This document shows positions 1-64,000 of a stretch of 64,000 nt of DNA, one piece after another; the first letter of the stretch is position 1, and the number at the start of each line of letters is the position of its first letter. The notes below the pieces were generated by a model. The model searched no databases and had not been told where the DNA came from. It worked only from the letters and a program-made list of their open reading frames with translations. Source of the stretch: Halothiobacillus sp. Lineage in GTDB: Bacteria > Pseudomonadota > Gammaproteobacteria > Halothiobacillales > Halothiobacillaceae. The translations under genes were made by a program, and so were the position numbers. The DNA lies in contig JADQCE010000001.1 of the NCBI GenBank assembly GCA_016278265.1, forward strand, positions 434,001 to 498,000. Direction: 5' to 3'.

Positions 1-512
1 AGATTCGTCACCTGGGCGTCGATGCCATCGACATACAGGTGGATATTCGGCTCGGTGCTGTAATCGATGTACTCCACCCGGCCGGCATGCAGTGCGACCC
101 GGTTGATGTCGAACGGCGACCAGGCGTTCACCACCTGTTCCCAATTTTCGCCTTGGCCGTGCTGGCGTTTGGAGAAATTGAAATCGGCGCCGTAGATGTC
201 AATTTCGGCGACCACCGCGCCATCGAGTAGCGCGCTCCATTCCACTGATAGATCGATGGTCTCCGCGGCGACGAAGGGCTCGTTCCGTTCGCCCTGGTGC
301 TTATGGATCTCGAGGCCGTGGACGACATAGGCGCCACGCCACAGATGAATGTCCACGTCCTGTATCGAACCACCGTAGCCGTTGAGGGCGGTGATCTGAG
401 CATTCAGGTAGTCGGTGACCCAGTAAGGCAGGTAGGCGCGCCCGACGATCAGCAGGACCACGATTACCGCGATCAGGCTCAAGGCCACGCTTCTTTTCTT
501 GATGCCATTCAT
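1..512 (-). CDS. DUF748 / AsmA-like protein, N-terminal part (gene runs off the window)
   Basis: Reading leftward from the ATG at 512 gives an open frame to the window edge with no stop, so this is the first 170 or so residues of a longer protein. It opens with MNGIKKRS, then one hydrophobic segment (about residues 9-25) typical of a signal anchor. The following text (PYWVTDYLNAQ, LWRGAYVVHGLEI, SVEWSALLDG) matches the start of DUF748 proteins, large AsmA-like envelope proteins whose repeats face the periplasm. Its exact role is not known; members are thought to act in envelope lipid or surface maintenance. The 5' flank (513-679) separates it from the DUF2058 gene, which is transcribed in the same direction. 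Family assignment is by recall of the conserved N-terminal pattern. Confidence 0.8.
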   Translation of the reverse strand, partial: MNGIKKRSVALSLIAVIVVLLIVGRAYLPYWVTDYLNAQITALNGYGGSIQDVDIHLWRGAYVVHGLEIHKHQGERNEPFVAAETIDLSVEWSALLDGAVVAEIDIYGADFNFSKRQHGQGENWEQVVNAWSPFDINRVALHAGRVEYIDYSTEPNIHLYVDGIDAQVTN

Positions 513-679
513 GGCGGTCCTCCCCGCGGGGTATACGGGGCGGGTGCGCGTCACCGGATCGTTCATCGCCCTCGTCGTCCGCCTCGTTGGACAGGCGGAT
601 CGACGGTTCGGTTCGTTTCCGGGAGCTTGGTCTTTCCGGCAGGTGCCGAGAGGAAGGCGTGATCCAGGCGAGGGGAGAA

Positions 680-1231
680 TTACCAGATCAGGTCGTCGGG
701 CACGGTGAACTCGGCATAGGCCGGATCGCGGATCTCGCCGCCGCTGGGGAGGGCGAGCAGAAAGGCCGGGTCGCGCTGGGCGATCTTCTCGGCCGTGGAT
801 GCCGAGACGATGTAGTAGCGTTTTTCCCAGATCGCCAGGCGCAATTTTCGGGTGGCCAGGCCGCGTCGCAGACGGCCGTCGACCGGCAGGCTCAACACCC
901 GTCCCTGATCGATGAAGTAGAACGGCTCGCCGTGGCTGGCCAGCCTTTCGGCGTGGTCGAGGATCAGTTGGCGGATCTCGGCACGCTGGGCACGACGCAG
1001 TTCTTCTCCGCGTTGGCGTGCGCTGGTTTCGCGTGCCTGCTCGCGCTCGCGCTCGAGTTTCTCGGCGGCCGCCTTCTTGGCCGCCTCGATTTCCGCGTGC
1101 GGTTTGGTGTTCGCGTCCTTGTCGTGGCGATTGACGCGCCCCCAGGCAGACTTCTTCTGCTTGGGCTGCTTGCCGCTCTTCTTGGCCAGGCCGGCCTTGA
1201 GTAACTGATCTTGAAGAGATGCCTTGCTCAT
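680..1231 (-). CDS. DUF2058 family protein (YaiL-like)
   Basis: A 183-residue basic protein starting MSKASLQDQLLKAGL, followed by a lysine-rich stretch and a long charged, probably coiled-coil segment (about residues 40-85, EAAKKAAAEKLERE...). The C-terminal half (QLILDHAERLASHGEPFYFID through the end) is the conserved DUF2058 core. Family members such as E. coli YaiL are described as nucleoprotein- or polynucleotide-associated, but no enzymatic activity is established. Length is normal for the family. It is transcribed toward the DUF748 gene and divergently from rhlE. There is no sign of disruption. Confidence 0.85.
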   Translation of the reverse strand: MSKASLQDQLLKAGLAKKSGKQPKQKKSAWGRVNRHDKDANTKPHAEIEAAKKAAAEKLEREREQARETSARQRGEELRRAQRAEIRQLILDHAERLASHGEPFYFIDQGRVLSLPVDGRLRRGLATRKLRLAIWEKRYYIVSASTAEKIAQRDPAFLLALPSGGEIRDPAYAEFTVPDDLIW

Positions 1232-1608
1232 GAACCTGCCGTCTGTCGTGGTTTAGGTCTTGGAGTTTATCAGTTCGACCCGTCGGCCGACTTGGCGACC
1301 GCCTCGGGCGCGGCGATGGATGCGTGATCGAACATGCGCGACGATTGCCCTGCCAACGCCGCTGACGCGATGTTTCCCCACGTTGAGGGGAAAGGTGCTA
1401 TGCTCCGCGGCCTCGGTCTGACCAGTCCTGCCGATTTCATTACTGATGATGTGTCCACGACATGCCATCAACCCCGCGTTTTCCTTGCCGACTGGCGTGC
1501 GTCCCCTCCCGGGGCCGTGTGACGGGAAACGCCACGCCATTCGAGACGCCATTGTTTGTCATGGCCTCCATGCGCTAAGCGTTCTCGTCCCCAAGGAAAA
1601 TCATATCT
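1232..1608. other. Divergent intergenic region upstream of rhlE (377 bp)
   Basis: No convincing gene is present; the short frames in it have no family resemblance. It separates the DUF2058 gene and the rhlE-like helicase, which point away from each other, so it should hold both promoters. A 7-bp inverted repeat (TTTCCCC, 7-nt loop, GGGGAAA) lies at 1373-1393. A purine-rich AAGGAAAA stretch just upstream of the helicase ATG serves as its ribosome-binding site. RhlE-type helicase mRNAs often have long leaders, so part of this may be untranslated leader (inference). Confidence 0.5.
1373..1393. promoter_or_regulatory. Inverted repeat upstream of the rhlE-like gene
   Basis: Perfect arms TTTCCCC and GGGGAAA are separated by 7 nt. 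It lies about 215 bp before the helicase start and has no terminator T-tract. It could be a protein-binding site or a leader hairpin; the sequence does not distinguish these. Confidence 0.3.
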
Positions 1609-2973
1609 ATGTTGTTTTCAGAACTGGGCCTTCGCCCGGAACTCCAGCGCGCCATCGAAGAACGCGGCTACACCGAACCGACCCCCATCCAGGCTCAGGC
1701 TATCCCCGCCGTACTTTCCGGCAAGGATCTGCTCGCCGCGGCCCAGACCGGTACCGGCAAGACCGCCGGCTTTACCCTGCCGATGCTCGAACGCCTGATG
1801 GAGACGCACCCGGAAGGTGGCCAGAAGGGCGGCAAGCGTCCGATTCGCGCGCTGATCCTCACTCCGACACGTGAGTTGGCCGCCCAGGTCGAGCAGAGTG
1901 TGCTCGACTATGGTCACCACCTGCCGCTCAAATCGATGGTCATGTTCGGTGGCGTGGGCATCAACCCGCAGATCGACAAGCTCAAGAAGGGCGTCGACAT
2001 CCTCGTCGCCACGCCGGGCCGTTTGCTGGATCACCAGAACCAGCGCACTGTCGATCTCTCCCAGGTGGAAATCCTGGTGCTGGACGAAGCCGACCGCATG
2101 CTCGACATGGGCTTCATCCACGACATCAAGAAGATCCTCAAGATCGTGCCGGAGAAACGCCAGAACCTGCTGTTCTCGGCCACCTTCTCCGACGAGATCC
2201 GCACCCTGGCCGGCAAGCTGCTCGACAGCCCGGCCGAGATCTCCGTCACGCCGCGTAACACCACGGTCGAGGCGGTGAGCCAGTCGGTCTACGAGGTCGA
2301 CCGCGACAAGAAACGCGAACTGCTGGCCGAATTGCTGATCGACCAGGACTGGCAACAGGTGCTGGTGTTCACCCGCACCAAGCACGGCGCCAACCGCCTG
2401 GCCGAGTACTTGTCCAAGCGCGACATCCCGGCGATGGCCATCCACGGCAACAAGAGCCAGACGGCCCGCACCAAGGCGCTGGAGTCGTTCAAGAGCGGCA
2501 CCATCCGCGTGTTGGCAGCCACCGATATCGCCGCCCGCGGCATCGACATTGCTCATTTGCCGTACGTGGTCAACTTCGAGCTGCCCAACGTCGCCGAGGA
2601 CTATGTCCACCGCATCGGCCGCACCGGCCGAGCGGGCGAGTCCGGCGAGGCGATCTCGCTGGTCTGTGTCGACGAGCACAAGCTGTTGGCCGACATCGAG
2701 CGCCTGACCAAGCAGAAGCTCACGCGCCACGTTGTGCCCGGTTTTGAGCCGGACCCGAACGCCAAGCCCGAGCCGATCCCGAACGGGCGCAACAACGCCG
2801 GTGGCGGTAATCGCCGCGGTGGCGGTGGTGGCCGTCCCGGCGGATCGCGTGGTGGACCCGGCGGTGGTCAGGGACGCGGCCCCGGTGGCGGCGGTCGTGG
2901 TGGCCCCGGCGGCCGTCCCGGTGGCCGTGGTGCACGCAGCGGCGGTGGCGGTGGTCGCAGCGGCAACCGCTAA
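1609..2973 (+). CDS. rhlE: DEAD-box ATP-dependent RNA helicase, RhlE type
   Basis: The 454-residue protein has the full two-domain DEAD-box core. A Q motif ([14 protein letters not shown]) comes first, then Walker A AQTGTGKT (about residues 45-52), PTRELA, TPGR, DEAD (about 158-161), SAT, and in the second domain TRTK, ARGID and [10 protein letters not shown]. After residue about 385 comes a Gly/Arg-rich tail (repeats of GGG, RGG and PGG) that binds RNA without sequence specificity. Such enzymes unwind short RNA duplexes in ribosome assembly, mRNA decay and cold adaptation. It stands alone between its own leader and a strong terminator at 3023-3052. A decayed copy of its 3' third lies at 4302-4663. 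RhlE is favoured over DeaD/SrmB because the core is short and the tail is RGG-rich, but paralogue naming is uncertain. Confidence 0.9.
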
Positions 2974-3022
2974 GCCTCCCCGCTAGCTCGCCGGCCTCGG
3001 CCGACGTGACAGCACGAAAAGC

Positions 3023-3052
3023 AACGCCCGGCTACTCAGCCGGGCGTTTTTC
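3023..3052 (+). terminator. Rho-independent terminator after rhlE
   Basis: The hairpin AACGCCCGGCT / AGCCGGGCGTT is followed by a T-run and starts about 50 nt after the rhlE stop. A near-identical hairpin follows the rhlE remnant at 4708-4740, showing that the terminator was duplicated with the gene end. Confidence 0.85.
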
Positions 3053-3837
3053 GTTTGGCGGCCCGGTCACCACGCCAACCTCGGTGCTAGATAACGTCTG
3101 AAAAATGGGTTGGCAGCAACCAATTCCGAACCGTCGGTTCTCACCTGGGCTTCATGGAGGTAGTCGAGACATGGAAGGAATCTCCGTGTTTGTTGCCTAC
3201 CTGACAGGGTGTGCTCGGAACGTCACTGAGCCGGATTGCGCCCCGAGCCGAAGTGGGTGTCGTGGTGAATCGGTTCAGAGAAAGAGCCAGGAAGCGCAAC
3301 GCCGCACTGGCAATTCTTGCTCGGCTAGAGCATGAAGGATTGAATCCAGTGAACGCAGGCCTGCTCGGTCCGGTTGCCTGTATGCCGTCAGTGGATGTCG
3401 TCAGTGGATGTCGCCGCGGAGACAATCCAGAAGCCGCGCCAACCCTTGTCGAGAAGACGAGTCCCGTTCCCCGGTGCGTTCCGTTGCGCAAAGACTATGC
3501 TGTTATATCCCTCACCGTGAGGCGCTTCCGGCACCAGCGGCTCAGAAGAATTTAAGGCCACGGTGATCCGGGATCTCGCGGTCGGCAGCGGCACGGCGTT
3601 GTGCTGCAAAAGCGGGCAATAAAGCGTTACTCGGCGGATGAGCCGCATGATGCCCACAGGCAACGATCCAGCACCAAGGCCAAGGCCAAGTCCGTGTTCC
3701 GGGGTCGACCCGTTGCTCCATCCAGCGCCGCAGCGGGGTGTTGCGCGATGGTTGGGGGGCTATTTTCAGTTTAGGCGCCAATGCTGCACATCAAGCGGTC
3801 CGCGAATGCGGTCGTTCAACTCCAAGGGGGGTACATC
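3053..3837. other. Gene-poor stretch between rhlE terminator and cupin gene
   Basis: About 780 bp with no recognisable gene. The open frames present (for example 3211-3555 on + and 3388-3663 on -) overlap each other on opposite strands, lack good ribosome-binding sites and resemble no family I know. A 12-bp tandem duplication (GTCAGTGGATGT twice) occurs at about 3389-3412. Base composition is less GC-rich than the neighbours. It may be decayed foreign DNA lying between the helicase and its partial copy (inference). Confidence 0.4.
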
Positions 3838-4230
3838 ATGAAAGGTTTTATAAAAGACATCGAGAGCATTGCCGTTAAAAACGAGGATTTCCGTCGGGTG
3901 CTGTACACGGCAAAAAATTGCCAACTGGTTGTCATGTCGTTAAAGCCCGAGGAAGAGATCGGGGCGGAAATTCACAAACTCGATCAGTTTTTTCGTGTAG
4001 AGGAAGGAGCGGGGGAAGCGAGTATTGACGGTGCGCGCACCGCAATCCAAGCCGGTTCCGCGGTCATCGTCCCGGCTGGAGCGAAGCACAACATCATCAA
4101 CACGGGAAGCGTTCCACTCAAGCTCTACACAATCTACGCACCGCCCGAGCACCGAGATGGTGTTGTCCACCACACCCCCGAGGAGGCGGAGGCTGACGAC
4201 GAACATTTTGACGGCAAGACGACCGAATGA
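3838..4230 (+). CDS. Small cupin-domain protein
   Basis: The start at 3838 is preferred over an in-frame ATG at 3781 because AAGGGGGG lies 7-8 nt upstream. The 130-residue product is one beta-barrel cupin domain. The first cupin box is degenerate (EIGAEIHKLDQFFRVEEGAGEA, only one His visible). The second part (PAGAKHNIINTGSVPLKLYTIYAPPEH) carries the usual His and the Pro-Ala-Gly turn. Single-domain cupins of this type are often sugar isomerase-like or metal-binding stress proteins; the substrate is unknown. The acidic tail (EEAEADDEHFDG) is unusual. Codon use is more AT-rich than in the surrounding genes. The gene is enclosed between rhlE and an rhlE remnant, which suggests arrival or rearrangement at this site. 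Confidence 0.8.
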   Translation: MKGFIKDIESIAVKNEDFRRVLYTAKNCQLVVMSLKPEEEIGAEIHKLDQFFRVEEGAGEASIDGARTAIQAGSAVIVPAGAKHNIINTGSVPLKLYTIYAPPEHRDGVVHHTPEEAEADDEHFDGKTTE

Positions 4231-4301
4231 CTTTCCGGCCTTCGGGGCGTTTCCGTCCGAGCTTCGTGTGATGAGGCCGAATCTAGATTAAGTCACAGCC
4301 T

Positions 4302-4663
4302 CGTCCCCACGCCCGGGCGTCTGCTGGATCCCCTCAAGGTCGCACCGGAAGAGCGCCAGAAACTATTGTTTCCGGCCACCTTCTCCGACGAGATCCGCGC
4401 TCTGGGGGGCAAGCTTTTCGCCGGCATCAAGCGCCTGCCTAAGCAGAGGCCTAACCACCGGGTCGTGCGCGGCCTCGAGCCGGACCCGAACGCCAAGCCC
4501 GAGCCGACCCCCAGCGGTCGTAACAACGCCGGTGGCGGCCAGGGTGGTCCGCGTGGCGGTCAGGGGCGCGGCCCCGGTGGCGGCTGGTCGTGGCCCGTAC
4601 GGTCGTCCCGGTGACCGTGGTGCACGCGGCGGCGGTGGCGGTGGTCGCAGCGGCAACCGCTAA
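4302..4663 (+). pseudogene. Decayed partial copy of rhlE 3' end
   Basis: The DNA aligns to three separate parts of the intact helicase gene at 1609-2973: the PGRLLD motif-Ib region, the region from the KIVPEKRQ segment through the SAT motif ([10 protein letters not shown], here [10 protein letters not shown]), and the C-terminal LxKQKL...[10 protein letters not shown] region with the RGG tail and the same SGNR stop. The segments between them, including DEAD and the second-domain ATPase motifs, are deleted. A frame change occurs within the Gly/Arg tail (GGGWSWPVRSSR). It has no start codon or ribosome-binding site of its own and cannot make an active helicase. Confidence 0.85.
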
Positions 4664-4707
4664 CCAGAACGCATTGGTCGTCGGCTGCGGCCGATGATCG
4701 ACAATCG

Positions 4708-4740
4708 AAACGCCCGGCTACTCAGCCGGGTGTTCTTCGT
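4708..4740 (+). terminator. Duplicated rhlE terminator
   Basis: The hairpin AACGCCCGGCT / AGCCGGGTGTT matches the terminator at 3023-3052 with small changes in the right arm and a weaker T-run (TTCTTCGTTT). It follows the rhlE remnant by about 45 bp, the same spacing as for the parent. Confidence 0.7.
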
Positions 4741-4876
4741 TTGCGGCGCTCATTCTGCCGGCACTGCTGTGTGGTCCGTATCAAATCACAGGCAAAGTAA
4801 TTGGTCCTACCCCTCCGGTCGGCTACCGTCGGAAGGGAGAACACAACCAATCACTCAGGGATTCACGGAGGACCCG

Positions 4877-5356
4877 ATGCTCAAGCGCACCTTGTTGTTT
4901 GCCTGCCTGTTGCCGGCCATGACCATTGCTATCGCCATGGCCAGTGACAACCGCCCCTGGGGTACGGCCGAGCTGATCGAGAAGAGCTACCAGCCCGAAA
5001 AGGTTGTCTACAACGGGGCGGCGAGGGATGCCGAGGCGTTCGACCGCATCCTCGATCGGGTCAGTTATCTCAACAACGAATACGCCGGTGACGTGCTCGA
5101 TGCACATATCGTGGTCATCCTGCATGGTCCCGAGATTCCGCTGTTCACCGCCGAGAACTACCAGGAGAATAGGGAGTTGATGGGACGGGCGCAGTCGTTG
5201 ACCGTCGCCGGCAATATCGAGTACCGCATGTGTTCGATCGCAGCCGCGCTGCGTGACGTCAAGCCCGAGGACGTGCATGGATTCGTCAAGGTGGTGCCCA
5301 TGGCCGATGCCGAGATCATCGAGCTGCAGCACGACGGCTATGCCTACATGAAGTGA
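4877..5356 (+). CDS. Exported DsrE-family sulfurtransferase-like protein
   Basis: The ATG at 4877 is chosen because ACGGAGGA precedes it by 5-8 nt and the protein then begins with a classical signal peptide (MLKRTLLFACLLPAMTIAIAMA, cleavage near residue 22). The mature part has the DsrE/F-like alpha/beta fold pattern: HIVVILHGPEIPLF, a mid loop with one cysteine (YRMCSIAAALRDV), and the ending VVPMADAEIIELQHDGYAYMK typical of the periplasmic DsrE subgroup. DsrE proteins carry or transfer sulfur, which would fit a sulfur-oxidising host, but no partner genes are adjacent and the substrate is unknown. It is preceded by the duplicated terminator, so it is a separate transcription unit. Confidence 0.75.
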   Translation: MLKRTLLFACLLPAMTIAIAMASDNRPWGTAELIEKSYQPEKVVYNGAARDAEAFDRILDRVSYLNNEYAGDVLDAHIVVILHGPEIPLFTAENYQENRELMGRAQSLTVAGNIEYRMCSIAAALRDVKPEDVHGFVKVVPMADAEIIELQHDGYAYMK

Positions 5357-5543
5357 TCATGGTCTCCTTGACCTGGAATCGCGTAAGGGGAATGCTCCTT
5401 TCTCTAAACCGTCATGGAGTGGGAGAGGCCTGTCTTCCAAGCTGATCGTCGTGGCCCGCTATTTCAAACGGCTCGCGAGTGTCAGGAGCCCGCGCGGCGA
5501 TTCAGCCATGCATGGCAAATCAACCCATTCGCAAGGTGACTCC

Positions 5544-6395
5544 ATGACTCCTTCCGGTCCTCCTCCCGGTGTTTCCCAAAAACGCGCTGCCTTCCGCGAG
5601 TTGCACCAGTCGGGCTGCTTCGTGATGCCGAATCCCTGGGATGTCGGTAGCGCCAGGATGCTGGCAGGGCTCGGGTTCAAGGCGCTGGCCACGACCAGTT
5701 CCGGCTACGCCTGGTCGTGTGGCCGTGCCGATGGACAGCTCTCACTTGCCGAGGTCCTGGCCCACCTGCGCACGATGGTTGAGGCCACCGATCTGCCGGT
5801 CAACGCCGATTTCGAGAGCGGGTTCGCCGATACGGCTGACGGTGTGGCCGAAAGCGTCGGGTTGGCGGTCGAGACCGGGGTGGCCGGCATTTCCATCGAG
5901 GATTCCACCGGCGACCCGAATCAGCCGTTGCGGGGAATCGGCGAGTCGGTCGAGCGAATCAGCGCAGCGCGTGCCGCGATTGATTCGAACGGCGGTGACA
6001 CCGTGCTGGTCGGCCGGGCGGAGAACTTCTTCGTCGGCTGTCCCGACCTCGATGACACCCTCCTGCGCCTGCAAGCCTACGCGGAGGCCGGGGCGGACTG
6101 CCTCTACGCCCCCGGCATAAAAACGCCTGATGAAATCCGTGCCGTCGTGTCCGCCGTCGCGCCCAAGCCGGTAAATGTGCTGATTGGCTGGGACAGCGAC
6201 CTGAGCGTGCAGGATCTTGCCGACCTCGGCGTCAGACGCATCAGCCTCGGCGGTGCACTGGCTCGTGCGGCTTGGGGCGGCTTTATCCAAGCGGCGCGCT
6301 CGATTGCCGAACAGGGCCGGTTTGATGGTTTGGCGAACGTGCCTTCCGGGGCGGAGCTCAACTCGCTATTCGGCAAGCAGCGTGGTCCGGTTTGA
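5544..6395 (+). CDS. Isocitrate lyase / PEP phosphonomutase superfamily protein
   Basis: The start at 5544 is supported by AAGGTG 6 nt upstream; an upstream in-frame GTG at 5451 would add 31 residues of non-conserved sequence. The 283-residue barrel shows the family hallmarks: FVMPNPWDVGSARML, TTSSGYAWSCG, NADFESGFAD (metal-binding acidic residues), GISIEDS, GRAENFF, and GADCLYAPGI. The KKCGH motif that defines true isocitrate and methylisocitrate lyases is not visible, so it more likely belongs to the oxaloacetate decarboxylase or carboxyphosphonoenolpyruvate mutase-like branch that cleaves or forms C-C or C-P bonds in 2-oxo acids. The substrate cannot be assigned. It stands alone. Confidence 0.8.
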   Translation: MTPSGPPPGVSQKRAAFRELHQSGCFVMPNPWDVGSARMLAGLGFKALATTSSGYAWSCGRADGQLSLAEVLAHLRTMVEATDLPVNADFESGFADTADGVAESVGLAVETGVAGISIEDSTGDPNQPLRGIGESVERISAARAAIDSNGGDTVLVGRAENFFVGCPDLDDTLLRLQAYAEAGADCLYAPGIKTPDEIRAVVSAVAPKPVNVLIGWDSDLSVQDLADLGVRRISLGGALARAAWGGFIQAARSIAEQGRFDGLANVPSGAELNSLFGKQRGPV

Positions 6396-6570
6396 AGAGG
6401 GGCAATGATTTTGCACAGCGCGGTGGGTGATAATTCGCGACCACCGGTACCGGTAAGCGGTTCTTACCCTTTACCCATGGGCTAAAGTTGTCAGTTCGTC
6501 GATCGGGATTTCGGCTATGGTCTTGTGGCATCCTGCGAATCATGGCGGGGCCGCGAGGTGGCTTATGGGC

Positions 6571-7086
6571 ATGTTGATTGAACGCACATTGGCGCGGGTG
6601 CCGGGCATGGCCAGGCCTCCGCTCAAACGGGAATCCATGGGGCCTGGAGGCATTGCCGTGTGTGCCGTGCTGATGTTAGCGCATCTCCCCGGCTTCGCGC
6701 TTGCCGACGAACCATGCCCGGGCATTCACGTGACTATCCTGGATATCCGCAACAGCACCGGCAAGGTGGCCTGCGCGCTTTTCGAATCGTCAGAGGGATT
6801 TCCGAAAGAGTTCGTGAAATCCGCGACCAATATCGCGATGCTGCAAATTCAGGATACGCGGGCGCGTTGCCACTTCCTGGATATCCTGCCGGGGAGGTAT
6901 GCACTGGCGGTCATTCATGATGAAAATCTGGACGGCAAGCTGGCTACGAACTGGCTCGGGGCACCCACCGAAGGCTACGGATTTTCCAACGATGTAACCG
7001 CCACACTGAGTGCGCCTTCATTCGAAGCCGCCCGCTTTGCATACGATGGGCAGAATCTGGACATGACGATCAGCCTGAATTACTGA
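6571..7086 (+). CDS. DUF2141 family exported protein
   Basis: The mature part (VTILDIRNSTGKVACALFESSEGFP, HFLDILPGRYALAVIHDENLDGKL, GAPTEGYGFSND) is a clear DUF2141 domain, a small beta-sandwich of unknown function found in secreted proteins. A signal peptide (about GGIAVCAVLMLAHLPGFALA) ends just before DEPC. The start is uncertain: GAGGTGG at 6555-6561 suits the ATG at 6571 (spacing 9), but ATGs at 6517, 6565, 6607 and 6637 are all in frame and 6637 would give the most compact signal peptide. It is followed by a strong terminator that also faces cbbQ. Confidence 0.75.
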   Translation: MLIERTLARVPGMARPPLKRESMGPGGIAVCAVLMLAHLPGFALADEPCPGIHVTILDIRNSTGKVACALFESSEGFPKEFVKSATNIAMLQIQDTRARCHFLDILPGRYALAVIHDENLDGKLATNWLGAPTEGYGFSNDVTATLSAPSFEAARFAYDGQNLDMTISLNY

Positions 7087-7122
7087 TCGAGCGATCCTGC
7101 TTTAAATAGCCTGCCAGACAGT

Positions 7123-7155
7123 AAAACGCCCAGCCGATTGGCTGGGCGTTTCTCG
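7123..7155. terminator. Terminator between the DUF2141 gene and cbbQ
   Basis: The hairpin AAAACGCCCAGCC / GGCTGGGCGTTT lies between two converging genes. The T-tract is better on the + side, and the A-rich left arm allows use from the - side too. It likely ends both the DUF2141 transcript and the long leftward carboxysome/DAB transcript. Confidence 0.75.
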
Positions 7156-7174
7156 TTCGGGTCGGCGTTTCTCG

Positions 7175-8020
7175 TTACGAGAAGAACGCGGCGACGGCCG
7201 AGTCGAGGGTGTCGCGCATGTCCGGGTCGTCGGTGATCGGACGGACCAGGGTCATGGAGCAGGCATCGCGCGGGTCGACGCCCTTGGCGATCAGTTGGCC
7301 TGCGTAGACGAGCAGGCGGGTGGAGATGCCCTCGTCCAGCCCGTGGCCCTTGAGATTGCGCGCACGCTGGGCGATCTCGACCAGCTTGCCGGCGGTGTCG
7401 CGGTCGACGCCGGTCTCGTGGGCGACGATTTCGGTCTCGGTTTCCGGGTCCGGGTAGTCGAAGTCCAGCGCGCCGAAACGCTGCTTGGTCGACTGCTTGA
7501 GATCCTTCATCAGGTTCTGGTAACCCGGGTTGTAGGAGATGACGATCTGGAAGTCCGGGTGGGCCTCGACCAGTTCGCCTTTCTTCTCCAGCGGCAGGAC
7601 GCGACGGTGGTCGGTCAGCGGGTGAATGACGACGGTGGTGTCCTGGCGGGCCTCGACGATCTCGTCGAGGTAGCAGATCGCGCCAATGCGGGCGGCCGTG
7701 GTCAGCGGGCCGTCCTGCCAGCGGGTGCCGTCCTTGTCGAGCAAGTAGCGGCCGACCAGGTCCGAGGCGGTCATGTCCTCGTTACAGGCCACGCTGATCA
7801 GCGGGCGCTGCAGCTTCCAGGCCATGTACTCGACGAAGCGGGTCTTGCCCGAGCCGGTCGGGCCCTTGAGCATCATCGGCATGCGGGCCTTGTAGGCGGC
7901 CTCGTAGAGATTGACCTCGTCGTGGACCGTGCGGTAGTAGGGCTCGGTCTTGATGCGGTATTCGTCGGCGTTCGCGTTGCTGTCGCTGGTGCCGCTCTGG
8001 GGTGATTGATCAAACAGCAT
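7175..8020 (-). CDS. cbbQ: CbbQ, MoxR-class AAA+ ATPase of Rubisco activase
   Basis: The 281-residue AAA+ protein has Walker A GPTGSGKT (residues 53-60), Walker B ICYLDEI (about 113-119), VISYNPGYQ sensor I and the C-terminal helical part rich in Asp/Arg ([12 protein letters not shown]). CbbQ forms a hexamer that, with CbbO as adaptor, uses ATP hydrolysis to pull inhibitory sugar phosphates from Rubisco active sites. Length and motifs match CbbQ of sulfur oxidisers. It is the last gene of the leftward cluster, separated from cbbO by the dab genes, 67 bp downstream of the PII-like gene. Confidence 0.95.
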
Positions 8021-8087
8021 GTTGCACTCTCGGATTCGCGGTTGGATGTCGGGAACGGGGCGACGCCGGCCATGTGGCCCGGCGTGA

Positions 8088-8414
8088 TCAGCCCTTGAAC
8101 TTCACCAGGCGGCTGACCTGGATGTCGGAGATGAAGACCACGCCGCTGTGCTTGTTGAAGAAGGGCGTGAAGCCCTCGAGGATCGGCTCGACCAGTTCCT
8201 CGGGTACCGCGGCGATGATCATGATCAGTACCTCGTCCTCGTTGAACATCAGGTGGCCTTCGTGAAAGCCCTGGCTGCCCTTGCCGGAGAGGTTGCCGAT
8301 GATGGTATAGCCCTTCACGCCGGCGCGGTCGAGAATATCCGTGGCGAAGGCCTGGTGTTCGCCTTCCAGGATGATCTCGAGCTTCTTCAGCGGTTTGAGG
8401 TTCAGGTTGTTCAT
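8088..8414 (-). CDS. Carboxysome/DAB-associated PII-like signalling protein
   Basis: The 108-residue protein starting [19 protein letters not shown] has the ferredoxin-like PII pattern: a first beta strand KLEIILEG, a glycine-rich T-loop region ([16 protein letters not shown]), and [28 protein letters not shown]-like proteins linked to carboxysome loci (CPII) bind adenine nucleotides and bicarbonate and are thought to modulate bicarbonate uptake. The start overlaps the dabA stop in an ATGA at 8411-8414, so translation is coupled to dabA, which points to DabA/DabB as its probable target (inference). The canonical PII signature with the uridylylated tyrosine is not seen. Confidence 0.85.
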
Positions 8415-11400
8415 GCAGGGATCTCCTCCGCAGCAGGTTGATCGGTCGCGTCTTGCTCGGCGGTGGGCAGGGCCTCCTGTCGCCACTCGCCGTCGACGAA
8501 TCGGTGCAGTCGGCCGGTCTCGGGATCGAGGATCACCGCCAGTACCCAGCCGTTCTTCACCAGGCTCTTGACCCCGGAAACGCCGTCGATCGCCGCGCGG
8601 GCGTGTTCGAACGGGGCCTCGATGACCGTGAGCAGGCGTATGGGGTCATGGTACGGCAGACCATCATAGAGCACCGTCTGCGAGGGCAGGCCGGTGCGCA
8701 GGTCGGATAGGTTGCCGGTGACCACGCCGAGACGGCAGGCGACGTTGTGGTAGGCCTTGCTGCCGCTGCCGTAGTGCTCGTTGTCGACCGCCGAGAAGTA
8801 GTGTTCCATGTTGATCCACTGGCCGACGACCAGCGGGCCGGTGAGGATGCTCTCGAGCAATCGGCCCTTGGGGTCGACGCGGTAGTCGTAGGACTGCAGG
8901 AAGGTGCGGCCCTCCAGGTCGGTCGCCTCGGTCAGGTGACGGCGGCCGATAATAAAGCCGGCATTGCGCGCAAGACCCCACTCGGGGCGCACCTGGGTCC
9001 AGTCGACCGTGTTGCGCTTGGCCTTGCGGGCCGCCTTGACCGCATCGAGCTCCGGCTCGACATCCGGCTCCAGGGTCTGAAGGCGCTCGGTGGCGGTGCG
9101 GCGCATGCCTGCGCGCAGGCCGTTACGCAGTCGTTCGAGGTAGACGAGGTGACTGGCCGGCAGCAGGTCGAGATCGTGCAGCTTGACCTCGTCGGAGGTG
9201 GTGTTGTGCATTGCCGGCAGGAACCAGGCGTCGTCGGGGATATCGATGCCTTCCGTGCGCAAGCGGCGGCGAATCTCCGGCTTGTTGCCCATGTGCGCCA
9301 GTACCCGCGCGCTGACCAGCCCGTGACTGCCGCCACAGGCGCCGCAATCCAGCGCGGACTCGTAGGGGTTGTTGTCCGACTGGCTGCCGTGGCCGGTGAG
9401 GATGATGAAACGCGAGAACTGCTCGGTCAGGCCGATCGAGCGCAGGGCCTGGGCGACGAAGAAGGTCTGCTCGTCGAGCGAGAAGCCGATCCGGCCCAGG
9501 CGCTCGAGCTGCATCTGCGCGTAGGAACGGTTGATGCGGTAGTCGGTCTGCAGCGTCTTGATGAACTTGGATTCGGCGCTCTCGCTCAGGGCAAAGTCGC
9601 GCGCAAAGCTCGTCTGACCGGCGTGGTTTTCCATCGCCGCCTCGCGCAGTTCGCGAATCGTCGTATCCGTGATCGATTCGCGTTCAATGCCGAACTCATG
9701 GTGGATCGCCTTGACGATGATCACGCGCTGCAAGGCACGGACCACCGAGTCCGCCTGCTCGCGGGTGAGCTTATCGACCATCAGGCGGGTGGAAGGCTTG
9801 TCCGCCTCGATCTTGTTGCGCCAGCGGTTGTACGCCGCCGGGGCGATGGTCTTGCCGATCATGTCGAAGCCGAACAGCAGGCCGATTGCCTCGACCGTAA
9901 AGTAGGGCGAGAGCACCGAGTGCTTGAGATCGTGGAGCACGTGCTCGGCCGAGGAATACAGGTCGGTATCGAGCTTCTCCGCGCCGGTGGTCACTTCGAG
10001 CACGAGGTTCTTGGGTGTGAGCAGGACCGGGCAGAGGTGATCTTCGCTGCCCTTGCCCAGCGCGATGAAGCTAACCGGCACGCCGAAAAAGCCGGCGATA
10101 CCGTAGGTCTGGTAGTCACCGATGGTCTCGAGCTGACGGCGGATGCGCTCGGAGCGCACGTCGATGCAGAACAGCATCTGGGCGAACGGGCGCTTGTCGC
10201 GCGGCTCGGCGGCGGTGAGGCGTAATTTGCCCAGCATCGAGCGGCGATAGGTCGCCTCCATGGCCTCCAGCCACACCATGCCCTCGCGCCTCTCGAACGC
10301 GGCCAGCTCGTCGAGCACCTCGACCAGCCGATCGCGATCCAGGTCGCGGAAGGTCTCCGGCGCACCGGCCAGCTCGGCCAGTTCGTCAAGGGCACGGGCC
10401 TGTCGCTCGCCCTCGGCACGGCGCTTGGTCGGCAGGTAGCGGGTGAGCAGGCTGGCGACTTCGGCGGGCTTGCCGCGGGCGACCACGTTCTCGACTGCCT
10501 CGGCATGGGCCGGCAGCACGCCGCCGGTGAACAGTTCGTGGCGCAGGTAGCACTCGGCCGGGCGCTCGGTGATCAGTGCCTCGAGCGCTTGGCGATCACC
10601 CGGCATCTTGCGCCGGCGGGCGTGCTCACGGATCAAGGAGAGGGCCAGCACCAGCCGAATGGCGAGGAAGTCGACCAGGTCGGCCGGGTATTCCTGCGCC
10701 CAGTGGTAACGGCTGGCGGTCGAGCGCCAGCGGATGAAGCCCGCCCAGCCGTGCATGTGCGTGAGTTCGCGGACGATCAGGTCCTGCCAGACGTCCTCCG
10801 GGATGCCCAGCTCATCGAGGATGTAGGCGATGATCCCCTCGGGGGTTTCGCTCTGCACCAGGATCTTCTGGATATGCAGCCCGCGCAGGAACAGGCGCAG
10901 GTTGCGGCGCGCCAGGGCACTCCAAGCGGTAAATAGACCCTGTTCGCGCCCCGGCATCTGCCAGGCCGATTGCCCCTCGTCGAAGAAATCGAGGCAGGTC
11001 TTGATCAGGAGCTCGTCGAGCGTCTCGCCGATGCGCGTGCCGTACAGGAGATCCAGTGCCTCGTAGAACGGACGTTCAGCCGGGAAGCAGCCGCGCAGGC
11101 GCTCGGCCAACGTCTCGACATTCATCGACGCCGGCTGGTCGGCATGGTCGTGCAGGGCGGCGGCAACGTCGTCGAGATCGGCGACGGTGCGCTTGGTGAC
11201 CACCGGATCAGGTCGCTCGGTCAACAGCGTGCAAAGCAGATCCTGCCCGCCGATCGCCTGCAGGGCCGGGCGCTTTTCGAGCGCAGCCGCCACGCTGGCC
11301 TCGATGGTGTCGCGGTCGACGCGGCCCTCGTTGAACAGGCGCTGGTAGTCGGCGCGCGGCAGGAAACCACGGCCGTGGAACAACTCTTCACCACGCTCGA

Positions 11401-11545
11401 CCGCCTCGGGGAAGGGCAGGTCTTCCAGCCCGTGCAGCGGGTTGTGGTGGATGAAGGTGCGCATCGGCCAGAAATTGGGGATCGGCTCGGCGGCCATGTG
11501 CACCATCGAGCGGATCTTCAGCCCGCGTCCGAGGGAAAGGGTCAT
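8411..11545 (-). CDS. dabA: DabA, carbonic-anhydrase-like subunit of the DAB inorganic carbon pump
   Basis: The start at 11545 is chosen because ACAGGAGGTG lies just upstream and it overlaps the previous stop (ATGA); the longer frame to 11611 reads through the neighbour. The 1044-residue protein (DUF2309) has two beta-carbonic-anhydrase-like zinc sites: MLFCIDVRSE (Cys and Asp, about residue 456) and LTGHGSQSDNNPYESALDCGACGG (split here only by description; His about 714, Cys about 729). DabA couples to the proton-conducting DabB to make energised, one-way hydration of CO2 to bicarbonate at the inner face of the cytoplasmic membrane. It is longer than the free-standing DAB2 type, as usual for carboxysome-linked DAB1. 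Confidence 0.93.
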   Translation of the reverse strand: MTLSLGRGLKIRSMVHMAAEPIPNFWPMRTFIHHNPLHGLEDLPFPEAVERGEELFHGRGFLPRADYQRLFNEGRVDRDTIEASVAAALEKRPALQAIGGQDLLCTLLTERPDPVVTKRTVADLDDVAAALHDHADQPASMNVETLAERLRGCFPAERPFYEALDLLYGTRIGETLDELLIKTCLDFFDEGQSAWQMPGREQGLFTAWSALARRNLRLFLRGLHIQKILVQSETPEGIIAYILDELGIPEDVWQDLIVRELTHMHGWAGFIRWRSTASRYHWAQEYPADLVDFLAIRLVLALSLIREHARRRKMPGDRQALEALITERPAECYLRHELFTGGVLPAHAEAVENVVARGKPAEVASLLTRYLPTKRRAEGERQARALDELAELAGAPETFRDLDRDRLVEVLDELAAFERREGMVWLEAMEATYRRSMLGKLRLTAAEPRDKRPFAQMLFCIDVRSERIRRQLETIGDYQTYGIAGFFGVPVSFIALGKGSEDHLCPVLLTPKNLVLEVTTGAEKLDTDLYSSAEHVLHDLKHSVLSPYFTVEAIGLLFGFDMIGKTIAPAAYNRWRNKIEADKPSTRLMVDKLTREQADSVVRALQRVIIVKAIHHEFGIERESITDTTIRELREAAMENHAGQTSFARDFALSESAESKFIKTLQTDYRINRSYAQMQLERLGRIGFSLDEQTFFVAQALRSIGLTEQFSRFIILTGHGSQSDNNPYESALDCGACGGSHGLVSARVLAHMGNKPEIRRRLRTEGIDIPDDAWFLPAMHNTTSDEVKLHDLDLLPASHLVYLERLRNGLRAGMRRTATERLQTLEPDVEPELDAVKAARKAKRNTVDWTQVRPEWGLARNAGFIIGRRHLTEATDLEGRTFLQSYDYRVDPKGRLLESILTGPLVVGQWINMEHYFSAVDNEHYGSGSKAYHNVACRLGVVTGNLSDLRTGLPSQTVLYDGLPYHDPIRLLTVIEAPFEHARAAIDGVSGVKSLVKNGWVLAVILDPETGRLHRFVDGEWRQEALPTAEQDATDQPAAEEIPA

Positions 11546-12294
11546 ACAGCACCTCCTGTCCAGATCAGGCCGGCGGCCACCATCATCACGACCAGCCCGG
11601 CGACCAGCCACGTGGTCGAGCGGGGCAGGTCGTCGGCGATCGGGCCGCTACGCGGGCCGAATATCGTGCCTTGCAGCAGGCGCGCACCCGCCCAACTCCA
11701 TAACAGCCAGGTCACCAGGATGCCGAGGGCAACCCCGAGCGTGGCACCGCTGAGCACGGACAGCAGGGCGAAGAACCCCGGGAACAGCGGCAGGGCCATG
11801 GCCGCGAGGGTGACCACCGCGATCACGCCGGACAGCCGCGGCAGGTCGCGCGCCAGGCCACCGTGCAGGCCGGTATAGGCCGCTTCCAGCCGCCGGGCCA
11901 GCGCATCGCGCACCAGCAGCATCAGCACCGGTGCGACCGTCATGGCCAGCGTGAAGGCGATCAGGTCGGCAGCGGTGGGCCCCTGCATGACGAACAGCCA
12001 CACCAGCGGCCAGGCGGAACTGGCCAGCATGGCGGCCCACCGGCCGACCTCGCGCACGGTAAGCATCCGGAAGGCGTAGAAGATCGCGCTTAAGGTCGCC
12101 CAGGTCGCCAGCACCGTGCCGGCCGGGGCGAGATCGCCCCACAGGATCAGGGCGACGCCGATCTGCGGCCAGACGATGAACAGTGCCAGACGCGCAAACG
12201 GGTTGGTGGTGCCGGCGGCCAGCCGATTGAACACGAGGCTGGCCGGGAACAGCGGCAGGAAGAACGCCGCGAGGATGATCAGCAGACCGGACAT
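11542..12294 (-). CDS. Eight-helix membrane protein between dabB and dabA
   Basis: The 250-residue, very hydrophobic protein has about eight predicted transmembrane segments (for example residues 4-22, 38-58, 63-82, 88-103, 110-128, 158-178, 182-200, 228-247). It contains no motif I can name. It resembles a short NuoL/NuoM-like antiporter fragment, and its position directly after dabB (1-bp gap) and overlapping dabA by ATGA implies a membrane partner of the DAB pump. Carboxysome-linked DAB1 clusters carry an extra membrane gene of this kind (recalled, not checked). Which residues, if any, conduct protons cannot be told from the sequence alone. Confidence 0.7.
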   Translation of the reverse strand: MSGLLIILAAFFLPLFPASLVFNRLAAGTTNPFARLALFIVWPQIGVALILWGDLAPAGTVLATWATLSAIFYAFRMLTVREVGRWAAMLASSAWPLVWLFVMQGPTAADLIAFTLAMTVAPVLMLLVRDALARRLEAAYTGLHGGLARDLPRLSGVIAVVTLAAMALPLFPGFFALLSVLSGATLGVALGILVTWLLWSWAGARLLQGTIFGPRSGPIADDLPRSTTWLVAGLVVMMVAAGLIWTGGAV

Positions 12295-12295
12295 A

Positions 12296-13978
12296 TCAAC
12301 TCCACTTCAACCAGACGTTCAGGCGCTTGGAGAAATCAAGCAGGGTGACCGTCATGCGGTCGTAGACATCGGCGACGTAGAACTCGCGCGAGAACAACGA
12401 ATACAGCGTTAGCCGGGCGTTGCCGTGACCTTCGTCGATGCGCTGGCGACGCACGTTGGTGAGATACGCGCCCATCCAGCCGAGCACCACGATCAGTGCC
12501 AGCAGGATCACCAGCATGTCGAAGGTGACCGCATCGATGCCGGCGGCGTGATAGAGCGCGTTGCGGAAGACCTCGTCTGGGTAGAGGAAGGTCTCGAAGC
12601 TGTGGCCGACGAAGCTGTACCCCACCACGATCAGTGCGAACGAGAGGATGATCAGCGCCATCATGCGCACCGGGTTTTCCGAATCCAGGCGGTGGGTGGC
12701 GAACAGTACCTGCACGCCGGTGATCCAGCCGAAGAACAGCAGCACGATCGCGCCCTGTTTCTGGAAGAAGTCCTCGGCGACCCAGGCGTGGGCCATCACC
12801 AGGATGACCAGCGGCACGATCAGGGTCACCGCCCCGATAATCAGCCAGGGCAGGCGGGCCGGGGCGGACTTGCGCTCGACCAGGAAGTCGTAGAGCGGGT
12901 CGTTGGGCACGCCGTCGTGCTTGCGCGCCGCGCCGATCACGTTGCCCGCGCCGAGGAACATGGTGCCCTTGAACAGGCCATGGGCGATCAGGTGGAAGAT
13001 CGCCAGCGCAAAGGCGCCCGCGCCGGTCTCCATGATCATGAAGCCCATCTGACCCATGGTGGAGTAGCCCAAGGATTTCTTGATGTCGTTCTGCGTGAGC
13101 ATCAGCACCGACCCGATCAGCGCGGTGACCAGGCCGACCACGAACAGCAGGTGCAGGATCTCGCCGCTGTGGACGAACACCGGCGCGAAGCGGTTGATGA
13201 TGATGCCGCCGGCGTTGACGATGCCCGCGTGCATCAGTGCCGAGACCGGCGTCGGGCCTTCCATGGTGTAGGGCAGCCAGGTGTGCAGCGGGAACTGGGC
13301 GGACTTGGCGAACGCCGACAGTGCGACCAGGAACGCCACCGTGCCGGTGACCGGCAGATCCATGAACGTGCGCACGTCCGGCATCTCGGCGATGCGCTCG
13401 AAGAGGGTGGGGAAGTCGAGCACGCCGTAGGCCTGGAATAGGATCACGGCGGCGAGCACCAGCGGCAGGTCACCCAGTCGGTAGGTGATGAACGTCCAGA
13501 AAGCGTACCGCTGCGCAGTGGGCGGCTCGGTGTTGTGTGCGAGCAGGAAGTAGAGCACCACGCCGATCAGGTGCCAGGCGATCAGCAGGGTGATCAGGTC
13601 GCCGGCCATGACCATCAGCAGGATCGAGCCGGTCATCACGTCGAGCAGCATGAAGAACCGGCCGTAGCCCGGCTCCTCGATCATGTAGCGGACCGAGTAG
13701 ATGTGGACCACGAGACTGATGCCGGAGACCACCAGCGCCATGATCGCGCTCAGCGGGTCGAGCTGCAGGCTGCCCCAGCCATTGGCGAGGCCCATCCACT
13801 GCGGGCCGGTGTCGCCGGCGATGTAGGCGGTTAGCTGGAACGCCGCGACCACCACCACGAGGAGGTTGATGCCGACACTCAGTCGCGCCACCCGCTTGCC
13901 CATCCGGCCACCCAGCAGGTGCACCAGCAGAGCAGCCAGGAAGGGCAGCAGGGGTATCAGCCATTGCAGTTCGATCAT
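12296..13978 (-). CDS. dabB: DabB, NuoL-like proton-conducting subunit of the DAB pump
   Basis: The 560-residue polytopic membrane protein has the PF00361 core of complex I/Mrp antiporter subunits: DPLSAIMALVVSGISLVVHIYSV, then HLIGVVLYFLLAH, TWLPYTMEGPTPVSALMHAGIVNAGG (the NuoL signature region, described in parts), and KKSLGYSTMGQMGFM. In DAB complexes DabB passes cations, probably protons, down the membrane potential to drive DabA. The C-terminal lateral helix of true NuoL is shortened. It is the first dab gene, 150 bp after cbbO, a gap that could hold an internal promoter. Confidence 0.92.
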   Translation of the reverse strand: MIELQWLIPLLPFLAALLVHLLGGRMGKRVARLSVGINLLVVVVAAFQLTAYIAGDTGPQWMGLANGWGSLQLDPLSAIMALVVSGISLVVHIYSVRYMIEEPGYGRFFMLLDVMTGSILLMVMAGDLITLLIAWHLIGVVLYFLLAHNTEPPTAQRYAFWTFITYRLGDLPLVLAAVILFQAYGVLDFPTLFERIAEMPDVRTFMDLPVTGTVAFLVALSAFAKSAQFPLHTWLPYTMEGPTPVSALMHAGIVNAGGIIINRFAPVFVHSGEILHLLFVVGLVTALIGSVLMLTQNDIKKSLGYSTMGQMGFMIMETGAGAFALAIFHLIAHGLFKGTMFLGAGNVIGAARKHDGVPNDPLYDFLVERKSAPARLPWLIIGAVTLIVPLVILVMAHAWVAEDFFQKQGAIVLLFFGWITGVQVLFATHRLDSENPVRMMALIILSFALIVVGYSFVGHSFETFLYPDEVFRNALYHAAGIDAVTFDMLVILLALIVVLGWMGAYLTNVRRQRIDEGHGNARLTLYSLFSREFYVADVYDRMTVTLLDFSKRLNVWLKWS

Positions 13979-14128
13979 CGTCTCACCCTTTACGGTACCG
14001 CCGGCCGATTGCCGGGCCGTTCATTCCCGATTGTTGTTATGCCCCCGACCCGTGAGCGGCAGGATGAGCCAGACAGGGGGCGGGTCGAGGGCGCGGCACC
14101 ATGCCGCATCGTTCGCCTTGTGCCTGCG

Positions 14129-16480
14129 CTACTTGGTCATCGACAGGTACAGCGCCGGCAGCTTCTCCGGCAGTCGAGAGACGTGGTCGAGCACCATGAA
14201 GTTCTTGGGCCCGAACACGCGTGAGACGTACTCGTCGGCATGCGGGTCGAGGGTCACGCAGAAGGTCTCGACCCCCTGACGGTGCAGTTCCTCGACGGCC
14301 TTCCTGGTGTCGTGCCGCAGGTACTGCGGATCGCGCACATCGTTATCCGAGGGTTCGCCGTCACTGAGCAACAGCACGAGCTTGCGTTGGCTGGGACGCT
14401 GGCGCATCACGGCACCGGCATGGCGCAGCGCGGCGCCCATGCGCGTCGACAACTGACCGGTCATGCCGGCCAGGCGCGCCTTGGCCTTGTCGCCGTAGGG
14501 CTCGCCGAAGTCCTTGAAGCGGTAGTACTCGACGTCGTGGCGGCCGTTGGAATCAAAACCGTGGATGGCGAACGGATCGCCCACCCGGTTGATCGCGTCG
14601 GCCAGCAGGGTGGCCGCCTCGCGGGCCAGATCCAGCACGGTGGTCTCCTCGTCGCCGCGGCCAATCGCGTCGTTGGTCGACTCGGACAGGTCGATCAGCA
14701 GCATCACCGACAGGTCGCGGACCTGCAGGCGGGTGCGGATGCCGATGCGAGGATCGGGTGTCTGACCCATACGGATGTCGATCATCGCGCTGATCGCGGC
14801 GTTGATGTCGATCTGGTCGCCGTCCTCGACCTTCTTCTCGCGCACCACGCCCTGTGGCTGGATGCCCTCGATCAGGTATTTGAGCCGCCGGACCAGCGGC
14901 TTGTGGCGCTCGAGGATCGCGTCGATCGACTCGGGATCGCCCTCGACCGGGCGCTTCTCGTTGATCGTGGTCCAGTACGGGCGCTCGAGCTGGGACATGT
15001 AGTCCCACTCGTGGTAGTGCACCGGCGAGAGTGTGCGGTCCTCGGCGAAGATGTCGGAATACTTGCGCCCGTGGTTGTCGTATAGCTCGGTGCCCAGTAC
15101 CCAGACCTCGTCGGCGTCCTCGGCGGAGATGTTCTCGATGTCGAGCGAGTTGAGCATCTCCAGCAGGGATACGTAACGACGCTTGTCGTCGATGCTGCCC
15201 TCGCGTTGGACTTCCATCGCCGACTCGGGCTTCTCGAACAGGAAGCGATTGTCGTCGCGGTAGGGGATGCTGGGCACGTCCTGGCTGGGGCTGAAGTGCA
15301 GGCCCAGCTGCTCGGCCCGATCGGCGAGCGCCAGGCCGGCGGCGCGGACGCGCTCGTAGTCCTCGAGATCCTCCCGGATCGAGTTCACCGCCTCGCGCGC
15401 CTGGGCGATCAACGGATGGTCGTCGGCGTAGCTCGGGTCGAGCAGGGCGAGGGCGAGGCGGTCGAGCAGCGGGCCGACGCGCTCGGCATCGGTCTCCTCG
15501 TGGCGGTTGACCGCGATGCGCGCGATACGCGTCCACAACGGTGCCAGTCCGGGGAAGTCCTTGCCGGCCAGGGTTTCGACGCGCGCGTCCTCCATCAGGC
15601 CGATGAAGGTCTGCTGGAGCTTGGAGGCCTCTTCCGACTCGGCATCGAAGCCCGAGTAGATCATGTGCGCGGCGGCGTGGGCGGCCGATGCGCGGTAGAG
15701 GTTGACGCCATCGACCGACGAGTCGTCCCGGTCGACGTAGTCGTCGAAGGCGTCGGGCAGGTTGATGAACGGCCCCTCGATGAACGGCCGGTAGCCCTGG
15801 CGGCTTTCGAAATCGCCCGAGGTGGGTCGCAGCAGGAAGTTGCGTGCCCACAGGGCTCGCAGGTACATCACCAGGCGGCGCTGCACGTCGACGAACAGGG
15901 TGCCGCGGCGCTCTTTCTGCAGAACGGCCTGGGCATCGGGGCTGGAAAGGCTGAAGTAGGCGTCCAGCGCCTCGAAGTCGGTGCGGTGGGCGTTGATGCC
16001 CCAGGTCGCCCAACGTCGCAGCCCACCCAGCGTAAGTACCTCGAGCAGATGGTCGAGCTGCGTAAGCATGGGGCGCAGGGCACGCGGCGCCTGTGCCAGG
16101 ATGTAGTTGACCAGTGACAGGTACTGCTGGAACAGCGAGGCTTCACCTAGGCGGTTCGCGGCCACCGGGGCGGTGGAGAACAGCAGGACGAGCACCGCCG
16201 CACTGGTCTTGGAGAACATCTTGATCGCCATCGAGAGCAGCTCGAAGGCGGTATCGGTGCCGAGCTCCCGTGCCACCTGGGGGGTGGCCTCGATGTAGGC
16301 GAGGACCAGTTCCTCGCCCCGACCCAGCGATTGCAGGCTGATCGCGCCCTCGAGGTAGGCCTCGAGCGCACGCGGCGCGAACACCCGCGAGGCGTCCACC
16401 CAGTGGATCTCGAGGATCTCGCGCGCGGATTCGCTCAATTCGTTGAGGCGCTCCTGGTCTTCTAGCCGTGCACTCGTCAT
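14129..16480 (-). CDS. cbbO: CbbO, VWA-domain adaptor of Rubisco activase
   Basis: The 783-residue protein has a long helical N-terminal region and a C-terminal von Willebrand factor A domain (about residues 585-783). The MIDAS motif is MLLIDLSEST (DxSxS), with LVLLLSDGEPSD and the conserved Thr region following. CbbO binds the CbbQ hexamer through the helical part and docks on Rubisco through its VWA metal site to direct remodelling. Full-length for the family. It follows mcdB by about 70 bp and precedes dabB; cbbQ has moved to the end of the cluster. Confidence 0.93.
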   Translation of the reverse strand: MTSARLEDQERLNELSESAREILEIHWVDASRVFAPRALEAYLEGAISLQSLGRGEELVLAYIEATPQVARELGTDTAFELLSMAIKMFSKTSAAVLVLLFSTAPVAANRLGEASLFQQYLSLVNYILAQAPRALRPMLTQLDHLLEVLTLGGLRRWATWGINAHRTDFEALDAYFSLSSPDAQAVLQKERRGTLFVDVQRRLVMYLRALWARNFLLRPTSGDFESRQGYRPFIEGPFINLPDAFDDYVDRDDSSVDGVNLYRASAAHAAAHMIYSGFDAESEEASKLQQTFIGLMEDARVETLAGKDFPGLAPLWTRIARIAVNRHEETDAERVGPLLDRLALALLDPSYADDHPLIAQAREAVNSIREDLEDYERVRAAGLALADRAEQLGLHFSPSQDVPSIPYRDDNRFLFEKPESAMEVQREGSIDDKRRYVSLLEMLNSLDIENISAEDADEVWVLGTELYDNHGRKYSDIFAEDRTLSPVHYHEWDYMSQLERPYWTTINEKRPVEGDPESIDAILERHKPLVRRLKYLIEGIQPQGVVREKKVEDGDQIDINAAISAMIDIRMGQTPDPRIGIRTRLQVRDLSVMLLIDLSESTNDAIGRGDEETTVLDLAREAATLLADAINRVGDPFAIHGFDSNGRHDVEYYRFKDFGEPYGDKAKARLAGMTGQLSTRMGAALRHAGAVMRQRPSQRKLVLLLSDGEPSDNDVRDPQYLRHDTRKAVEELHRQGVETFCVTLDPHADEYVSRVFGPKNFMVLDHVSRLPEKLPALYLSMTK

Positions 16481-16550
16481 GACATCGATCGTGGCTCTGC
16501 TGGTGGCAAGGAAGAAAGCGGGCCGGCACTAGGCCGGCCTGAAGGCAGAA

Positions 16551-16913
16551 TTAGTCCGGCCAGACGCGGTGCGGGTGCAGCGGCTGCTCGCCCAGACCCG
16601 GCGCCTTCTTCGGCTTGGTGGCCGGCTTGCGGGTAGTCGAGGACTTGGTCGTGGTGCTCGACTTCGCGGCGGGCTTCTTGGCTGCCGTCTTCGTCGCCGG
16701 TGCCTTGCGGGCCGGGGTGCTGCCCTTGGCCGGTGCCTTGCGCGCGGTGGAGGTGGACGCCGCCGACTTGCTCGCGGTGTTGCCTGCCGCCGCTGTCTTG
16801 CTTGCCGTGCTGCTGGTCGCGGCCGGCTTGGATTCGGTCTTGGGGGTCTCGGTCGGCTTGGACTCGGACTCTGACTTCACGCTGGCGCTCAGTTTGTCTT
16901 CCAACTTGCTCAT
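16551..16913 (-). CDS. mcdB: Alpha-carboxysome McdB-like disordered positioning protein
   Basis: The 120-residue, low-complexity protein is rich in Lys, Ala, Ser and Thr (repeated KxA, STxxK patterns) with no predicted fold. It ends HPHRVWPD. Alpha-type McdB proteins are disordered, sit next to the ParA-like mcdA, associate with carboxysomes and have an invariant tryptophan close to the C-terminus; the tryptophan three residues from the end fits. Its start overlaps the mcdA stop (ATGA at 16910-16913), so the pair is translationally coupled. The assignment rests on position, composition and the terminal Trp, not on overall similarity. Confidence 0.8.
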   Translation of the reverse strand: MSKLEDKLSASVKSESESKPTETPKTESKPAATSSTASKTAAAGNTASKSAASTSTARKAPAKGSTPARKAPATKTAAKKPAAKSSTTTKSSTTRKPATKPKKAPGLGEQPLHPHRVWPD

Positions 16914-17548
16914 GGTGACGTTACCTCGTCGATGATGTTCTCGATTTCGTCCACCGCCGCACGACCACGGCCGCCAAGCTGGTAGACGCTCACTCCCTCC
17001 ACGACCGCCGTTCGATAGGCGGCCCGACGGCGGACGGCCGCCGGGAGGACGGGCAAGCCAAGCCCCGCGACGGCATTTTGCATGGCACGGGTCATGGCGC
17101 TACGCGGTTCGGTCTGGTTGAGCAACAGAGCCGCGGAAAGGGATTTGTTGCCGCTCTCGCGCGCCTGGTTCACCGCCTTGACGGTGTCGGCACTCGCCCA
17201 GAGGTCCAGCGGCGAGGGGAGAACGGGGATCAGGACCTGGTGACTGTGAAGCAGCAACTCGATGGTCACGTTCATGTCCAGCGAGGGCGGGCAGTCGACG
17301 ATCACGTAGTCGCAATGCTGGCGTGCCGCCGCGAGGTTGGCATGGGCATCGTCGTGTTCGTCGAACAGGCGGGGCAGGCCCGATTTGGCCTCACCCCAGC
17401 CTGACCAGTGGCGCAGGGCCCCCTGGGGGTCGGCGTCGATCAGACCGACTTCCGCCCGCCGGGCGAGCCCGGAGGCCAGGTTGATCGACAGCGTGGTCTT
17501 GCCACAGCCGCCCTTGAGGTTGGCCAATGCGATGACGTGTGCGGCCAT
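16910..17548 (-). CDS. mcdA: McdA, ParA-type ATPase that positions carboxysomes
   Basis: The 212-residue protein begins AAHVIALANLKGGCGKTTLS, the deviant Walker A of ParA/MinD ATPases with the signature lysine before GG. DADPQG and VIVDCPPSLD (Walker A' and B) follow. ParA-type McdA binds nucleoid DNA when ATP-bound and forms gradients relieved by McdB on carboxysomes, spacing them along the cell. The neighbour mcdB and the carboxysome context favour McdA over a plasmid or chromosome partition protein, and no ParB or parS is visible. Confidence 0.88.
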   Translation of the reverse strand: MAAHVIALANLKGGCGKTTLSINLASGLARRAEVGLIDADPQGALRHWSGWGEAKSGLPRLFDEHDDAHANLAAARQHCDYVIVDCPPSLDMNVTIELLLHSHQVLIPVLPSPLDLWASADTVKAVNQARESGNKSLSAALLLNQTEPRSAMTRAMQNAVAGLGLPVLPAAVRRRAAYRTAVVEGVSVYQLGGRGRAAVDEIENIIDEVTSP

Positions 17549-17583
17549 GGTGTCACCCTCCTTGATGGGGTCAGCCTGCCTGG

Positions 17584-17862
17584 TTAACCCGTCTGGGTCT
17601 GCTCGGCCAGTTTTGACGCCTGCTTGGCGAAGCGTACCTCGAGATCGCCGAGTGTCTCCTCGAGCGGGGAGACATTGACGCTGACCTGGGTGCGGTCGAA
17701 CTGCAGGCTGGGGTGGTAGCCCATTTCCTCGGAGATCTCGGCGAGACGATCGAGGAAATCACGCGTCTGCGAATACTCCTCGAACTCGAATTTGCGGATC
17801 AGCATGGGGGGGCGCTTCTGGGTCTGCCAGCCGTCCACCTGGATGTCGGTCGTCTCAACCAT
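17584..17862 (-). CDS. acRAF: acRAF, alpha-carboxysome Rubisco assembly factor
   Basis: The 92-residue protein starts at 17862 (GGGAGAA upstream); a longer frame to 18270 is an overlap with the bacterioferritin-like gene. The sequence RKFEFEEYSQTRDFLDRLAEISEEMGYHP is split across the pterin-4a-carbinolamine-dehydratase fold, but the catalytic His residues of true dehydratases (HHP motif) are reduced to one, GYHPSLQF. In alpha-carboxysome loci this degenerate enzyme acts as a chaperone in folding or assembling form IA Rubisco. Position between the bacterioferritin-like gene and mcdA is the standard one. Confidence 0.88.
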   Translation of the reverse strand: MVETTDIQVDGWQTQKRPPMLIRKFEFEEYSQTRDFLDRLAEISEEMGYHPSLQFDRTQVSVNVSPLEETLGDLEVRFAKQASKLAEQTQTG

Positions 17863-17890
17863 GTGCGTTCTCCCTGAGAACTCGTGTTGC

Positions 17891-18307
17891 CTAACCGCCG
17901 AGCCGACGGACGTGTTCCAGCTCTTCGTTGAAGAGGTGGGCGAAGAGGGCGCCAGTCTCGTCCGGCTGGAATCGCCGGAACCAGTTGGCCGCCTCCTCGT
18001 AGAATCGAACGGTCTCCCATTCCTTGGCCCGACCAAGCGCCAGGAGTTCCTCCGGGTCGCGACCGGGGCGGACCGGGTCGAGGGAGAGCGCCGGCGGGGC
18101 GAACCCCAACACCAGCATCTGCCGCGTGACGAGATCGGCGTGCCCCATTTCTTCGTCCGACAGGCCGTAAAGTTGTTCGGCCAGCGAGTGCTGGCCCCAG
18201 AGCGATGCCAACGAGGCACGGGTGGCATGCTGCTGGGCGGATTCCATTTCCAATTCGAGGGCTCGTCCAAGTAGCCCGATCACACGCGAATTCGATCGCA
18301 TGATCAT
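17891..18307 (-). CDS. Carboxysome-locus bacterioferritin-like protein
   Basis: The 138-residue helical protein of ferritin-like type shows LELEMESAQQHATRAS and EEMGHADLVTRQML, with Glu/His pairs at positions expected for a di-iron four-helix bundle, and a second Glu-rich helix FNEELEHVRRL. GAGGGG lies 7 nt before the ATG at 18307. This gene is regularly found after csoS1B in sulfur-oxidiser cso operons; its role (iron storage, redox protection or none in the shell) is unresolved. It is shorter than true bacterioferritin and lacks the haem Met motif as far as can be seen. Confidence 0.75.
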   Translation of the reverse strand: MIMRSNSRVIGLLGRALELEMESAQQHATRASLASLWGQHSLAEQLYGLSDEEMGHADLVTRQMLVLGFAPPALSLDPVRPGRDPEELLALGRAKEWETVRFYEEAANWFRRFQPDETGALFAHLFNEELEHVRRLGG

Positions 18308-18341
18308 GGTGAAACCCCTCAGAGCATAGGGTCAGCGGCGT

Positions 18342-18671
18342 TTACGCGTCCGTGGAGGGGACGCACCAGGAGGACTCGCAATGGGCGGCATCCTCCGGCA
18401 GGATCAACTCGACCTCACCATGCACGCGGGCAATGATGTGGGCCGCCACCAGGCCGTCGCCGACGCGCTCGCAGGCATCGGCGCCGGCACGAACGGCGGC
18501 GTTCACGGCACCGGTCTCACCGCGCACGAGAACGGTGACGTAACCGCCACCGACAAACGAGCGGCCGATCAGCCGCACGTCTGCGGACTTGGTCATCGCG
18601 TCCGCTGCCTCGATGGCAGGGACCAGACCGCGCGTTTCGATCATGCCCAGTGCAGTACCGGAATTAGCCAT
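18342..18671 (-). CDS. csoS1B: CsoS1B, BMC hexameric shell protein with C-terminal extension
   Basis: The 109-residue BMC-domain protein starts at 18671 (MANSGTALGMIETRGL...). It shares the BMC core with CsoS1A/C (ADVRLIGRSFVGGGYVTVLVRG in parts) but has diverged (MTKSADVRL, FVGGGY) and has a 12-residue C-terminal extension ending CVPSTDA. Hexamers tile the carboxysome facets and their central pores admit bicarbonate and sugar phosphates. It is the third of three tandem csoS1 genes and is set off from csoS1A by a 139-bp spacer with hairpins. Confidence 0.93.
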   Translation of the reverse strand: MANSGTALGMIETRGLVPAIEAADAMTKSADVRLIGRSFVGGGYVTVLVRGETGAVNAAVRAGADACERVGDGLVAAHIIARVHGEVELILPEDAAHCESSWCVPSTDA

Positions 18672-18760
18672 TTGATGAACCCTCGGGTCGGTCAATCCAA
18701 CAAGAGCCGTCAGCACTCATGTCTAAACGGCTCCTGATAAAAAATTGGGTTGGCAGACAG

Positions 18761-18783
18761 GGTCGTGCCACGAGGACACGACC
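18761..18783. repeat. Stem-loop in csoS1A-csoS1B spacer
   Basis: Perfect 7-bp arms GGTCGTG and CACGACC enclose a 9-nt loop. A T-run occurs about 20 nt further in the - direction, too far for a classical terminator. It is probably an mRNA processing or stability element lowering csoS1B expression (inference). Confidence 0.5.
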
Positions 18784-18810
18784 ACAGGAGCCTGCTCAAA
18801 TTACCCGGAA

Positions 18811-19107
18811 TTAGGCGTCCGGGGTTTTCGGCAGAATGTTCTCTACCTCGCCATGTACGCGAGCAATGATGTGGGCGGCTACCAGGCCGTCACCAACACG
18901 CTCACAGGCATCAGCGCCAGCGCGAACGGCAGCGTTGACTGCGCCGGTCTCACCACGGACCAGAACGGTCACGTAGCCACCGCCGACGAATTGACGACCG
19001 ATCAGGCGAACCTCGGCAGCCTTGGTCATGGCGTCAGCCGCTTCGATTGCCGGCACGAGGCCGCGCGTTTCAATCATTCCCAGTGCGATACCAGATACAT
19101 CAGCCAT
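18811..19107 (-). CDS. csoS1A: CsoS1A, BMC hexameric shell protein
   Basis: The 98-residue single BMC-domain protein (MADVSGIALGMIETRGLVPA...) starts at 19107. The pore loop region is FVGGGYVTVLVRGETG. The sequence differs from CsoS1C only at the extreme C-terminus (NILPKTPDA against NILPKAVEA) and one residue before. CsoS1A is normally the main facet protein of the shell. It is second in the csoS1 tandem. Confidence 0.95.
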   Translation of the reverse strand: MADVSGIALGMIETRGLVPAIEAADAMTKAAEVRLIGRQFVGGGYVTVLVRGETGAVNAAVRAGADACERVGDGLVAAHIIARVHGEVENILPKTPDA

Positions 19108-19137
19108 TTGAGTTACTCCCAAGCTTTAGTTAAATCA

Positions 19138-19160
19138 GTCGGCGACGTCAGGACGCCGAC
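19138..19160. repeat. Stem-loop in csoS1C-csoS1A spacer
   Basis: Perfect 7-bp arms GTCGGCG and CGCCGAC enclose a 9-nt loop (acgtcagga). It has the same stem and loop size as the hairpin at 18761-18783. There is no T-tract, so it is not a simple terminator. Confidence 0.5.
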
Positions 19161-19176
19161 ATTACGTAAATCCGCC

Positions 19177-19473
19177 TTAGGCTTCCACGGCTTTCGGCAG
19201 GATGTTTTCTACTTCGGAATGGACACGCGCGATGATGTGCGCAGCAACCAGACCATCACCAACGCGCTCACAGGCATCGGCGCCAGCGCGAACGGCAGCG
19301 TTGACCGCGCCGGTCTCACCACGGACCAGAACGGTCACGTAGCCACCGCCGACGAATTGACGACCGATCAGGCGAACCTCGGCAGCCTTGGTCATGGCGT
19401 CAGCCGCTTCGATTGCCGGCACGAGGCCGCGCGTTTCAATCATTCCCAGTGCGATACCGGATACATCAGCCAT
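19177..19473 (-). CDS. csoS1C: CsoS1C, BMC hexameric shell protein
   Basis: The 98-residue BMC protein is nearly identical to CsoS1A. It is the first csoS1 gene after the csoS4 pair, which is the position of csoS1C in Halothiobacillus-type loci. The name rests on that gene order. About 190 bp of the coding DNA differs from csoS1A at only about two positions, suggesting recent gene conversion. Confidence 0.95.
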   Translation of the reverse strand: MADVSGIALGMIETRGLVPAIEAADAMTKAAEVRLIGRQFVGGGYVTVLVRGETGAVNAAVRAGADACERVGDGLVAAHIIARVHSEVENILPKAVEA

Positions 19474-19518
19474 CTTGTCTCTCCTCTCGAACGACTTGTT
19501 TAAACAGAAAACCGAATG

Positions 19519-19767
19519 TCAGCAAGGATCCCAATGATCGATGATGCCGACTATTGTCAGATCCGTCTGGATCTCGGGATCCGGGAGCGCCAACCGGGCG
19601 GCAGAACCGCTGACGGTGACGACCCATTTACCCTCTGGTGCCCCGACCGGGTCGGCCGCGACGTTGAGGCTGCCGGATTGATCGACCAGCACCCTCATGG
19701 AAACGTGTTTCAACCCGGGAACGCGCCGCGTGGCCACAAGGTCGGAACGTACCTGCATGATCTCCAT
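19519..19767 (-). CDS. csoS4B: CsoS4B, pentameric vertex protein
   Basis: The 82-residue CcmL/EutN-family protein (MEIMQVRSDLVATRRVPGL..., ending TDLTIVGIIDHW) forms pentamers that cap the twelve vertices of the shell. The start is separated from the csoS4A stop by one base. It shares the family frame with CsoS4A but is divergent in the middle (SGSAARLALPDPEIQ). Confidence 0.92.
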   Translation of the reverse strand: MEIMQVRSDLVATRRVPGLKHVSMRVLVDQSGSLNVAADPVGAPEGKWVVTVSGSAARLALPDPEIQTDLTIVGIIDHWDPC

Positions 19768-19768
19768 G

Positions 19769-20020
19769 TCACTCAGCAGACCATTGGTCGATGATCCCGA
19801 CGATGGTCAGGTCGGACGGGTAGGACTTGCTACCAGCCGCTTCCCGAGCCGCCGAGGAGCCGACGCAGATCACCCAGTCACCCGGGATACAGCCGATCGC
19901 GTCCACGGCCACCTGCGGCGTGCCGCCCGGCTTGTCGGTGACGACCAGGAGCGGGCGGTGGCCCAACTCGCCGATCCGGTTGGTCGAGACCAAGGTCTTT
20001 TCGACCCGCATGATCTTCAT
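19769..20020 (-). CDS. csoS4A: CsoS4A, pentameric vertex protein
   Basis: The 83-residue CcmL/EutN-family protein starts MKIMRVEKTLVSTNRIGELG and shows GDWVICVGSSAAREAAG and the ending SDLTIVGIIDQW. Its start codon overlaps the csoSCA stop (ATGA at 20017-20020). Closing vertices is needed for a gas-tight shell. Confidence 0.94.
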   Translation of the reverse strand: MKIMRVEKTLVSTNRIGELGHRPLLVVTDKPGGTPQVAVDAIGCIPGDWVICVGSSAAREAAGSKSYPSDLTIVGIIDQWSAE

Positions 20021-21579
20021 GCCTGAGAAACCTCTTCAATTTCGCTGCCGGACAGGCGGTCCTGCACGGTCAGCTGGAAATACAGCATGTCCTGTTCATC
20101 CAGCTCCGAGTGACGCTCGCGGATCGCATCGCAGACCCGCCGCGCCCGGGCCACGGCCCGTTCGCGCCCACCCGGAACACGACCGTCGTAACGGAAGTGG
20201 ATGGCAATCGGGATGGGAAGTCCGTGGCTCACGTTGAGCTTGCGGAAAATCTTGATCCCGACGTCCAGGTCGTTCGTGTTTTCTTCCACCGTGTGGAGGT
20301 GCGCGAAATACGCCAGATTGCGCATCTGCACCTCCTCGAAGCCATCGCCGACGCTGATATAGCGCTCGGCATGGCCGATGATCTCGGCCGGGTAGCGCCC
20401 CTGATACCGCTCCGTCACGTAATCGATCTGTGACAGGTTGTTGATCAGCAGGCTGGCGACGAAGCGCCGCATGCCGTCATGCGGCTCGCCCCCGGTCGTA
20501 CGCCCCCAGTCATCGGTTTCGTTGACCGAGCGGATGGCATCGTAAATGGCCAGATGGGCCGCATCGCGCTCCAGGTTCAACGTCTCCTGGTACAGGTAGG
20601 CGTTGTCGATGTATCGGTGCACGCTGACATCGCCGTTGGCGTCGGGGATGTGGACGCGAATCGCGTCCGTGTCCGTGTCGACACCAACCAGCAGGATGTC
20701 CGTGCTGGCACCACAGCAGTAGGTGTTCTCCACTGCCTGGCGGAAGGCCTGCAGCCGATCCAGTGCGGCCTCGGCTGCCTTGCGCTCGTCGCTGCCATGC
20801 GCGGCGCAGCCTTCATGGTGAGGGTCCGAGGAGCTGCCGTGGTAGACCGCGATCTTCAGATAGCGGCTACCCTCGTCAGCCCGATTCGGTACGCCCTCGC
20901 GAAACCGGCGGAGTTCGACCTCGCTCCAGAGCCGAAGATCCTCTTCGACGTCGAACAGTGCGCCGGCATACGCCTTGCGATAAGTGAACGACCAGGGCGG
21001 TAGCCGAAAGATAAACGGCATCAGGCCCTTTAGCCGTCCGTCCGAGCAGGGACTTATATCGACCGCGTGAAAGCCGCAGTCGAGAAAGAAGCTGCTCGTG
21101 GACAGCGCGTCGTCCTTTTGGTCTTCCAGTTTGCGCCCGAACTGCTTGGTAGCAGCGTTGAGCGCCTCAAAGGTGGCACTTGCGAAAAGCCCCTTCAGGT
21201 CCGGACCTTCGATCCAGCTGTCGTTGACCAAGGCCTCGTCGAAGCCATGGCCCAGCCGGTTTTGGGCCAGATCCTGGATGCGGTCGCCCAGTTCCCCGTC
21301 ACGGGGCAGGGCGGCCACGTCCTTGAGAAACGGAACGATGCGATCGAACCGCTCCTTGACGGAGTCTTCGCAATACGCCAGTTGCCGATTGGCCTCGTGG
21401 TTGGTGAGCGGGTGACGACAACCGCGTTCCGGCAGCGAGGGGCAGGCCGGGTGCGCCGCCGGCTGGGGCGTGCCCGCCGGGCTGTGAAGCCCGCTGGGTG
21501 CACCCAGACCGAACGGCGCCCGACGCTGACCCAGTCGGGGCGCGCCCTGACTGCTGCGACGAAACGGCTGTTGAGTCAT
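20017..21579 (-). CDS. csoSCA: CsoSCA, carboxysomal beta-type carbonic anhydrase
   Basis: The 520-residue protein starts at 21579, where AGAGGG is 4-9 nt upstream; in-frame GTG 21600 and ATG 21591 are alternatives. The N-terminus is disordered and basic and probably binds Rubisco (RAPFGLGAPSG). The catalytic zinc site residues appear in FFLDCGFHAVDISPCSDGRL (Cys, Asp pair), VYHGSSSDPHH and NTYCCGAST. It converts bicarbonate to CO2 inside the shell. Length and motifs match csoS3/csoSCA of sulfur oxidisers. It follows csoS2 with a gap of about 20 bp. Confidence 0.95.
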   Translation of the reverse strand: MTQQPFRRSSQGAPRLGQRRAPFGLGAPSGLHSPAGTPQPAAHPACPSLPERGCRHPLTNHEANRQLAYCEDSVKERFDRIVPFLKDVAALPRDGELGDRIQDLAQNRLGHGFDEALVNDSWIEGPDLKGLFASATFEALNAATKQFGRKLEDQKDDALSTSSFFLDCGFHAVDISPCSDGRLKGLMPFIFRLPPWSFTYRKAYAGALFDVEEDLRLWSEVELRRFREGVPNRADEGSRYLKIAVYHGSSSDPHHEGCAAHGSDERKAAEAALDRLQAFRQAVENTYCCGASTDILLVGVDTDTDAIRVHIPDANGDVSVHRYIDNAYLYQETLNLERDAAHLAIYDAIRSVNETDDWGRTTGGEPHDGMRRFVASLLINNLSQIDYVTERYQGRYPAEIIGHAERYISVGDGFEEVQMRNLAYFAHLHTVEENTNDLDVGIKIFRKLNVSHGLPIPIAIHFRYDGRVPGGRERAVARARRVCDAIRERHSELDEQDMLYFQLTVQDRLSGSEIEEVSQA

Positions 21580-21600
21580 TTGCCCTCTCATGACAGCCAC

Positions 21601-24387
21601 TTAGCCTCGAGCACCACCGGAGTAGGTGATCGTCGAGCCGTTCATGTCGGTACCGCTGCTGCCGGTGATCTTGGATGCCGGAACATCCGGACGCGGCACT
21701 TCACGGTTGACCCAGGCATTGCGTACGGCACCACGAGCCTCACCACGCAGGGACGGGTTACGGCCCTGGGCCCACTGACCCTCGGTACCGGTCACCGAAC
21801 CATTGCGCGACCAGTCATCACCAGAGATGCGGCAGCGTTCACCACCTTCTCCCGTGACGCGCTCACGCATCTGCGTTTCAGGCGCACATTGCAGCGTGGC
21901 GTCAGCCGGAGCGGCAGCCGGGATCTCCGGTTGCGGCTCTGAGGCTGCCACCGGCTGCGCCGGCGCGTTCTGAGTCGGTGCCGGAGCAACCGGGGCAGGT
22001 GCGGGTGCCGGGGCTGCGGCCGGTGTCGGCGCAGGTGTCGGCATGATCGAACCCATCCGCGGATGCGAGGCGCTCGGCTCAGGGTGACGGAACTCCGGCG
22101 TACCCGTGATCAGTCCCATCGCCATGTTGCCGGGGCCCGTGATACGGCCACCACCCTGGTCAAAGGAACTGCCCGTGACGCGACCGCGAGCGGCGCGTGC
22201 CGGCGTGTTCACGCTGAAGTCCTCGGGGGCCGTGATCGGCTCCTGGGACGGGGCGTAAGCAGCCTGTGGCACGTACCGAGCACTCGGTTGGGTCCGCGCG
22301 GCCAGCGGATGGCTGGTCGGAGCGGCACAACCGGTGTGCAATGCGTTGGCGTAGGGCGTGCCACTGACGTAGTGGTCGTGACCGTACTCGTTGCCGGTTA
22401 CCTCCTCGGTCCAACCCATCGGCGTACCGCCAATGGACTGGCCTTCGCAGGTCATCGACGTCTCGACCTTCTCAGCGTGGGGTGCGGGCGAACCCGAGCA
22501 GTAGGCATCATAGTGTTCAGTGCCGTAATACTCGGTACCGGTGACGGGCATGCACCCCCCTTGCTCGTCACCGGACATCTTTGGGTGATGGTCGACGCGC
22601 TGACCAGTCAGTCCACGACCCGCGAGGGTGTGCATGGACTGAACCTTGTCGACGCCGCCACCGCAAAAACGCGGTTCGCTGTACTGAGAACCCGTGAGAC
22701 GCGAGCAAGAGCCTGGCTCGTTACCCGTCACGCGCTCGCTGCGGTCCACGAGATTACCCGTGATCCGCTCGCCGTGACGCGACTGGTCGACGCCGACCTT
22801 GTCGTAGCCCGGCTCGGGACGCGTGTCGCAGAACGACTCGTACTGCTCGAAGCTCAGGTACTGGGTACCGGAGACATTGCGGCAGGTGCCCGGCTCGTCA
22901 CCCGTGACATGGCTGGAGCGGCCAATGGCGGTGCCCGACACGGCGCGACCCGTGTAGGTGTGCGTTTCCGCCACCTTCTTCGGTGCCCCGTTGATGGTCA
23001 TCCGCGCTACGCCGGAATCCGCGTACTCGGACCCGGTGATCGACCGGTTTGCGCCGGTCTCCCCACCAGTGGCCCGGGCAGGACGGAACTCGTCGCTACC
23101 GGTCACACGCATCTGCTTCTCGGTCCGACCTTCCACGACCTTGTTGGCGTGGGTAGGACGGGCCTTGGTGCCGCAGAACGATTGCAGGTCTTCGCTGCTC
23201 AGGTACTCGGTACCGGTCACGGACTCGCAAGTTCCGCGCTCGTCACCGGTGACCTGGTTGGCTCGACCTACCGCGGTGCCGCTGACGCCGTGACCGCGGG
23301 CGGTCGTCGACGTGCGGACCTTCGGCGCGTTCGGCTGCGGGCGGGTGGAGCAGAACGATTCATACTGCTCGTTACCGACATACTCGGTACCGGAAATCAC
23401 CCGGCAGCTGCCGGATTCGTTACCCGAAACGCGACGGCTGCGCTCCACCTGGGTGCCCTTTACCTCACGGCCGGAAATCGTGTGACCGGTTTCCACCTTT
23501 TTTGGCGCGGACGCCTCGCTGGTGGCTTCCGGCTTGCGACGTCCGGTAGGACGGCAGGACGGGGCGCTGCCCCGGCCGTACTGGCACAGCATCTCGCGAT
23601 GGCGCATGGCCGCTTCGCGTCCACTGGCACTGGTGTCCAGATAACCCGGAACCTGGTAACCCACACGACCCGGACCGCCCTGCGAGGCCGGCTTGGCCGG
23701 CAACGCACGCTTGCCCTTGTTTGCCATCGCCTCACGGCGAGCCTGGCAAATCTGGCGCACGCGGTTGGCCTGGGGGCCAAGGCGGGCCGGACGCTTTTTG
23801 GCGACCGTGCAGAGCGACTCGAACGAAGCCTCATGCTCGACGGAGTCGGCCTGGGTGTCGTTGCTAGCCGGTGCCGGCTTCGACTGCGAGCGAACCTCGT
23901 CAGCGAAGGGCATCTGCTTGCGACCCGGGCCGCCCTGAGAGGCGGGCTTCGGCGGGAGTGCGCTCTTGCCGTACTTCGCCATGGCTTGGCGACGGGTACG
24001 GCAGACGGACCGCACCAGGTCCGCCTCGGAACCGTATTGACTCGGATCGGACTCGGCGAGCGAGCACATCTCGTCAACGGATTCGTCGGTGGACCCGGAT
24101 GCGTGGGATTGTGAGTTGGCAGCGCCGTTGCTGCCGGAATCCCGCGATGCCGCGGGGTTCTGACGAGCGGCCGACGCGGCCTTTTTCCAGGTCGAGGTGC
24201 TGGCGTTCTTGCCGTGTGCAGACAACTGGGCACGACGGGCGCGGGACAGTTCCTTGCCGGTCAGACCGGCGAGGCTGCCGCCACCCTGAGAAGCGGCCGC
24301 GGTGTTGCCACCACGGGAAAGCTCCTCGCGTCGGGCGCGAGCTGCTGCACGATTTCTGGTTGAGTTGTTTCCAGATTGTACAGGCAT
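21601..24387 (-). CDS. csoS2: CsoS2, alpha-carboxysome scaffold protein
   Basis: The 928-residue, largely disordered repeat protein starts at 24387; the longer frame to 24444 has no conserved residues. The N-terminal domain (to about residue 295) has four or five basic N-peptides of the RxxRRxxLxxxG type (for example RARREELSRGG, RARRAQLSAHG, RTRRQAMAKYG, QARREAMANKG) that bind Rubisco. The middle region has seven repeats, each starting K-V and containing VSG/VTG-x(n)-TGxEY motifs and paired cysteines. The C-terminal domain (about residue 740 to end) holds the shell-anchoring repeats. It links Rubisco to the shell and is essential for assembly. A dnaX-like slippery heptamer lies at the NTD/middle boundary, see separate entry. 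Confidence 0.95.
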   Translation of the reverse strand: MPVQSGNNSTRNRAAARARREELSRGGNTAAASQGGGSLAGLTGKELSRARRAQLSAHGKNASTSTWKKAASAARQNPAASRDSGSNGAANSQSHASGSTDESVDEMCSLAESDPSQYGSEADLVRSVCRTRRQAMAKYGKSALPPKPASQGGPGRKQMPFADEVRSQSKPAPASNDTQADSVEHEASFESLCTVAKKRPARLGPQANRVRQICQARREAMANKGKRALPAKPASQGGPGRVGYQVPGYLDTSASGREAAMRHREMLCQYGRGSAPSCRPTGRRKPEATSEASAPKKVETGHTISGREVKGTQVERSRRVSGNESGSCRVISGTEYVGNEQYESFCSTRPQPNAPKVRTSTTARGHGVSGTAVGRANQVTGDERGTCESVTGTEYLSSEDLQSFCGTKARPTHANKVVEGRTEKQMRVTGSDEFRPARATGGETGANRSITGSEYADSGVARMTINGAPKKVAETHTYTGRAVSGTAIGRSSHVTGDEPGTCRNVSGTQYLSFEQYESFCDTRPEPGYDKVGVDQSRHGERITGNLVDRSERVTGNEPGSCSRLTGSQYSEPRFCGGGVDKVQSMHTLAGRGLTGQRVDHHPKMSGDEQGGCMPVTGTEYYGTEHYDAYCSGSPAPHAEKVETSMTCEGQSIGGTPMGWTEEVTGNEYGHDHYVSGTPYANALHTGCAAPTSHPLAARTQPSARYVPQAAYAPSQEPITAPEDFSVNTPARAARGRVTGSSFDQGGGRITGPGNMAMGLITGTPEFRHPEPSASHPRMGSIMPTPAPTPAAAPAPAPAPVAPAPTQNAPAQPVAASEPQPEIPAAAPADATLQCAPETQMRERVTGEGGERCRISGDDWSRNGSVTGTEGQWAQGRNPSLRGEARGAVRNAWVNREVPRPDVPASKITGSSGTDMNGSTITYSGGARG
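23497..23503 (-). promoter_or_regulatory. Candidate -1 frameshift heptamer in csoS2
   Basis: In the csoS2 frame the codons at residues 295-297 read CCA AAA AAG, giving the canonical slippery heptamer A AAA AAG used in E. coli dnaX. A GAGG motif stands 10 nt upstream, as in dnaX. After a -1 slip translation would add GGNRSHDFRP and stop at TGA, giving an about 307-residue protein made only of the Rubisco-binding domain. A GGAAA/TTTCC stem downstream could stimulate slipping. CsoS2 is known to use programmed frameshifting in Halothiobacillus, but the site there is thought to give a longer short form. Confidence 0.45.
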
Positions 24388-24415
24388 GCCTGTTGTACCT
24401 CGTGTTGATGGTTGC

Positions 24416-24439
24416 GCTGCTCGCCCGAAGGCGGGCAGC
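24416..24439. repeat. UUCG-capped stem-loop between cbbS and csoS2
   Basis: On the - strand the spacer folds into GCTGC-C-CGCC, loop TTCG, GGCG-A-GCAGC: nine pairs with one mismatch, capped by a C(UUCG)G tetraloop, the most stable RNA tetraloop. There is no T-tract after it. It sits right after the cbbS stop and likely protects the 3' end of a processed cbbLS message or slows polymerase (inference). Confidence 0.65.
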
Positions 24440-24450
24440 CACATCGCTTA

Positions 24451-24783
24451 TCAGCCGGCGCGGTAAACCACGAAGGCGATACCCTGGCTCTGGGTGAAGT
24501 TGTCATACGCAACCAGGCGAACGTGATGGCCCGGGTACTTGCGGTGGCATTCTTCGATCTCGGACAACACGTTGTCGACGTTGTCTTCACCGAAGAACGG
24601 CAGTTTCCACATGTACCAGTAGTGGTTCATCATGTTTTGCGGCTCGACGTGCTCGACGCTCGGGCTCCAGCCCTGCGCGATGGCGTACTCGATCTGAGCG
24701 CGGATCTGGTCCGGGGTCATCGGCGGCAGGTAGGAGAAAGTCTCGAACTTGACCGTCGTCTTGTAGTCCTGCATTTGGTTCAT
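24451..24783 (-). CDS. cbbS: Rubisco small subunit, form IA
   Basis: The 110-residue protein contains [22 protein letters not shown] and [10 protein letters not shown], the standard RbcS core, ending [16 protein letters not shown]. The N-terminal stretch before the core is short, as in carboxysomal form IA. It caps the L8 core and contributes to the CsoS2 N-peptide binding site at the L2/S interface. It is 43 bp after cbbL and precedes the UUCG hairpin and csoS2. Confidence 0.97.
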
Positions 24784-24826
24784 GGTTTCTTACCTATGAG
24801 TCAGATTCTGGTTAAGAAGGCCTGGA

Positions 24827-26248
24827 TTAGCGGTTCTGGGTGTCGAGCTTGTCGACGGTGTCGAACTCGAACTTGATCTCTTTCCAGGTTTCCATGGCGA
24901 TCTTCAGTTCCGGGCTGTGTTGTGCAGCCTGGGTGAGGATCTCCTTGCCTTCACGCTCTACGTCACGACCCTGGTTGCGGGCCTCGACACAGGCTTCCAG
25001 AGCGACGCGGTTGGCGGCGGCGCCAGCGGCGTTGCCCCACGGGTGACCCAAGGTGCCACCACCGAACTGCAGGACCGAGTCGTCACCGAAGATGGCGACC
25101 AGTGCCGGCATGTGCCAGACGTGGATACCACCGGATGCGACGGCGAAGACGCCCGGCATGGAGCCCCAATCCTGATCGAAGAAGATGCCGCGCGAGCGGT
25201 CTTCCGGGATGAAGGATTCACGCAGCAGGTCGATCCAGCCCAGCGTGGAGGCGCGGTCGCCTTCCAGCTTGCCTACGACGGTACCGGTGTGCAGGTGATC
25301 ACCGCCGGACAGGCGCAGGATCTTGGTCAGGACACGGAAGTGGATACCGTGGGTCGGGCTGCGGTCGATAACCGCGTGCATGGCACGGTGGATATGCAGC
25401 AGCATGCCGTTTTCCTGACACCACTTGGCCAGACCGGTGTTCGCGGTGAAACCGCCGGTGATGTAGTCGTGCATGATGATCGGTGCGCCAATTTCCTTGG
25501 CGAACTCGGCACGCTTGTACATCTCTTCCGGGGTCGGCGCGGTGACGTTCAGGTAGTGACCCTTGCGCTCGCCGGTCTGGTTCTCGGCAGTCTGGGTGGC
25601 TTCCTGAACGAACAGGAAGCGATCACGCCAGCGCATGAACGGCTGCGAGTTGATGTTCTCGTCATCCTTGGTGAAGTCGAGACCACCACGGAGGCACTCG
25701 TAGACCGCACGGCCGTAGTTCTTGGCCGACAGGCCCAGCTTCGGCTTGATGGTGCAGCCCAGCATCGGACGGCCGTACTTGGACAGCTTGTCACGCTCGA
25801 CCTGAATACCGTGCGGGGGACCGCCACAGGTCTTGATGTAGGCGATCGGGAAGCGAACATCTTCCAGACGCAGGCCACGGATGGCCTTGAAGCCGAATAC
25901 GTTGCCGACCAGCGAGGTGAACACGTTGACGACAGAGCCTTCCTCGAACAGATCGATCGGGTACGCGATGAACGCGTAGAAGGCGGAGTCGTCACCGGGC
26001 ACGTCCTCGATGCGATACGCACGGCCCTTGTAGTAGTCCATGTCGGTCAGCAGGTCAGTCCACACCGTGGTCCAGGTACCGGTGGAGGATTCGGCTGCAA
26101 CAGCGGCAGCGGCTTCCTCGCGGTCGATGCCCGGTTGCGGGGTGATCTTGAAGCACGCCAGCAGATCCGTGTCGAGCGGCGTGTACTCCGGCATCCAGTA
26201 GGTTTCGCGGTAATCTTTTACGCCCGCGCTGTAACTTTTGTTCGCCAT
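24827..26248 (-). CDS. cbbL: Rubisco large subunit, form IA (carboxysomal)
   Basis: The 473-residue protein starts at 26248 with GGAGGATC upstream; the longer frame to 26278 is not conserved. Active-site motifs are clear: [24 protein letters not shown] (carbamylated Lys and metal-binding Asp/Glu), RAMHAV, and [11 protein letters not shown]. It fixes CO2 onto ribulose bisphosphate in the carboxysome lumen. The gene heads the leftward cso operon and shares a divergent control region with cbbR. Confidence 0.98.
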
Positions 26249-26296
26249 AGCGATCCTCCGGAAGGGTAAGGTTGGCATTGGGTTTGGGATCGACCT

Positions 26297-26311
26297 AGGG
26301 GAAGGCCCCCT
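26297..26311. promoter_or_regulatory. Stem-loop in the cbbL 5' leader
   Basis: Arms AGGGG and CCCCT flank a 5-nt loop, about 50 nt before the cbbL start. It falls inside the leader predicted from the promoter at 26329-26356. Such 5' hairpins can stabilise mRNA. Confidence 0.35.
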
Positions 26312-26328
26312 CTTTCGTCTCGGTCGAT

Positions 26329-26356
26329 ACTATACGTCCAGCGACCATCAAAGCAA
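26329..26356 (-). promoter_or_regulatory. Candidate sigma70 promoter of the cbbL operon
   Basis: On the - strand TTGCTT (26351-26356) and TATAGT (26329-26334) are separated by 16 nt, a fair sigma70 match. The start site would be near 26321 and leave a leader of about 70 nt. The -35 box lies beside the CbbR-type sites at 26364-26396, as expected for LysR activation. Confidence 0.5.
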
Positions 26357-26363
26357 TTCAAAA

Positions 26364-26396
26364 TAAGTGATGTTCACCATAAAGAAAGCCTTATGG
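26364..26396. promoter_or_regulatory. Candidate CbbR operator in the cbbR-cbbL intergenic region
   Basis: Two sites match the CbbR consensus TNA-N7/8-TNA: TAA-N7-TCA at 26364-26376 and TAA-N8-TTA at 26380-26393. The second lies inside a perfect inverted repeat CCATAA-N8-TTATGG (26377-26396). The palindrome ends 8 bp before the cbbR start codon, so bound CbbR would also block its own gene (autoregulation, inference). Confidence 0.6.
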
Positions 26397-26404
26397 GTTA
26401 GCCG

Positions 26405-27322
26405 ATGATTCGATTCACATTGCACCAGCTGCGCGTCTTCAGCGCCGCGGCCGAGCTCCTCAACTACACCAAGGCAGCCGAGAAGCTGCATCTTACCCAG
26501 CCCGCGGTCTCGATGCAGATTCGTCAACTGGAAAACAATGTCGACCTGCCGCTGTTCGAGCAGACCGGTCGACAACTGTACCTCACGGATGCCGGTCGGG
26601 AGCTATACGGCTACGCGCAGCGCATCCTCGAGGTGATTGCCGAGGCCGATGAGGTGCTGGAAGGCATGAAAGGCGTGCATCGCGGTCACCTGCGGGTCAG
26701 CGTCGCGAGTACGGCAAACTACTTCGTCGCCCGTCTGCTGGCCGATTTCTCCAAGCGCTACCCGGGGGTATCGATCAGCCTGGACGTGACCAACCGGCAG
26801 AGCCTGCTTCGGCAACTGGCTCACAACGAGACCGATATCGTGATCATGGGCGAGCCGCCCACCGATGCCGATCTGCATTCCGAGGCCTTCCTGGAGAATC
26901 CGCTGGTGGCGATTGCCGCGGCGGATCACCCGTTGGCCGATCGTAAGGCAATCGCGCTGGAGGAGTTGGCCCAGCACCGGTTCGTGCAACGCGAGTCGGC
27001 TTCCGGCACACGGGCAGCGATCGAGCGTTACTTCGAGGAACACGGCCTGGCGGTCAAGCCGGGGCTGGAAATGCGGTCGAACGAGGCAATCAAGCAGGCG
27101 ATCGAGGCTGGCCTGGGCGTGGGTATCGTCTCGCAGCACACGCTGGAACTGGAGCTGGAGACGGGGAGGCTGGTGATTCTGGACGTCGAGGGGCTACCGA
27201 TTATCCGCCACTGGTACATGGTCCAGCGCCAGGGCAAGCGCGACACGCCGGTGATGCGCAGCTTCCACGATCACGTGCTCGAGCAGGCCGAGCGCCAGGT
27301 GCGTCTACCCAAGACGAACTGA
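26405..27322 (+). CDS. cbbR: CbbR, LysR-type activator of the Rubisco operon
   Basis: The 305-residue protein has an N-terminal winged helix-turn-helix (LHQLRVFSAAAELLNYTKAAEKL, residues about 6-28, then HLTQPAVSMQIRQLEN) and a two-lobe periplasmic-binding-like effector domain from about residue 90. The divergent position to cbbL and overall sequence identify it as CbbR, which senses metabolites such as NADPH, RuBP or PEP to induce Calvin-cycle genes. The start has a very short spacing to the operator at 26377-26396, and no strong Shine-Dalgarno sequence is seen. Confidence 0.92.
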   Translation: MIRFTLHQLRVFSAAAELLNYTKAAEKLHLTQPAVSMQIRQLENNVDLPLFEQTGRQLYLTDAGRELYGYAQRILEVIAEADEVLEGMKGVHRGHLRVSVASTANYFVARLLADFSKRYPGVSISLDVTNRQSLLRQLAHNETDIVIMGEPPTDADLHSEAFLENPLVAIAAADHPLADRKAIALEELAQHRFVQRESASGTRAAIERYFEEHGLAVKPGLEMRSNEAIKQAIEAGLGVGIVSQHTLELELETGRLVILDVEGLPIIRHWYMVQRQGKRDTPVMRSFHDHVLEQAERQVRLPKTN

Positions 27323-27335
27323 GCTTCACTCATTC

Positions 27336-27794
27336 CTAACGCTGCTGGCGTTCTTCCTCGCGGACCAGTGGTGCCCAGAACGTCCGCAGGGCACCGATCG
27401 GCACGGGCTCGCGCGCGTTGAGAAACGGCTCGGCACTGGTGACCAGCACCGGGTGGCGCTCGGTCATCTGTTGCATCCAGTGGATGTCGCGGTAGGAGAG
27501 GTAGTCCCGGCTGAAATGGGCCGGCAGGGCTGCCCACTTGGCAACGGTAGCCGCGGGTGCGAGTGCGAGCCAGACGGCCATGGCGATCAGCGGCACGCCC
27601 ACCCAGGGATGACCATATTGCGCCGTGTCGGCCAGCAGGGACCATTGGAGCATGAAGAGTGCGCCGGTCAGCGCGATCACGCTGGCGTAGATCCAGCGGT
27701 GATTGAGGGCAATGTCGTAGACGTCTACCAGTCGGGCAATCAATTCGGGCTGGTAGTCGAATTCGTCGCGCAGATTGAGTGACGGCTGGGTCAT
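27336..27794 (-). CDS. Two-helix membrane protein of unknown function
   Basis: The 152-residue protein starts at 27794 with GGAG upstream. It has two hydrophobic segments (about residues 36-54 and 66-86) separated by a short loop, then a soluble C-terminal domain (WMQQMTERHPVLVTSAEPFLNAREPVP...EERQQR). I do not recognise the family. It is convergent with cbbR (13 bp between stops) and about 100 bp after folA in the same direction, so it may be part of the folA-thyA-lgt transcription unit. Confidence 0.6.
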   Translation of the reverse strand: MTQPSLNLRDEFDYQPELIARLVDVYDIALNHRWIYASVIALTGALFMLQWSLLADTAQYGHPWVGVPLIAMAVWLALAPAATVAKWAALPAHFSRDYLSYRDIHWMQQMTERHPVLVTSAEPFLNAREPVPIGALRTFWAPLVREEERQQR

Positions 27795-27894
27795 CACGGA
27801 CTCCGGGTTGCGTGTTCCAGCAGTGCGAAAATAATCGCTCCGCAGAATTCGGGAAGCCCTTCCCATTTAAAGATAGTCGATTAATGGTTTCCAG

Positions 27895-28398
27895 TCAGGC
27901 CGGAACGCGATCGAACACCAGGTACTGATAGGCGTAGGGGTTGCGATCGTCCGGCTCGTGGCGCGTGGCCTCAGTAAGCTTCCACTCGTCGGGCACATAG
28001 ACCGGGAAATGCGCGTCGCCCGCGACTTCCACTTCCACCAGCGTTAAATACATCCGGTCGGCGCGGGGCAGGTACTGGTAATAGATGTTCGCCCCGCCCA
28101 TCACCATCGCCTCCTCGCTCTCGTCGAGGTGCGCCTCGGCCTCGGCGAGGGCGGCATTGAGCGAATGCACCACGATCACCCCCTCGGCGGTAAAGCCTTC
28201 GTCGCGGGTGACCACGATATTGGTCCGTCCGGGGAGCGGCTTGCCGATCGAGTCGTAGGTCTTGCGCCCCATGATTAGGGGCTTGCCCATGGTCAATTGC
28301 TTGAAGTGCTTGAGATCGGCCGGTAGCCGCCAGGGGAGCTGGTTGTTGCGACCGATGACCTGGTTGCGGGCCATCGCGGCGATGAGACTGACGCGCAT
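27895..28398 (-). CDS. folA: Dihydrofolate reductase
   Basis: The 167-residue protein starts at 28398 (MRVSLIAAMARNQVIG); the frame extending to 28440 adds unconserved residues. Conserved features are NQLPWRLPADLKHF (substrate Asp), GRKTYDSIGKPLPGR (NADPH binding) and VMGGANIYYQYLP. It regenerates tetrahydrofolate consumed by thymidylate synthase, whose gene lies just upstream in the same direction. Confidence 0.95.
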   Translation of the reverse strand: MRVSLIAAMARNQVIGRNNQLPWRLPADLKHFKQLTMGKPLIMGRKTYDSIGKPLPGRTNIVVTRDEGFTAEGVIVVHSLNAALAEAEAHLDESEEAMVMGGANIYYQYLPRADRMYLTLVEVEVAGDAHFPVYVPDEWKLTEATRHEPDDRNPYAYQYLVFDRVPA

Positions 28399-28540
28399 GG
28401 GGGGTTCCTGCCTCGCGGCATGGTGATGAAGTGGAGTCAACTTGGCAGTCTAGCCCAAACACCGTGCCCGATCACCTCATGCTGCCCGTCCTAGGGCGAT
28501 CTTGCGGCGACGTTTCCCGATTCCACGGGGCGACCTTGCT

Positions 28541-29335
28541 CTACACCGCGACCTTGGCCTTGATATGCGGGTGTGGGTCGTAATCGGTCAGTTCGAAATC
28601 GTCGAACACGAAGTCGTCGATCGTGCGCCGTTCCGGGTTGATGCGCATCGTCGGGAGCCGGCGTGGCTCGCGACCGAGCTGCTCGCGCGCCTGCTCAAGA
28701 TGATTGTGGTAAAGGTGCGCATCGCCGAGCGTATGGACGAATTCGCCTGGCTCGAGATTGCAGACCTGAGCGATCATCATGGTCAGCAGGGCGTAGCTGG
28801 CGATATTGAACGGCACACCGAGGAAGATGTCCGCGCTGCGCTGGTAGAGCTGGCAGGAGAGCTTGCCGTTCGCCACGTAGAACTGGAACAGTAGATGGCA
28901 GGGCGGCAGGGCCATCTCGGGTACGTCGGCCGGGTTCCAGGCCGTGACGATCAGCCGGCGTGAGTCCGGGTTGGCCTTGATCTGCTCGATCACCTGGCCG
29001 AGCTGGTCGATGGTGCCGCCGTCGCGCGTCGGCCAGGAGCGCCACTGCGCCCCGTAGACCGGCCCGAGATCGCCGTTCTCGTCGGCCCACTCGTTCCAGA
29101 TGCGCACGCCGTTGTCCTGCAGATAGCGGACGTTGGTGTCCCCGCTGATGAACCACAACAGCTCGTGGATGATCGAGCGCAGGTGCAGCTTCTTGGTGGT
29201 CAGCGCCGGGAAGCCCTCTGACAGGTCGAAGCGCATCTGGTGGCCGAAGACGCTGCGCGTGCCGGTGCCGGTGCGGTCGTCGCGGTCCACGCCGTGGTCG
29301 AGGACGCGCTGCATCAGGTCGAGATAGGCCTTCAT
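28541..29335 (-). CDS. thyA: Thymidylate synthase
   Basis: The 264-residue protein starts at 29335. It contains the [13 protein letters not shown] dUMP-binding start, [14 protein letters not shown], and the catalytic Cys in [12 protein letters not shown], followed by [20 protein letters not shown] in parts. It methylates dUMP using methylene-tetrahydrofolate. The start overlaps the lgt stop (ATGA at 29332-29335), a common lgt-thyA arrangement in gammaproteobacteria. Confidence 0.97.
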
Positions 29336-30153
29336 TTGGAACTCGCGGTCGTCTGGGTGTGAGCGGGGCGATCCATGATACCGCGCCGATAGGCCCATGC
29401 CAGCAGCGCGATCCCGGCGAGGATCATGGGGGCGGACAGTACGTGTCCCATGGTCACCCAGCCGCCGGCGAGGTAGCCGATATGGGCGTCCGGCTCGCGG
29501 ACGAATTCGACGCCGAAGCGGAACACGCCGTAGCCGAGCAGGAACAGCCCCGAGACGGCCATGCGCGGTCGCGGCTTCATGGAGAAAAGCCACAGCAGAA
29601 CGAACAGTACCAGCCCCTCGAGCGCCGCCTCGTAGAGCATCGAGGGATGGCGCGGCTCGGGGCCGGCGCCCGGGAATACCATGCCCCAGGGCAGGGTGGT
29701 GGGGCTGCCCCACAGCTCGGCATTGATGAAGTTGCCGATGCGGCCGAAGAACAGCCCGATCGGCACCAGCGGCGCGATGAAGTCCGTGACGGTGAAGAAC
29801 GCCAGCCCCTGGGCGCGGGCGTAGAGCGCCATGGCCACCAGGACCCCGAGCAGGCCGCCGTGGAAGCTCATGCCGCCGTCCCAGATGGCAAACAGCGACA
29901 GGGGCGAGTCAATCAGCATGCCCGGCTGGTAGAAGAGCATGTAGCCGATGCGACCGCCCAGGATCACGCCCAGCGCACTGTAGAAGAGCAGGTCGTCGAC
30001 CTGCACCGAGCTGATCGGCCAGTCCGGGCGGCGGGCGCGCAGCCGGGCGAGCGCCCAGGCGCCGGCAAAGCCGAACAGGTACATCAGCCCATACCAGTGA
30101 ATGGCTAGTGGGCCGATCTGCAGGGCAATGGGGTCGATGGCGGGGTAGTCCAT
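29332..30153 (-). CDS. lgt: Prolipoprotein diacylglyceryl transferase
   Basis: The 273-residue inner-membrane protein has about seven transmembrane helices. Conserved pieces are [30 protein letters not shown] (essential His) and [14 protein letters not shown] (Lgt signature). It transfers diacylglycerol from phosphatidylglycerol to the lipobox Cys of prolipoproteins. First gene of the lgt-thyA-folA unit, divergent from the YyaL-like gene. Confidence 0.97.
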
Positions 30154-30245
30154 GGGTATCCACGCGATTGTGAAACGGCCTAGAGTCTACCAGTATGGAG
30201 CGAGCGATCGCCGACCATCCATTCCCCCGACGGGAGCAAGCTTCG

Positions 30246-32261
<2,016 letters not shown>

Positions 32262-32411
32262 GGGAACCCTGCACGCATTGCCGGCGGCCTCTGCCGGTTG
32301 CCACGCTCCCATAGTGTCATCCGGTCATCGGATCGACATCGTCCCGTCACGACACGGCCAACTCGTCTCCCCACCCTGCGATCAGGTATTCACCGTCAGG
32401 GGAGACGATCC

Positions 32412-33224
32412 ATGCAGCGAGACGAGGCTAGCCGGCGGGACCGGTTGAATGAATCGGGTGGGTTGACGGTGGCCTTTGCCACCACCGCGGCCGAGCGCGA
32501 GGCCTGCTACCGACTTCGTTACCGGGTGTTCGTCGAGGAGATGGGGGCGACTATCCCGCCGGGTCATGGTGGGCAGGAGCGCGACGCGTTCGACCCGCAC
32601 TGTCATCACTTGATGGTGCGGGATACCAGCGGTGCGGTAGTGGCCTGCACCCGTGTGCTGACCGACACCCAGGCCTGCCTGACCGGCGGGTTCTACTCCG
32701 AGCAGGAATTCGATCTTGCCGGGATTCGCAAACTGCCCGGTCGCGTCATGGAGATCGGCCGGACCTGCGTGCATCCCGATTGGCGCCGAGGCGGCACCAT
32801 TGCGGCCCTGTGGGCCGGACTGGCCCGGTTCATGGCCGACAACCGCTTCGGTTACCTGATCGGCTGCGCGTCGATTCCGATGGGCGACGGCGGGGAAACT
32901 GCTCGGGCGATTACCCACAGTCTGCTCAGTCGCCACTTGGCTCCCGCCGAGCGACGGGTGCGCCCGCGTCGTCCATTGCCGGCGTCAGGTGGGCAGGCGG
33001 GCAAATCATCGAGTCGCCTGCCGCCACTACTGAAGGCCTACATGCGTCTGGGGGCGACGGTCGGGGGCGAGCCGTGCTGGGACCCGGCGTTCGGTTGCGC
33101 CGACCTGTTCATCCTGCTGGAGAGTGCGGATCTGCAGAGTCGCTACCTGCGGCATTTCGTCGAACGCCGTCGCGCGCCGGAGCCGACGCCGACCCGGGCG
33201 ACCCGGGCGCATATCGCGGCCTGA
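32412..33224 (+). CDS. GNAT-fold acyltransferase, OlsB / hemolysin-like
   Basis: The 270-residue protein starts at 32412 (GGGGAGA upstream); the frame open from 32298 is not conserved. It shows the GNAT pattern of ornithine N-acyltransferases and related acyl-ACP-dependent enzymes: CYRLRYRVFVEEMGA, VVACTRVL, VMEIGRTCVHPDWRRGGTI, LIGCASIPMGDGG, and a C-terminal region with CWDPAFGCADLFILL. Such enzymes make acyl-amino acids or lipid precursors. The substrate is unclear, and no olsA-like partner is adjacent. An Arg/Pro-rich tail ends the protein. Confidence 0.7.
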   Translation: MQRDEASRRDRLNESGGLTVAFATTAAEREACYRLRYRVFVEEMGATIPPGHGGQERDAFDPHCHHLMVRDTSGAVVACTRVLTDTQACLTGGFYSEQEFDLAGIRKLPGRVMEIGRTCVHPDWRRGGTIAALWAGLARFMADNRFGYLIGCASIPMGDGGETARAITHSLLSRHLAPAERRVRPRRPLPASGGQAGKSSSRLPPLLKAYMRLGATVGGEPCWDPAFGCADLFILLESADLQSRYLRHFVERRRAPEPTPTRATRAHIAA

Positions 33225-33229
33225 GGCCC

Positions 33230-33766
33230 TCAGTCTTCCGAGGCGTTGTTGCCGCAGTAGGGGGCGAGTTCGTCGACAAGTGCCTCGAGGCCGAGGCGGA
33301 TCTCGCGCAGGTCGAGTTGCCGGCCGGAGGGCAGGGGCGCTTCCGGGGGTGGGGTGGCCGGCCTGGGTTCGGCGTCGGTCTTGGTTTCCTGTTGCGGGTC
33401 GAGCGCCAGCAGGTTGCCGCCACTCTGGCTGATGCGCTCGCGCATGTCGCGTACGGCCTCCAGCGCGCTGGATGACTCGCGCGAGGAGGCCTTCGGCAGG
33501 GCGGCGAGCTGTTGGCGGGCGCCGGCAATGGTGAAGCCCTGATCGTAGAGCAGGGTGCGGATCAGCCGGATCAGTTCGATGTCGTGGCGCTGGTAATAGC
33601 GCCGGTTGCCGCGGCGCTTGATCGGCTTGAGCGGTTCGAATTCCTGCTCCCAGTAACGCAGCACGTGCGACTTGACGTCACAGAGCTGGCCGACTTCCCC
33701 AATGGTGAAGTACCGCTTGCTGGGAATCGGCGGAAAGGTGAATTCAGTCTTGCTCTGGGCCGTCAT
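33230..33766 (-). CDS. MerR-family regulator downstream of ihfA
   Basis: The 178-residue protein has an N-terminal MerR winged-helix ([23 protein letters not shown], then [19 protein letters not shown]), a linker coiled-coil ([14 protein letters not shown]), and a variable C-terminal part without metal-binding Cys pairs. This MerR gene regularly follows ihfA in gammaproteobacteria; its ligand and targets are unknown. It overlaps ihfA by 23 bp, so the two are translationally linked, and ends 5 bp from the convergent acyltransferase gene. Confidence 0.85.
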
Positions 33767-34046
33767 AGGCTTCCACCAGCGACTTGAGTTTCTGGCCGGC
33801 GCGGAAGGTCACCACCCGGCGGGCAGTGACGGGAATCATCTCCCCGGTGCGCGGGTTGCGACCGGGGCGTTCGTTCTTGTCCCGCAACTGGAAATTGCCG
33901 AAGCCGGAGAGTTTGATGTCCTCGCCCGATTCCAGCACCTGTCGCAACTCTTCGAAGAAGAGATCGACGAAGTCCTTCGCCTCTCGCTTGTTGAGGCCAA
34001 GTTCGTTGTGCAGCGTTTCTACCAGATCCGCTTTCGTAAGAGCCAT
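33744..34046 (-). CDS. ihfA: Integration host factor alpha subunit
   Basis: The 100-residue DNA-binding protein of the HU/IHF family shows [40 protein letters not shown] (DNA-intercalating arm with the key Pro) and [11 protein letters not shown]. With IhfB it bends DNA sharply, important for recombination and many promoters. Lies after pheT, as in E. coli. Confidence 0.97.
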
Positions 34047-34069
34047 GTAAATCGGTTCCCGGGTTCAAG

Positions 34070-36445
34070 TCAACCGCGCAGCTCGACATTGTGCTGGCGG
34101 AGGTTCTCGAGTATGTGGTTGATTGTATCGGTAATTTCGTCGTCGGTGAGGGTGCGTTCGTCATTCTGGAACACGAGCTTCACCGCGAGCGACTGGTGGC
34201 CGTCGGCCACGCCCTCGCCCACGTAGCGGTCGAAGGGCTCCACATCGCGCAGGAATGCCCCGCCGGCGGCCCGGATGGCCGCAGACAGTTCATCGAAGGC
34301 AAGCGAGGTCGGGGTGACCAGCGCCAGGTCCCGGCGGATGCGCGGGAACTTCGACAGCGAGGCACTCTGTGGCAGCGGCCGCTCACCGATGCCCGTCAGC
34401 GAAAGACGGGCGGCGAAGACCGGTCCCTTGAGATCGAAGGTCTTGAGCGTGTCCGGGTGCAGCGCGCCGATTTCACCGACCGGCTGGCCATCGATCAGCA
34501 CCTCGGCGGCCTGCCCGGGGTGCAACGCCGGGTGCTTGCTGGCGCGGAAGCTTAGTGCGCCCCCAAGGCCGAGTCCCTCGAGCAGGTCCTCGAGGTCGCC
34601 CTTGAGATCGTAGAAGTCGACGGCTCGCGTGGCCTGTCCCCATTGTTCGGGGGCGGCATGGCCGGTGGCGACGAACGCCAGCTCGCCCGATTCGCGCGCC
34701 GCCTCGGCGGTCGAGCCGGCAAACCGGTGACCCGTCTCGAACAGGCGGATGGCCGGTTGCTGGCGTTTCTGGTTATGGGCGACGGCCTCAAGCAGGCCCG
34801 GCCACAGGCTCTGGCGCATCACCGCCATCTGCGAGGCGATCGGGTTGGCCAGCTCGATGGCGGTGCTGCCCGGCGTGATCACCGCGTCGAGATCGCGGTC
34901 GACGAAACTGTAGGTAATTGCCTCGAAATAGCCGCGGTCGGCCATCAGCTCGCCGATACGCGAGGTGGTGTTGGCGGTGGCCGCCGGCAGGCCGATCTCC
35001 GGGGTCATGCGCGTGATCGGTGCGCGGAAGTTGTCGTAGCCGATCAGGCGCGCCAATTCCTCGAGCAGGTCCTCGGGGATGGCCAGATCGAAGCGACGGG
35101 TCGGCGGCACCACGGAGAGCACGTCGGCATCGCGCGTGACCTCGCAGCCCAGTCGGGTGAGCAGGTCGGCGGCGCGATCGGTCGCCACCGGCAGGCCGAG
35201 GCGCCGCTCGGCCCATTCCATGTCGAGGGTAATCGCGGGCGGCGCGGTCAGCTCGCGACCGCCGCTCGCCTCGATCACCGGGCCGGCCTTGCCGCCGAGC
35301 ATCTCGGTGATCAGCTGGGCGGCGCGGTCGATCGCCTGGCGAGGCAGGCTCGGATCGACACCGCGCTCGAAGCGGAAGGCGGCATCGGTGGTCAGGCCGA
35401 AGCGACGGGCGCGACCGGCGACCGCCTCGGGGGTGAAGTGGGCCGATTCGAGCACGATGCGGCGCGTCTCGCTGGAAACACCCGAGGGCTGGCTGCCGAT
35501 AATGCCGGCCAGCGCGATCGGGTTGCTGGCATCGGCCACCACCAGGCAGTCGTCTTCGAGGGCCAGTTCCTGCTCGTTCAGCCCCACCATTTTCTCGCCG
35601 GCCTTCGCCCAGCGCACGCGGATGTCGCCATCGAGCGTGTTGCCATCGAAGGCGTGCATCGGCTGACCGGTCTCGAGCATGACGTAGTTCAACAGATCGA
35701 CGATCGGCTCGACGGTCGAGACGCCGGCGCGGCGCAGGCGCTCGGCGATCTGCAGGTCGGTATCGCCACGGGCCGGGATGTCCTCGATCACCTGGGTGAG
35801 ATAGGTCGGGCAGGCATCGGCCGCCTGGATCGTTGCCGCGCGCGTCGAGTCGATGGTCGCTGCGGGCGCTTGGGTCTTGGGTGTGTTGAGTGCGGCATCG
35901 AACAGGGCGCTGCATTCCTGCGCCAGCCCGGCGATCGACAGCACGTCACCGCGGTTGGGGGTGATGCCCAGCTCGATCACGGCATCGTCGAGATCGAGCC
36001 ACTCGCGCAGGTCCCGGCCCACCGGCGCATCGGCCGGCAGCTCGAGCAGGCCGTCACGGGAGCTTGCCAGGCCCAACTCGTCGGCGCCGCAGAGCATGCC
36101 GTGAGACGGCTCGCCGCGCAGCTTGGCCTTCTTGATCTTCATGCCGCCCGGCAGCGTCGCGCCCACCCGGGCGAGCGGGGCGCGTAGCCCTTCGCGGACG
36201 TTGGGCGCGCCGCAGACGACCTGCCAGGTGGTCTCGCCGTCGAACACCTCGGTGACGCGCAGCTTGTCGGCGTCCGGATGCGGACGCACGGATGTCACCT
36301 CGGCAACCACGACGTTGTCGAAGGCCGGGGCGGCGGGCTCGATGGCATCGACCTCGAGGCCGGCCATGGTCAGGCGGTGGGCCAGTTCCTCGGTGTCGAC
36401 CTGGGGGTCAATCCAGGTTCTCAGCCAGTTCTCGGAAAAAAGCAT
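34070..36445 (-). CDS. pheT: Phenylalanyl-tRNA synthetase beta chain
   Basis: The 791-residue protein begins with MLFSENWLRTW and has a tRNA-binding OB fold (about residues 40-150, VVAEVTSVRPHPDADKLRV), B3/B4 editing domains (about 210-395), B5, the class II-like inactive core and the C-terminal FDX-ACB anticodon-binding domain (SLSKFPRIRRDLALV onward). Forms the alpha2beta2 enzyme with PheS. 106 bp after pheS. Confidence 0.97.
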   Translation of the reverse strand: MLFSENWLRTWIDPQVDTEELAHRLTMAGLEVDAIEPAAPAFDNVVVAEVTSVRPHPDADKLRVTEVFDGETTWQVVCGAPNVREGLRAPLARVGATLPGGMKIKKAKLRGEPSHGMLCGADELGLASSRDGLLELPADAPVGRDLREWLDLDDAVIELGITPNRGDVLSIAGLAQECSALFDAALNTPKTQAPAATIDSTRAATIQAADACPTYLTQVIEDIPARGDTDLQIAERLRRAGVSTVEPIVDLLNYVMLETGQPMHAFDGNTLDGDIRVRWAKAGEKMVGLNEQELALEDDCLVVADASNPIALAGIIGSQPSGVSSETRRIVLESAHFTPEAVAGRARRFGLTTDAAFRFERGVDPSLPRQAIDRAAQLITEMLGGKAGPVIEASGGRELTAPPAITLDMEWAERRLGLPVATDRAADLLTRLGCEVTRDADVLSVVPPTRRFDLAIPEDLLEELARLIGYDNFRAPITRMTPEIGLPAATANTTSRIGELMADRGYFEAITYSFVDRDLDAVITPGSTAIELANPIASQMAVMRQSLWPGLLEAVAHNQKRQQPAIRLFETGHRFAGSTAEAARESGELAFVATGHAAPEQWGQATRAVDFYDLKGDLEDLLEGLGLGGALSFRASKHPALHPGQAAEVLIDGQPVGEIGALHPDTLKTFDLKGPVFAARLSLTGIGERPLPQSASLSKFPRIRRDLALVTPTSLAFDELSAAIRAAGGAFLRDVEPFDRYVGEGVADGHQSLAVKLVFQNDERTLTDDEITDTINHILENLRQHNVELRG

Positions 36446-36551
36446 CGGGTGTCAGGTCCTCGGGCCTTGGTCCGGTCGGCCACCGCGACGATGCGGGGCC
36501 GGGCACAAATCGGTTGGTCGGCCGGTCATGCCGGCACGACGGGAATCGGGT

Positions 36552-37577
<1,026 letters not shown>

Positions 37578-37603
37578 TTAAACGCTCCTTCCAGTTGCTT
37601 AGC

Positions 37604-37648
37604 CGCCCTTTGCCGGATGCCGTCGAAACCGGCATCTGGCGAAGGGCG
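37604..37648. promoter_or_regulatory. Long hairpin in the pheS leader
   Basis: Two 19-bp arms (CGCCCTTTGCCGGATGCCG and its near complement at 37630-37648, two mismatches) enclose a 7-nt loop, ending 30 nt before the pheS start. There is no T-tract. It could be an attenuation-type or ribosome-access structure for pheST. Confidence 0.5.
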
Positions 37649-37689
37649 TTATTGTGGCGCAAACCCCAATAAAATCAATGCCTTCAATG

Positions 37690-37715
37690 AAAAAAGGCGC
37701 CAATGAGGCGCCTTT
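37690..37715 (-). terminator. Terminator or attenuator between rplT and pheS
   Basis: On the - strand AAAGGCGCC, a 5-nt loop and GGCGCCTTT run into six Ts, 54 bp after the rplT stop. It ends the rpmI-rplT message, at least partly, before pheST. Confidence 0.8.
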
Positions 37716-37768
37716 CGGGAATTCGAATGGACGACCCGTGGTCGTCCGTGATCCGAGTTCGGTCCGGA

Positions 37769-38128
37769 TCAGCCTGCCAGAGCGGTCTTCGCCTGTTCGG
37801 CCAGGGCGGCAAAGCCCGGCTTGTCGTGGACCGCGATGTCGGCGAGGACCTTGCGGTCGACCTCGACGTTGGCCTTGTTCAGGCCATCCATCATGCGGCT
37901 GTACGACAGGCCGTTGTTGCGTGCCTCGGCGTTGATGCGGGTGATCCACAGGGCGCGGAACACGCGCTTCTTCGCGCGACGGTCACGATAGGCGTACTGA
38001 CCGGCCTTGATGACCGCCTGCTTGGCAGAGCGGTAGGTACGCGAACGGGCACCGTAGTAACCCTTCGCCTTGTTCAGGACTTTCTTGTGCTTGGCATGGG
38101 CGGTAACGCCACGCTTAACTCGTGCCAT
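37769..38128 (-). CDS. rplT: 50S ribosomal protein L20
   Basis: The 119-residue basic protein starts [18 protein letters not shown] and contains the L20 signature ([20 protein letters not shown] in parts). It binds 23S rRNA early in assembly and represses its own operon in E. coli. Eleven bp after rpmI. Confidence 0.98.
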
Positions 38129-38139
38129 GGTCTATCTCC

Positions 38140-38340
38140 TCACTTCTTGCCGTAGGGCATCATGCGCTCGACGAGCTGGACATCGGCCTCGTGAACGTAG
38201 GCCGGCGAACCGAGCTGACGCTTCCGCTTCGACGATTTCTTCGTGAGGATGTGACGCAGGTGCGACTGACGACGCTTGACGCCGCCCGCGGTAATCTTGA
38301 ACCGCTTGGCGGCCCCGCGATTAGTCTTGATCTTGGGCAT
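38140..38340 (-). CDS. rpmI: 50S ribosomal protein L35
   Basis: The 66-residue protein starts at 38340 ([14 protein letters not shown]); the TTG two codons upstream is less likely, as GGAG fits the ATG. The basic [15 protein letters not shown] core is typical. It normally follows infC; here infC is 1.9 kb away behind an opposite-strand gene and terminators. Confidence 0.97.
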
Positions 38341-38706
38341 GATCAACTCCAGTTCAGGTTTGTTTTTGGATATCCGGCCACGTCGGAGTGTTTAACGTGC
38401 GCGGACGATTTCACCGTTGCCTGCCCTCGAGAGTCCCGGGGCGGCGAAACGGCGCATGAGAATACCGGAGAGCGGCCTTGATCGCAATCCTTCAATGAAA
38501 AGCGCGAGGTGGGCAGTGACCCGTACAAAGGCGGCAGGCGAGCGCCGATGGGGTATCTGGATCAGGGGAAGAAGCACGGGGTGCCGTCAAAGCAGAGCAA
38601 AGGGCTATGCTTGACCGAGGGCTCGGCGAGGATCCTGCCACGCGCCGCGGTAGTCCGGGGTTGCGCAGAGCCTCACTTCCTTAATCTTCTTCCGGAGTTT
38701 TGCGAG
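38341..38706. other. Divergent region between rpmI and the HDAC-like gene (366 bp)
   Basis: No gene is supported here. It must contain new promoters for rpmI-rplT (leftward) and the HDAC-like gene (rightward), since infC is no longer joined to rpmI. The sequence just before rpmI (GGATATCC, CAAAAACAAACC) is AT-richer. I see no clear L20-type leader pseudoknot by eye. Confidence 0.4.
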
Positions 38707-39831
38707 ATGGAGAAGACCGTGCTGATTTATTACGACGCACGCATGCTGGGCCACGAGCCGTCCGGCTGGGACACCAATCACCCGGAGTGGAGTGATGCGG
38801 TCAAGGCGATGATCGCCCATCAATATCCCGAGGCCAGTCTGGAGAGCTACGCCTACCCCGAGCGCCCGGAGCGGTTGACGACAATTGTCGAGCGGGTGCA
38901 TGCCGAACCCGTCGATGGCCAGGCCTGGCGGGCCCCGATACAGGCGACGCATGCCCAGCTCCAGCGGGTCCACACGGTCGAGCATTTGGCGTATATCGAG
39001 TCGCTTGTCGGCGGCTCGGGCTGGCTGGCACAGGACACCACGGCGGTGTCCCCCGAGAGCGTGGTCGCGGCGAGGCTGGCGGCCGGTGCCGGCATCAGCG
39101 CAATCGAGGCAATCAACGCCGGTGAAGGACGCCATGCGTTCTGTCTCGTACGCCCGCCGGGGCATCATGCCTCGACCGATCACGCCAGGGGCTTTTGCCT
39201 GTACAACAACATCGCCGTGGCGGCCATGCATGCGCGGGAGTCGCTGGGCTATCGCCGTGTGATGATCTGGGACTGGGATATGCACCATGGAAACGGCACC
39301 CAGGACATATTTTACGACCAGCCCGACGTGCTGGTCGTCGACAGCCATTGCGCGGCCCCGTTCTATCCCGGGACCGGCAGGCTGGCGGAAACCGGTACGG
39401 GGGCCGGGCTGGGCTATCACCTGAACGTACCCTATCCCACGGGGAGCGGCAACGCGGCGCTGTTTGATGTGTTCGAGCAGGTGGTTCGCCCGGCGGCGCG
39501 GGCGTTCCGGCCCGAACTTATCCTGATTTCCGCCGGTTTTGACTGCCACTATCTGGACCAGATCTGTGCCATGGACGAAACCGGCTTTGCGGCCCTGACG
39601 CAGCGCGTCTGCGCACTGGCGCATGAGCTTTGCGACGATCGACTGGTGATGATGCTTGAAGGTGGCTACAACGCCCAGGCCCTGTCGGACAGCGCGCATG
39701 CCACCATCCGTGCGCTTGCTGGCCACACGATTACAGAGGTCAATGTCTTGCCCGAGGACGAAGGTCGTGCCGCGGTGGCCGAGGCGGCGCGATTCCATGC
39801 CGGCACCATTGCCGCGCTCGGTGGGCAGTAG
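38707..39831 (+). CDS. Histone deacetylase family (acetylpolyamine/acetoin-type) hydrolase
   Basis: The 374-residue protein starts at 38707 (MEKTVLIYY); the frame extends upstream to 38509 without conserved sequence. Zinc-dependent HDAC motifs are intact: YPERPERL, VRPPGHHAS, FCLYNNIAVAA, WDWDMHHGNGTQDIFY (Asp/His ligands), SAGFDCH and MLEGGYN. Bacterial members deacetylate polyamines or other small amides, or act on proteins. The gene sits in opposite orientation inside the thrS-infC/rpmI-rplT-pheST cluster, an unusual location. Confidence 0.9.
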   Translation: MEKTVLIYYDARMLGHEPSGWDTNHPEWSDAVKAMIAHQYPEASLESYAYPERPERLTTIVERVHAEPVDGQAWRAPIQATHAQLQRVHTVEHLAYIESLVGGSGWLAQDTTAVSPESVVAARLAAGAGISAIEAINAGEGRHAFCLVRPPGHHASTDHARGFCLYNNIAVAAMHARESLGYRRVMIWDWDMHHGNGTQDIFYDQPDVLVVDSHCAAPFYPGTGRLAETGTGAGLGYHLNVPYPTGSGNAALFDVFEQVVRPAARAFRPELILISAGFDCHYLDQICAMDETGFAALTQRVCALAHELCDDRLVMMLEGGYNAQALSDSAHATIRALAGHTITEVNVLPEDEGRAAVAEAARFHAGTIAALGGQ

Positions 39832-39885
39832 CTGGTGGCATCAAGCGTCGCCGGGGCGAAACCCGGTTGATCGTGTCCGGCAAAC

Positions 39886-39911
39886 AAAAACCCGCCGAGT
39901 GGGCGGGTTCC
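39886..39911 (-). terminator. Terminator facing the 3' end of the HDAC-like gene
   Basis: On the - strand AACCCGCCC, loop, GGCGGGTTTTTGTTT is a good Rho-independent terminator. It lies downstream of the rnk remnant and was probably its terminator; it now also insulates infC from the HDAC-like gene. Confidence 0.75.
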
Positions 39912-39983
39912 ACGAGTCAATGAGCAGGGTGTCGGTCGGGCCTCGGCTTTTTTCGTGGTTCCCTTGGCAAGACCGAACCAGCC

Positions 39984-40153
39984 TGGCGGCTCCCTTTGTC
40001 GGTGGTAGTCGCCGGCGCGCTCGGGTTGGTAGAGCACTTCCTCGATGCGCACCTGGAGCCTGCCACCGCCGGGGCGCGGTCAGTCCATTTCGTCGTCCTC
40101 CGACAGCCCGATCAGGGCGCTGCCGATGGGCGCGAGGCCAGTGGGGGTGATGT
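39984..40153 (-). pseudogene. Remnant of rnk (nucleoside diphosphate kinase regulator)
   Basis: Leftward translation gives YITPTGLAPIGSALIGLSEDDEMD, a stop, then PRPGGGRLQVRIEEVLYQPERAGDY. This matches the C-terminal GreA/GreB-like domain of Rnk, where the stop position is a conserved Trp (TGG changed to TGA at 40080-40082). The N-terminal two thirds are missing, cut by the infC terminator. The normal end of the gene has also lost its stop codon. It is a non-functional fragment. Confidence 0.75.
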
Positions 40154-40180
40154 AAAAAACCCCGCCGCAATGCGACGGGG
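40154..40180 (-). terminator. Terminator of infC
   Basis: On the - strand CCCCGTCGC, a 3-nt loop and GCGGCGGGG (one G-U pair) are followed by TTTTTT. It lies 42 bp after the infC stop and separates infC from the rpmI genes. Confidence 0.85.
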
Positions 40181-40221
40181 TCGTTGGCAGGTCAATCGCC
40201 CGGAGGCGAGATGACGTTGCG

Positions 40222-40767
40222 CTACCGGCTTGCCCGTGGTGCCATCACCATGGTGGCCTGACGGCCTTCCATGCGCGGCCTTTGCTCGACGGCAGCCAGC
40301 TCCGACAGATCTCCCTCGATTCGAGAAAGCAGTTCGGCACCCAGATCTCGGTGGGCCATCTCTCGACCGCGGAAACGCAGGGTGATCTTCACCTTGTCGC
40401 CGGCCTCGAGGAAGCGAGTCGCATTACGCAGCTTGACCTGGTAGTCGTGATCTTCCGTGCCGGGACGGAATTTCACTTCCTTGATCTCGATGTGCTTCTG
40501 CTTCTTCTTCGCCTCGTTCGCCTTCTTGCTCTGCTGATACTTGAACTTGCCGAAGTCCATGATCTTGCAGACAGGCGGTTTGGCGGTCGGTGAGACCTCT
40601 ACCAAGTCCAAGGCGGCGTCCTGAGCTCGGCTCATTGCCTCATCCGTGGGGACGACTCCGACCTGTTCGCCGTTTTCGTCGACCAATCGGACTTCCCGAA
40701 CGTTGATTTGATCATTGATCCTGGGGTCGTTGCTGTTGCTGCGACCCGCTCCGCGTTGTTGAGCGAT
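40222..40767 (-). CDS. infC: Translation initiation factor IF-3 with an ATC start codon
   Basis: Upstream of the first ATG/GTG the frame stays open and encodes the conserved N-terminus ([28 protein letters not shown]). A strong GGAGGG sits 7 nt before an ATC codon at 40765-40767, so translation most likely starts there, giving 181 residues, the normal length (E. coli IF3 has 180). IF3 keeps subunits apart and rejects non-standard start codons, and its own gene characteristically uses AUU or AUC for autoregulation. The C-terminal domain has [20 protein letters not shown] and [17 protein letters not shown]. It follows thrS by 135 bp. Confidence 0.93.
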
Positions 40768-40902
40768 GTTCGTACCCTCCAGTCAGGTTTGAACCGAATA
40801 GTACCCCGAAAAGCCATCGGCCCGGGGCGATGTTGCGAAAATTAGCACACAAGCCACGGTCGTTGCCAACCGCGGCGCGTTTTAGCAGGGTTGAATGCCG
40901 CC

Positions 40903-42810
40903 TTAACGATGCTCGCTGATCTCGCCCTTGAGGCGCTCGATCAACTCGTCGACCTTGATCGAGCCCAGATCCTCGCCCGAGCGGGTGCGCACGGAGACCG
41001 AATCGGTGTCGATCTCGCGGTCGCCGGCGACCAGCAGGTAGGGCACGCGTTCGAGGGTGTGCTCGCGGATCTTGAAGCCGACCTTCTCATTGCGTAGATC
41101 GGCTTGCGCTCGCAGGCCGGCGTCCTTGAGGCGCTCGGCCACTGCATCGACGTACTCGGCGTGCTTGTCGGTGATGCCCATGGTGACGGCCTGCGTCGGG
41201 GCGAGCCACAGCGGCATCTGGCCGGCGTGATGCTCGATCAGGATGCCGATGAAACGCTCCATCGAGCCGACGATGGCGCGGTGGAGCATGACCGGGTGCT
41301 GGCGCTCGCTGTGCTCGTCGATGTAGGTCGCGCCCAGGCGCTCGGGCATCATGAAATCCACCTGGATGGTGCCCAGCTGCCAGGTCCGGCCGATGGCATC
41401 GCTCAAGTGGTATTCGATCTTCGGGCCGTAGAAGGCGCCTTCACCCGGCAGTTCCTCCCACTGGACGTCGGCGGCGCGCAGCGCGCTACGCAGCGCTTCT
41501 TCCGCCTCGTCCCAGACCTCGTCGGCACCCATGCGCTTTTCCGGACGGGTGGCGATCTTTACCTGCACGTCGGTGAAACCGAAGGTCTCGTAGACCCCCA
41601 GTGCCTGGCCGTGGAAGGCGCGCACCTCCGGCTCGATCTGCTTCTCGGTACAGAAGATGTGGCCGTCGTCCTGGGTGAAACCGCGCACTCGCAGGATGCC
41701 GTGCAGCGCGCCCGAGGGCTCGTTGCGGTGGCAGGAGCCGAACTCGCCGTAGCGGATCGGCAGGTCGCGGTAGCTGTGCAGGCCGTGGTTGAACACCTGG
41801 ACGTGGCCCGGGCAGTTCATCGGCTTGACCGCGTAGGTGCGCTTCTCCGACTCGGTGAAGAACATGTTCTCCTGGTAGTTGTCCCAGTGGCCGGACTTCT
41901 TCCACAGGGACACGTCCAGGATCTGCGGGCACTTGATCTCGTCATAGCCCGAGCGCTTGTAGACGCCGCGCATGTAGGATTCGATCACCTGCCAGATGGC
42001 CCAGCCACGCGGGTGCCAGAAGACCAGGCCCGGCGCCTCGTCCTGAAAGTGGAACAGGTCGAGCTGCTTGCCCAGGCGGCGGTGGTCGCGCTTCTCGGCC
42101 TCTTCGCGCTGCTTGAGATAGCGCTTGAGCTCCTTGTCGGACGCGAACGCCGTGCCGTAGACGCGGGTGAGCATCTCGTTGTCCGAGTCCCCGCGCCAGT
42201 AGGCACCGGCCACCTTCAGCAGCTTGAAGGCCTTGAGCTTGTTGGTGTGCGGCACGTGCGGGCCGCGGCAGAGATCGGTGAAGTCGCCCTGGGTATAGAT
42301 GGAGAGCTCTTGCTCACCCGGGATGTCCTTGATGATCTCGACCTTGTAGTCCTCGCCCAGGTCCTTGAAGAAGCGCACGGCATCGTCGCGCTCCATCACA
42401 CGGCGCTCGAGCTCGTCGCCCTCGCTGGCAAGCTCGCGCATGCGGGTCTCGATCTTCTCGAGGTCCTCGTCATTGAAGGGCCGGTCGAAGGCGAAGTCGT
42501 AGTAGAAGCCCTGGTCGATGACCGGGCCGATGGTGACCTGCGCCTCGGGGTAGAGCTGCTTGACCGCTTGGGCCATCAGGTGGGCGGTGGAGTGGCGGAT
42601 GATCTCGACGCCCTCCTGATCCTTCGCCGTGACGATGGCGATGTCCGCATCGTTCTCGACGGTGCGCGACAGATCGACGAGCTTGCCGTCGATCTTGCCG
42701 GCAACCGCGGCCTTGGCCAGGCCCGGACCGATGTCCGAGGCGACCTCGGCGAGCGAAACCGGGTGGTCGAACGTGCGCTGACTGCCGTCGGGTAGCGTAA
42801 TAGTCGGCAT
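40903..42810 (-). CDS. thrS: Threonyl-tRNA synthetase
   Basis: The 635-residue class II synthetase starts at 42810 ([17 protein letters not shown] domain); the extra frame to 42918 is not conserved. It shows the SAD/editing domain ([20 protein letters not shown], HxxxH zinc-like), motif 2 ([18 protein letters not shown]) and motif 3 ([18 protein letters not shown]), with zinc ligands including the Cys in [12 protein letters not shown]. The anticodon-binding domain is at the C-terminus. First gene of the thrS-infC pair. Confidence 0.98.
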
Positions 42811-43095
42811 GTGCCCTCCTGAAAAGCACTTGGGATGCCAGTGGCGGGCCCTACCAAAGCCCGCGTTTGCATCCGTGTGGGTCGAAGGGTGCGGACAGCA
42901 TGGACCGTCGTGGCGCACCCGGGTAGCGGTGTTTTTAGGGCCGAAATCATACCAGAGCAGGGCGCGGCCGGGGAGGGCGATCGGCCGGTTTCAGGGGGTG
43001 CCTTGGCTCGTGCGTGCCCAGCGGAAGAGGCTGGTCATCTGTGCTTGGGGCAAGGACCCGTCGACAACCACCGACGGGTTCGCCAGTCGCACACG

Positions 43096-43129
43096 AAAAA
43101 GCCCGGCGAGCATGATGCTGCCGGGCTTT
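43096..43129. terminator. Terminator downstream of the tRNA-Val 3' fragment
   Basis: AAAGCCCGGC/GCCGGGCTTT arms with an imperfect upper stem, A-run on the left and T-run on the right, so usable both ways. It follows the tRNA 3' end by 6 bp in the - direction, so it was the terminator of the tRNA gene and may also end a rightward transcript. Confidence 0.75.
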
Positions 43130-43135
43130 CAATGT

Positions 43136-43180
43136 TGGTAGGCGCGATTGGATTCGAACCAACGACCCCCACCATGTCAA
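43136..43180 (-). other. Prophage attachment site (attL): 3' part of tRNA-Val(GAC)
   Basis: On the - strand the sequence from TTGACAT (anticodon loop, anticodon GAC) through GGTGG, the variable loop, GGTTCGAATCC (T arm) and the acceptor end CGCGCCTACCA is the 3' half of tRNA-Val. The 5' arm of the anticodon stem does not pair (TGACT instead of CCACC), so the tRNA breaks at the anticodon loop and cannot be functional. The integrase gene begins 120 bp further on. Phage integration normally leaves the complete tRNA at the other end (outside this window). Confidence 0.85.
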
Positions 43181-43301
43181 AGTCATGCCCAGTCGGCGCT
43201 AAGTGACTGTGACGGCGTGTAAATGGCCCTTTTCAGGCGGCCACCTAGGGTGCAATGAGGGGCATGCAGGATCAACGAGATACACGCGTTTTTTGGAACG
43301 C

Positions 43302-44654
43302 TCAGCGCAGCGTGTCGAGGGCGAGGTCGGCGCGGACTGGGATGTAGTGGTCGTCGGTTAGGGCCTGGCGGCCGGACTCGAGGTAGATCTCGGTGGTCTT
43401 CTTGTCGCTGTGGGTCATCAGGGATTGGATGTAGTCCTTGGCGTAGCCCTGCTGCTCGTAGATCCGCGCGCCCAGGCTGCGGATCTCGTGGAAGGACGGC
43501 TGCTCATTGGCCGGGAGGTCGTCGAACAGGCCCGTTTCCTCGCGCAGGCGTTTGAAGGTGCGCGTGAGGTGGTTGGGCGTGACCTGGCTCCAGTGCTTCT
43601 TCGCGGCCATCTGGTCGCGCTTCATCTTCGCCGGGCGGTAATGGACGATGAACGGCGAGGCGATGCCCGACGCTCGCGCCCGGCCGATGATCTCGCCCAG
43701 CTGCTCGGTCATGCGGATCCGGATGAAGGCCATTTCCGAGATCTCGTCGGTTTTCTCGCGGATGAAGTACAGGTGATCGTCGCGCTGGTCGTCGAAGCGC
43801 ACGTGGGCGATCTCGTTGCGCCCCTGCAGCGTCACCAGGGCGAGTTCCATGGCGATCTGGAACCACGCCGGCGCGCGCTCGTGAATGGCCCAGAACTGAT
43901 CGATCTCAAGGCGCTGGCGCTTGCGGCGGTTGGCCTCGATCCGCTTGGACTGGTTGCGGGGCAGGGTGGCCTCGGGCTCGTTGTCGTCGACGTAGCCGCG
44001 GGCGATCGCGAAGCGCCACAGGTCGATCAATCTCGTCCTGTGTTTGTTGTAGGAATCCGCGCTGGGCAGCTTGGCCAGCCAGTCGCCTATCTCCGTGCGC
44101 GTGAGCCCGCGGATCATCCGCTGGCCGAACTCGCGCTGATAGCGGCGGTAGTAGCCCAGGTAGTTGGAGAGCGTGCGCTGGCTCAGCGCCTGATTGGGCA
44201 GGTAGTCGGTGATGAACTCGCCGACCACCTCGGAGACGGTCTTCTCGCCGGTCTCCAGCACGCGGGCGACGAGATCCGCCTCCTTGTCTAGGATGCGGTT
44301 GAGCTTGCGCGCCGCGGCGTTCGCCCGCGCCTTCTCCTGGCCAAGGGACTTCCAGCGGCCGGATTGCGGGTTGCGGTACTGGTACGCCCGGCCGTTGAAA
44401 TAGAGGTTGTCCTCGAGGTCGGCATTCTTGCCGAGACGTCGCCTGCCCACGTTCGTATCCCGCAACACACCGTCGACCAGCGAATCGCCGGTCAACGCGG
44501 TGAACTCATCCAGATCCACGAACCGGTTATCCCCGATTCGCCGGGCACCCTCGATCCGGCCCTCATCGAACCACTTGCGCAGCGTGCGCGGGTCCGGGGC
44601 CGATCCCGGGGTGAATACCACCCGTCGGAACTCGGAAAGGTCCGCCAGTTTCAT
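43302..44654 (-). CDS. int: Prophage tyrosine integrase with excisionase-like N-terminus
   Basis: The 450-residue recombinase has catalytic Arg (ALVTLQGRNEIAH), the second box HEIRSLGARIY, His in MTHSDKKTTEIY and the nucleophilic Tyr in EIYLESGRQ. A core-binding domain spans about residues 130-230, and an arm-binding segment around NLYFNGRAYQYRNPQSGRWKS. The first 55 residues (RTLRKWFDEGRIEGARRIGDNRFVDLDEF) look like a MerR/Xis winged helix, an unusual fusion. The start is unclear: ATG 44654 or TTG 44675. Lying directly beside attL supports its role as integrase for this element. Confidence 0.9.
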   Translation of the reverse strand: MKLADLSEFRRVVFTPGSAPDPRTLRKWFDEGRIEGARRIGDNRFVDLDEFTALTGDSLVDGVLRDTNVGRRRLGKNADLEDNLYFNGRAYQYRNPQSGRWKSLGQEKARANAAARKLNRILDKEADLVARVLETGEKTVSEVVGEFITDYLPNQALSQRTLSNYLGYYRRYQREFGQRMIRGLTRTEIGDWLAKLPSADSYNKHRTRLIDLWRFAIARGYVDDNEPEATLPRNQSKRIEANRRKRQRLEIDQFWAIHERAPAWFQIAMELALVTLQGRNEIAHVRFDDQRDDHLYFIREKTDEISEMAFIRIRMTEQLGEIIGRARASGIASPFIVHYRPAKMKRDQMAAKKHWSQVTPNHLTRTFKRLREETGLFDDLPANEQPSFHEIRSLGARIYEQQGYAKDYIQSLMTHSDKKTTEIYLESGRQALTDDHYIPVRADLALDTLR

Positions 44655-44695
44655 GGGAGCGTGGGGCGTTGGCAACGTGCGCGAGGTTCAGGCGC

Positions 44696-47461
44696 TCACG
44701 AATCCGACGGGCCGCCGTAGCCCTCGACACGCTCGGAGACGTGCAGGCCGTAGGTCTCCAGGATGTCGAGATCCAGCGCCACCATGTGCGCGACCCGCTT
44801 GTAATCGATGCGCCGCTCGTGGCCCTTCTCCGGCTCGATCAGCACGCCCGCCTGGACCAGCTGGCGCTTGAGGATGGAATGGGACTTCACCGGCAACGCG
44901 TGGAACTTCTCCTTGAGGTGGTTGCTGTGCGCGATGTGATCCATCACGTGCCCGGTACGCACCAGCAGCGCGCGCCGCTCGCCATGGACGGGGTCCATGA
45001 TGGTTTCGAACTTGTACGGGTGGACGAACCGGTGGGCGTCGATCTCCGAGAACAGCATTTCGAGGATCCACACCCACGGCTCGCGATCGGCCTTCGTCTC
45101 GCTGATGTGGCTGTTCATTTCCGCCACCACGTCACGCACGAAGTCGCCCTGGGTCCACTCCACGCCGGCGAACTCGGAAAGCAGCTTCCACGCCGTCAGC
45201 ACCGCCGCGTAGTTGCCGGCCATGCGCACCGCGCCGGCGTCGGATTCGGGCGCCCGGCACTTTTCAAGCAGCCTTGCGTTCATCTGCTGAAAGGTCGACT
45301 GAACCTGCTCCCTCGTCAGCTTGGTGAGGAATTTCAGCCACTCGGCGACCGGGAACTGAGGCAGATCCTCACGCATCATCGGCCCCTTCTTGCCACTCAG
45401 ATCCGTGCGGACCACCTTGCCCAGCAGGCTCTTGACCGGCACGTCTTCACCGGCGAGCAGTACTGGGGCAGAGGCGACAAACTCCGTCATTTCCGAGCCA
45501 CGGCGCGTCACCGTGAACTGATAGGCCTCCTGCAGCATGGCGACCGCCTTGTCGATCACGTCCTGCCGGCGGGCGGACAGCTCCTCCCAGCCGATCGGGT
45601 GCGAGGTGTGAGAGATTGACGTCAGCAGCCGGAACTCGGTATTGAGCGACTGCCCGGACAGCATCTGCATGCCAATCGTGCGTTCCAGTCGTTTGCTAAG
45701 AATCGACTTACCAGAGGCCTTCTGCGCCTGCATGATCATGTGCGGCCAGAAGCCAAGGAACGCCTTGAGGTGGCCGCCCAGCGCCCAGACCAGCGGAATC
45801 AGCGCCGCGTTCTCCTTGAAGGTGCCCTGGTAGGCATCGATCACCTCGCGGGCGTGCCCCGGTGTGCCGCTCGGAAAGACCAGAGAGTGATAGGGGCACT
45901 GCTTCTCCGGCTCCGTGAAGTAGCTGTCCGCCCCCTCGTTGACGATCGGCCGCCCGTCACGCCACGCCAGCCCGACGAAGTTCACCGCGTGCCGCGCGCC
46001 GAGGTGCGCCGAGCGCTCGAGGATGGTCACCAGCCGCGCGAACTGCGCCGGGCGGAAGATCGGCCCGAACTTCCGCCATTGGTCGATGTTGTGCAGATGC
46101 TCGTCCTTGAACACCTTGCGTTGCAGCTTCGCCCCGTGGCGTGGTGCCTGCACGCTCACCGAAAAGATCGTCTCCGGCTGCGAGTCGGCATCACCGCCCA
46201 GTGCGCTCTGGGCGCTGGCGATGGTCACCCGGTTGATGCCGGCGATGCGGAACCCGCAGAGGTCCTCGTAATCCATTTTCGATTCTCCTGTGTCGTCATC
46301 TTCTTCTCGTTTTGAGACCCACCGCGTGAAGTCCTCCATCACGCGGAAACGCCAGTATTGAGCGAAGTCATGACTCGGCAGGTGCACCCGGGCCTTCCCG
46401 TGGTCCGGGTAATTATGATCGGCGGAAAAGCCCGGAATGGCCCACGGCTCCACGTTGCGCAGCGCCACCTTCACCTTGTTGGTGTCGCCCCGCTGCAGGA
46501 TGTCGTTGAGGTCCTCGCCCGGCTCCCACTTCTCCCAGTTCACCAGCAGGGCGGCGATATTGGCGGCCGTCAGCCGTTCGTAGAGCGTCCAGGCAGCGTT
46601 GGCCCCCGGGCGCTGCCCGGCCATCCGGTGACCCACCGGGAACGGCTCGTCGTTGTCCATGCAGATCGTCACCCGCTTGCCGATGAACGGCCGCACGTCC
46701 AGCGTCTTGGCGTTGGCCGTGCCCCGCAGTGCCACCGCCGACGTGTACGGCATCCCGCAGGTCTCCACCGTCATCGCATTGATCGACGACTCCACGATCA
46801 CCACGTCCCGCGCCTGCCGGAACGCCCGCCAGTCCAGGCACCACGGCGCATCCTTCGGCCCCTGGGTGTTCGTCTTCACCCCGCCGTTGAGATCCGGGTC
46901 CTCGTAGCGGGTATCCACCGACAACACCTGGTTGGTCGACGGGCAGCGGACGAAGAACGCCACCCCCGGCCCGCCGTGGCCCACCTGGCCCACGGGTCGG
47001 GAATCCGAATGCCAGTCGTTCCAGCCGATCGTCCCGGCGCGCAGAGCACGGTCGATCGCCGGTTCCTCGATGCCCCGGCCGCCCAGGTACTCCACGATCT
47101 GCTCGCGACCGCCCTTGCAGCGGTCCGCGATCCACTCCTCCTTCGTCTTCGGCTTGGCCGGGCCATTGGCGCGCGGGATCGGGTCGCGCTCGAGGCCGTA
47201 CTCGTCGTGCAGCCAGTTCATCGCCTGGTGGAAATCAACCTGGCGGACGTACTGCACCAGCTTGATGGCGTCGCCCGCCTCGTCGGTGGAGTGGTCCTTG
47301 AACAGCATCACGCCGTCGCGCCGGAACACCGACAGGCTCGGGTGCTTGTCCTTGTGCGCCGGGGACTTGTAGTTCCCCTGGCCATTGGGGCGCTCCAGCC
47401 CCAGACGGGTGGCCAGTTCGTGGAGGTCGACGCGGTCCTTGATCTGTTCTGCGGTTGCCAT
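44696..47461 (-). CDS. Phage primase-helicase (Toprim and DUF927/RecA-like)
   Basis: The 921-residue replication protein starts MATAEQIKDRVDLHELATRLGLE. A CHC2-type N-terminus (SPAHKDKHPSLSVFRRDG, then FKDHSTDEAGDAI) lacks the zinc-binding cysteines. The Toprim centre is VVIVESSINAM with ICMDNDE. The C-terminal half has a P-loop-like HMIMQAQKASGKSILSKRL and a downstream helicase region. It probably primes and unwinds phage DNA. It lies 42 bp upstream of int in the same direction. Confidence 0.85.
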   Translation of the reverse strand: MATAEQIKDRVDLHELATRLGLERPNGQGNYKSPAHKDKHPSLSVFRRDGVMLFKDHSTDEAGDAIKLVQYVRQVDFHQAMNWLHDEYGLERDPIPRANGPAKPKTKEEWIADRCKGGREQIVEYLGGRGIEEPAIDRALRAGTIGWNDWHSDSRPVGQVGHGGPGVAFFVRCPSTNQVLSVDTRYEDPDLNGGVKTNTQGPKDAPWCLDWRAFRQARDVVIVESSINAMTVETCGMPYTSAVALRGTANAKTLDVRPFIGKRVTICMDNDEPFPVGHRMAGQRPGANAAWTLYERLTAANIAALLVNWEKWEPGEDLNDILQRGDTNKVKVALRNVEPWAIPGFSADHNYPDHGKARVHLPSHDFAQYWRFRVMEDFTRWVSKREEDDDTGESKMDYEDLCGFRIAGINRVTIASAQSALGGDADSQPETIFSVSVQAPRHGAKLQRKVFKDEHLHNIDQWRKFGPIFRPAQFARLVTILERSAHLGARHAVNFVGLAWRDGRPIVNEGADSYFTEPEKQCPYHSLVFPSGTPGHAREVIDAYQGTFKENAALIPLVWALGGHLKAFLGFWPHMIMQAQKASGKSILSKRLERTIGMQMLSGQSLNTEFRLLTSISHTSHPIGWEELSARRQDVIDKAVAMLQEAYQFTVTRRGSEMTEFVASAPVLLAGEDVPVKSLLGKVVRTDLSGKKGPMMREDLPQFPVAEWLKFLTKLTREQVQSTFQQMNARLLEKCRAPESDAGAVRMAGNYAAVLTAWKLLSEFAGVEWTQGDFVRDVVAEMNSHISETKADREPWVWILEMLFSEIDAHRFVHPYKFETIMDPVHGERRALLVRTGHVMDHIAHSNHLKEKFHALPVKSHSILKRQLVQAGVLIEPEKGHERRIDYKRVAHMVALDLDILETYGLHVSERVEGYGGPSDS

Positions 47462-47518
47462 GGCAAGCCTTCTTGTCGTGTAGGTCGGTGGTTCGGGTGT
47501 TGGTTCCGGATGGAAGGA

Positions 47519-47896
47519 TCAGGGGCAGTTGTCGCCGCCGCAGTGCGGGCAGGGGCCGTATTGATCTTCCTCCCGCATGAACTTCCCGCACCATGAGCAC
47601 TGGAACGGCGTGCGCGGAATCGGCTTAGGCTTGGCCAGACGAATTCCGGTGCCGGCGAGTGCTTCGCCCCGATCGACGTTCTGCATGTCGACAGCCGGCC
47701 GGGTGCGCGCATCGATGTAGCCCTTAGGCCACGGGATGTCCGTTTCGCGATCGTTGTTCTGGCGTACGGCCTGCTCCTTCGTGAAGACGTGGGCCCGGCT
47801 CAGGTCGGTGGTGTATCCCTTGCCGTCTTTCGCCCACCACATGAGGTCGTTGCCTACTACGGTGCGGCTGTCTTGCAGGTAATACAGCTCTTCCAT
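47519..47896 (-). CDS. Small phage protein with C-terminal zinc ribbon
   Basis: The 125-residue protein starts at 47896 with AGGAGG upstream, overlapping the previous stop by one base (TGATG). The C-terminus contains CSWCGKFMREEDQYGPCPHC, a four-Cys zinc ribbon. The N-terminal part (VVGNDLMWWAKDGKGYTTDLSRAHVF) looks like a small fold of its own. Unknown role in the early region. Confidence 0.7.
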   Translation of the reverse strand: MEELYYLQDSRTVVGNDLMWWAKDGKGYTTDLSRAHVFTKEQAVRQNNDRETDIPWPKGYIDARTRPAVDMQNVDRGEALAGTGIRLAKPKPIPRTPFQCSWCGKFMREEDQYGPCPHCGGDNCP

Positions 47897-48669
47897 CACG
47901 AACCTCCTGTGGTGTGCTGCCGCGCCCAGTCGATAGCCGCGTCGTGTGCCTTATCGAAGGTCTCGCCGTAGACCCAACCAAGGCGGCAGTGGCCCCAGCT
48001 GTAGGATCGGCTTCTCTCGCCATGGGTGACGACCGGGCAGGAGACCTGCATGGCAACCCCGAAAACCCCCGCATCGCGGATCGACTCGATCAGGAATTCT
48101 TCGAGATCGAGATCCTGGTCGCTCTCGATCCCACCACTGATGTCGAACGGGTCGTCATTCTCGCCGGCCCACCCGGCGAAAAGCGGGTCCGTGGAGTTGT
48201 GGCGCTTTTGCCCTGGTCCGCTTTCGAGGAAATCAATCAGGTCTTCGATCGGGTCGTCGTATGGCGCTTCGAACTGGTCCGTAGCCATCGCATTGCCGAT
48301 GTGGATCACCGTGCCGATTCGCATCAATGCATCCTCGGCCTGTTCCATCTGGACAGCCGGGCGACCGTCGATGCCGAGCGCCACCTCGTCCAGCGGCTCG
48401 CGATGCTCCTTGGCCAAGTCGGCCTGCCACTTCTCCTTGATTGCCTTGGCGCGCTCCAACGCCTCGTCCTCGGTATCGAAGCGGTGAGGGGTATCGCCAT
48501 CCTTCACCGGCATGGATCGCAAAGTGGGCGCGAATGACCGCTTGAAGGTGGTGGTGTCGATCAACGGGCAGAAACCCGGCTCGCCGTTTGTGAGGAACTG
48601 GAATGCCTCGTTCAGGTTTCGGCCTTCGGCCTCCAGCCATTGGCGCTGTGCGTAGGTCAGTTCGGTCAT
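47896..48669 (-). CDS. Phage early protein, unknown function
   Basis: The 257-residue acidic protein starts MTELTYAQRQWLEAEGRNLNEAF. The C-terminal part (YSWGHCRLGWVYGETFDKAHDAAIDWARQ) resembles a small conserved phage fold but I cannot name it. It is coupled to both neighbours by ATGA/TGATG overlaps. Confidence 0.65.
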   Translation of the reverse strand: MTELTYAQRQWLEAEGRNLNEAFQFLTNGEPGFCPLIDTTTFKRSFAPTLRSMPVKDGDTPHRFDTEDEALERAKAIKEKWQADLAKEHREPLDEVALGIDGRPAVQMEQAEDALMRIGTVIHIGNAMATDQFEAPYDDPIEDLIDFLESGPGQKRHNSTDPLFAGWAGENDDPFDISGGIESDQDLDLEEFLIESIRDAGVFGVAMQVSCPVVTHGERSRSYSWGHCRLGWVYGETFDKAHDAAIDWARQHTTGGS

Positions 48670-48905
48670 TGCTCTGCACCCTCCGTGCTCAACGGGAAAA
48701 CCTCGTCCGCGTGGCGGCGCATGATCTCGGCCTCTGCCGGGGTTCTAGCGGTCTCGCGAATCTGGGCGTCGTAATCCCAATGGAACTGACAGCGGGCGCT
48801 GTCATCGAGCCGGTCGAGGATCTTGTCCTCGGTTTCCCCCGCGGGGACTTCCATGGCCACGGCCTTGGTGCAGGTCACGGAGATCTCTACCCATTTCGTT
48901 TTCAT
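48666..48905 (-). CDS. Small phage protein, unknown function
   Basis: 79 residues, MKTKWVEISVTCTKAVAMEVP..., soluble and acidic, with one Cys-containing segment (ARCQFHWDYD). It overlaps its neighbours by ATGA at both ends, so it is part of the coupled early operon. Confidence 0.6.
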   Translation of the reverse strand: MKTKWVEISVTCTKAVAMEVPAGETEDKILDRLDDSARCQFHWDYDAQIRETARTPAEAEIMRRHADEVFPLSTEGAEQ

Positions 48906-49210
48906 GCTTCACCTTCCTTCTTGATTACGCGCGGGCTCGGTTTTGCCGGCACTGAGACCCGGAGACCCAGGTGGTCGAGTAGGAGCCCCAGCCGCTCGTC
49001 GACGTCGTCCACGTCCCGGCTCACGTTGTTGATGTGCTGCCTTGTATTGACGAGGCAGCTCTCGAAGTGGTCGCGTGCCAGGCCGATCTGGTTGCCGTTC
49101 TGCCGGATCTCCGCTCGCAGGCCGGATACCGTGATGGCGAGGAAGATCGACAGGGCGAGCGCCAACACGCTCGCGGCGCAAAGAATCACGATCACGGCTT
49201 CCATGCTCAT
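48902..49210 (-). CDS. Small phage membrane protein with coiled coil
   Basis: 102 residues from the ATG at 49210 (ATGA overlap with the previous gene). One N-terminal transmembrane helix (VIVILCAASVLALALSIFLAI, about residues 5-25) is followed by an extended helical region (LRAEIRQNGNQIGLARDHF...DDVDERLGLLLDHL). The layout resembles small inner-membrane phage proteins, but function is unknown. Confidence 0.6.
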   Translation of the reverse strand: MSMEAVIVILCAASVLALALSIFLAITVSGLRAEIRQNGNQIGLARDHFESCLVNTRQHINNVSRDVDDVDERLGLLLDHLGLRVSVPAKPSPRVIKKEGEA

Positions 49211-49521
49211 GACGCACCTCCGTACTCCCGGCAGGAACGGCACAGGCACGGGCCGTCGTAACCATCCGGGTGTTCATCGAGCAATTCAGTCAGTCCGAGC
49301 AGCTGGTCGCGCTCCTCTCGGATCGACTTGTGGCCTTTGGCCAGCCGCTCGACGTTCTCCCAGGTCTCTTCGTGGATTGGCCAGTCGTGCTCGACCACGA
49401 CGCACTGTTCGGTCGGGATCTGGTACGAGACCAGGAACTCGCGCAGGTCGTCCTGCGTGTCAGAGTCGATCCGCTTTAGCTTCACGACGATGTAGCGCTC
49501 TTCTCGTTGGAACTGGCTCAT
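49207..49521 (-). CDS. Small phage protein with C-terminal cysteine pair
   Basis: 104 residues from 49521 (MSQFQREERYIVVKLKRID). It has a compact N-terminal domain (DLREFLVSYQIPTEQCVVVEHDW), a helical middle and CLCRSC near the end. Coupled to the exonuclease gene by ATGA at 49518-49521. Function unknown. Confidence 0.6.
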   Translation of the reverse strand: MSQFQREERYIVVKLKRIDSDTQDDLREFLVSYQIPTEQCVVVEHDWPIHEETWENVERLAKGHKSIREERDQLLGLTELLDEHPDGYDGPCLCRSCREYGGAS

Positions 49522-50138
49522 GCCACTACCTCCCGGCTCTCTGCCATCTCGCGGATCACCTCCATGCTTTGGGTCACGCCGGTGACCAGCCGCGCGCAGT
49601 GGCGGGCGTCGTCGAGGGCGTTGTGCTTGGTGGCGGGGTCCTGCTTGGGCAGGACGATGCCGAATTGGTCGGCCAGTTCGGTGCAGTAGGTGCGGGCATC
49701 GCGCACGCCGCGGTAGGGGATGGGCATGGGCAGGCCGACGCGTTCGGACAGGCCCTGGATGATGCGCAGGTCGTACTCCGCTCCCCAGGCCCACCAGCGG
49801 ATGGACTTGTCGTTGAGCAGCTCGGGCATGGGCCGCCCGAGCGTTAGCTCGAGGAAGCCGGAGAGCTGCACCAGGGAGATCAGCGGGCCGGACTTCTCGC
49901 CGGGCAGGCAGTCGTTGCCGCCCTTGATGCCGCGCTCTTCCCAGAAGGCCAGCGTGTCAGAGTCGACCGACCCGCAGTTGGTGGCCGTGGCGAAGGGGAT
50001 GGCGCGCTGGAAGCTGGCCACCACGCAGTCATCGGCGGGGCGGCTGCGATCGAAGGCGACGACGCCGATCTCGATCATGGCCGGCAGCTGGTCGCGGGAG
50101 ACGCTGAGCGCCTCCAGATCAATGCTCAGTTCAAGCAT
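49518..50138 (-). CDS. Phage 3'-5' exonuclease (DEDD superfamily)
   Basis: The 206-residue protein shows the DnaQ-like acidic motifs: SIDLEALS (first Asp/Glu), WWAWGAEYDLRII (second Asp) and KHNALDDARHCARL (third, His/Asp). The closest family is the Rv2179c-like 3'-5' exoribonuclease domain common in phages. It probably processes phage DNA or RNA in the early phase. It overlaps the next gene by 8 bp. Confidence 0.85.
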   Translation of the reverse strand: MLELSIDLEALSVSRDQLPAMIEIGVVAFDRSRPADDCVVASFQRAIPFATATNCGSVDSDTLAFWEERGIKGGNDCLPGEKSGPLISLVQLSGFLELTLGRPMPELLNDKSIRWWAWGAEYDLRIIQGLSERVGLPMPIPYRGVRDARTYCTELADQFGIVLPKQDPATKHNALDDARHCARLVTGVTQSMEVIREMAESREVVA

Positions 50139-50376
50139 GGGTGGTTCCTCGTTTGGTGGTTGTGGTGGCGCGGCGGCGTCTGGCCGGCAGGCGGTAGCGC
50201 ATGGGCTGGCCGGCGCCGATCAGCTTTCCCTTGCGGCGCAGGTCGGCCAGGGCGCTGGCCAGCTGCCCGGCGGTGAGGTCCGGGGCCAGGTAGTCGTCCA
50301 GCTCGTCCTTGGTCGCGCCGTTGGGGAAGGCGGGCATGGCGTTCATCACCAGGGCGTTGCGGAAATCAGGACGCAT
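50131..50376 (-). CDS. Small phage winged-helix-like protein
   Basis: 81 residues, MRPDFRNALVMNAMPAFPNGATKDEL, with a helix-turn-helix-like part (LTAGQLASALADLRRKGKLIGA) and a basic tail (RRRRATTTTKRG). Overlaps both neighbours. Probably nucleic-acid binding; no family assigned. Confidence 0.6.
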   Translation of the reverse strand: MRPDFRNALVMNAMPAFPNGATKDELDDYLAPDLTAGQLASALADLRRKGKLIGAGQPMRYRLPARRRRATTTTKRGTTHA

Positions 50377-50671
50377 TGCCCACCCCCTGGTCGTGCAGCC
50401 AGACCACGCCGGCGGGCGTGACCATCGGGCGTTGGTAGTAGCGGATCTGGCCGGTGCCCGGATGGCGGAATGTGCTGTTACGCACGGCCATCAGGCCCTG
50501 CTCGATGTACGGCTTTTTCGGCTTGGTGCTGCGCTTCTCGATCAGGCCGAGGCGGCGCAGCTCGGCGAACAGCTCGCGCTCGCCGATATGCAGAATCCCC
50601 GCGGCCGTCTCGACCGTGTAGTGGTTCGGCAGGTACCGGCTGGCGTTGGGTGGCTGGTGTTGCGTCTGCAT
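50366..50671 (-). CDS. Phage antirepressor-like KilAC-domain protein
   Basis: 101 residues with the KilAC pattern: YTVETAAGILHIGERELFAELRRLGLIEK, then a YIEQGLMAVRNSTFRHPGTGQ and a terminal VTPAGVVWLHD. KilAC domains form the C-terminus of phage antirepressors; here it stands alone. It overlaps the small winged-helix gene by 11 bp. Confidence 0.75.
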   Translation of the reverse strand: MQTQHQPPNASRYLPNHYTVETAAGILHIGERELFAELRRLGLIEKRSTKPKKPYIEQGLMAVRNSTFRHPGTGQIRYYQRPMVTPAGVVWLHDQGVGNAS

Positions 50672-50729
50672 GCGTCCCTCCCGGGCCCGGCATCGCGGGC
50701 CTCATCTGGATGCGGAAAAATGGAAGCCG

Positions 50730-50921
50730 TCAGGCGGTGGGCTGGTTGTTGCCGGGCGGCCGGTAGACCAGGTGGCGGTGGTATCGCGGCACCGCCGTGC
50801 CCGGCCGGCGGTGATAGAAGGCGGCGAGTCGGCGGTTGTTCTTCTCCACCAGCTGCGCCTCTCGCTCGATGTCGTTGCTGGGTGCGTATCGGATTCCGCG
50901 TCGTATCAGTGCCTCACGCAT
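50730..50921 (-). CDS. Small basic phage protein
   Basis: 63 residues from 50921 (AAGGGAGAGG ahead). An ATG at 50945 would add 8 residues and overlap the upstream gene more. Sequence (MREALIRRGIRYAPSNDIEREAQLV...) is Arg-rich with no family match. Confidence 0.5.
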   Translation of the reverse strand: MREALIRRGIRYAPSNDIEREAQLVEKNNRRLAAFYHRRPGTAVPRYHRHLVYRPPGNNQPTA

Positions 50922-51111
50922 GGCTTGCCTCTCCCTTGCTGCCATTGATGAAAAGAACCGGTTGGCCGTCGGCCTCGATCACCTGGACCTTTGCCTTGCC
51001 CACGCTCGCCAGCAGGGCGGCAGCGGGGCGGATGTGGGGCAGGTTCTCGGCGTCGAAGTCGATGACGTTCTTCCACGCGCCGGTGGTGTTGAGTTGCAGC
51101 TTGTATTTCAT
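50914..51111 (-). CDS. Small phage protein, unknown function
   Basis: 65 residues, MKYKLQLNTTGAWKNVIDFDAENL, mixed alpha/beta. A short protein in a row of overlapping early genes. No family recognised. Confidence 0.5.
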   Translation of the reverse strand: MKYKLQLNTTGAWKNVIDFDAENLPHIRPAAALLASVGKAKVQVIEADGQPVLFINGSKGEASHA

Positions 51112-51124
51112 CTGGCGTCTCCTC

Positions 51125-51361
51125 TCAGTCCGCTTTGAGGCACTCGGCCTCGTCGTCGAGCGCTTGCAGGTAGTCCGTGGTCAGTTGGCCGCGCAGGACG
51201 ACCACGGCGGCGACGGGCATGCCGTCCTCGAGGAGCACGCAGGAGGCGCGGTCGTCTCCGGTGTTCTCCATGGCGGCTAGAAGCAAGTCGGGGTTGATGT
51301 CGAAGCGTGCCGGCCTGTCCGGATCGCTATTCCTGTATTGGTCGAGTGGTTGCTGGGTCAT
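51125..51361 (-). CDS. Small phage protein, unknown function
   Basis: 78 residues from 51361. MTQQPLDQYRNSD leads into ENTGDDRASCVLLEDGMPVA and an acidic end. A longer frame to 51586 overlaps the recombinase gene and is not used. Function unknown. Confidence 0.55.
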   Translation of the reverse strand: MTQQPLDQYRNSDPDRPARFDINPDLLLAAMENTGDDRASCVLLEDGMPVAAVVVLRGQLTTDYLQALDDEAECLKAD

Positions 51362-51372
51362 GGCGGGTCTCC

Positions 51373-51981
51373 TCAGTGCAGCGCGGCGAGTTCGCCGGCG
51401 ATCTGTTCCTTGTCCGGCGCCACGTAGATGGCGGTGCTGTTGGCCGAGCGGTGGCCGAGCACGCCGCCGACGATGCCGAGCGGGTTGGCCGAGGTGCTCT
51501 GTTCCATCACGCGCTTGGCCAGGGTGTGGCGCAGCCAGTGCGGGGTGATGTGCTCGGCGCAGTCGATCCCGGCCTCGCGGGCCCACTGCTTGATCCGCGC
51601 CTCGACCGAGCGCACGGACAGGCCGGGGCCCTTGCGGCCGAACAGCAGCGGGGCGTCCGGGTCGCCCGGTTGGCCGGCGTTGCGTCGAACGGAGAGCAGG
51701 CCGCGCAGGGCCTCGTGCGCCCGGCGGTTCACCGGCACGCTGTGGCCCTGCTTGCGCTTCTGGATCTCCGAGCGCAGCGTCAGGCGGCCGGTGGCCAGTG
51801 CCTGGCGGGCGTCGTTGACGGTCAGGCCGCAGGCGGCGCCCACGCGGATGCCGGTGGCCAGCATCAGGCGGAACAGGTGGTAGTCGCGGCGGGCGAACGG
51901 GCAGTCGACCCGGCCGATCGCGCCCATCAGGCGCTTCTCTTCGCCGCGGGTCAGGTACTTGTCGAAAACGGTGGTGTGCAT
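51373..51981 (-). CDS. Second, catalytic-domain-only tyrosine recombinase
   Basis: 202 residues from the ATG at 51981. It has MLATGIRVGAACGLTV (catalytic Arg), ITPHWLRHTLAKR (His-x-x-Arg), VLGHRSANSTAIYVAP (His and Tyr), so the active site is complete. The N-terminal core- and arm-binding domains of normal integrases are missing (only about 30 residues precede the catalytic domain). It is distinct from the integrase at 43302 and lies in the middle of the early genes. Confidence 0.85.
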   Translation of the reverse strand: MHTTVFDKYLTRGEEKRLMGAIGRVDCPFARRDYHLFRLMLATGIRVGAACGLTVNDARQALATGRLTLRSEIQKRKQGHSVPVNRRAHEALRGLLSVRRNAGQPGDPDAPLLFGRKGPGLSVRSVEARIKQWAREAGIDCAEHITPHWLRHTLAKRVMEQSTSANPLGIVGGVLGHRSANSTAIYVAPDKEQIAGELAALH

Positions 51982-52009
51982 GGCTTGTGCCTCCGGGCTT
52001 ATGCCTTGA

Positions 52010-52336
52010 TCAGTGCAGGTGCAGCGCGGCATGGCGCGCTTCGAAGAACCGCAGCCGGACGGCCCCGCATTTGGGGTCGGTGCCCATGCGGCAGATCGCG
52101 GTGTCGATGTCGAGCAGGGAGACGGGCACGCCGGGCAGCAGGGCGACCTGCTCGGTGCCGGTGCAACGCTCGATGCTCAGGTGGTACTCGCGGGTGCCGT
52201 TGTCCAGCCGATCGCAGAACAGCGTCATCAGGACGTGGCGGCCGAGAGTCACGGCCCGCCCCGGCTGAATCCACAGGTCGATGTGCGGCCAGTGGCAGCG
52301 GGCGAGTTCGGGGTCGAGCGGGCGGATGGATTGCAT
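52010..52336 (-). CDS. Small phage protein, unknown function
   Basis: 108 residues, MQSIRPLDPELARCHWPHIDLW, predicted beta-rich with scattered Cys (CHW, CDR, CTG). It ends 28 bp before the recombinase start, with a 3-bp gap after CII. No family recognised. Confidence 0.5.
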   Translation of the reverse strand: MQSIRPLDPELARCHWPHIDLWIQPGRAVTLGRHVLMTLFCDRLDNGTREYHLSIERCTGTEQVALLPGVPVSLLDIDTAICRMGTDPKCGAVRLRFFEARHAALHLH

Positions 52337-52339
52337 GGG

Positions 52340-52801
52340 TCAGCCCTCCGAGATCTGTTCGAGACGCGCGAAGAGCACCAGCGCCCGCTGGCTGTCCTCG
52401 TAGATCTCGCGCTTGATCTCACGGAGCCGCTCGCGGGAGACGTGCGGGTCTTCCAATGCCGCCTTGATGGCCTGGGCCGTCTCCCCGATGTCCGCCGTCC
52501 AGTCCGCGTAGGCCTTCAGAATCTCCACGTCGGAGCAGGGAAGGTTGGCCGGCATGGGGATGCACACGTGCCCCAGCACGCGGGCCTCGGCCTGGAGAAT
52601 GCGGTAGTCGCGGGCCACCGCCTGGATCGTCACCGCCTCGTCGACCGAGAGGTGATGCGTGTCCAGCGTCGGGTTGACCTTGTTGGAGAGAACCGCCGGC
52701 GACTTGCCGACCAGTGGCGCAAGCGCCCTGGCTCCGCCGGGGTAGTCGTGGACCACCGCGTACTTCGCGGCGTCCAGATCGGAATGCTCGAAATCGGGCA
52801 T
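52340..52801 (-). CDS. Phage regulatory protein CII family
   Basis: 153 residues with a helix-turn-helix at VHDYPGGARALAPLVGKSPAVLSNKVNP, then HHLSVDEAVTIQAVARDYRIL and a C-terminal long helix. This is the CII-like family of phage transcription regulators, needed to switch on lysogenic genes. It precedes the early gene row, as expected for a gene under the leftward promoter. Confidence 0.8.
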   Translation of the reverse strand: MPDFEHSDLDAAKYAVVHDYPGGARALAPLVGKSPAVLSNKVNPTLDTHHLSVDEAVTIQAVARDYRILQAEARVLGHVCIPMPANLPCSDVEILKAYADWTADIGETAQAIKAALEDPHVSRERLREIKREIYEDSQRALVLFARLEQISEG

Positions 52802-52956
52802 CAGTGAGTCCCTCGTTTCCGTTCACGGTGACGGGTGACGAGGTGCTGGCTACCCTTGCCACGAATCGTTAGGATTCGCCGCGAGGGAAAAAGGTGACCA
52901 AGCCAGTACCTCAATCGCGCTCGACGGGAGTTGCCGCTCCCCCGAGCGCACCTACA

Positions 52957-53517
52957 TCACGTTCCGGTCAGTTCCATCTGATACGGGATGCCAAGCCGGG
53001 CGGCCTCCTGCGCCTTGAGGCGCTTGAGTTCGTCCCGGTCCTCCTTGTCCTCGGTCAGGCGCAGCTCCCGGCTGATGGCCAGGTAGTCGGCCAGCGACCG
53101 GCGACGGTCCACCTGCTGGCGCTGGTGGGCATCGGCGAACATGCCGACCGTCCGCTCGTACTCGTGCAGCACGTCGTCCCACTCGGCCTGCTTGCGCTCG
53201 AGGAAATCCGCACCGTCCTCGTTGCCGCCGGCGCGTACCGAATCCGGCGAAATAGAGTTCAGGAATGCAACGACTCGATCGAGTCGGATGCAGGTGGTCT
53301 GCCGTTTAAGGGGGGGGATATCCCCCCCCGAAATGCAGGTTCCGAGTCGCTTCGACATGGCCACAGACTTCACTTTTGCCTTCTGTGTCTTCCAGTCCAT
53401 CCCGAACGCATCCACGATCGGCTTGAGCGGGACCACGTCCCGGCCGTCCTCGCACTGCGTTACCGGCAGCACCACGCCGGCGAACTCCAGTTCCATTTTC
53501 GTGACCACCTTGTTCAT
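52957..53517 (-). CDS. Phage antirepressor N-terminal domain protein (P22_AR_N)
   Basis: 186 residues from 53517 (GGAGGTG 6 nt upstream). The N-terminal MELEFAGVVLPVTQCEDGRDVVPLKPIVDAFGMDWKTQKAKV, described only in part, matches the P22 antirepressor N-terminal domain. The rest is a long charged helix (DAHQRQQVDRRRSLADYLAISREL). It lacks a KilAC C-terminus; one is encoded separately at 50366. Its start overlaps the RHH gene stop by ATGA. Confidence 0.75.
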   Translation of the reverse strand: MNKVVTKMELEFAGVVLPVTQCEDGRDVVPLKPIVDAFGMDWKTQKAKVKSVAMSKRLGTCISGGDIPPLKRQTTCIRLDRVVAFLNSISPDSVRAGGNEDGADFLERKQAEWDDVLHEYERTVGMFADAHQRQQVDRRRSLADYLAISRELRLTEDKEDRDELKRLKAQEAARLGIPYQMELTGT

Positions 53518-53726
53518 GCGGACACCTCCGGCTGGCTCAGGGCTGGCTTGTGGTCGCCGGGGATGGCGACGCCTTCGGCCTTCATCCCGGCGCGAAGTAG
53601 GCGGGCCACCTGCTGGCTGATGGTGCGGTCCTCGCGGATCGCGATGGCGCGGATCGCGTCGCGCTCTTCCCGCTGCATGCGGGTCGCGATGGTGACCTTG
53701 TGCTTGTCGGGGGCTGGATTCTTCAT
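53514..53726 (-). CDS. Ribbon-helix-helix (Arc-like) DNA-binding protein
   Basis: 70 residues with the RHH fold KVTIATRMQREERDAIRAIAIREDRTISQQVARLLRAGM, given in pieces. Arc-like proteins in phages repress antirepressor genes; it directly precedes the antirepressor-like gene, as Arc precedes ant in P22. First gene of the leftward early operon, facing the cI-like gene across the operator array. Confidence 0.82.
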   Translation of the reverse strand: MKNPAPDKHKVTIATRMQREERDAIRAIAIREDRTISQQVARLLRAGMKAEGVAIPGDHKPALSQPEVSA

Positions 53727-53747
53727 CGTGGTAAAGTCCTTGCGTGT

Positions 53748-53812
53748 GTTTACGACTGTGAATCTAGTTCAGAAAACGGAACTAGTCAACAAGGGAGTTC
53801 CACTTATTGAAC
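53748..53812. promoter_or_regulatory. Operator array between the RHH and repressor genes
   Basis: Two copies of the palindrome GTTC-N8-GAAC occur at 53767-53782 and 53797-53812, centres exactly 30 bp apart (about three helical turns). The first is extended to CTAGTTC/GAACTAG. A degenerate third copy, GTTT-N8-GAAT, lies at 53748-53763. The middle GGAAC/GTTCC also forms an alternative inverted repeat. This is a compact switch region bound by the phage repressor or Arc-like protein (inference). Confidence 0.75.
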
Positions 53813-53825
53813 CAGGTGCGCGCAA

Positions 53826-54569
53826 ATGGGGGTAGCTGAACGCTTGGAATGGCTAAGCCATGGGCGGACGATCTACCCGTGGCTCATGTCGCGCGGGATG
53901 ACGAAGGGCACGATTGCTCGAGTTATGGGCGGCGCTCAGCCAAAGGCCAGCACAGTGACCCCCCTATGCCGAGCAGAGAATGCTTCGCTGTCATGGTTGC
54001 TGGATGGGGTAGGTGAGCCGTTCATGGTCACCCGCCTGGAAAGCGACGCCGCGATCGTCGAGCACCTGCATGCCCTGATGGACGAGGACTGGGAAGACCT
54101 CTACCCCGTCTCCGATCCGGGCGGCCTGCGAGCCCTGGTCCTTAGCCAGGGTGCCGAGATAGGGGAGGGCGACGACGCCGTCCCCTACACCGCCATCGAA
54201 GTGATCGCCGGCCCCATAGGCAACGCCACCCTGGCCGCGGTCACCGGGTGGCACTTCGAGCGAGACGGGTACGTCCATCCCAACCGCCTCACGCGCCAGC
54301 AGACCGCCGACATCGCCGCCGGCCGCGTCGGCACCTGGCAACTGCTGGACGGCCCCGAGCCGCTCCTGAAACGGACCAACCCGGGTCGCGTCTCGGAGCT
54401 GGACCTGCACAGCCCATATTCCACGGTGGAGGACCCGCCCACCGTGCAGGACGTTACCGACATGATGCGCGTGCTCTCCCCGGAGCTGCAGGAGCGGGTC
54501 AAGGCCTACGTCGAGGGCATGACGGATGCGGTGGATTCAGTCACCGGTGAGGAACGGAGCGGGAAATGA
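53826..54569 (+). CDS. Phage CI-like repressor
   Basis: The 247-residue protein starts at 53826. The N-terminal CI-type helix-turn-helix spans about residues 10-60 (IYPWLMSRGMTKGTIARVMGG and SLSWLLDGVG). The middle and C-terminus carry no clear LexA/S24 protease signature (no Ser-Lys pair visible), so induction may not use RecA-stimulated self-cleavage. The only rightward gene at the switch; it overlaps the next gene by ATGA (54566-54569). Confidence 0.75.
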   Translation: MGVAERLEWLSHGRTIYPWLMSRGMTKGTIARVMGGAQPKASTVTPLCRAENASLSWLLDGVGEPFMVTRLESDAAIVEHLHALMDEDWEDLYPVSDPGGLRALVLSQGAEIGEGDDAVPYTAIEVIAGPIGNATLAAVTGWHFERDGYVHPNRLTRQQTADIAAGRVGTWQLLDGPEPLLKRTNPGRVSELDLHSPYSTVEDPPTVQDVTDMMRVLSPELQERVKAYVEGMTDAVDSVTGEERSGK

Positions 54570-54928
54570 AGCGGGACTGGGACACGATTCGGGAGATCCT
54601 TCTGAGGGTCGAGGATCTCGAACCCGGGAAGGTGCTCACCCTGGAAGACTTCTACAACGGCCGACACTACGAAATCGGGCACCACGTCGAGCTGCTGAAT
54701 GAAGCAGGCCTGATCCTCGCCAGCATCCCCGGCCCGCGCTCGAATTTCCCCACCGAATTCTATGTCGATCGCCTGACCTGGGACGGGCACGACCTGCTGG
54801 AGTCCGTGCGGGATGCGTCTATCTGGAAACAGACCCGCGCCACGATCGCAGAGCAGGGCGGCGGCATGACGTTCGAGATCGTCAAGCAGATGGCCGTCGG
54901 GCTTATCAAGAACCAGATCGGGATCTAG
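54566..54928 (+). CDS. DUF2513 family phage protein
   Basis: The 120-residue protein begins MKRDWDTIREILLRVEDLEPG, the usual start of DUF2513 proteins, which occur beside phage repressors and in mobile elements. The rest (HHVELLNEAGLILAS, FYVDRLTWDGHDLLESVRD) fits a small winged helix. It is translationally coupled to the repressor gene, so it is expressed in the lysogen. Confidence 0.82.
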   Translation: MKRDWDTIREILLRVEDLEPGKVLTLEDFYNGRHYEIGHHVELLNEAGLILASIPGPRSNFPTEFYVDRLTWDGHDLLESVRDASIWKQTRATIAEQGGGMTFEIVKQMAVGLIKNQIGI

Positions 54929-54954
54929 TCCCACCAACGAAAGGAGTCGAACCA

Positions 54955-55197
54955 ATGGGCACCACCTTCTATTTCGAGGAAGACCTGCCGAACGTTGATA
55001 CCCACGTGAAGCGCGAAGACGGTGCGAAGAACACCGTGGAGGTGTTCGTCTCGCGATTTTCCGGGGCGCACGAGATCTACCTGCGCCACACCGACCCGGA
55101 GGGCAACGTAGCCGAATCGATCCTCTCCCCAGAGAAGGCCAGGAGTCTCTTCCAAGGGCTCGATAGCGCCATGGGATATTTGGGTTACCACCAGTAA
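54955..55197 (+). CDS. Small protein expressed with the repressor operon
   Basis: 80 residues (MGTTFYFEEDLPNVDTHVKREDGA..., ending DSAMGYLGYHQ) with AAAGGAG upstream. Soluble, acidic. It follows the DUF2513 gene by 26 bp in a rightward lysogenic operon. Family unknown. Confidence 0.6.
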   Translation: MGTTFYFEEDLPNVDTHVKREDGAKNTVEVFVSRFSGAHEIYLRHTDPEGNVAESILSPEKARSLFQGLDSAMGYLGYHQ

Positions 55198-55220
55198 CGC
55201 GCCGGGCCGGGAGATAGCGC

Positions 55221-55712
55221 ATGCACGTCATCATCCTGCTGCTGGAGTTCCTCGCCGTGTGGGTGGTCGCCGGGTGGGTCATCCGCCGGTGGACCGATAG
55301 CTGGATCGTCACGATCGGCGGCGGCTTCATTGCCATGCTGATCGGCGGCACGCTTCTGGCCGCGGTGATCAACGCCACCTCCAAGGGCGAGAGCGAGGAT
55401 GCGGCCTGCCGCCCGGACCTGCGCTGCTGGGCCGAGGAACACCAGGCCAAGGCTGAGCGCGTCTGCCGGCCGGAGATCGAGAACCTCGCGCGCATCGATG
55501 TGCGATGGGACGACGAGTTCCTGCTCGACGAGTTCAGCAAGTTCAAGTGGGCCGACGAGGCGACCGGCACGGTGATGTACTTCGGCGACCGGGTGCAGTT
55601 CCAGAACGACCAGGGCGCGTGGGTGCGGCAGCGGTACTCCTGCACCTATGACCCGGCAACGGAGACGGTGCAGCGCGTGCGCGCCGAGCCGGGGCGCATC
55701 CCGTCCTCCTGA
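55221..55712 (+). CDS. Membrane protein in the lysogenic operon
   Basis: The 163-residue protein starts MHVIILLLEFLAVWVVAGWV, two hydrophobic helices (about residues 3-20 and 27-52), then a soluble domain with four cysteines (DAACRPDLRCWAEEHQ, ERVCRPEIENL, YSCTYD). Expressed with the repressor in the lysogen, it may act in superinfection exclusion (inference, no evidence for mechanism). Confidence 0.65.
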   Translation: MHVIILLLEFLAVWVVAGWVIRRWTDSWIVTIGGGFIAMLIGGTLLAAVINATSKGESEDAACRPDLRCWAEEHQAKAERVCRPEIENLARIDVRWDDEFLLDEFSKFKWADEATGTVMYFGDRVQFQNDQGAWVRQRYSCTYDPATETVQRVRAEPGRIPSS

Positions 55713-55714
55713 CC

Positions 55715-55855
55715 TCACTCCTCGTCCTCGTCGTCCGGCGGGGTCGAATCGTCCTCGTCCAGCAGCCGGTCGATCGCCTCGCGGATCGCGAGTAGGGCGG
55801 TGACCAGCCATTCCGGCTTGGCGAATTCCATCGAGAATCGGAGATCCAGTCGCAT
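55715..55855 (-). CDS. Short acidic-tailed protein, uncertain
   Basis: 46 residues, MRLDLRFSMEFAKPEWLVTALLAI..., ending in an Asp/Glu tail, with AGAGGAAA upstream. The frame stays open to an ATG at 56068 (117 residues), which also has a GGAG site, so a longer gene is possible. It stops 3 bp from the convergent membrane protein gene. Low confidence. Confidence 0.4.
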   Translation of the reverse strand: MRLDLRFSMEFAKPEWLVTALLAIREAIDRLLDEDDSTPPDDEDEE

Positions 55856-56160
55856 CGGGTTTTCCTCTGGCGTGTGTTCACCATGAGGATCACCCGGGGA
55901 CCGGCCCCGGTCACGCGCCGGCGGGTCAGTTAGCCGCCTTGTGACCCGGTGGCATGCAAATCGCGGCCGGATCCCGGTGTCCGGTTCGCGGATGGTCTCG
56001 ATCGTCAGTGACGCGCCGGCGTCTCCCGGGCGATTCCAGAGGTGGGCGTGAATGCGGGTGGTGGTCATGGCTTGGCTCCATCGGTTGCGTCCGAATCAGT
56101 CTCGCCATGATTCCCCGAGGTACGTGCACCATGCCTGTGGTGTAATTTCCCACGCCTACG

Positions 56161-56194
56161 AAAAAGGCCGCCACCCTGCGGGTGCGCGGCCTTT
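56161..56194. terminator. Terminator at the left end of the tail module
   Basis: AAAAAGGCCGCCACCC, loop TGC, GGGTGCGCGGCCTTTT forms a strong symmetric hairpin with A-run and T-run. It shares the GCCGCCACCCTG core with the hairpin at 63061-63108. It ends the leftward tail-gene transcript and can also stop rightward reading. Confidence 0.8.
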
Positions 56195-56245
56195 TCACGT
56201 CTCGGCGTTGATGAAGGTGCCGATGCGCTGTCGGGCGGCTCGGTG

Positions 56246-56911
56246 CTAGGCAACCACCCACTGAGCGGCCCACTGCGCGGCGAGCCCCGCGCCAAAGATC
56301 CCGCCGACGATCCACTCGGCCAGCCCCGTGCCGGCGCCGACCCGGTAGGCCAGCCAGTAGGCGGGCGCGAACAACGCCACGGCCGCACTGCCGATGGCCA
56401 GCGCGGTGCCGGACTGACCGGCCAGCGGCAGCACCCAGAACATCGGCCAGTAGTGCCAGCCTCGCAGGAACAGGCCGGTGAAGTCGCGCGACCATCGCCA
56501 CCATGCCGGCCTCACGCCGCCCTCGTGGTAGACGGCATCGCCGTGGAAGCGGCGCACGGGGTGGATGCGCGCGGCATCCGTGGCCCACTCGGGGCCGAAC
56601 AGGTGCAGCAACGCCTCGTCGATCCACGGCACTTCCGGCGAGTCGGACCAGCCGTCGCGCTTGCGCCCCAGGTCGAACCACGATCCCCAGCCGGACACGC
56701 TGCCGCCCAGGTAGGCGAGGAACAGCGCCGCACCGATCAGCGGACCCAGCACCCACCACGCCAGTGCACCGAACGCCAGCGCCGCACCCCACAGGCTGCG
56801 CCCTGGGAAGCGCGGGATCACCCGGATGCCCCCGCCACGGTACCGGTGGAGCACAGCGCCGATCGCCGCACCGGCGAGCACGGTCAGGACGACGACGGTC
56901 GCGCCTACCAC
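56246..56911 (-). CDS. Tail-module membrane protein, unknown function
   Basis: 221 residues from a GTG at 56911 that overlaps the previous stop (GTGGTAG). Four to five transmembrane segments (for example residues 4-22, 42-68, 160-178, 183-200, 205-220) with a conserved-looking central part WSRDFTGLFLRGWHYWP. Late position after the tail-fibre genes suggests a lysogenic conversion or host-surface role (inference). Confidence 0.65.
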   Translation of the reverse strand: MVGATVVVLTVLAGAAIGAVLHRYRGGGIRVIPRFPGRSLWGAALAFGALAWWVLGPLIGAALFLAYLGGSVSGWGSWFDLGRKRDGWSDSPEVPWIDEALLHLFGPEWATDAARIHPVRRFHGDAVYHEGGVRPAWWRWSRDFTGLFLRGWHYWPMFWVLPLAGQSGTALAIGSAAVALFAPAYWLAYRVGAGTGLAEWIVGGIFGAGLAAQWAAQWVVA

Positions 56912-57468
56912 GTCACTGCCTCGATGCCGGCCCGGTCGTCGTTGGCCAGCGCGGTGCGCACGGCGTCCTTCTTGGCCCAGCTGTGCGCCAGCCACTGCTT
57001 CTTGAACGACTTGGCTGCGTCGGTCAGGTCGATCATCTGCTGGGGAGTGAGCGAATAGACGACGTTCGACTGCGCCCGCAGCTGCAGCACCGCGCCGGTC
57101 TCGCCGGCATCGCGCAGATCCCGCGCCTCGATGGCCAGGCCAAGCAGGTTTGGCTCGTCCTGCGGCCGTGTCTGAACCACCTCGGCCGTGCCGTCCGGCA
57201 TGGTGTAGGCCATTCCGCCGGCGAGTTCCGATTGCAGGCCCTGTTCGAGGTCGTCGAGCTTGTCTGCGGCGAGCTGGTCTATCGTCGGAGGCGGTGGATC
57301 CTGCAGGAGCGGGTATCCGCCGACGTCAGGGACGATCAGCATCCCGGATGCTTGCCCTTCGAGCAGCGCCATGTGTTCATCATTGGAAATTTCGACCGCA
57401 TCTTTAGGCACGTTGTTTCCGTGAATTTTTTTTTCGTAGAAACCGCCGGTTTTTGCGCTGTAAAACAT
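56905..57468 (-). CDS. Tail fibre assembly-like protein (DUF4376)
   Basis: 187 residues starting MFYSAKTGGFYEKKIHGNNVP, the N-terminal form found after tail-fibre genes (IPDDAVEIS-like), and a C-terminal DUF4376 segment (GVVYSLTPQQMIDLTDAAKSF-like, here NVVYSLTPQQMID). These proteins help fold tail fibres. It is 14 bp after the tail-fibre gene. Confidence 0.75.
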   Translation of the reverse strand: MFYSAKTGGFYEKKIHGNNVPKDAVEISNDEHMALLEGQASGMLIVPDVGGYPLLQDPPPPTIDQLAADKLDDLEQGLQSELAGGMAYTMPDGTAEVVQTRPQDEPNLLGLAIEARDLRDAGETGAVLQLRAQSNVVYSLTPQQMIDLTDAAKSFKKQWLAHSWAKKDAVRTALANDDRAGIEAVTW

Positions 57469-57482
57469 GAATGTCTCCTAAT

Positions 57483-58121
57483 TTAATAGCCAATAGCAAC
57501 CCACCGAGCCGGGGCATTTCGGCTGCTGGACCAGTTGTAAATGATCATATTTGTTGCCCCGCCACTCGAGGTGGCCATCTCGCAAGCTGCGGAAGAAACT
57601 GAGGAGCCGGTCGCGGAGCAGACGGCTGAAAGAACGGTGTTTGGAAATGCCACGGGGAAAGTTACGTTTGCACTTGAACCGGAGTTAATGTTGCTTGTGA
57701 CTCCCCACTGAATGATCAGTCCGCCAGGTAGTTTTTGATATCCAGTGCTGGCGATGTTTTGGTTTGGACCCTGCATTGCAGCGCCCAGCTTGGCCCCATC
57801 AATCGCCTTGTTCGCGGTGAATGCCTGCGCCTCGGCGGCCGTGGCAATCTCCAGAACGCCCTTCTTGCTCTCGGCCGCATCCTGCAGACCGAGCCCCTGC
57901 AGCGCGGCCAGCATCTGCCCGAGGTTGTCGTCGCTGGGCGTTATCCCGGCCTGGGTGATGACCTTCCGCAACTCCTCGCCGACCTTGTAGAACCAGAACG
58001 GCCCCGGCGTGGTGGCCTCGTTGACGCCCGGGGTGGCGGACTGTGGGTAGCCGTTGCTCGGGCTGCTGGGTTTCGGTGGCGGCGAGCCGGCGGCGTTGGC
58101 CAGGTAATTGCGCGTCTCCAT
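57483..58121 (-). CDS. Phage tail fibre protein
   Basis: 212 residues. The N-terminal half (METRNYLANAAGSPPPKPSSPSNGY...) is a collar- or baseplate-binding part. The C-terminal part (YQKLPGGLIIQWGVTS...SRNAPARWVAIGY) is the gp53-like receptor-binding tip of many siphovirus/myovirus side fibres. The tip-coding DNA is clearly AT-richer than the baseplate genes, a mark of exchange of host-range modules. Confidence 0.85.
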   Translation of the reverse strand: METRNYLANAAGSPPPKPSSPSNGYPQSATPGVNEATTPGPFWFYKVGEELRKVITQAGITPSDDNLGQMLAALQGLGLQDAAESKKGVLEIATAAEAQAFTANKAIDGAKLGAAMQGPNQNIASTGYQKLPGGLIIQWGVTSNINSGSSANVTFPVAFPNTVLSAVCSATGSSVSSAACEMATSSGGATNMIIYNWSSSRNAPARWVAIGY

Positions 58122-58134
58122 GGGGATCCTCCGC

Positions 58135-58725
58135 TTAGGTGTATTCGAACAGCGCGACGGTGTGCGCTGGCTTGAGTCGGTTGATGACGCACTCGAGCCG
58201 GGTGGTCGGTGCGGCCTCGCCGAGTGATTCGTCGACGGACGAGTCGGCGTTGAACTGGTCGATCGGTGGGGTGGGTGCTCGGATCGTCCAGGCGTGGGCC
58301 CAGTCCTCGCTGTAGATGGGCGCGTCGACGGTGGCCTCGACGGTGTGCGGGTCGTACTCGACGATCGTCGCGTCCGGAAAGCCGAGCCGTTCGGCCACGC
58401 CGATGAAGTAGCTGCGGCTCTGGCCGCCGGTGTTGGTCAGGCGGGCGAGCAGATCCTCGCGGCGCTGGGCGATCGTCGCGCCCAGGCCGGAGCAGCTGTC
58501 CGGCAGCCCGGCCCAGCGCTCCCAGTCCTCGAGCATTTCCACCACGCTGCGCGGATCGAGCTCGTCGAGCAGGGCCAGCGTCCGGCCGTCGAGGCGGGCC
58601 GGCTCCTCGGCCAGCGCGGCGGTGAGGCGCTCGGCGGTGGTGCCCGGCTCGCGCAGGGCATCCCACAGCGCGCCGCGCGGGAGCAGGGCGAGCAGCTGGG
58701 CCTGGTAGTCGGCACCGCTACGCAT
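58135..58725 (-). CDS. Phage tail protein, DUF2313 (YmfQ / Mu gp48-like)
   Basis: 196 residues, MRSGADYQAQLLALLPRGALWDALREP, matching the Mu gp48/YmfQ baseplate wedge family. It joins gp47 (BaseplateJ) to the tail fibres. Overlaps the gp47-like stop/start by one base (58725). Confidence 0.88.
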   Translation of the reverse strand: MRSGADYQAQLLALLPRGALWDALREPGTTAERLTAALAEEPARLDGRTLALLDELDPRSVVEMLEDWERWAGLPDSCSGLGATIAQRREDLLARLTNTGGQSRSYFIGVAERLGFPDATIVEYDPHTVEATVDAPIYSEDWAHAWTIRAPTPPIDQFNADSSVDESLGEAAPTTRLECVINRLKPAHTVALFEYT

Positions 58726-59801
58726 TACGGGATCGCCTGCCAGGTGATGGCGCCCAGCGTGGCCAGCTCACCGGGGTTGAGGGTGATGTCGTCGGTCGGG
58801 GAGACCAGGACGTGATCGGTCTCGCCGGTGGCGATGCTGATGGCCTCGCGGATGTGACTGACGAGGATGGTGCCCGAGCCGTTGCCGTCCTCGACATTCG
58901 CCTCACGCCGGAACAGGTCGGAGAGATCCGCCTCGACGGCCGCCTGGGTGGTGCTGTCGTTGGGGGCGAGCTGGATGATCATGTCCTGCGGCGCCTCGGT
59001 GGGCGCGTAGGCGGTCACGTCCGCCGTGACGGGGCGGCGCGCGTCGATGTAGTCCTGCACGGCCTGCACCTCGGCGGCGTCCGGGATGATCTCGGCATCG
59101 TCGTCCCGGGTGAAGTAGACGCCCACGGTGGACGAGCCATTCCAGAGCGGCATCACCCACACCCGCGTGACGCCCTCCACCTCGAGGGCCCACTGCTCGT
59201 AGTCGGTGACCGCGCCGCCCTGGGGCGGCTGCTGCACCCGTTGGCGCAGCCGTTCGCGCAGGGCGTCGTCGTCTTCCTCGTCGGCCCCGCCGGTCAGGCC
59301 ACCGCTGGTCACCGTGGCGCTGGACTGCACGCCGCTGATCGGCGAGGTCAGCTGCAGGGAGACGCCGGCCACCGCGTTGCCGTCCTGCCCGGCGGTGCTG
59401 GCCGTCACGCCGGCCGTGGCCGTTCCGCTGTCGATAGTGGCCTCGGCGTCGGTGGTGTACTCGGCGCCGTCGGATCGCTGGACGGTGGTGCCGGCCGGGA
59501 TGATCGCGCCATCGCTGCCGGTAAAGCTCACGCTGCCGGTGGCCGGCGCGGCCGGGTTGCGGGTCACGCGCCACCAGTCGGCATGGCGCTCGAGGATCGC
59601 GCCCTCGGCGGTGTCCGGGATGATCTGCCGGCTCATCCAGTCGAGAAAGCCGTACAGGCCGTGCATCTCGCCGGCGACCGCCCGGCCGACGGCCCCGAGG
59701 ATGGAGCGGCGCAGCCGCGGATCGGTACCGGGCAGCCGCGTCTCGATGTCGGTGCGGATCCGGTCGATCAGGTTTGGCAGGGAAGGGCGGGCGAAGGGCA
59801 T
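58725..59801 (-). CDS. Baseplate J-like protein (Mu gp47)
   Basis: 358 residues, MPFARPSLPNLIDRIRTDIETRLPGTDP, followed by the RHADWWRVTRNPAAPATGSVSF pattern of BaseplateJ/gp47. Forms the baseplate wedge. It overlaps gp46-like by one base. Confidence 0.92.
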   Translation of the reverse strand: MPFARPSLPNLIDRIRTDIETRLPGTDPRLRRSILGAVGRAVAGEMHGLYGFLDWMSRQIIPDTAEGAILERHADWWRVTRNPAAPATGSVSFTGSDGAIIPAGTTVQRSDGAEYTTDAEATIDSGTATAGVTASTAGQDGNAVAGVSLQLTSPISGVQSSATVTSGGLTGGADEEDDDALRERLRQRVQQPPQGGAVTDYEQWALEVEGVTRVWVMPLWNGSSTVGVYFTRDDDAEIIPDAAEVQAVQDYIDARRPVTADVTAYAPTEAPQDMIIQLAPNDSTTQAAVEADLSDLFRREANVEDGNGSGTILVSHIREAISIATGETDHVLVSPTDDITLNPGELATLGAITWQAIP

Positions 59802-60253
59802 CAGGCGGTCTCCGTGGCGTAGGTGAAGACATCAGAAAACGGGCTGCCGTCGGCAAGCGTGATGCGGATGCGCATCTGCAACAGCCCCCGGCGGATCCAT
59901 TCGGCGGTGACCTGCACGGCCGTGGCGATGCCGTCCTCGATCAGCCAGGCGATCGCCTCTTCGGCGTATTCTCGGGCGCGGGTGGCGGTCTCGTCGGTCT
60001 GCTTGGCGCGCGCCAGCAGCCACAGCCGCGAGCCCTGCCGGTCGTTTTGCCGGTCGAGGTAGCTGTCCTGCCAGGAGCCGCGCCGGTCGTCGGTGCCGTC
60101 GGGCATGGCGTCGTCCTCGGCCGCCCGACGATCGGTGAACAGGCTCACCAGCACCGCGCTGCGCAGGCCGTCCTCGGTGGCGAGATCCGCGCCCTGCTGG
60201 ATCACGTCGAAGTCGCGCCCGTTGCTGCCGAATGTGAGTGCCAGGTCGGTCAT
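59801..60253 (-). CDS. Phage GP46-family baseplate protein
   Basis: 150 residues, DLALTFGSNGRDFDVIQQGADLA and GLRSAVLVSLFTDRRA, the Mu gp46 pattern. Part of the baseplate wedge, equal to T4 gp25. Ends at 59801. Confidence 0.9.
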   Translation of the reverse strand: MTDLALTFGSNGRDFDVIQQGADLATEDGLRSAVLVSLFTDRRAAEDDAMPDGTDDRRGSWQDSYLDRQNDRQGSRLWLLARAKQTDETATRAREYAEEAIAWLIEDGIATAVQVTAEWIRRGLLQMRIRITLADGSPFSDVFTYATETA

Positions 60254-60255
60254 CG

Positions 60256-60825
60256 CTACATGCTCTGGTTCGGCGTGCTGGTCGAGCCGCCGTCGTTCTC
60301 GTCGTGGGTGTGGCTGTCGTAGGTGCTGCGCACGTGCTCGAGCGTGGTGCCGGTGGTGGCGTAACGGTCGGTGATGTCGCCTTTCACCTTGAGGTTGCCG
60401 TCGATGGTCACCTCGCTGGTGATGAGCGTCGTCGGGGCGGTGGCCTCGAGGTGGTCAACGGCGGTCACCTTCACCTTGTCGCGCATCAGGTGGACTACGT
60501 TGCCCTTGTCGTCGTAGAGGGCCACCTCGCCCGGCGCGAGATTCGTCAGGCGGTAGCGTCGATCGGCGACGGTCACGGCCACGGTGTGGGAGCGGTCGCC
60601 GCCCAACGCGGCCAGCAGTGCCTCGGCGCCGGGGTGCGGGTGCGCGGTCAGGCCGTAGGCCTCGAAGTGCTCCACGCCGCTCATCAGCTCGCCGGCCAGC
60701 CCCTCGACCTGCACGCTCTGCATCAGGGTGGCGGGCTCGATCAGCCGCACCACGCCACGGGTGAACAGCACGCGCAGGCGGCGCTTTAGCGGGGCCATCA
60801 GCCGGGAGGTACCGCGCACGCTCAC
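60256..60825 (-). CDS. Baseplate spike (Mu gp45-like)
   Basis: 189 residues from a GTG at 60825 overlapping the gp44-like stop by GTGA. It has the central OB-fold and beta-helix repeats of gp45 (TLITSEVTIDGNLKVKGDIT) and ends in THTHDENDGGSTSTP-like His-rich tip (SHTHDEND), where an Fe or Ca ion binds. It punctures the host envelope on tail contraction. Confidence 0.85.
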   Translation of the reverse strand: MSVRGTSRLMAPLKRRLRVLFTRGVVRLIEPATLMQSVQVEGLAGELMSGVEHFEAYGLTAHPHPGAEALLAALGGDRSHTVAVTVADRRYRLTNLAPGEVALYDDKGNVVHLMRDKVKVTAVDHLEATAPTTLITSEVTIDGNLKVKGDITDRYATTGTTLEHVRSTYDSHTHDENDGGSTSTPNQSM

Positions 60826-61904
60826 GAGTCGCTCCCCTGCGTCCAGATCATGGTGTCCTCGCTCTCGCCCTCGTCGTCTTCGGGCAGCGGTACCAGGTCG
60901 AAGGCCTCCGCCGGCATCACGGCCAGCTTGCTGCGCTGGCCTTGCTCGTCCTGCTTGAACGTCACCGACGAGATCAGCCGGTCGGCGTTGATGCCCAGCC
61001 ACTCGTCGCGCACCGGTACCAGCGCGTTGGGCGACCACGGCCCGGAATCGTTTTGCCAGCCGGTGACGGTGTAGGTGGCCTGCTGCGATCGCCCCCACGC
61101 CACGTTGCGCTGCCACTGGGCGCGCCGTTGGCAGTCGGCCGTGTCGGCCGGGCCGTCGGCGATCATGGAGGTAGGGCGGAAGCGGGCGACGCGGTCGTCC
61201 GTTGCCTCGCCGCGGGCATGCGCCGCGGCGTCCCCGCTGAAGGTGTCGCTGCCGTTGCCCTGGGCGAGCACGGTGTAGCGGGAGAAGCGGTCGCGCATGC
61301 TGGCCTTGCCGGCGGCCTCGCGGATGGTCTCCCCAAGGATCAGCGCCGGGCCAACGCGCGCACCACCGGCGCGGATGATCACCAGGTTGCCGTCGGCATC
61401 GGAGACAAAGCGCACGGCGCGGATGCGGGCGAGGCGTTCGAGGAATTCCCAGATCGTCTGTTCCGGCTCGAGGCGCTCCTTGCGGAACGTACCGCCCACG
61501 TCCGTGGCGGCCGTCACCTCGATGCCGAAGCGCCCGGCGAGATCCCGCGCGATCTGAAACAGCGTCTGCCCGGACCATTCCAGGCCCTTGCCGCCAACGC
61601 CTGCCAGCGAGCAGTCGACCAGGTCGCCGGCCTTGCTCCGGCCGCTGATGGTCACGCCGTGGCTGCTGCCGTCGTAGCTGGGTTCCACGTCGTCGATGTA
61701 GCCGGTGATGATGGCCCGGTCGTTGAGCAGCACGCGGCACGGCGCCCCGGCGCGGATCGGGCGGCGCGTCTCCGAGCCCGGCCATTTCTCCGTGAGCGAG
61801 ACCTCGAACGTATGCGCCACGCTCTCCAGCGAGCGGGTCACCGTCACCGTCTTCCAGCCGCCGTAGCGGCGTCCGTCGACCTGCAGGCGAATCTCGTCAG
61901 GCAT
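60822..61904 (-). CDS. Phage late control/baseplate hub protein (Mu gp44-like)
   Basis: 360 residues from 61904 (GGAGGTG upstream). MPDEIRLQVDGRRYGGWKTV, then SLESVAHTFEVSLTEKW and GYIDDVEPSYDGSSHGV are the gp44/late-control D pattern. It forms the hub that carries the spike. Overlaps the gp43-like stop by 8 bp. Confidence 0.88.
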   Translation of the reverse strand: MPDEIRLQVDGRRYGGWKTVTVTRSLESVAHTFEVSLTEKWPGSETRRPIRAGAPCRVLLNDRAIITGYIDDVEPSYDGSSHGVTISGRSKAGDLVDCSLAGVGGKGLEWSGQTLFQIARDLAGRFGIEVTAATDVGGTFRKERLEPEQTIWEFLERLARIRAVRFVSDADGNLVIIRAGGARVGPALILGETIREAAGKASMRDRFSRYTVLAQGNGSDTFSGDAAAHARGEATDDRVARFRPTSMIADGPADTADCQRRAQWQRNVAWGRSQQATYTVTGWQNDSGPWSPNALVPVRDEWLGINADRLISSVTFKQDEQGQRSKLAVMPAEAFDLVPLPEDDEGESEDTMIWTQGSDS

Positions 61905-63042
61905 CGAGCACCTCCAGCGTCTGGCCACCGACGACAAAGCCGGGGTGGTGGATGCCGTTGCGCGCCACGATCTCCGTCTCGCGGGTGGCATCGCCGTAGA
62001 TCTGGTGCGCCAGTGCCAGCGCCGGGGTGGTGCTGCGCGGCTGGACGCGCTTCAATCGCGGCACCCGGGCGCCGCGCACGCGCAGATCCTCGGCCACGGC
62101 GGCGCGCAGGGTGGCCAGCGACTGGTAGACCGTGTCGTCTATCGGATCGCCGTTGACCGGGTCAGTCGCTTCCTGCTGATCGTCGATCTCGTCGAGGATG
62201 GTGTTGGCGGCGCGGTTGGCATCCGCGCGGGAGGCGTAGTCCGCCTGGGCGGCCTGCTTTGCCGCCCCCACCAGCGCCGCGCGGCGCGTCAGTGCGTGCA
62301 CCGCCGCCACGTTGCGCGCCTGTCGGCGCCGGTTGGCGGTGGTCGTGGGTACGCTGGGCGCGTCATCGCCGGCGGAGAACAGGCGCTGGAACTGCCGCAC
62401 CGCATTCAGCGCGGTGGTGGCCGACGGGTAGCCCAGCACCTCGTCGAGCAGGTAGGCGGCCATCGCGGCCGGGTCGTCGACCAGCCCGGCGATCGCGGTG
62501 GCATGCCGGGTGATCTCGCTCAACACCCGGCTGGTCTCCGTCTGCACGGCACTGACGAAGTACTGCGGCTGGCCATCCACCGAGAACGTCCGGGCGAAGT
62601 CCTGCGTGGCCGCCTCGGCCAGCGCATCGGCGCGGGCGTTCACCTGCTCGCCGGTGGCCGGGCTCTCGCCGGGGTACTCCGCCTGGCCCGCCTCGATGAA
62701 CTCGATGGTGAAGGTGGCCATGCCACCCTCGCGGGTGGTCTCGCGCACCTGGTAGTCGCGCCCGGTGCAGCGCATCTGGCCGCGATACGGGTGGATCAGC
62801 GTGCCGGCGCCGGCATCGAGCGCGTCCATCAGCCGGTCGCGCGCCGCCATGTAGTCCGCCCCCAGGACGAACGCCTCCACCGAGATACGCCGCGCCTTGC
62901 GGCCCAGATCCTCGGCGTAGGGTTCGTCCCGGTTCGGGTACTCGTGCAGCGCCACCCGCCGGCCGCCACTCCCGGAAACCGACCGGGTGGCGAACGGCAC
63001 GCCCGCGAACGACGCCTGTTGCAGCTGCTCTCGCCAGCTCAT
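61897..63042 (-). CDS. Mu gp43-like / DNA circularisation N-terminal domain tail protein
   Basis: 381 residues from 63042 (GGAGGGGTGG upstream); a frame to 63072 is not conserved. MSWREQLQQASFAGVPFAT, ALHEYPNRDEPYAEDLGRKARRI and ISVEAFVLGADYMAARD match the family. In contractile tails it links the tube or tape measure to the baseplate hub. First gene of the visible tail operon. Confidence 0.88.
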   Translation of the reverse strand: MSWREQLQQASFAGVPFATRSVSGSGGRRVALHEYPNRDEPYAEDLGRKARRISVEAFVLGADYMAARDRLMDALDAGAGTLIHPYRGQMRCTGRDYQVRETTREGGMATFTIEFIEAGQAEYPGESPATGEQVNARADALAEAATQDFARTFSVDGQPQYFVSAVQTETSRVLSEITRHATAIAGLVDDPAAMAAYLLDEVLGYPSATTALNAVRQFQRLFSAGDDAPSVPTTTANRRRQARNVAAVHALTRRAALVGAAKQAAQADYASRADANRAANTILDEIDDQQEATDPVNGDPIDDTVYQSLATLRAAVAEDLRVRGARVPRLKRVQPRSTTPALALAHQIYGDATRETEIVARNGIHHPGFVVGGQTLEVLDA

Positions 63043-63060
63043 CCACCCCTCCAAACGCAG

Positions 63061-63108
63061 AAAAGCCGCCACCCTGGCGCCCGGAATCGGGGCAGGGTGA
63101 CGGCTTTT
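63061..63108. terminator. Long hairpin terminator at the right end of the tail module
   Basis: AAAAGCCGCCACCCTG and CAGGGTGACGGCTTTT arms with a GC-rich upper part. It starts 19 bp upstream of the gp43-like start codon. It likely stops leftward readthrough from genes further right and isolates the opposite-strand gene at 63235. Confidence 0.75.
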
Positions 63109-63234
63109 CGCTGGTGCGTTACGCCTAAATCGTTGTTATCGCGGAGTATAGCACCCGGGGTGGCCGCGTCACCAACCTAGCGAAACGGCGTGGCATGTAT
63201 GGTTGTGCCGGCAGATAAACACAGGGACGAGATG

Positions 63235-63978
63235 ATGACCGAACACGATCCGATGGACCGAGCCTGCCCCTATTGCGGGGTTGTCCTCGACAAACGCCCG
63301 GTGCGGCGCATGAAGTGCCCACACTGCCGCGAGACGATCTATCTCAAGCATCGATGCTGTGACTACAGTCGCCCGAAGGAGCTGATGACAGAGGAAGAGG
63401 CCGAGCGGGTGGATGCGCAGTGGGGGGAGCACCGTGCCGAGGATTATTGGCGGCGAATGGTTGATGGTTTCGAGCCCCAATTCGAGGCCGAACGAAAGCG
63501 GATGCCTGGTGCGCCAGCAAAGGTGATAGCGAAGAACACCCTGGCCGCTATTCTGGCTAGCGATGCATCAGCGTTCGACAAGAAGGGTGCGGCCGGTTAC
63601 ATGGCCAGGCTCCGCAAGCTGGAAGGCGGTGACCCGATGCCTTTCGTTCGCTCCAGGCTTCGATATGAGGCCCAGGAGGTCGCTGAGAACTGGCATCCCG
63701 ACCCGGTTTTTGTGCGGTTGATCGGACCGGACGACGATCGATGGCCGGCGAAATGCCGCAAGCATGCCCGTTACAACTATCGACCTGACGAGATTGGCAG
63801 GCTGGCCGATGTCCCTTGCGGGCCAGAGTGCAAGTGCTGGCTTGAAACGGTGTTCCCCGATGAGATCGCCGGCGTTGACAACGAGGATGCCGAGGAGGAA
63901 CCCGACGGCTACAGCCTTCCTTGGGCCGTGCTTATTCCTGTGGCGCTGCTAGTTGTCGTGGCGTGGATCTTCTTCTGA
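63235..63978 (+). CDS. Moron-like protein: zinc ribbon plus C-terminal membrane anchor
   Basis: 247 residues from 63235 (AGGGACGAG upstream; 63232 is an alternative start). It has an N-terminal CPYCGVVLDKRPVRRMKCPHC zinc ribbon with a following CCDY, a helical middle with conserved-looking acid/base runs (EEEAERVDAQWGEHRAED), a CGPECKCW segment and a single C-terminal transmembrane helix (WAVLIPVALLVVVAWIFF). It faces opposite to the tail genes and is bounded on the left by a terminator. Function unknown. Confidence 0.75.
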   Translation: MTEHDPMDRACPYCGVVLDKRPVRRMKCPHCRETIYLKHRCCDYSRPKELMTEEEAERVDAQWGEHRAEDYWRRMVDGFEPQFEAERKRMPGAPAKVIAKNTLAAILASDASAFDKKGAAGYMARLRKLEGGDPMPFVRSRLRYEAQEVAENWHPDPVFVRLIGPDDDRWPAKCRKHARYNYRPDEIGRLADVPCGPECKCWLETVFPDEIAGVDNEDAEEEPDGYSLPWAVLIPVALLVVVAWIFF

Positions 63979-64000
63979 CCCTTCACGGCGCGAGCGTCAT

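Follow-up and report, generated by a model that had tools for sequence, protein, structure and literature searches.

The question raised by this locus is whether csoS2, encoding the scaffold protein of the alpha-carboxysome, contains a second, early site of -1 frameshifting besides the one that gives rise to CsoS2A, and whether the N-terminal domain of CsoS2 could thereby be made on its own. The window, i.e. the whole stretch of 64,000 nucleotides that was analysed, carries an alpha-carboxysome operon including csoS2 on its minus strand (Table 1). The nearest named relative is from Guyparkeria (99% identity), a genus that accounts for three of the six named loci encoding a relative, the remaining three being assigned to Halothiobacillus sp., Halothiobacillaceae and Wenzhouxiangella sp. 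A csoS2 match was obtained in 17 of 27 genomes of the family, comprising 13 long and four short forms. Nine of the long genes belong to one genus (g1) and four to another (g2), and these are referred to below as Guyparkeria-type and Halothiobacillus-type, respectively; L020, one of the latter, terminates shortly past the repeat-6 site. The early heptamer site discussed here is not present in the four short forms.

Table 1. Features of the csoS2 region, with positions in the window.
Feature	Position	Strand	Basis
csoS2, alpha-carboxysome scaffold	21601-24387	minus	928 aa from MPVQSG; ORF, tblastn and PF12288 matches (own genome, relatives)
SD-like GAGG located 10 nt upstream of the heptamer	23514-23517	minus	sequence; same distance in 9/9 Guyparkeria-type and 1/4 Halothiobacillus-type genes
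Slippery heptamer A_AAA_AAG (codons CCA AAA AAG), in csoS2 frame	23497-23503	minus	sequence; kept in 13/13 long csoS2
5' pairing arm ACCGGTCACACG, beginning 6 nt past the heptamer	23479-23490	minus	all 12 nt identical in 9/9 Guyparkeria-type genes
Stop TGA in the -1 frame, predicted to end a 307-aa product with tail KKGGNRSHDFRP	23465-23467	minus	equal tail length in 9/9 Guyparkeria-type genes
Possible 3' pairing arm CGTGTGACCGGT, perfect 12-nt complement of the 5' arm	23098-23109	minus	same place and letters in 9/9 Guyparkeria-type genes
CsoS2A shift site of the known type, C_CCA_AAG, in repeat 6; -1 stop TGA after 3 codons	22579-22585	minus	13/13 long csoS2
Stem-loop following the shift site of repeat 6 (outer stem of 9 bp)	22538-22574	minus	folding

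The initial annotation had pointed to the codons CCA AAA AAG with GAGG 10 nt upstream, and had stated that a -1 slip at this point stops after 10 codons to leave about 307 residues. The codons and the GAGG are indeed present in the csoS2 frame, forming an in-frame X_XXY_YYZ heptamer of a highly shifty kind, and after a slip the reading of 10 more codons (GGNRSHDFRP) up to the TGA at 23467-23465 would yield the expected 307 aa, counted from MPVQSG. Predicted products are 304–307 aa long in Guyparkeria-type genes and 252–265 aa in the four Halothiobacillus-type genes, where the tail past KK consists of a single residue (G or S). The placement of the site at the boundary between the N-terminal domain and the repeats holds by the repeat motif, the second Lys of the heptamer being the K of the first KV-type repeat of the middle region (motif from PMC12918739), but not by the Pfam CsoS2_M match, which starts about 85 codons before the heptamer. 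An internal translation start was considered in place of a frameshift, and was rejected as no ATG, GTG or TTG was seen by eye at a sensible distance. Among 378 genes called by a simple script in 464 kb of genome sequence, an in-frame A_AAA_AAG/A occurs three times, one of them in csoS2. The string CCAAAAAAGGT itself is not enriched, since it occurs once in the genome and its reversed control twice. The dnaX gene of the same genome, taken as a positive control, contains no A_AAA_AAG.

At the dnaX frameshift site of E. coli, an SD-like motif lies 10 nt upstream and a stem follows closely, a layout that resembles the early csoS2 site, where the stem is a candidate one. Further common properties are the A_AAA_AAG heptamer, decoding by a single tRNA-Lys(UUU) and a truncated product after a -1 stop (PMC5009743), the decoding and the product both being predicted in the case of csoS2. 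The 42 tRNA genes found in the organism's own genome could all be typed, and include one tRNA-Lys(ttt) and no tRNA-Lys(ctt); a Lys(ctt) gene is nevertheless possible as the list is incomplete, with Ile(gat) and Ala(tgc) missing from it. In E. coli the shiftiness of A_AAA_AAG at dnaX has been ascribed to the single tRNA-Lys, and A_AAA_AAA is far less shifty (PMC5009743), while A_AAA_AAG was one of the three most efficient motifs in the presence of IS911 or IS3 stimulators (PMC4066793). The GAGG of the window lies within the range of 6–17 nt upstream that applies to SD-like stimulators (PMC4066793). It is present in 10 of the 13 long genes and missing in three of the four of Halothiobacillus-type, against a background in csoS2 genes of 6–16% of positions that have an SD-like motif within the permitted range. 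The csoS2 gene is probably highly expressed in the source organism. Differences from dnaX are this partial loss of the SD-like motif, the lack of any Rfam match in the window between 22900 and 23700 (E up to 5), and the stem, which is a compact hairpin in dnaX but at the early csoS2 site has its partner at a distance of 66 nt or 392 nt.

The repeat-6 site served as an internal control within the same gene. It has the form C_CCA_AAR with a stop after three codons, matches the 3-aa tail added in the -1 frame to CsoS2A of H. neapolitanus (PMC5009743), and occupies a separate place from the early site. The two sites share the gene, the -1 direction, a heptamer composed of CCA and a Lys codon in all 13 long genes, and a truncated product. 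The early site differs in its position, where the middle region begins, in its A_AAA_AAR heptamer, and in its predicted product, which is the N-terminal domain alone.

Loss of the heptamer in close relatives would have counted against the initial annotation, but every one of the family's 13 long csoS2 genes retains it, as AAAAAAG in 11 genes and as AAAAAAA in two. Of 12 codon columns at which any of these genes has an in-frame X_XXY_YYZ heptamer, only the early site and the repeat-6 site have one in all 13. Among 28 Pro columns with an invariant amino acid, CCA is used somewhere in 15, and in every sequence only at the two slippery sites; among 12 invariant Lys columns, AAA is used somewhere in 10, and in every sequence only at the early site. 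For comparison, CCA accounts for 7.6% of the Pro codons in the 464 kb of genome, and AAA for 13.8% of the Lys codons. With a neutral tree model, rough and mutually dependent estimates for retention in all 13 genes at the early site were 6e-4 to 3e-3 for CCA and 0.007 for AAA, or 0.006–0.03 and 0.02 when conditioned on the reference codon; the underlying tree, built from 334 fourfold columns, is a poor one, as Halothiobacillus-type genes are placed inside the Guyparkeria-type group and some branches are near zero. This pattern of conservation supports the early site more than a first reading of the sequence alone could have known.

The strongest rival explanation, which we regard as somewhat unlikely, is that the site has no function: the PKKVETGH motif is conserved, its codons have been retained by chance, and any slips at the heptamer are background noise. 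In agreement with this, the amino acids at the early site are invariant, and the more general tests of synonymous conservation are less favourable to the site. Among windows of synonymous difference in Guyparkeria-type genes, KPEATS-EASAPKKV ranks fifth lowest; the four with lower values are repeat 6, the segment preceding the start codon, a stretch upstream of repeat 6, and VEGRTEKQMRVTGSD. Two sliding windows placed on the early site gave nominal p values of 0.0036 and 0.016, and the gene-wide tests at this site were not significant (FWER 0.59 and 0.23 across groups); in the same across-group permutation test, repeat 6 was reached by 0 of 1000 permutations. In csoSCA, cbbS and cbbL from nine species, AAA appears in four Lys columns and is invariant in two of them, while CCA appears in two Pro columns and is invariant in neither; with csoS4A (six species) and csoS4B (five species) added, the cumulative counts are 4/6 and 1/3. 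Since neighbouring cso and cbb genes thus often retain AAA, its retention alone is weak evidence. Moreover, CCA and AAA are both frequent codons in L018 and L019, AAA is not rare in L020, and the short-form csoS2 of L024 has an unconserved A_AAA_AAG in a different repeat. What speaks against chance retention is CCA, which is universal at just the two slippery sites and is held at eight other Pro columns by just one or two of the nine Guyparkeria-type genes; another PKKV in these genes is encoded as CCG AAR AAG in eight of nine, and in none with CCA. In addition, long branches separate the Guyparkeria-type and Halothiobacillus-type groups at fourfold sites.

A point against the early site is that none of 13 aligned csoS2 genes from other families (chosen from 67 ORFs) has it at the same place, and the repeat-6 site is found in eight of them. 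A slippery Lys heptamer near the equivalent border was identified at two related loci among the 22 ORFs with the border motif, the other 45 of the 67 ORFs being without this motif.

Behind the early heptamer, all 13 long genes carry ACCGGTCACAC at +6. Among the Halothiobacillus-type genes, all four pair this arm over 8–11 bp with a segment about 66 nt downstream, which places it in the top 0.3–2.3% of positions per gene, and both the start and the span fit the range set for hairpins (start 4–10 nt downstream, 17–140 nt) in all four. Folding z-scores at 75 nt for these genes were -3.8, -0.8, -0.7 and -3.5, to be read with the bluntness of such MFE scores here, as the known repeat-6 stem scores 0.09 when 86 nt are folded, against -2.0 to -3.7 for 45 nt. 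Rival complements of equal or greater length lie 737 nt downstream of the arm in L018 and L019. For Guyparkeria-type genes a local stem-loop was tried as a candidate and rejected, being ordinary in strength (z -0.4 to 1.2) and matched by 48–82% of gene positions.

A different kind of pairing is suggested in the Guyparkeria-type genes, all nine of which have a 12-nt complement of the 5' arm at 392 nt downstream. Among the Watson-Crick inverted repeats of the L008 gene this pair is the longest, and the sole other one of at least 11 is not conserved. All nine genes show the helix when 415 nt are folded to the MFE structure (12 pairs in eight, 11 in one; mean pair probabilities of 0.94–0.997), and it also appears in the consensus fold. 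Synonymous shuffles reached 12 bp in 6 of 1500 cases with a 420-nt limit, chosen after the distance of 392 had been seen; the number was 42 of 3000 when no limit was set and, in one gene, 502 of 3000 when the 5' arm was fixed. The last number, which favours the absence of a function, presumably arises because TG and VTG motifs coded as ACCGGT and GTGACCGGT are complementary. The helix is without covariation, as both arms are identical in all nine genes, and this identity is what limited weight remains to it after the shuffles. In all nine genes its span exceeds the hairpin range of 17–140 nt, and preceding ribosomes should open it during translation.

The same elements could have a role that does not involve productive frameshifting: the arm, the SD-like motif and the A-run might together form a conserved RNA that pauses ribosomes or stabilises the mRNA at the border between the N-terminal domain and the middle region, for example allowing the N-terminal domain to bind Rubisco co-translationally. 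The universal ACCGGTCACAC and the widespread GAGG are consistent with such a role, as is the nearby invariant stretch TEKQM, which is not accounted for by the helix. However, pausing alone needs no CCA AAA AAR, and these codons are kept in all 13 genes, so that we consider this explanation quite unlikely. A more elaborate proposal is that csoS2 of the Halothiobacillaceae encodes a three-step series (N, N+M, N+M+C) by means of two -1 sites, one at each domain border, the first of which is driven in Guyparkeria by the 12-bp helix reaching over 392 nt. In this form the proposal seems improbable to us; if true, the early shift would depend, through the helix, on the downstream message being free of ribosomes, and the share of the N-only form would track the rate of csoS2 translation. 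Transcriptional slippage on the A6/A7 run, giving mRNAs with an extra or missing A and short products, as used in dnaX of Thermus where two tRNA-Lys exist (PMC5009743), is highly improbable, as the run reaches A7 in two genes but is just A6 in 11 of 13, and ribosomes are favoured by the spacing of the SD-like motif and of the arm, and by the one tRNA-Lys(UUU) identified.

As the single most likely reading, we tentatively propose that csoS2 contains a second, dnaX-like programmed -1 frameshift, which would be genuine and probably weak. Ribosomes positioned on CCA AAA AAG with tRNA-Lys(UUU) would slip to AAA AAA, aided by the upstream GAGG in those 10 of the 13 genes that have it, and by base pairing of the arm that starts 6–7 nt downstream, the partner lying about 66 nt away in Halothiobacillus-type genes and perhaps 392 nt away in those of Guyparkeria-type. 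Shifted ribosomes would soon stop, producing a CsoS2 that consists of the N-terminal domain only, beside CsoS2A and CsoS2B, at a level that is probably well below the ~50% of repeat 6. Such a protein may bind Rubisco without being anchored to the shell, and the free N-terminal domain could thereby tune Rubisco recruitment; alternatively, the early stop might reduce expression of the distal cso genes. The dnaX-like character asserted in the initial annotation is partly supported: the layout, the single tRNA-Lys(UUU) among the tRNAs found and the conserved arm behind the site agree with it. It is weakened by the absence of GAGG in three of the four Halothiobacillus-type genes, the A_AAA_AAA heptamer in two of those four, the lack of an unusual local stem in Guyparkeria-type genes, and the report of N-terminally tagged CsoS2 as two forms.

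This report concerns CsoS2 of H. neapolitanus expressed in E. coli, from which two forms were affinity-purified (PMC4499774, section 5). The csoS2 of L018, taken as H. neapolitanus, has A_AAA_AAG together with a 9-bp stem, and its -1 frame meets TGA one codon later, so that a strong shift should give a third tagged species; that just two forms were described implies either that the early shift is weak or that small bands were left undescribed. A third form of CsoS2 was found neither in the excerpts covered of PMC5009743, PMC12918739, PMC11365436, PMC9040747, PMC11481516, PMC12312397, PMC6180065 and PMC4499774 nor among the papers listed, and this lack of a reported -1 product agrees with the absence of a function. 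Bands of 15–40 kDa from recombinant carboxysomes have been tentatively attributed to proteins of E. coli (PMC9040747). Recombinant shells take up CsoS2A via the middle region (PMC11481516), and an N-only form may for that reason be absent from purified carboxysomes; it might also enter them together with Rubisco.

CcmM of beta-carboxysomes, a different gene in a different type of carboxysome, is a further system for comparison. Its short form is not known to be made by -1 frameshifting. The common property is that a single scaffold gene yields proteins that either contain or lack a domain, and the analogy has been drawn for CsoS2A and CsoS2B (PMC12312397, PMC4499774). The csoS2 gene of H. neapolitanus serves as the model for alpha-carboxysome assembly and has been transferred to E. 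coli and plants, and an unnoticed Rubisco-binding fragment, if it exists, would have consequences for stoichiometry, for condensates and for the design of constructs. Routine tryptic proteomics is unlikely to reveal the N-only form: past KK, its tail is one residue in the four Halothiobacillus-type genes, and from the Guyparkeria-type tails trypsin would release GGNR or GGDR, plus SHDFRP.

In the nine long csoS2 genes of the Guyparkeria type, the segment encoding TEKQMRVTGSD contains ten degenerate codons in a row that are invariant (9/9). The possible long helix, in which a 12-nt 5' arm would pair with its complement 392 nt further on, would account for the RVTG part only of this invariance and not for the TEKQM codons. 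Strong synonymous constraint was also observed in SQYSEPRFCGGGVDK, which precedes the csoS2 shift site in repeat 6 by about 60–100 nt; within this stretch, by-eye inspection of Guyparkeria-type genes indicated a candidate hairpin, CCGC-GTYTTT-GCGG. The stretch is perhaps an additional piece of the known repeat-6 frameshift signal.

Window coordinates of features in and adjoining csoS2
Feature	Position
TEKQMRVTGSD codons	23124-23094
SQYSEPRFCGGGVDK stretch	22689-22645
csoSCA GTG/csoS2 stop	21600/21601

In csoS2 of other families, C_CCA_AAA occurs near the N/middle border at codons 236 (locus L049), 239 (L063) and 228-229 (L084, which there also carries A_AAA_AAG), with -1 stops 1-3 codons on; these heptamers are small in number and may reflect chance. 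The short-form csoS2 of L024 (genus g2) has A_AAA_AAG at codon 315, in a PKKVE context and a different repeat, followed by one codon and a -1 stop; no heptamer of this type was seen in the three remaining short-form genes.

The csoSCA open frame, according to a mechanical ORF listing, starts at a GTG immediately after the csoS2 stop codon, and the two genes may be translationally coupled at these adjoining codons.
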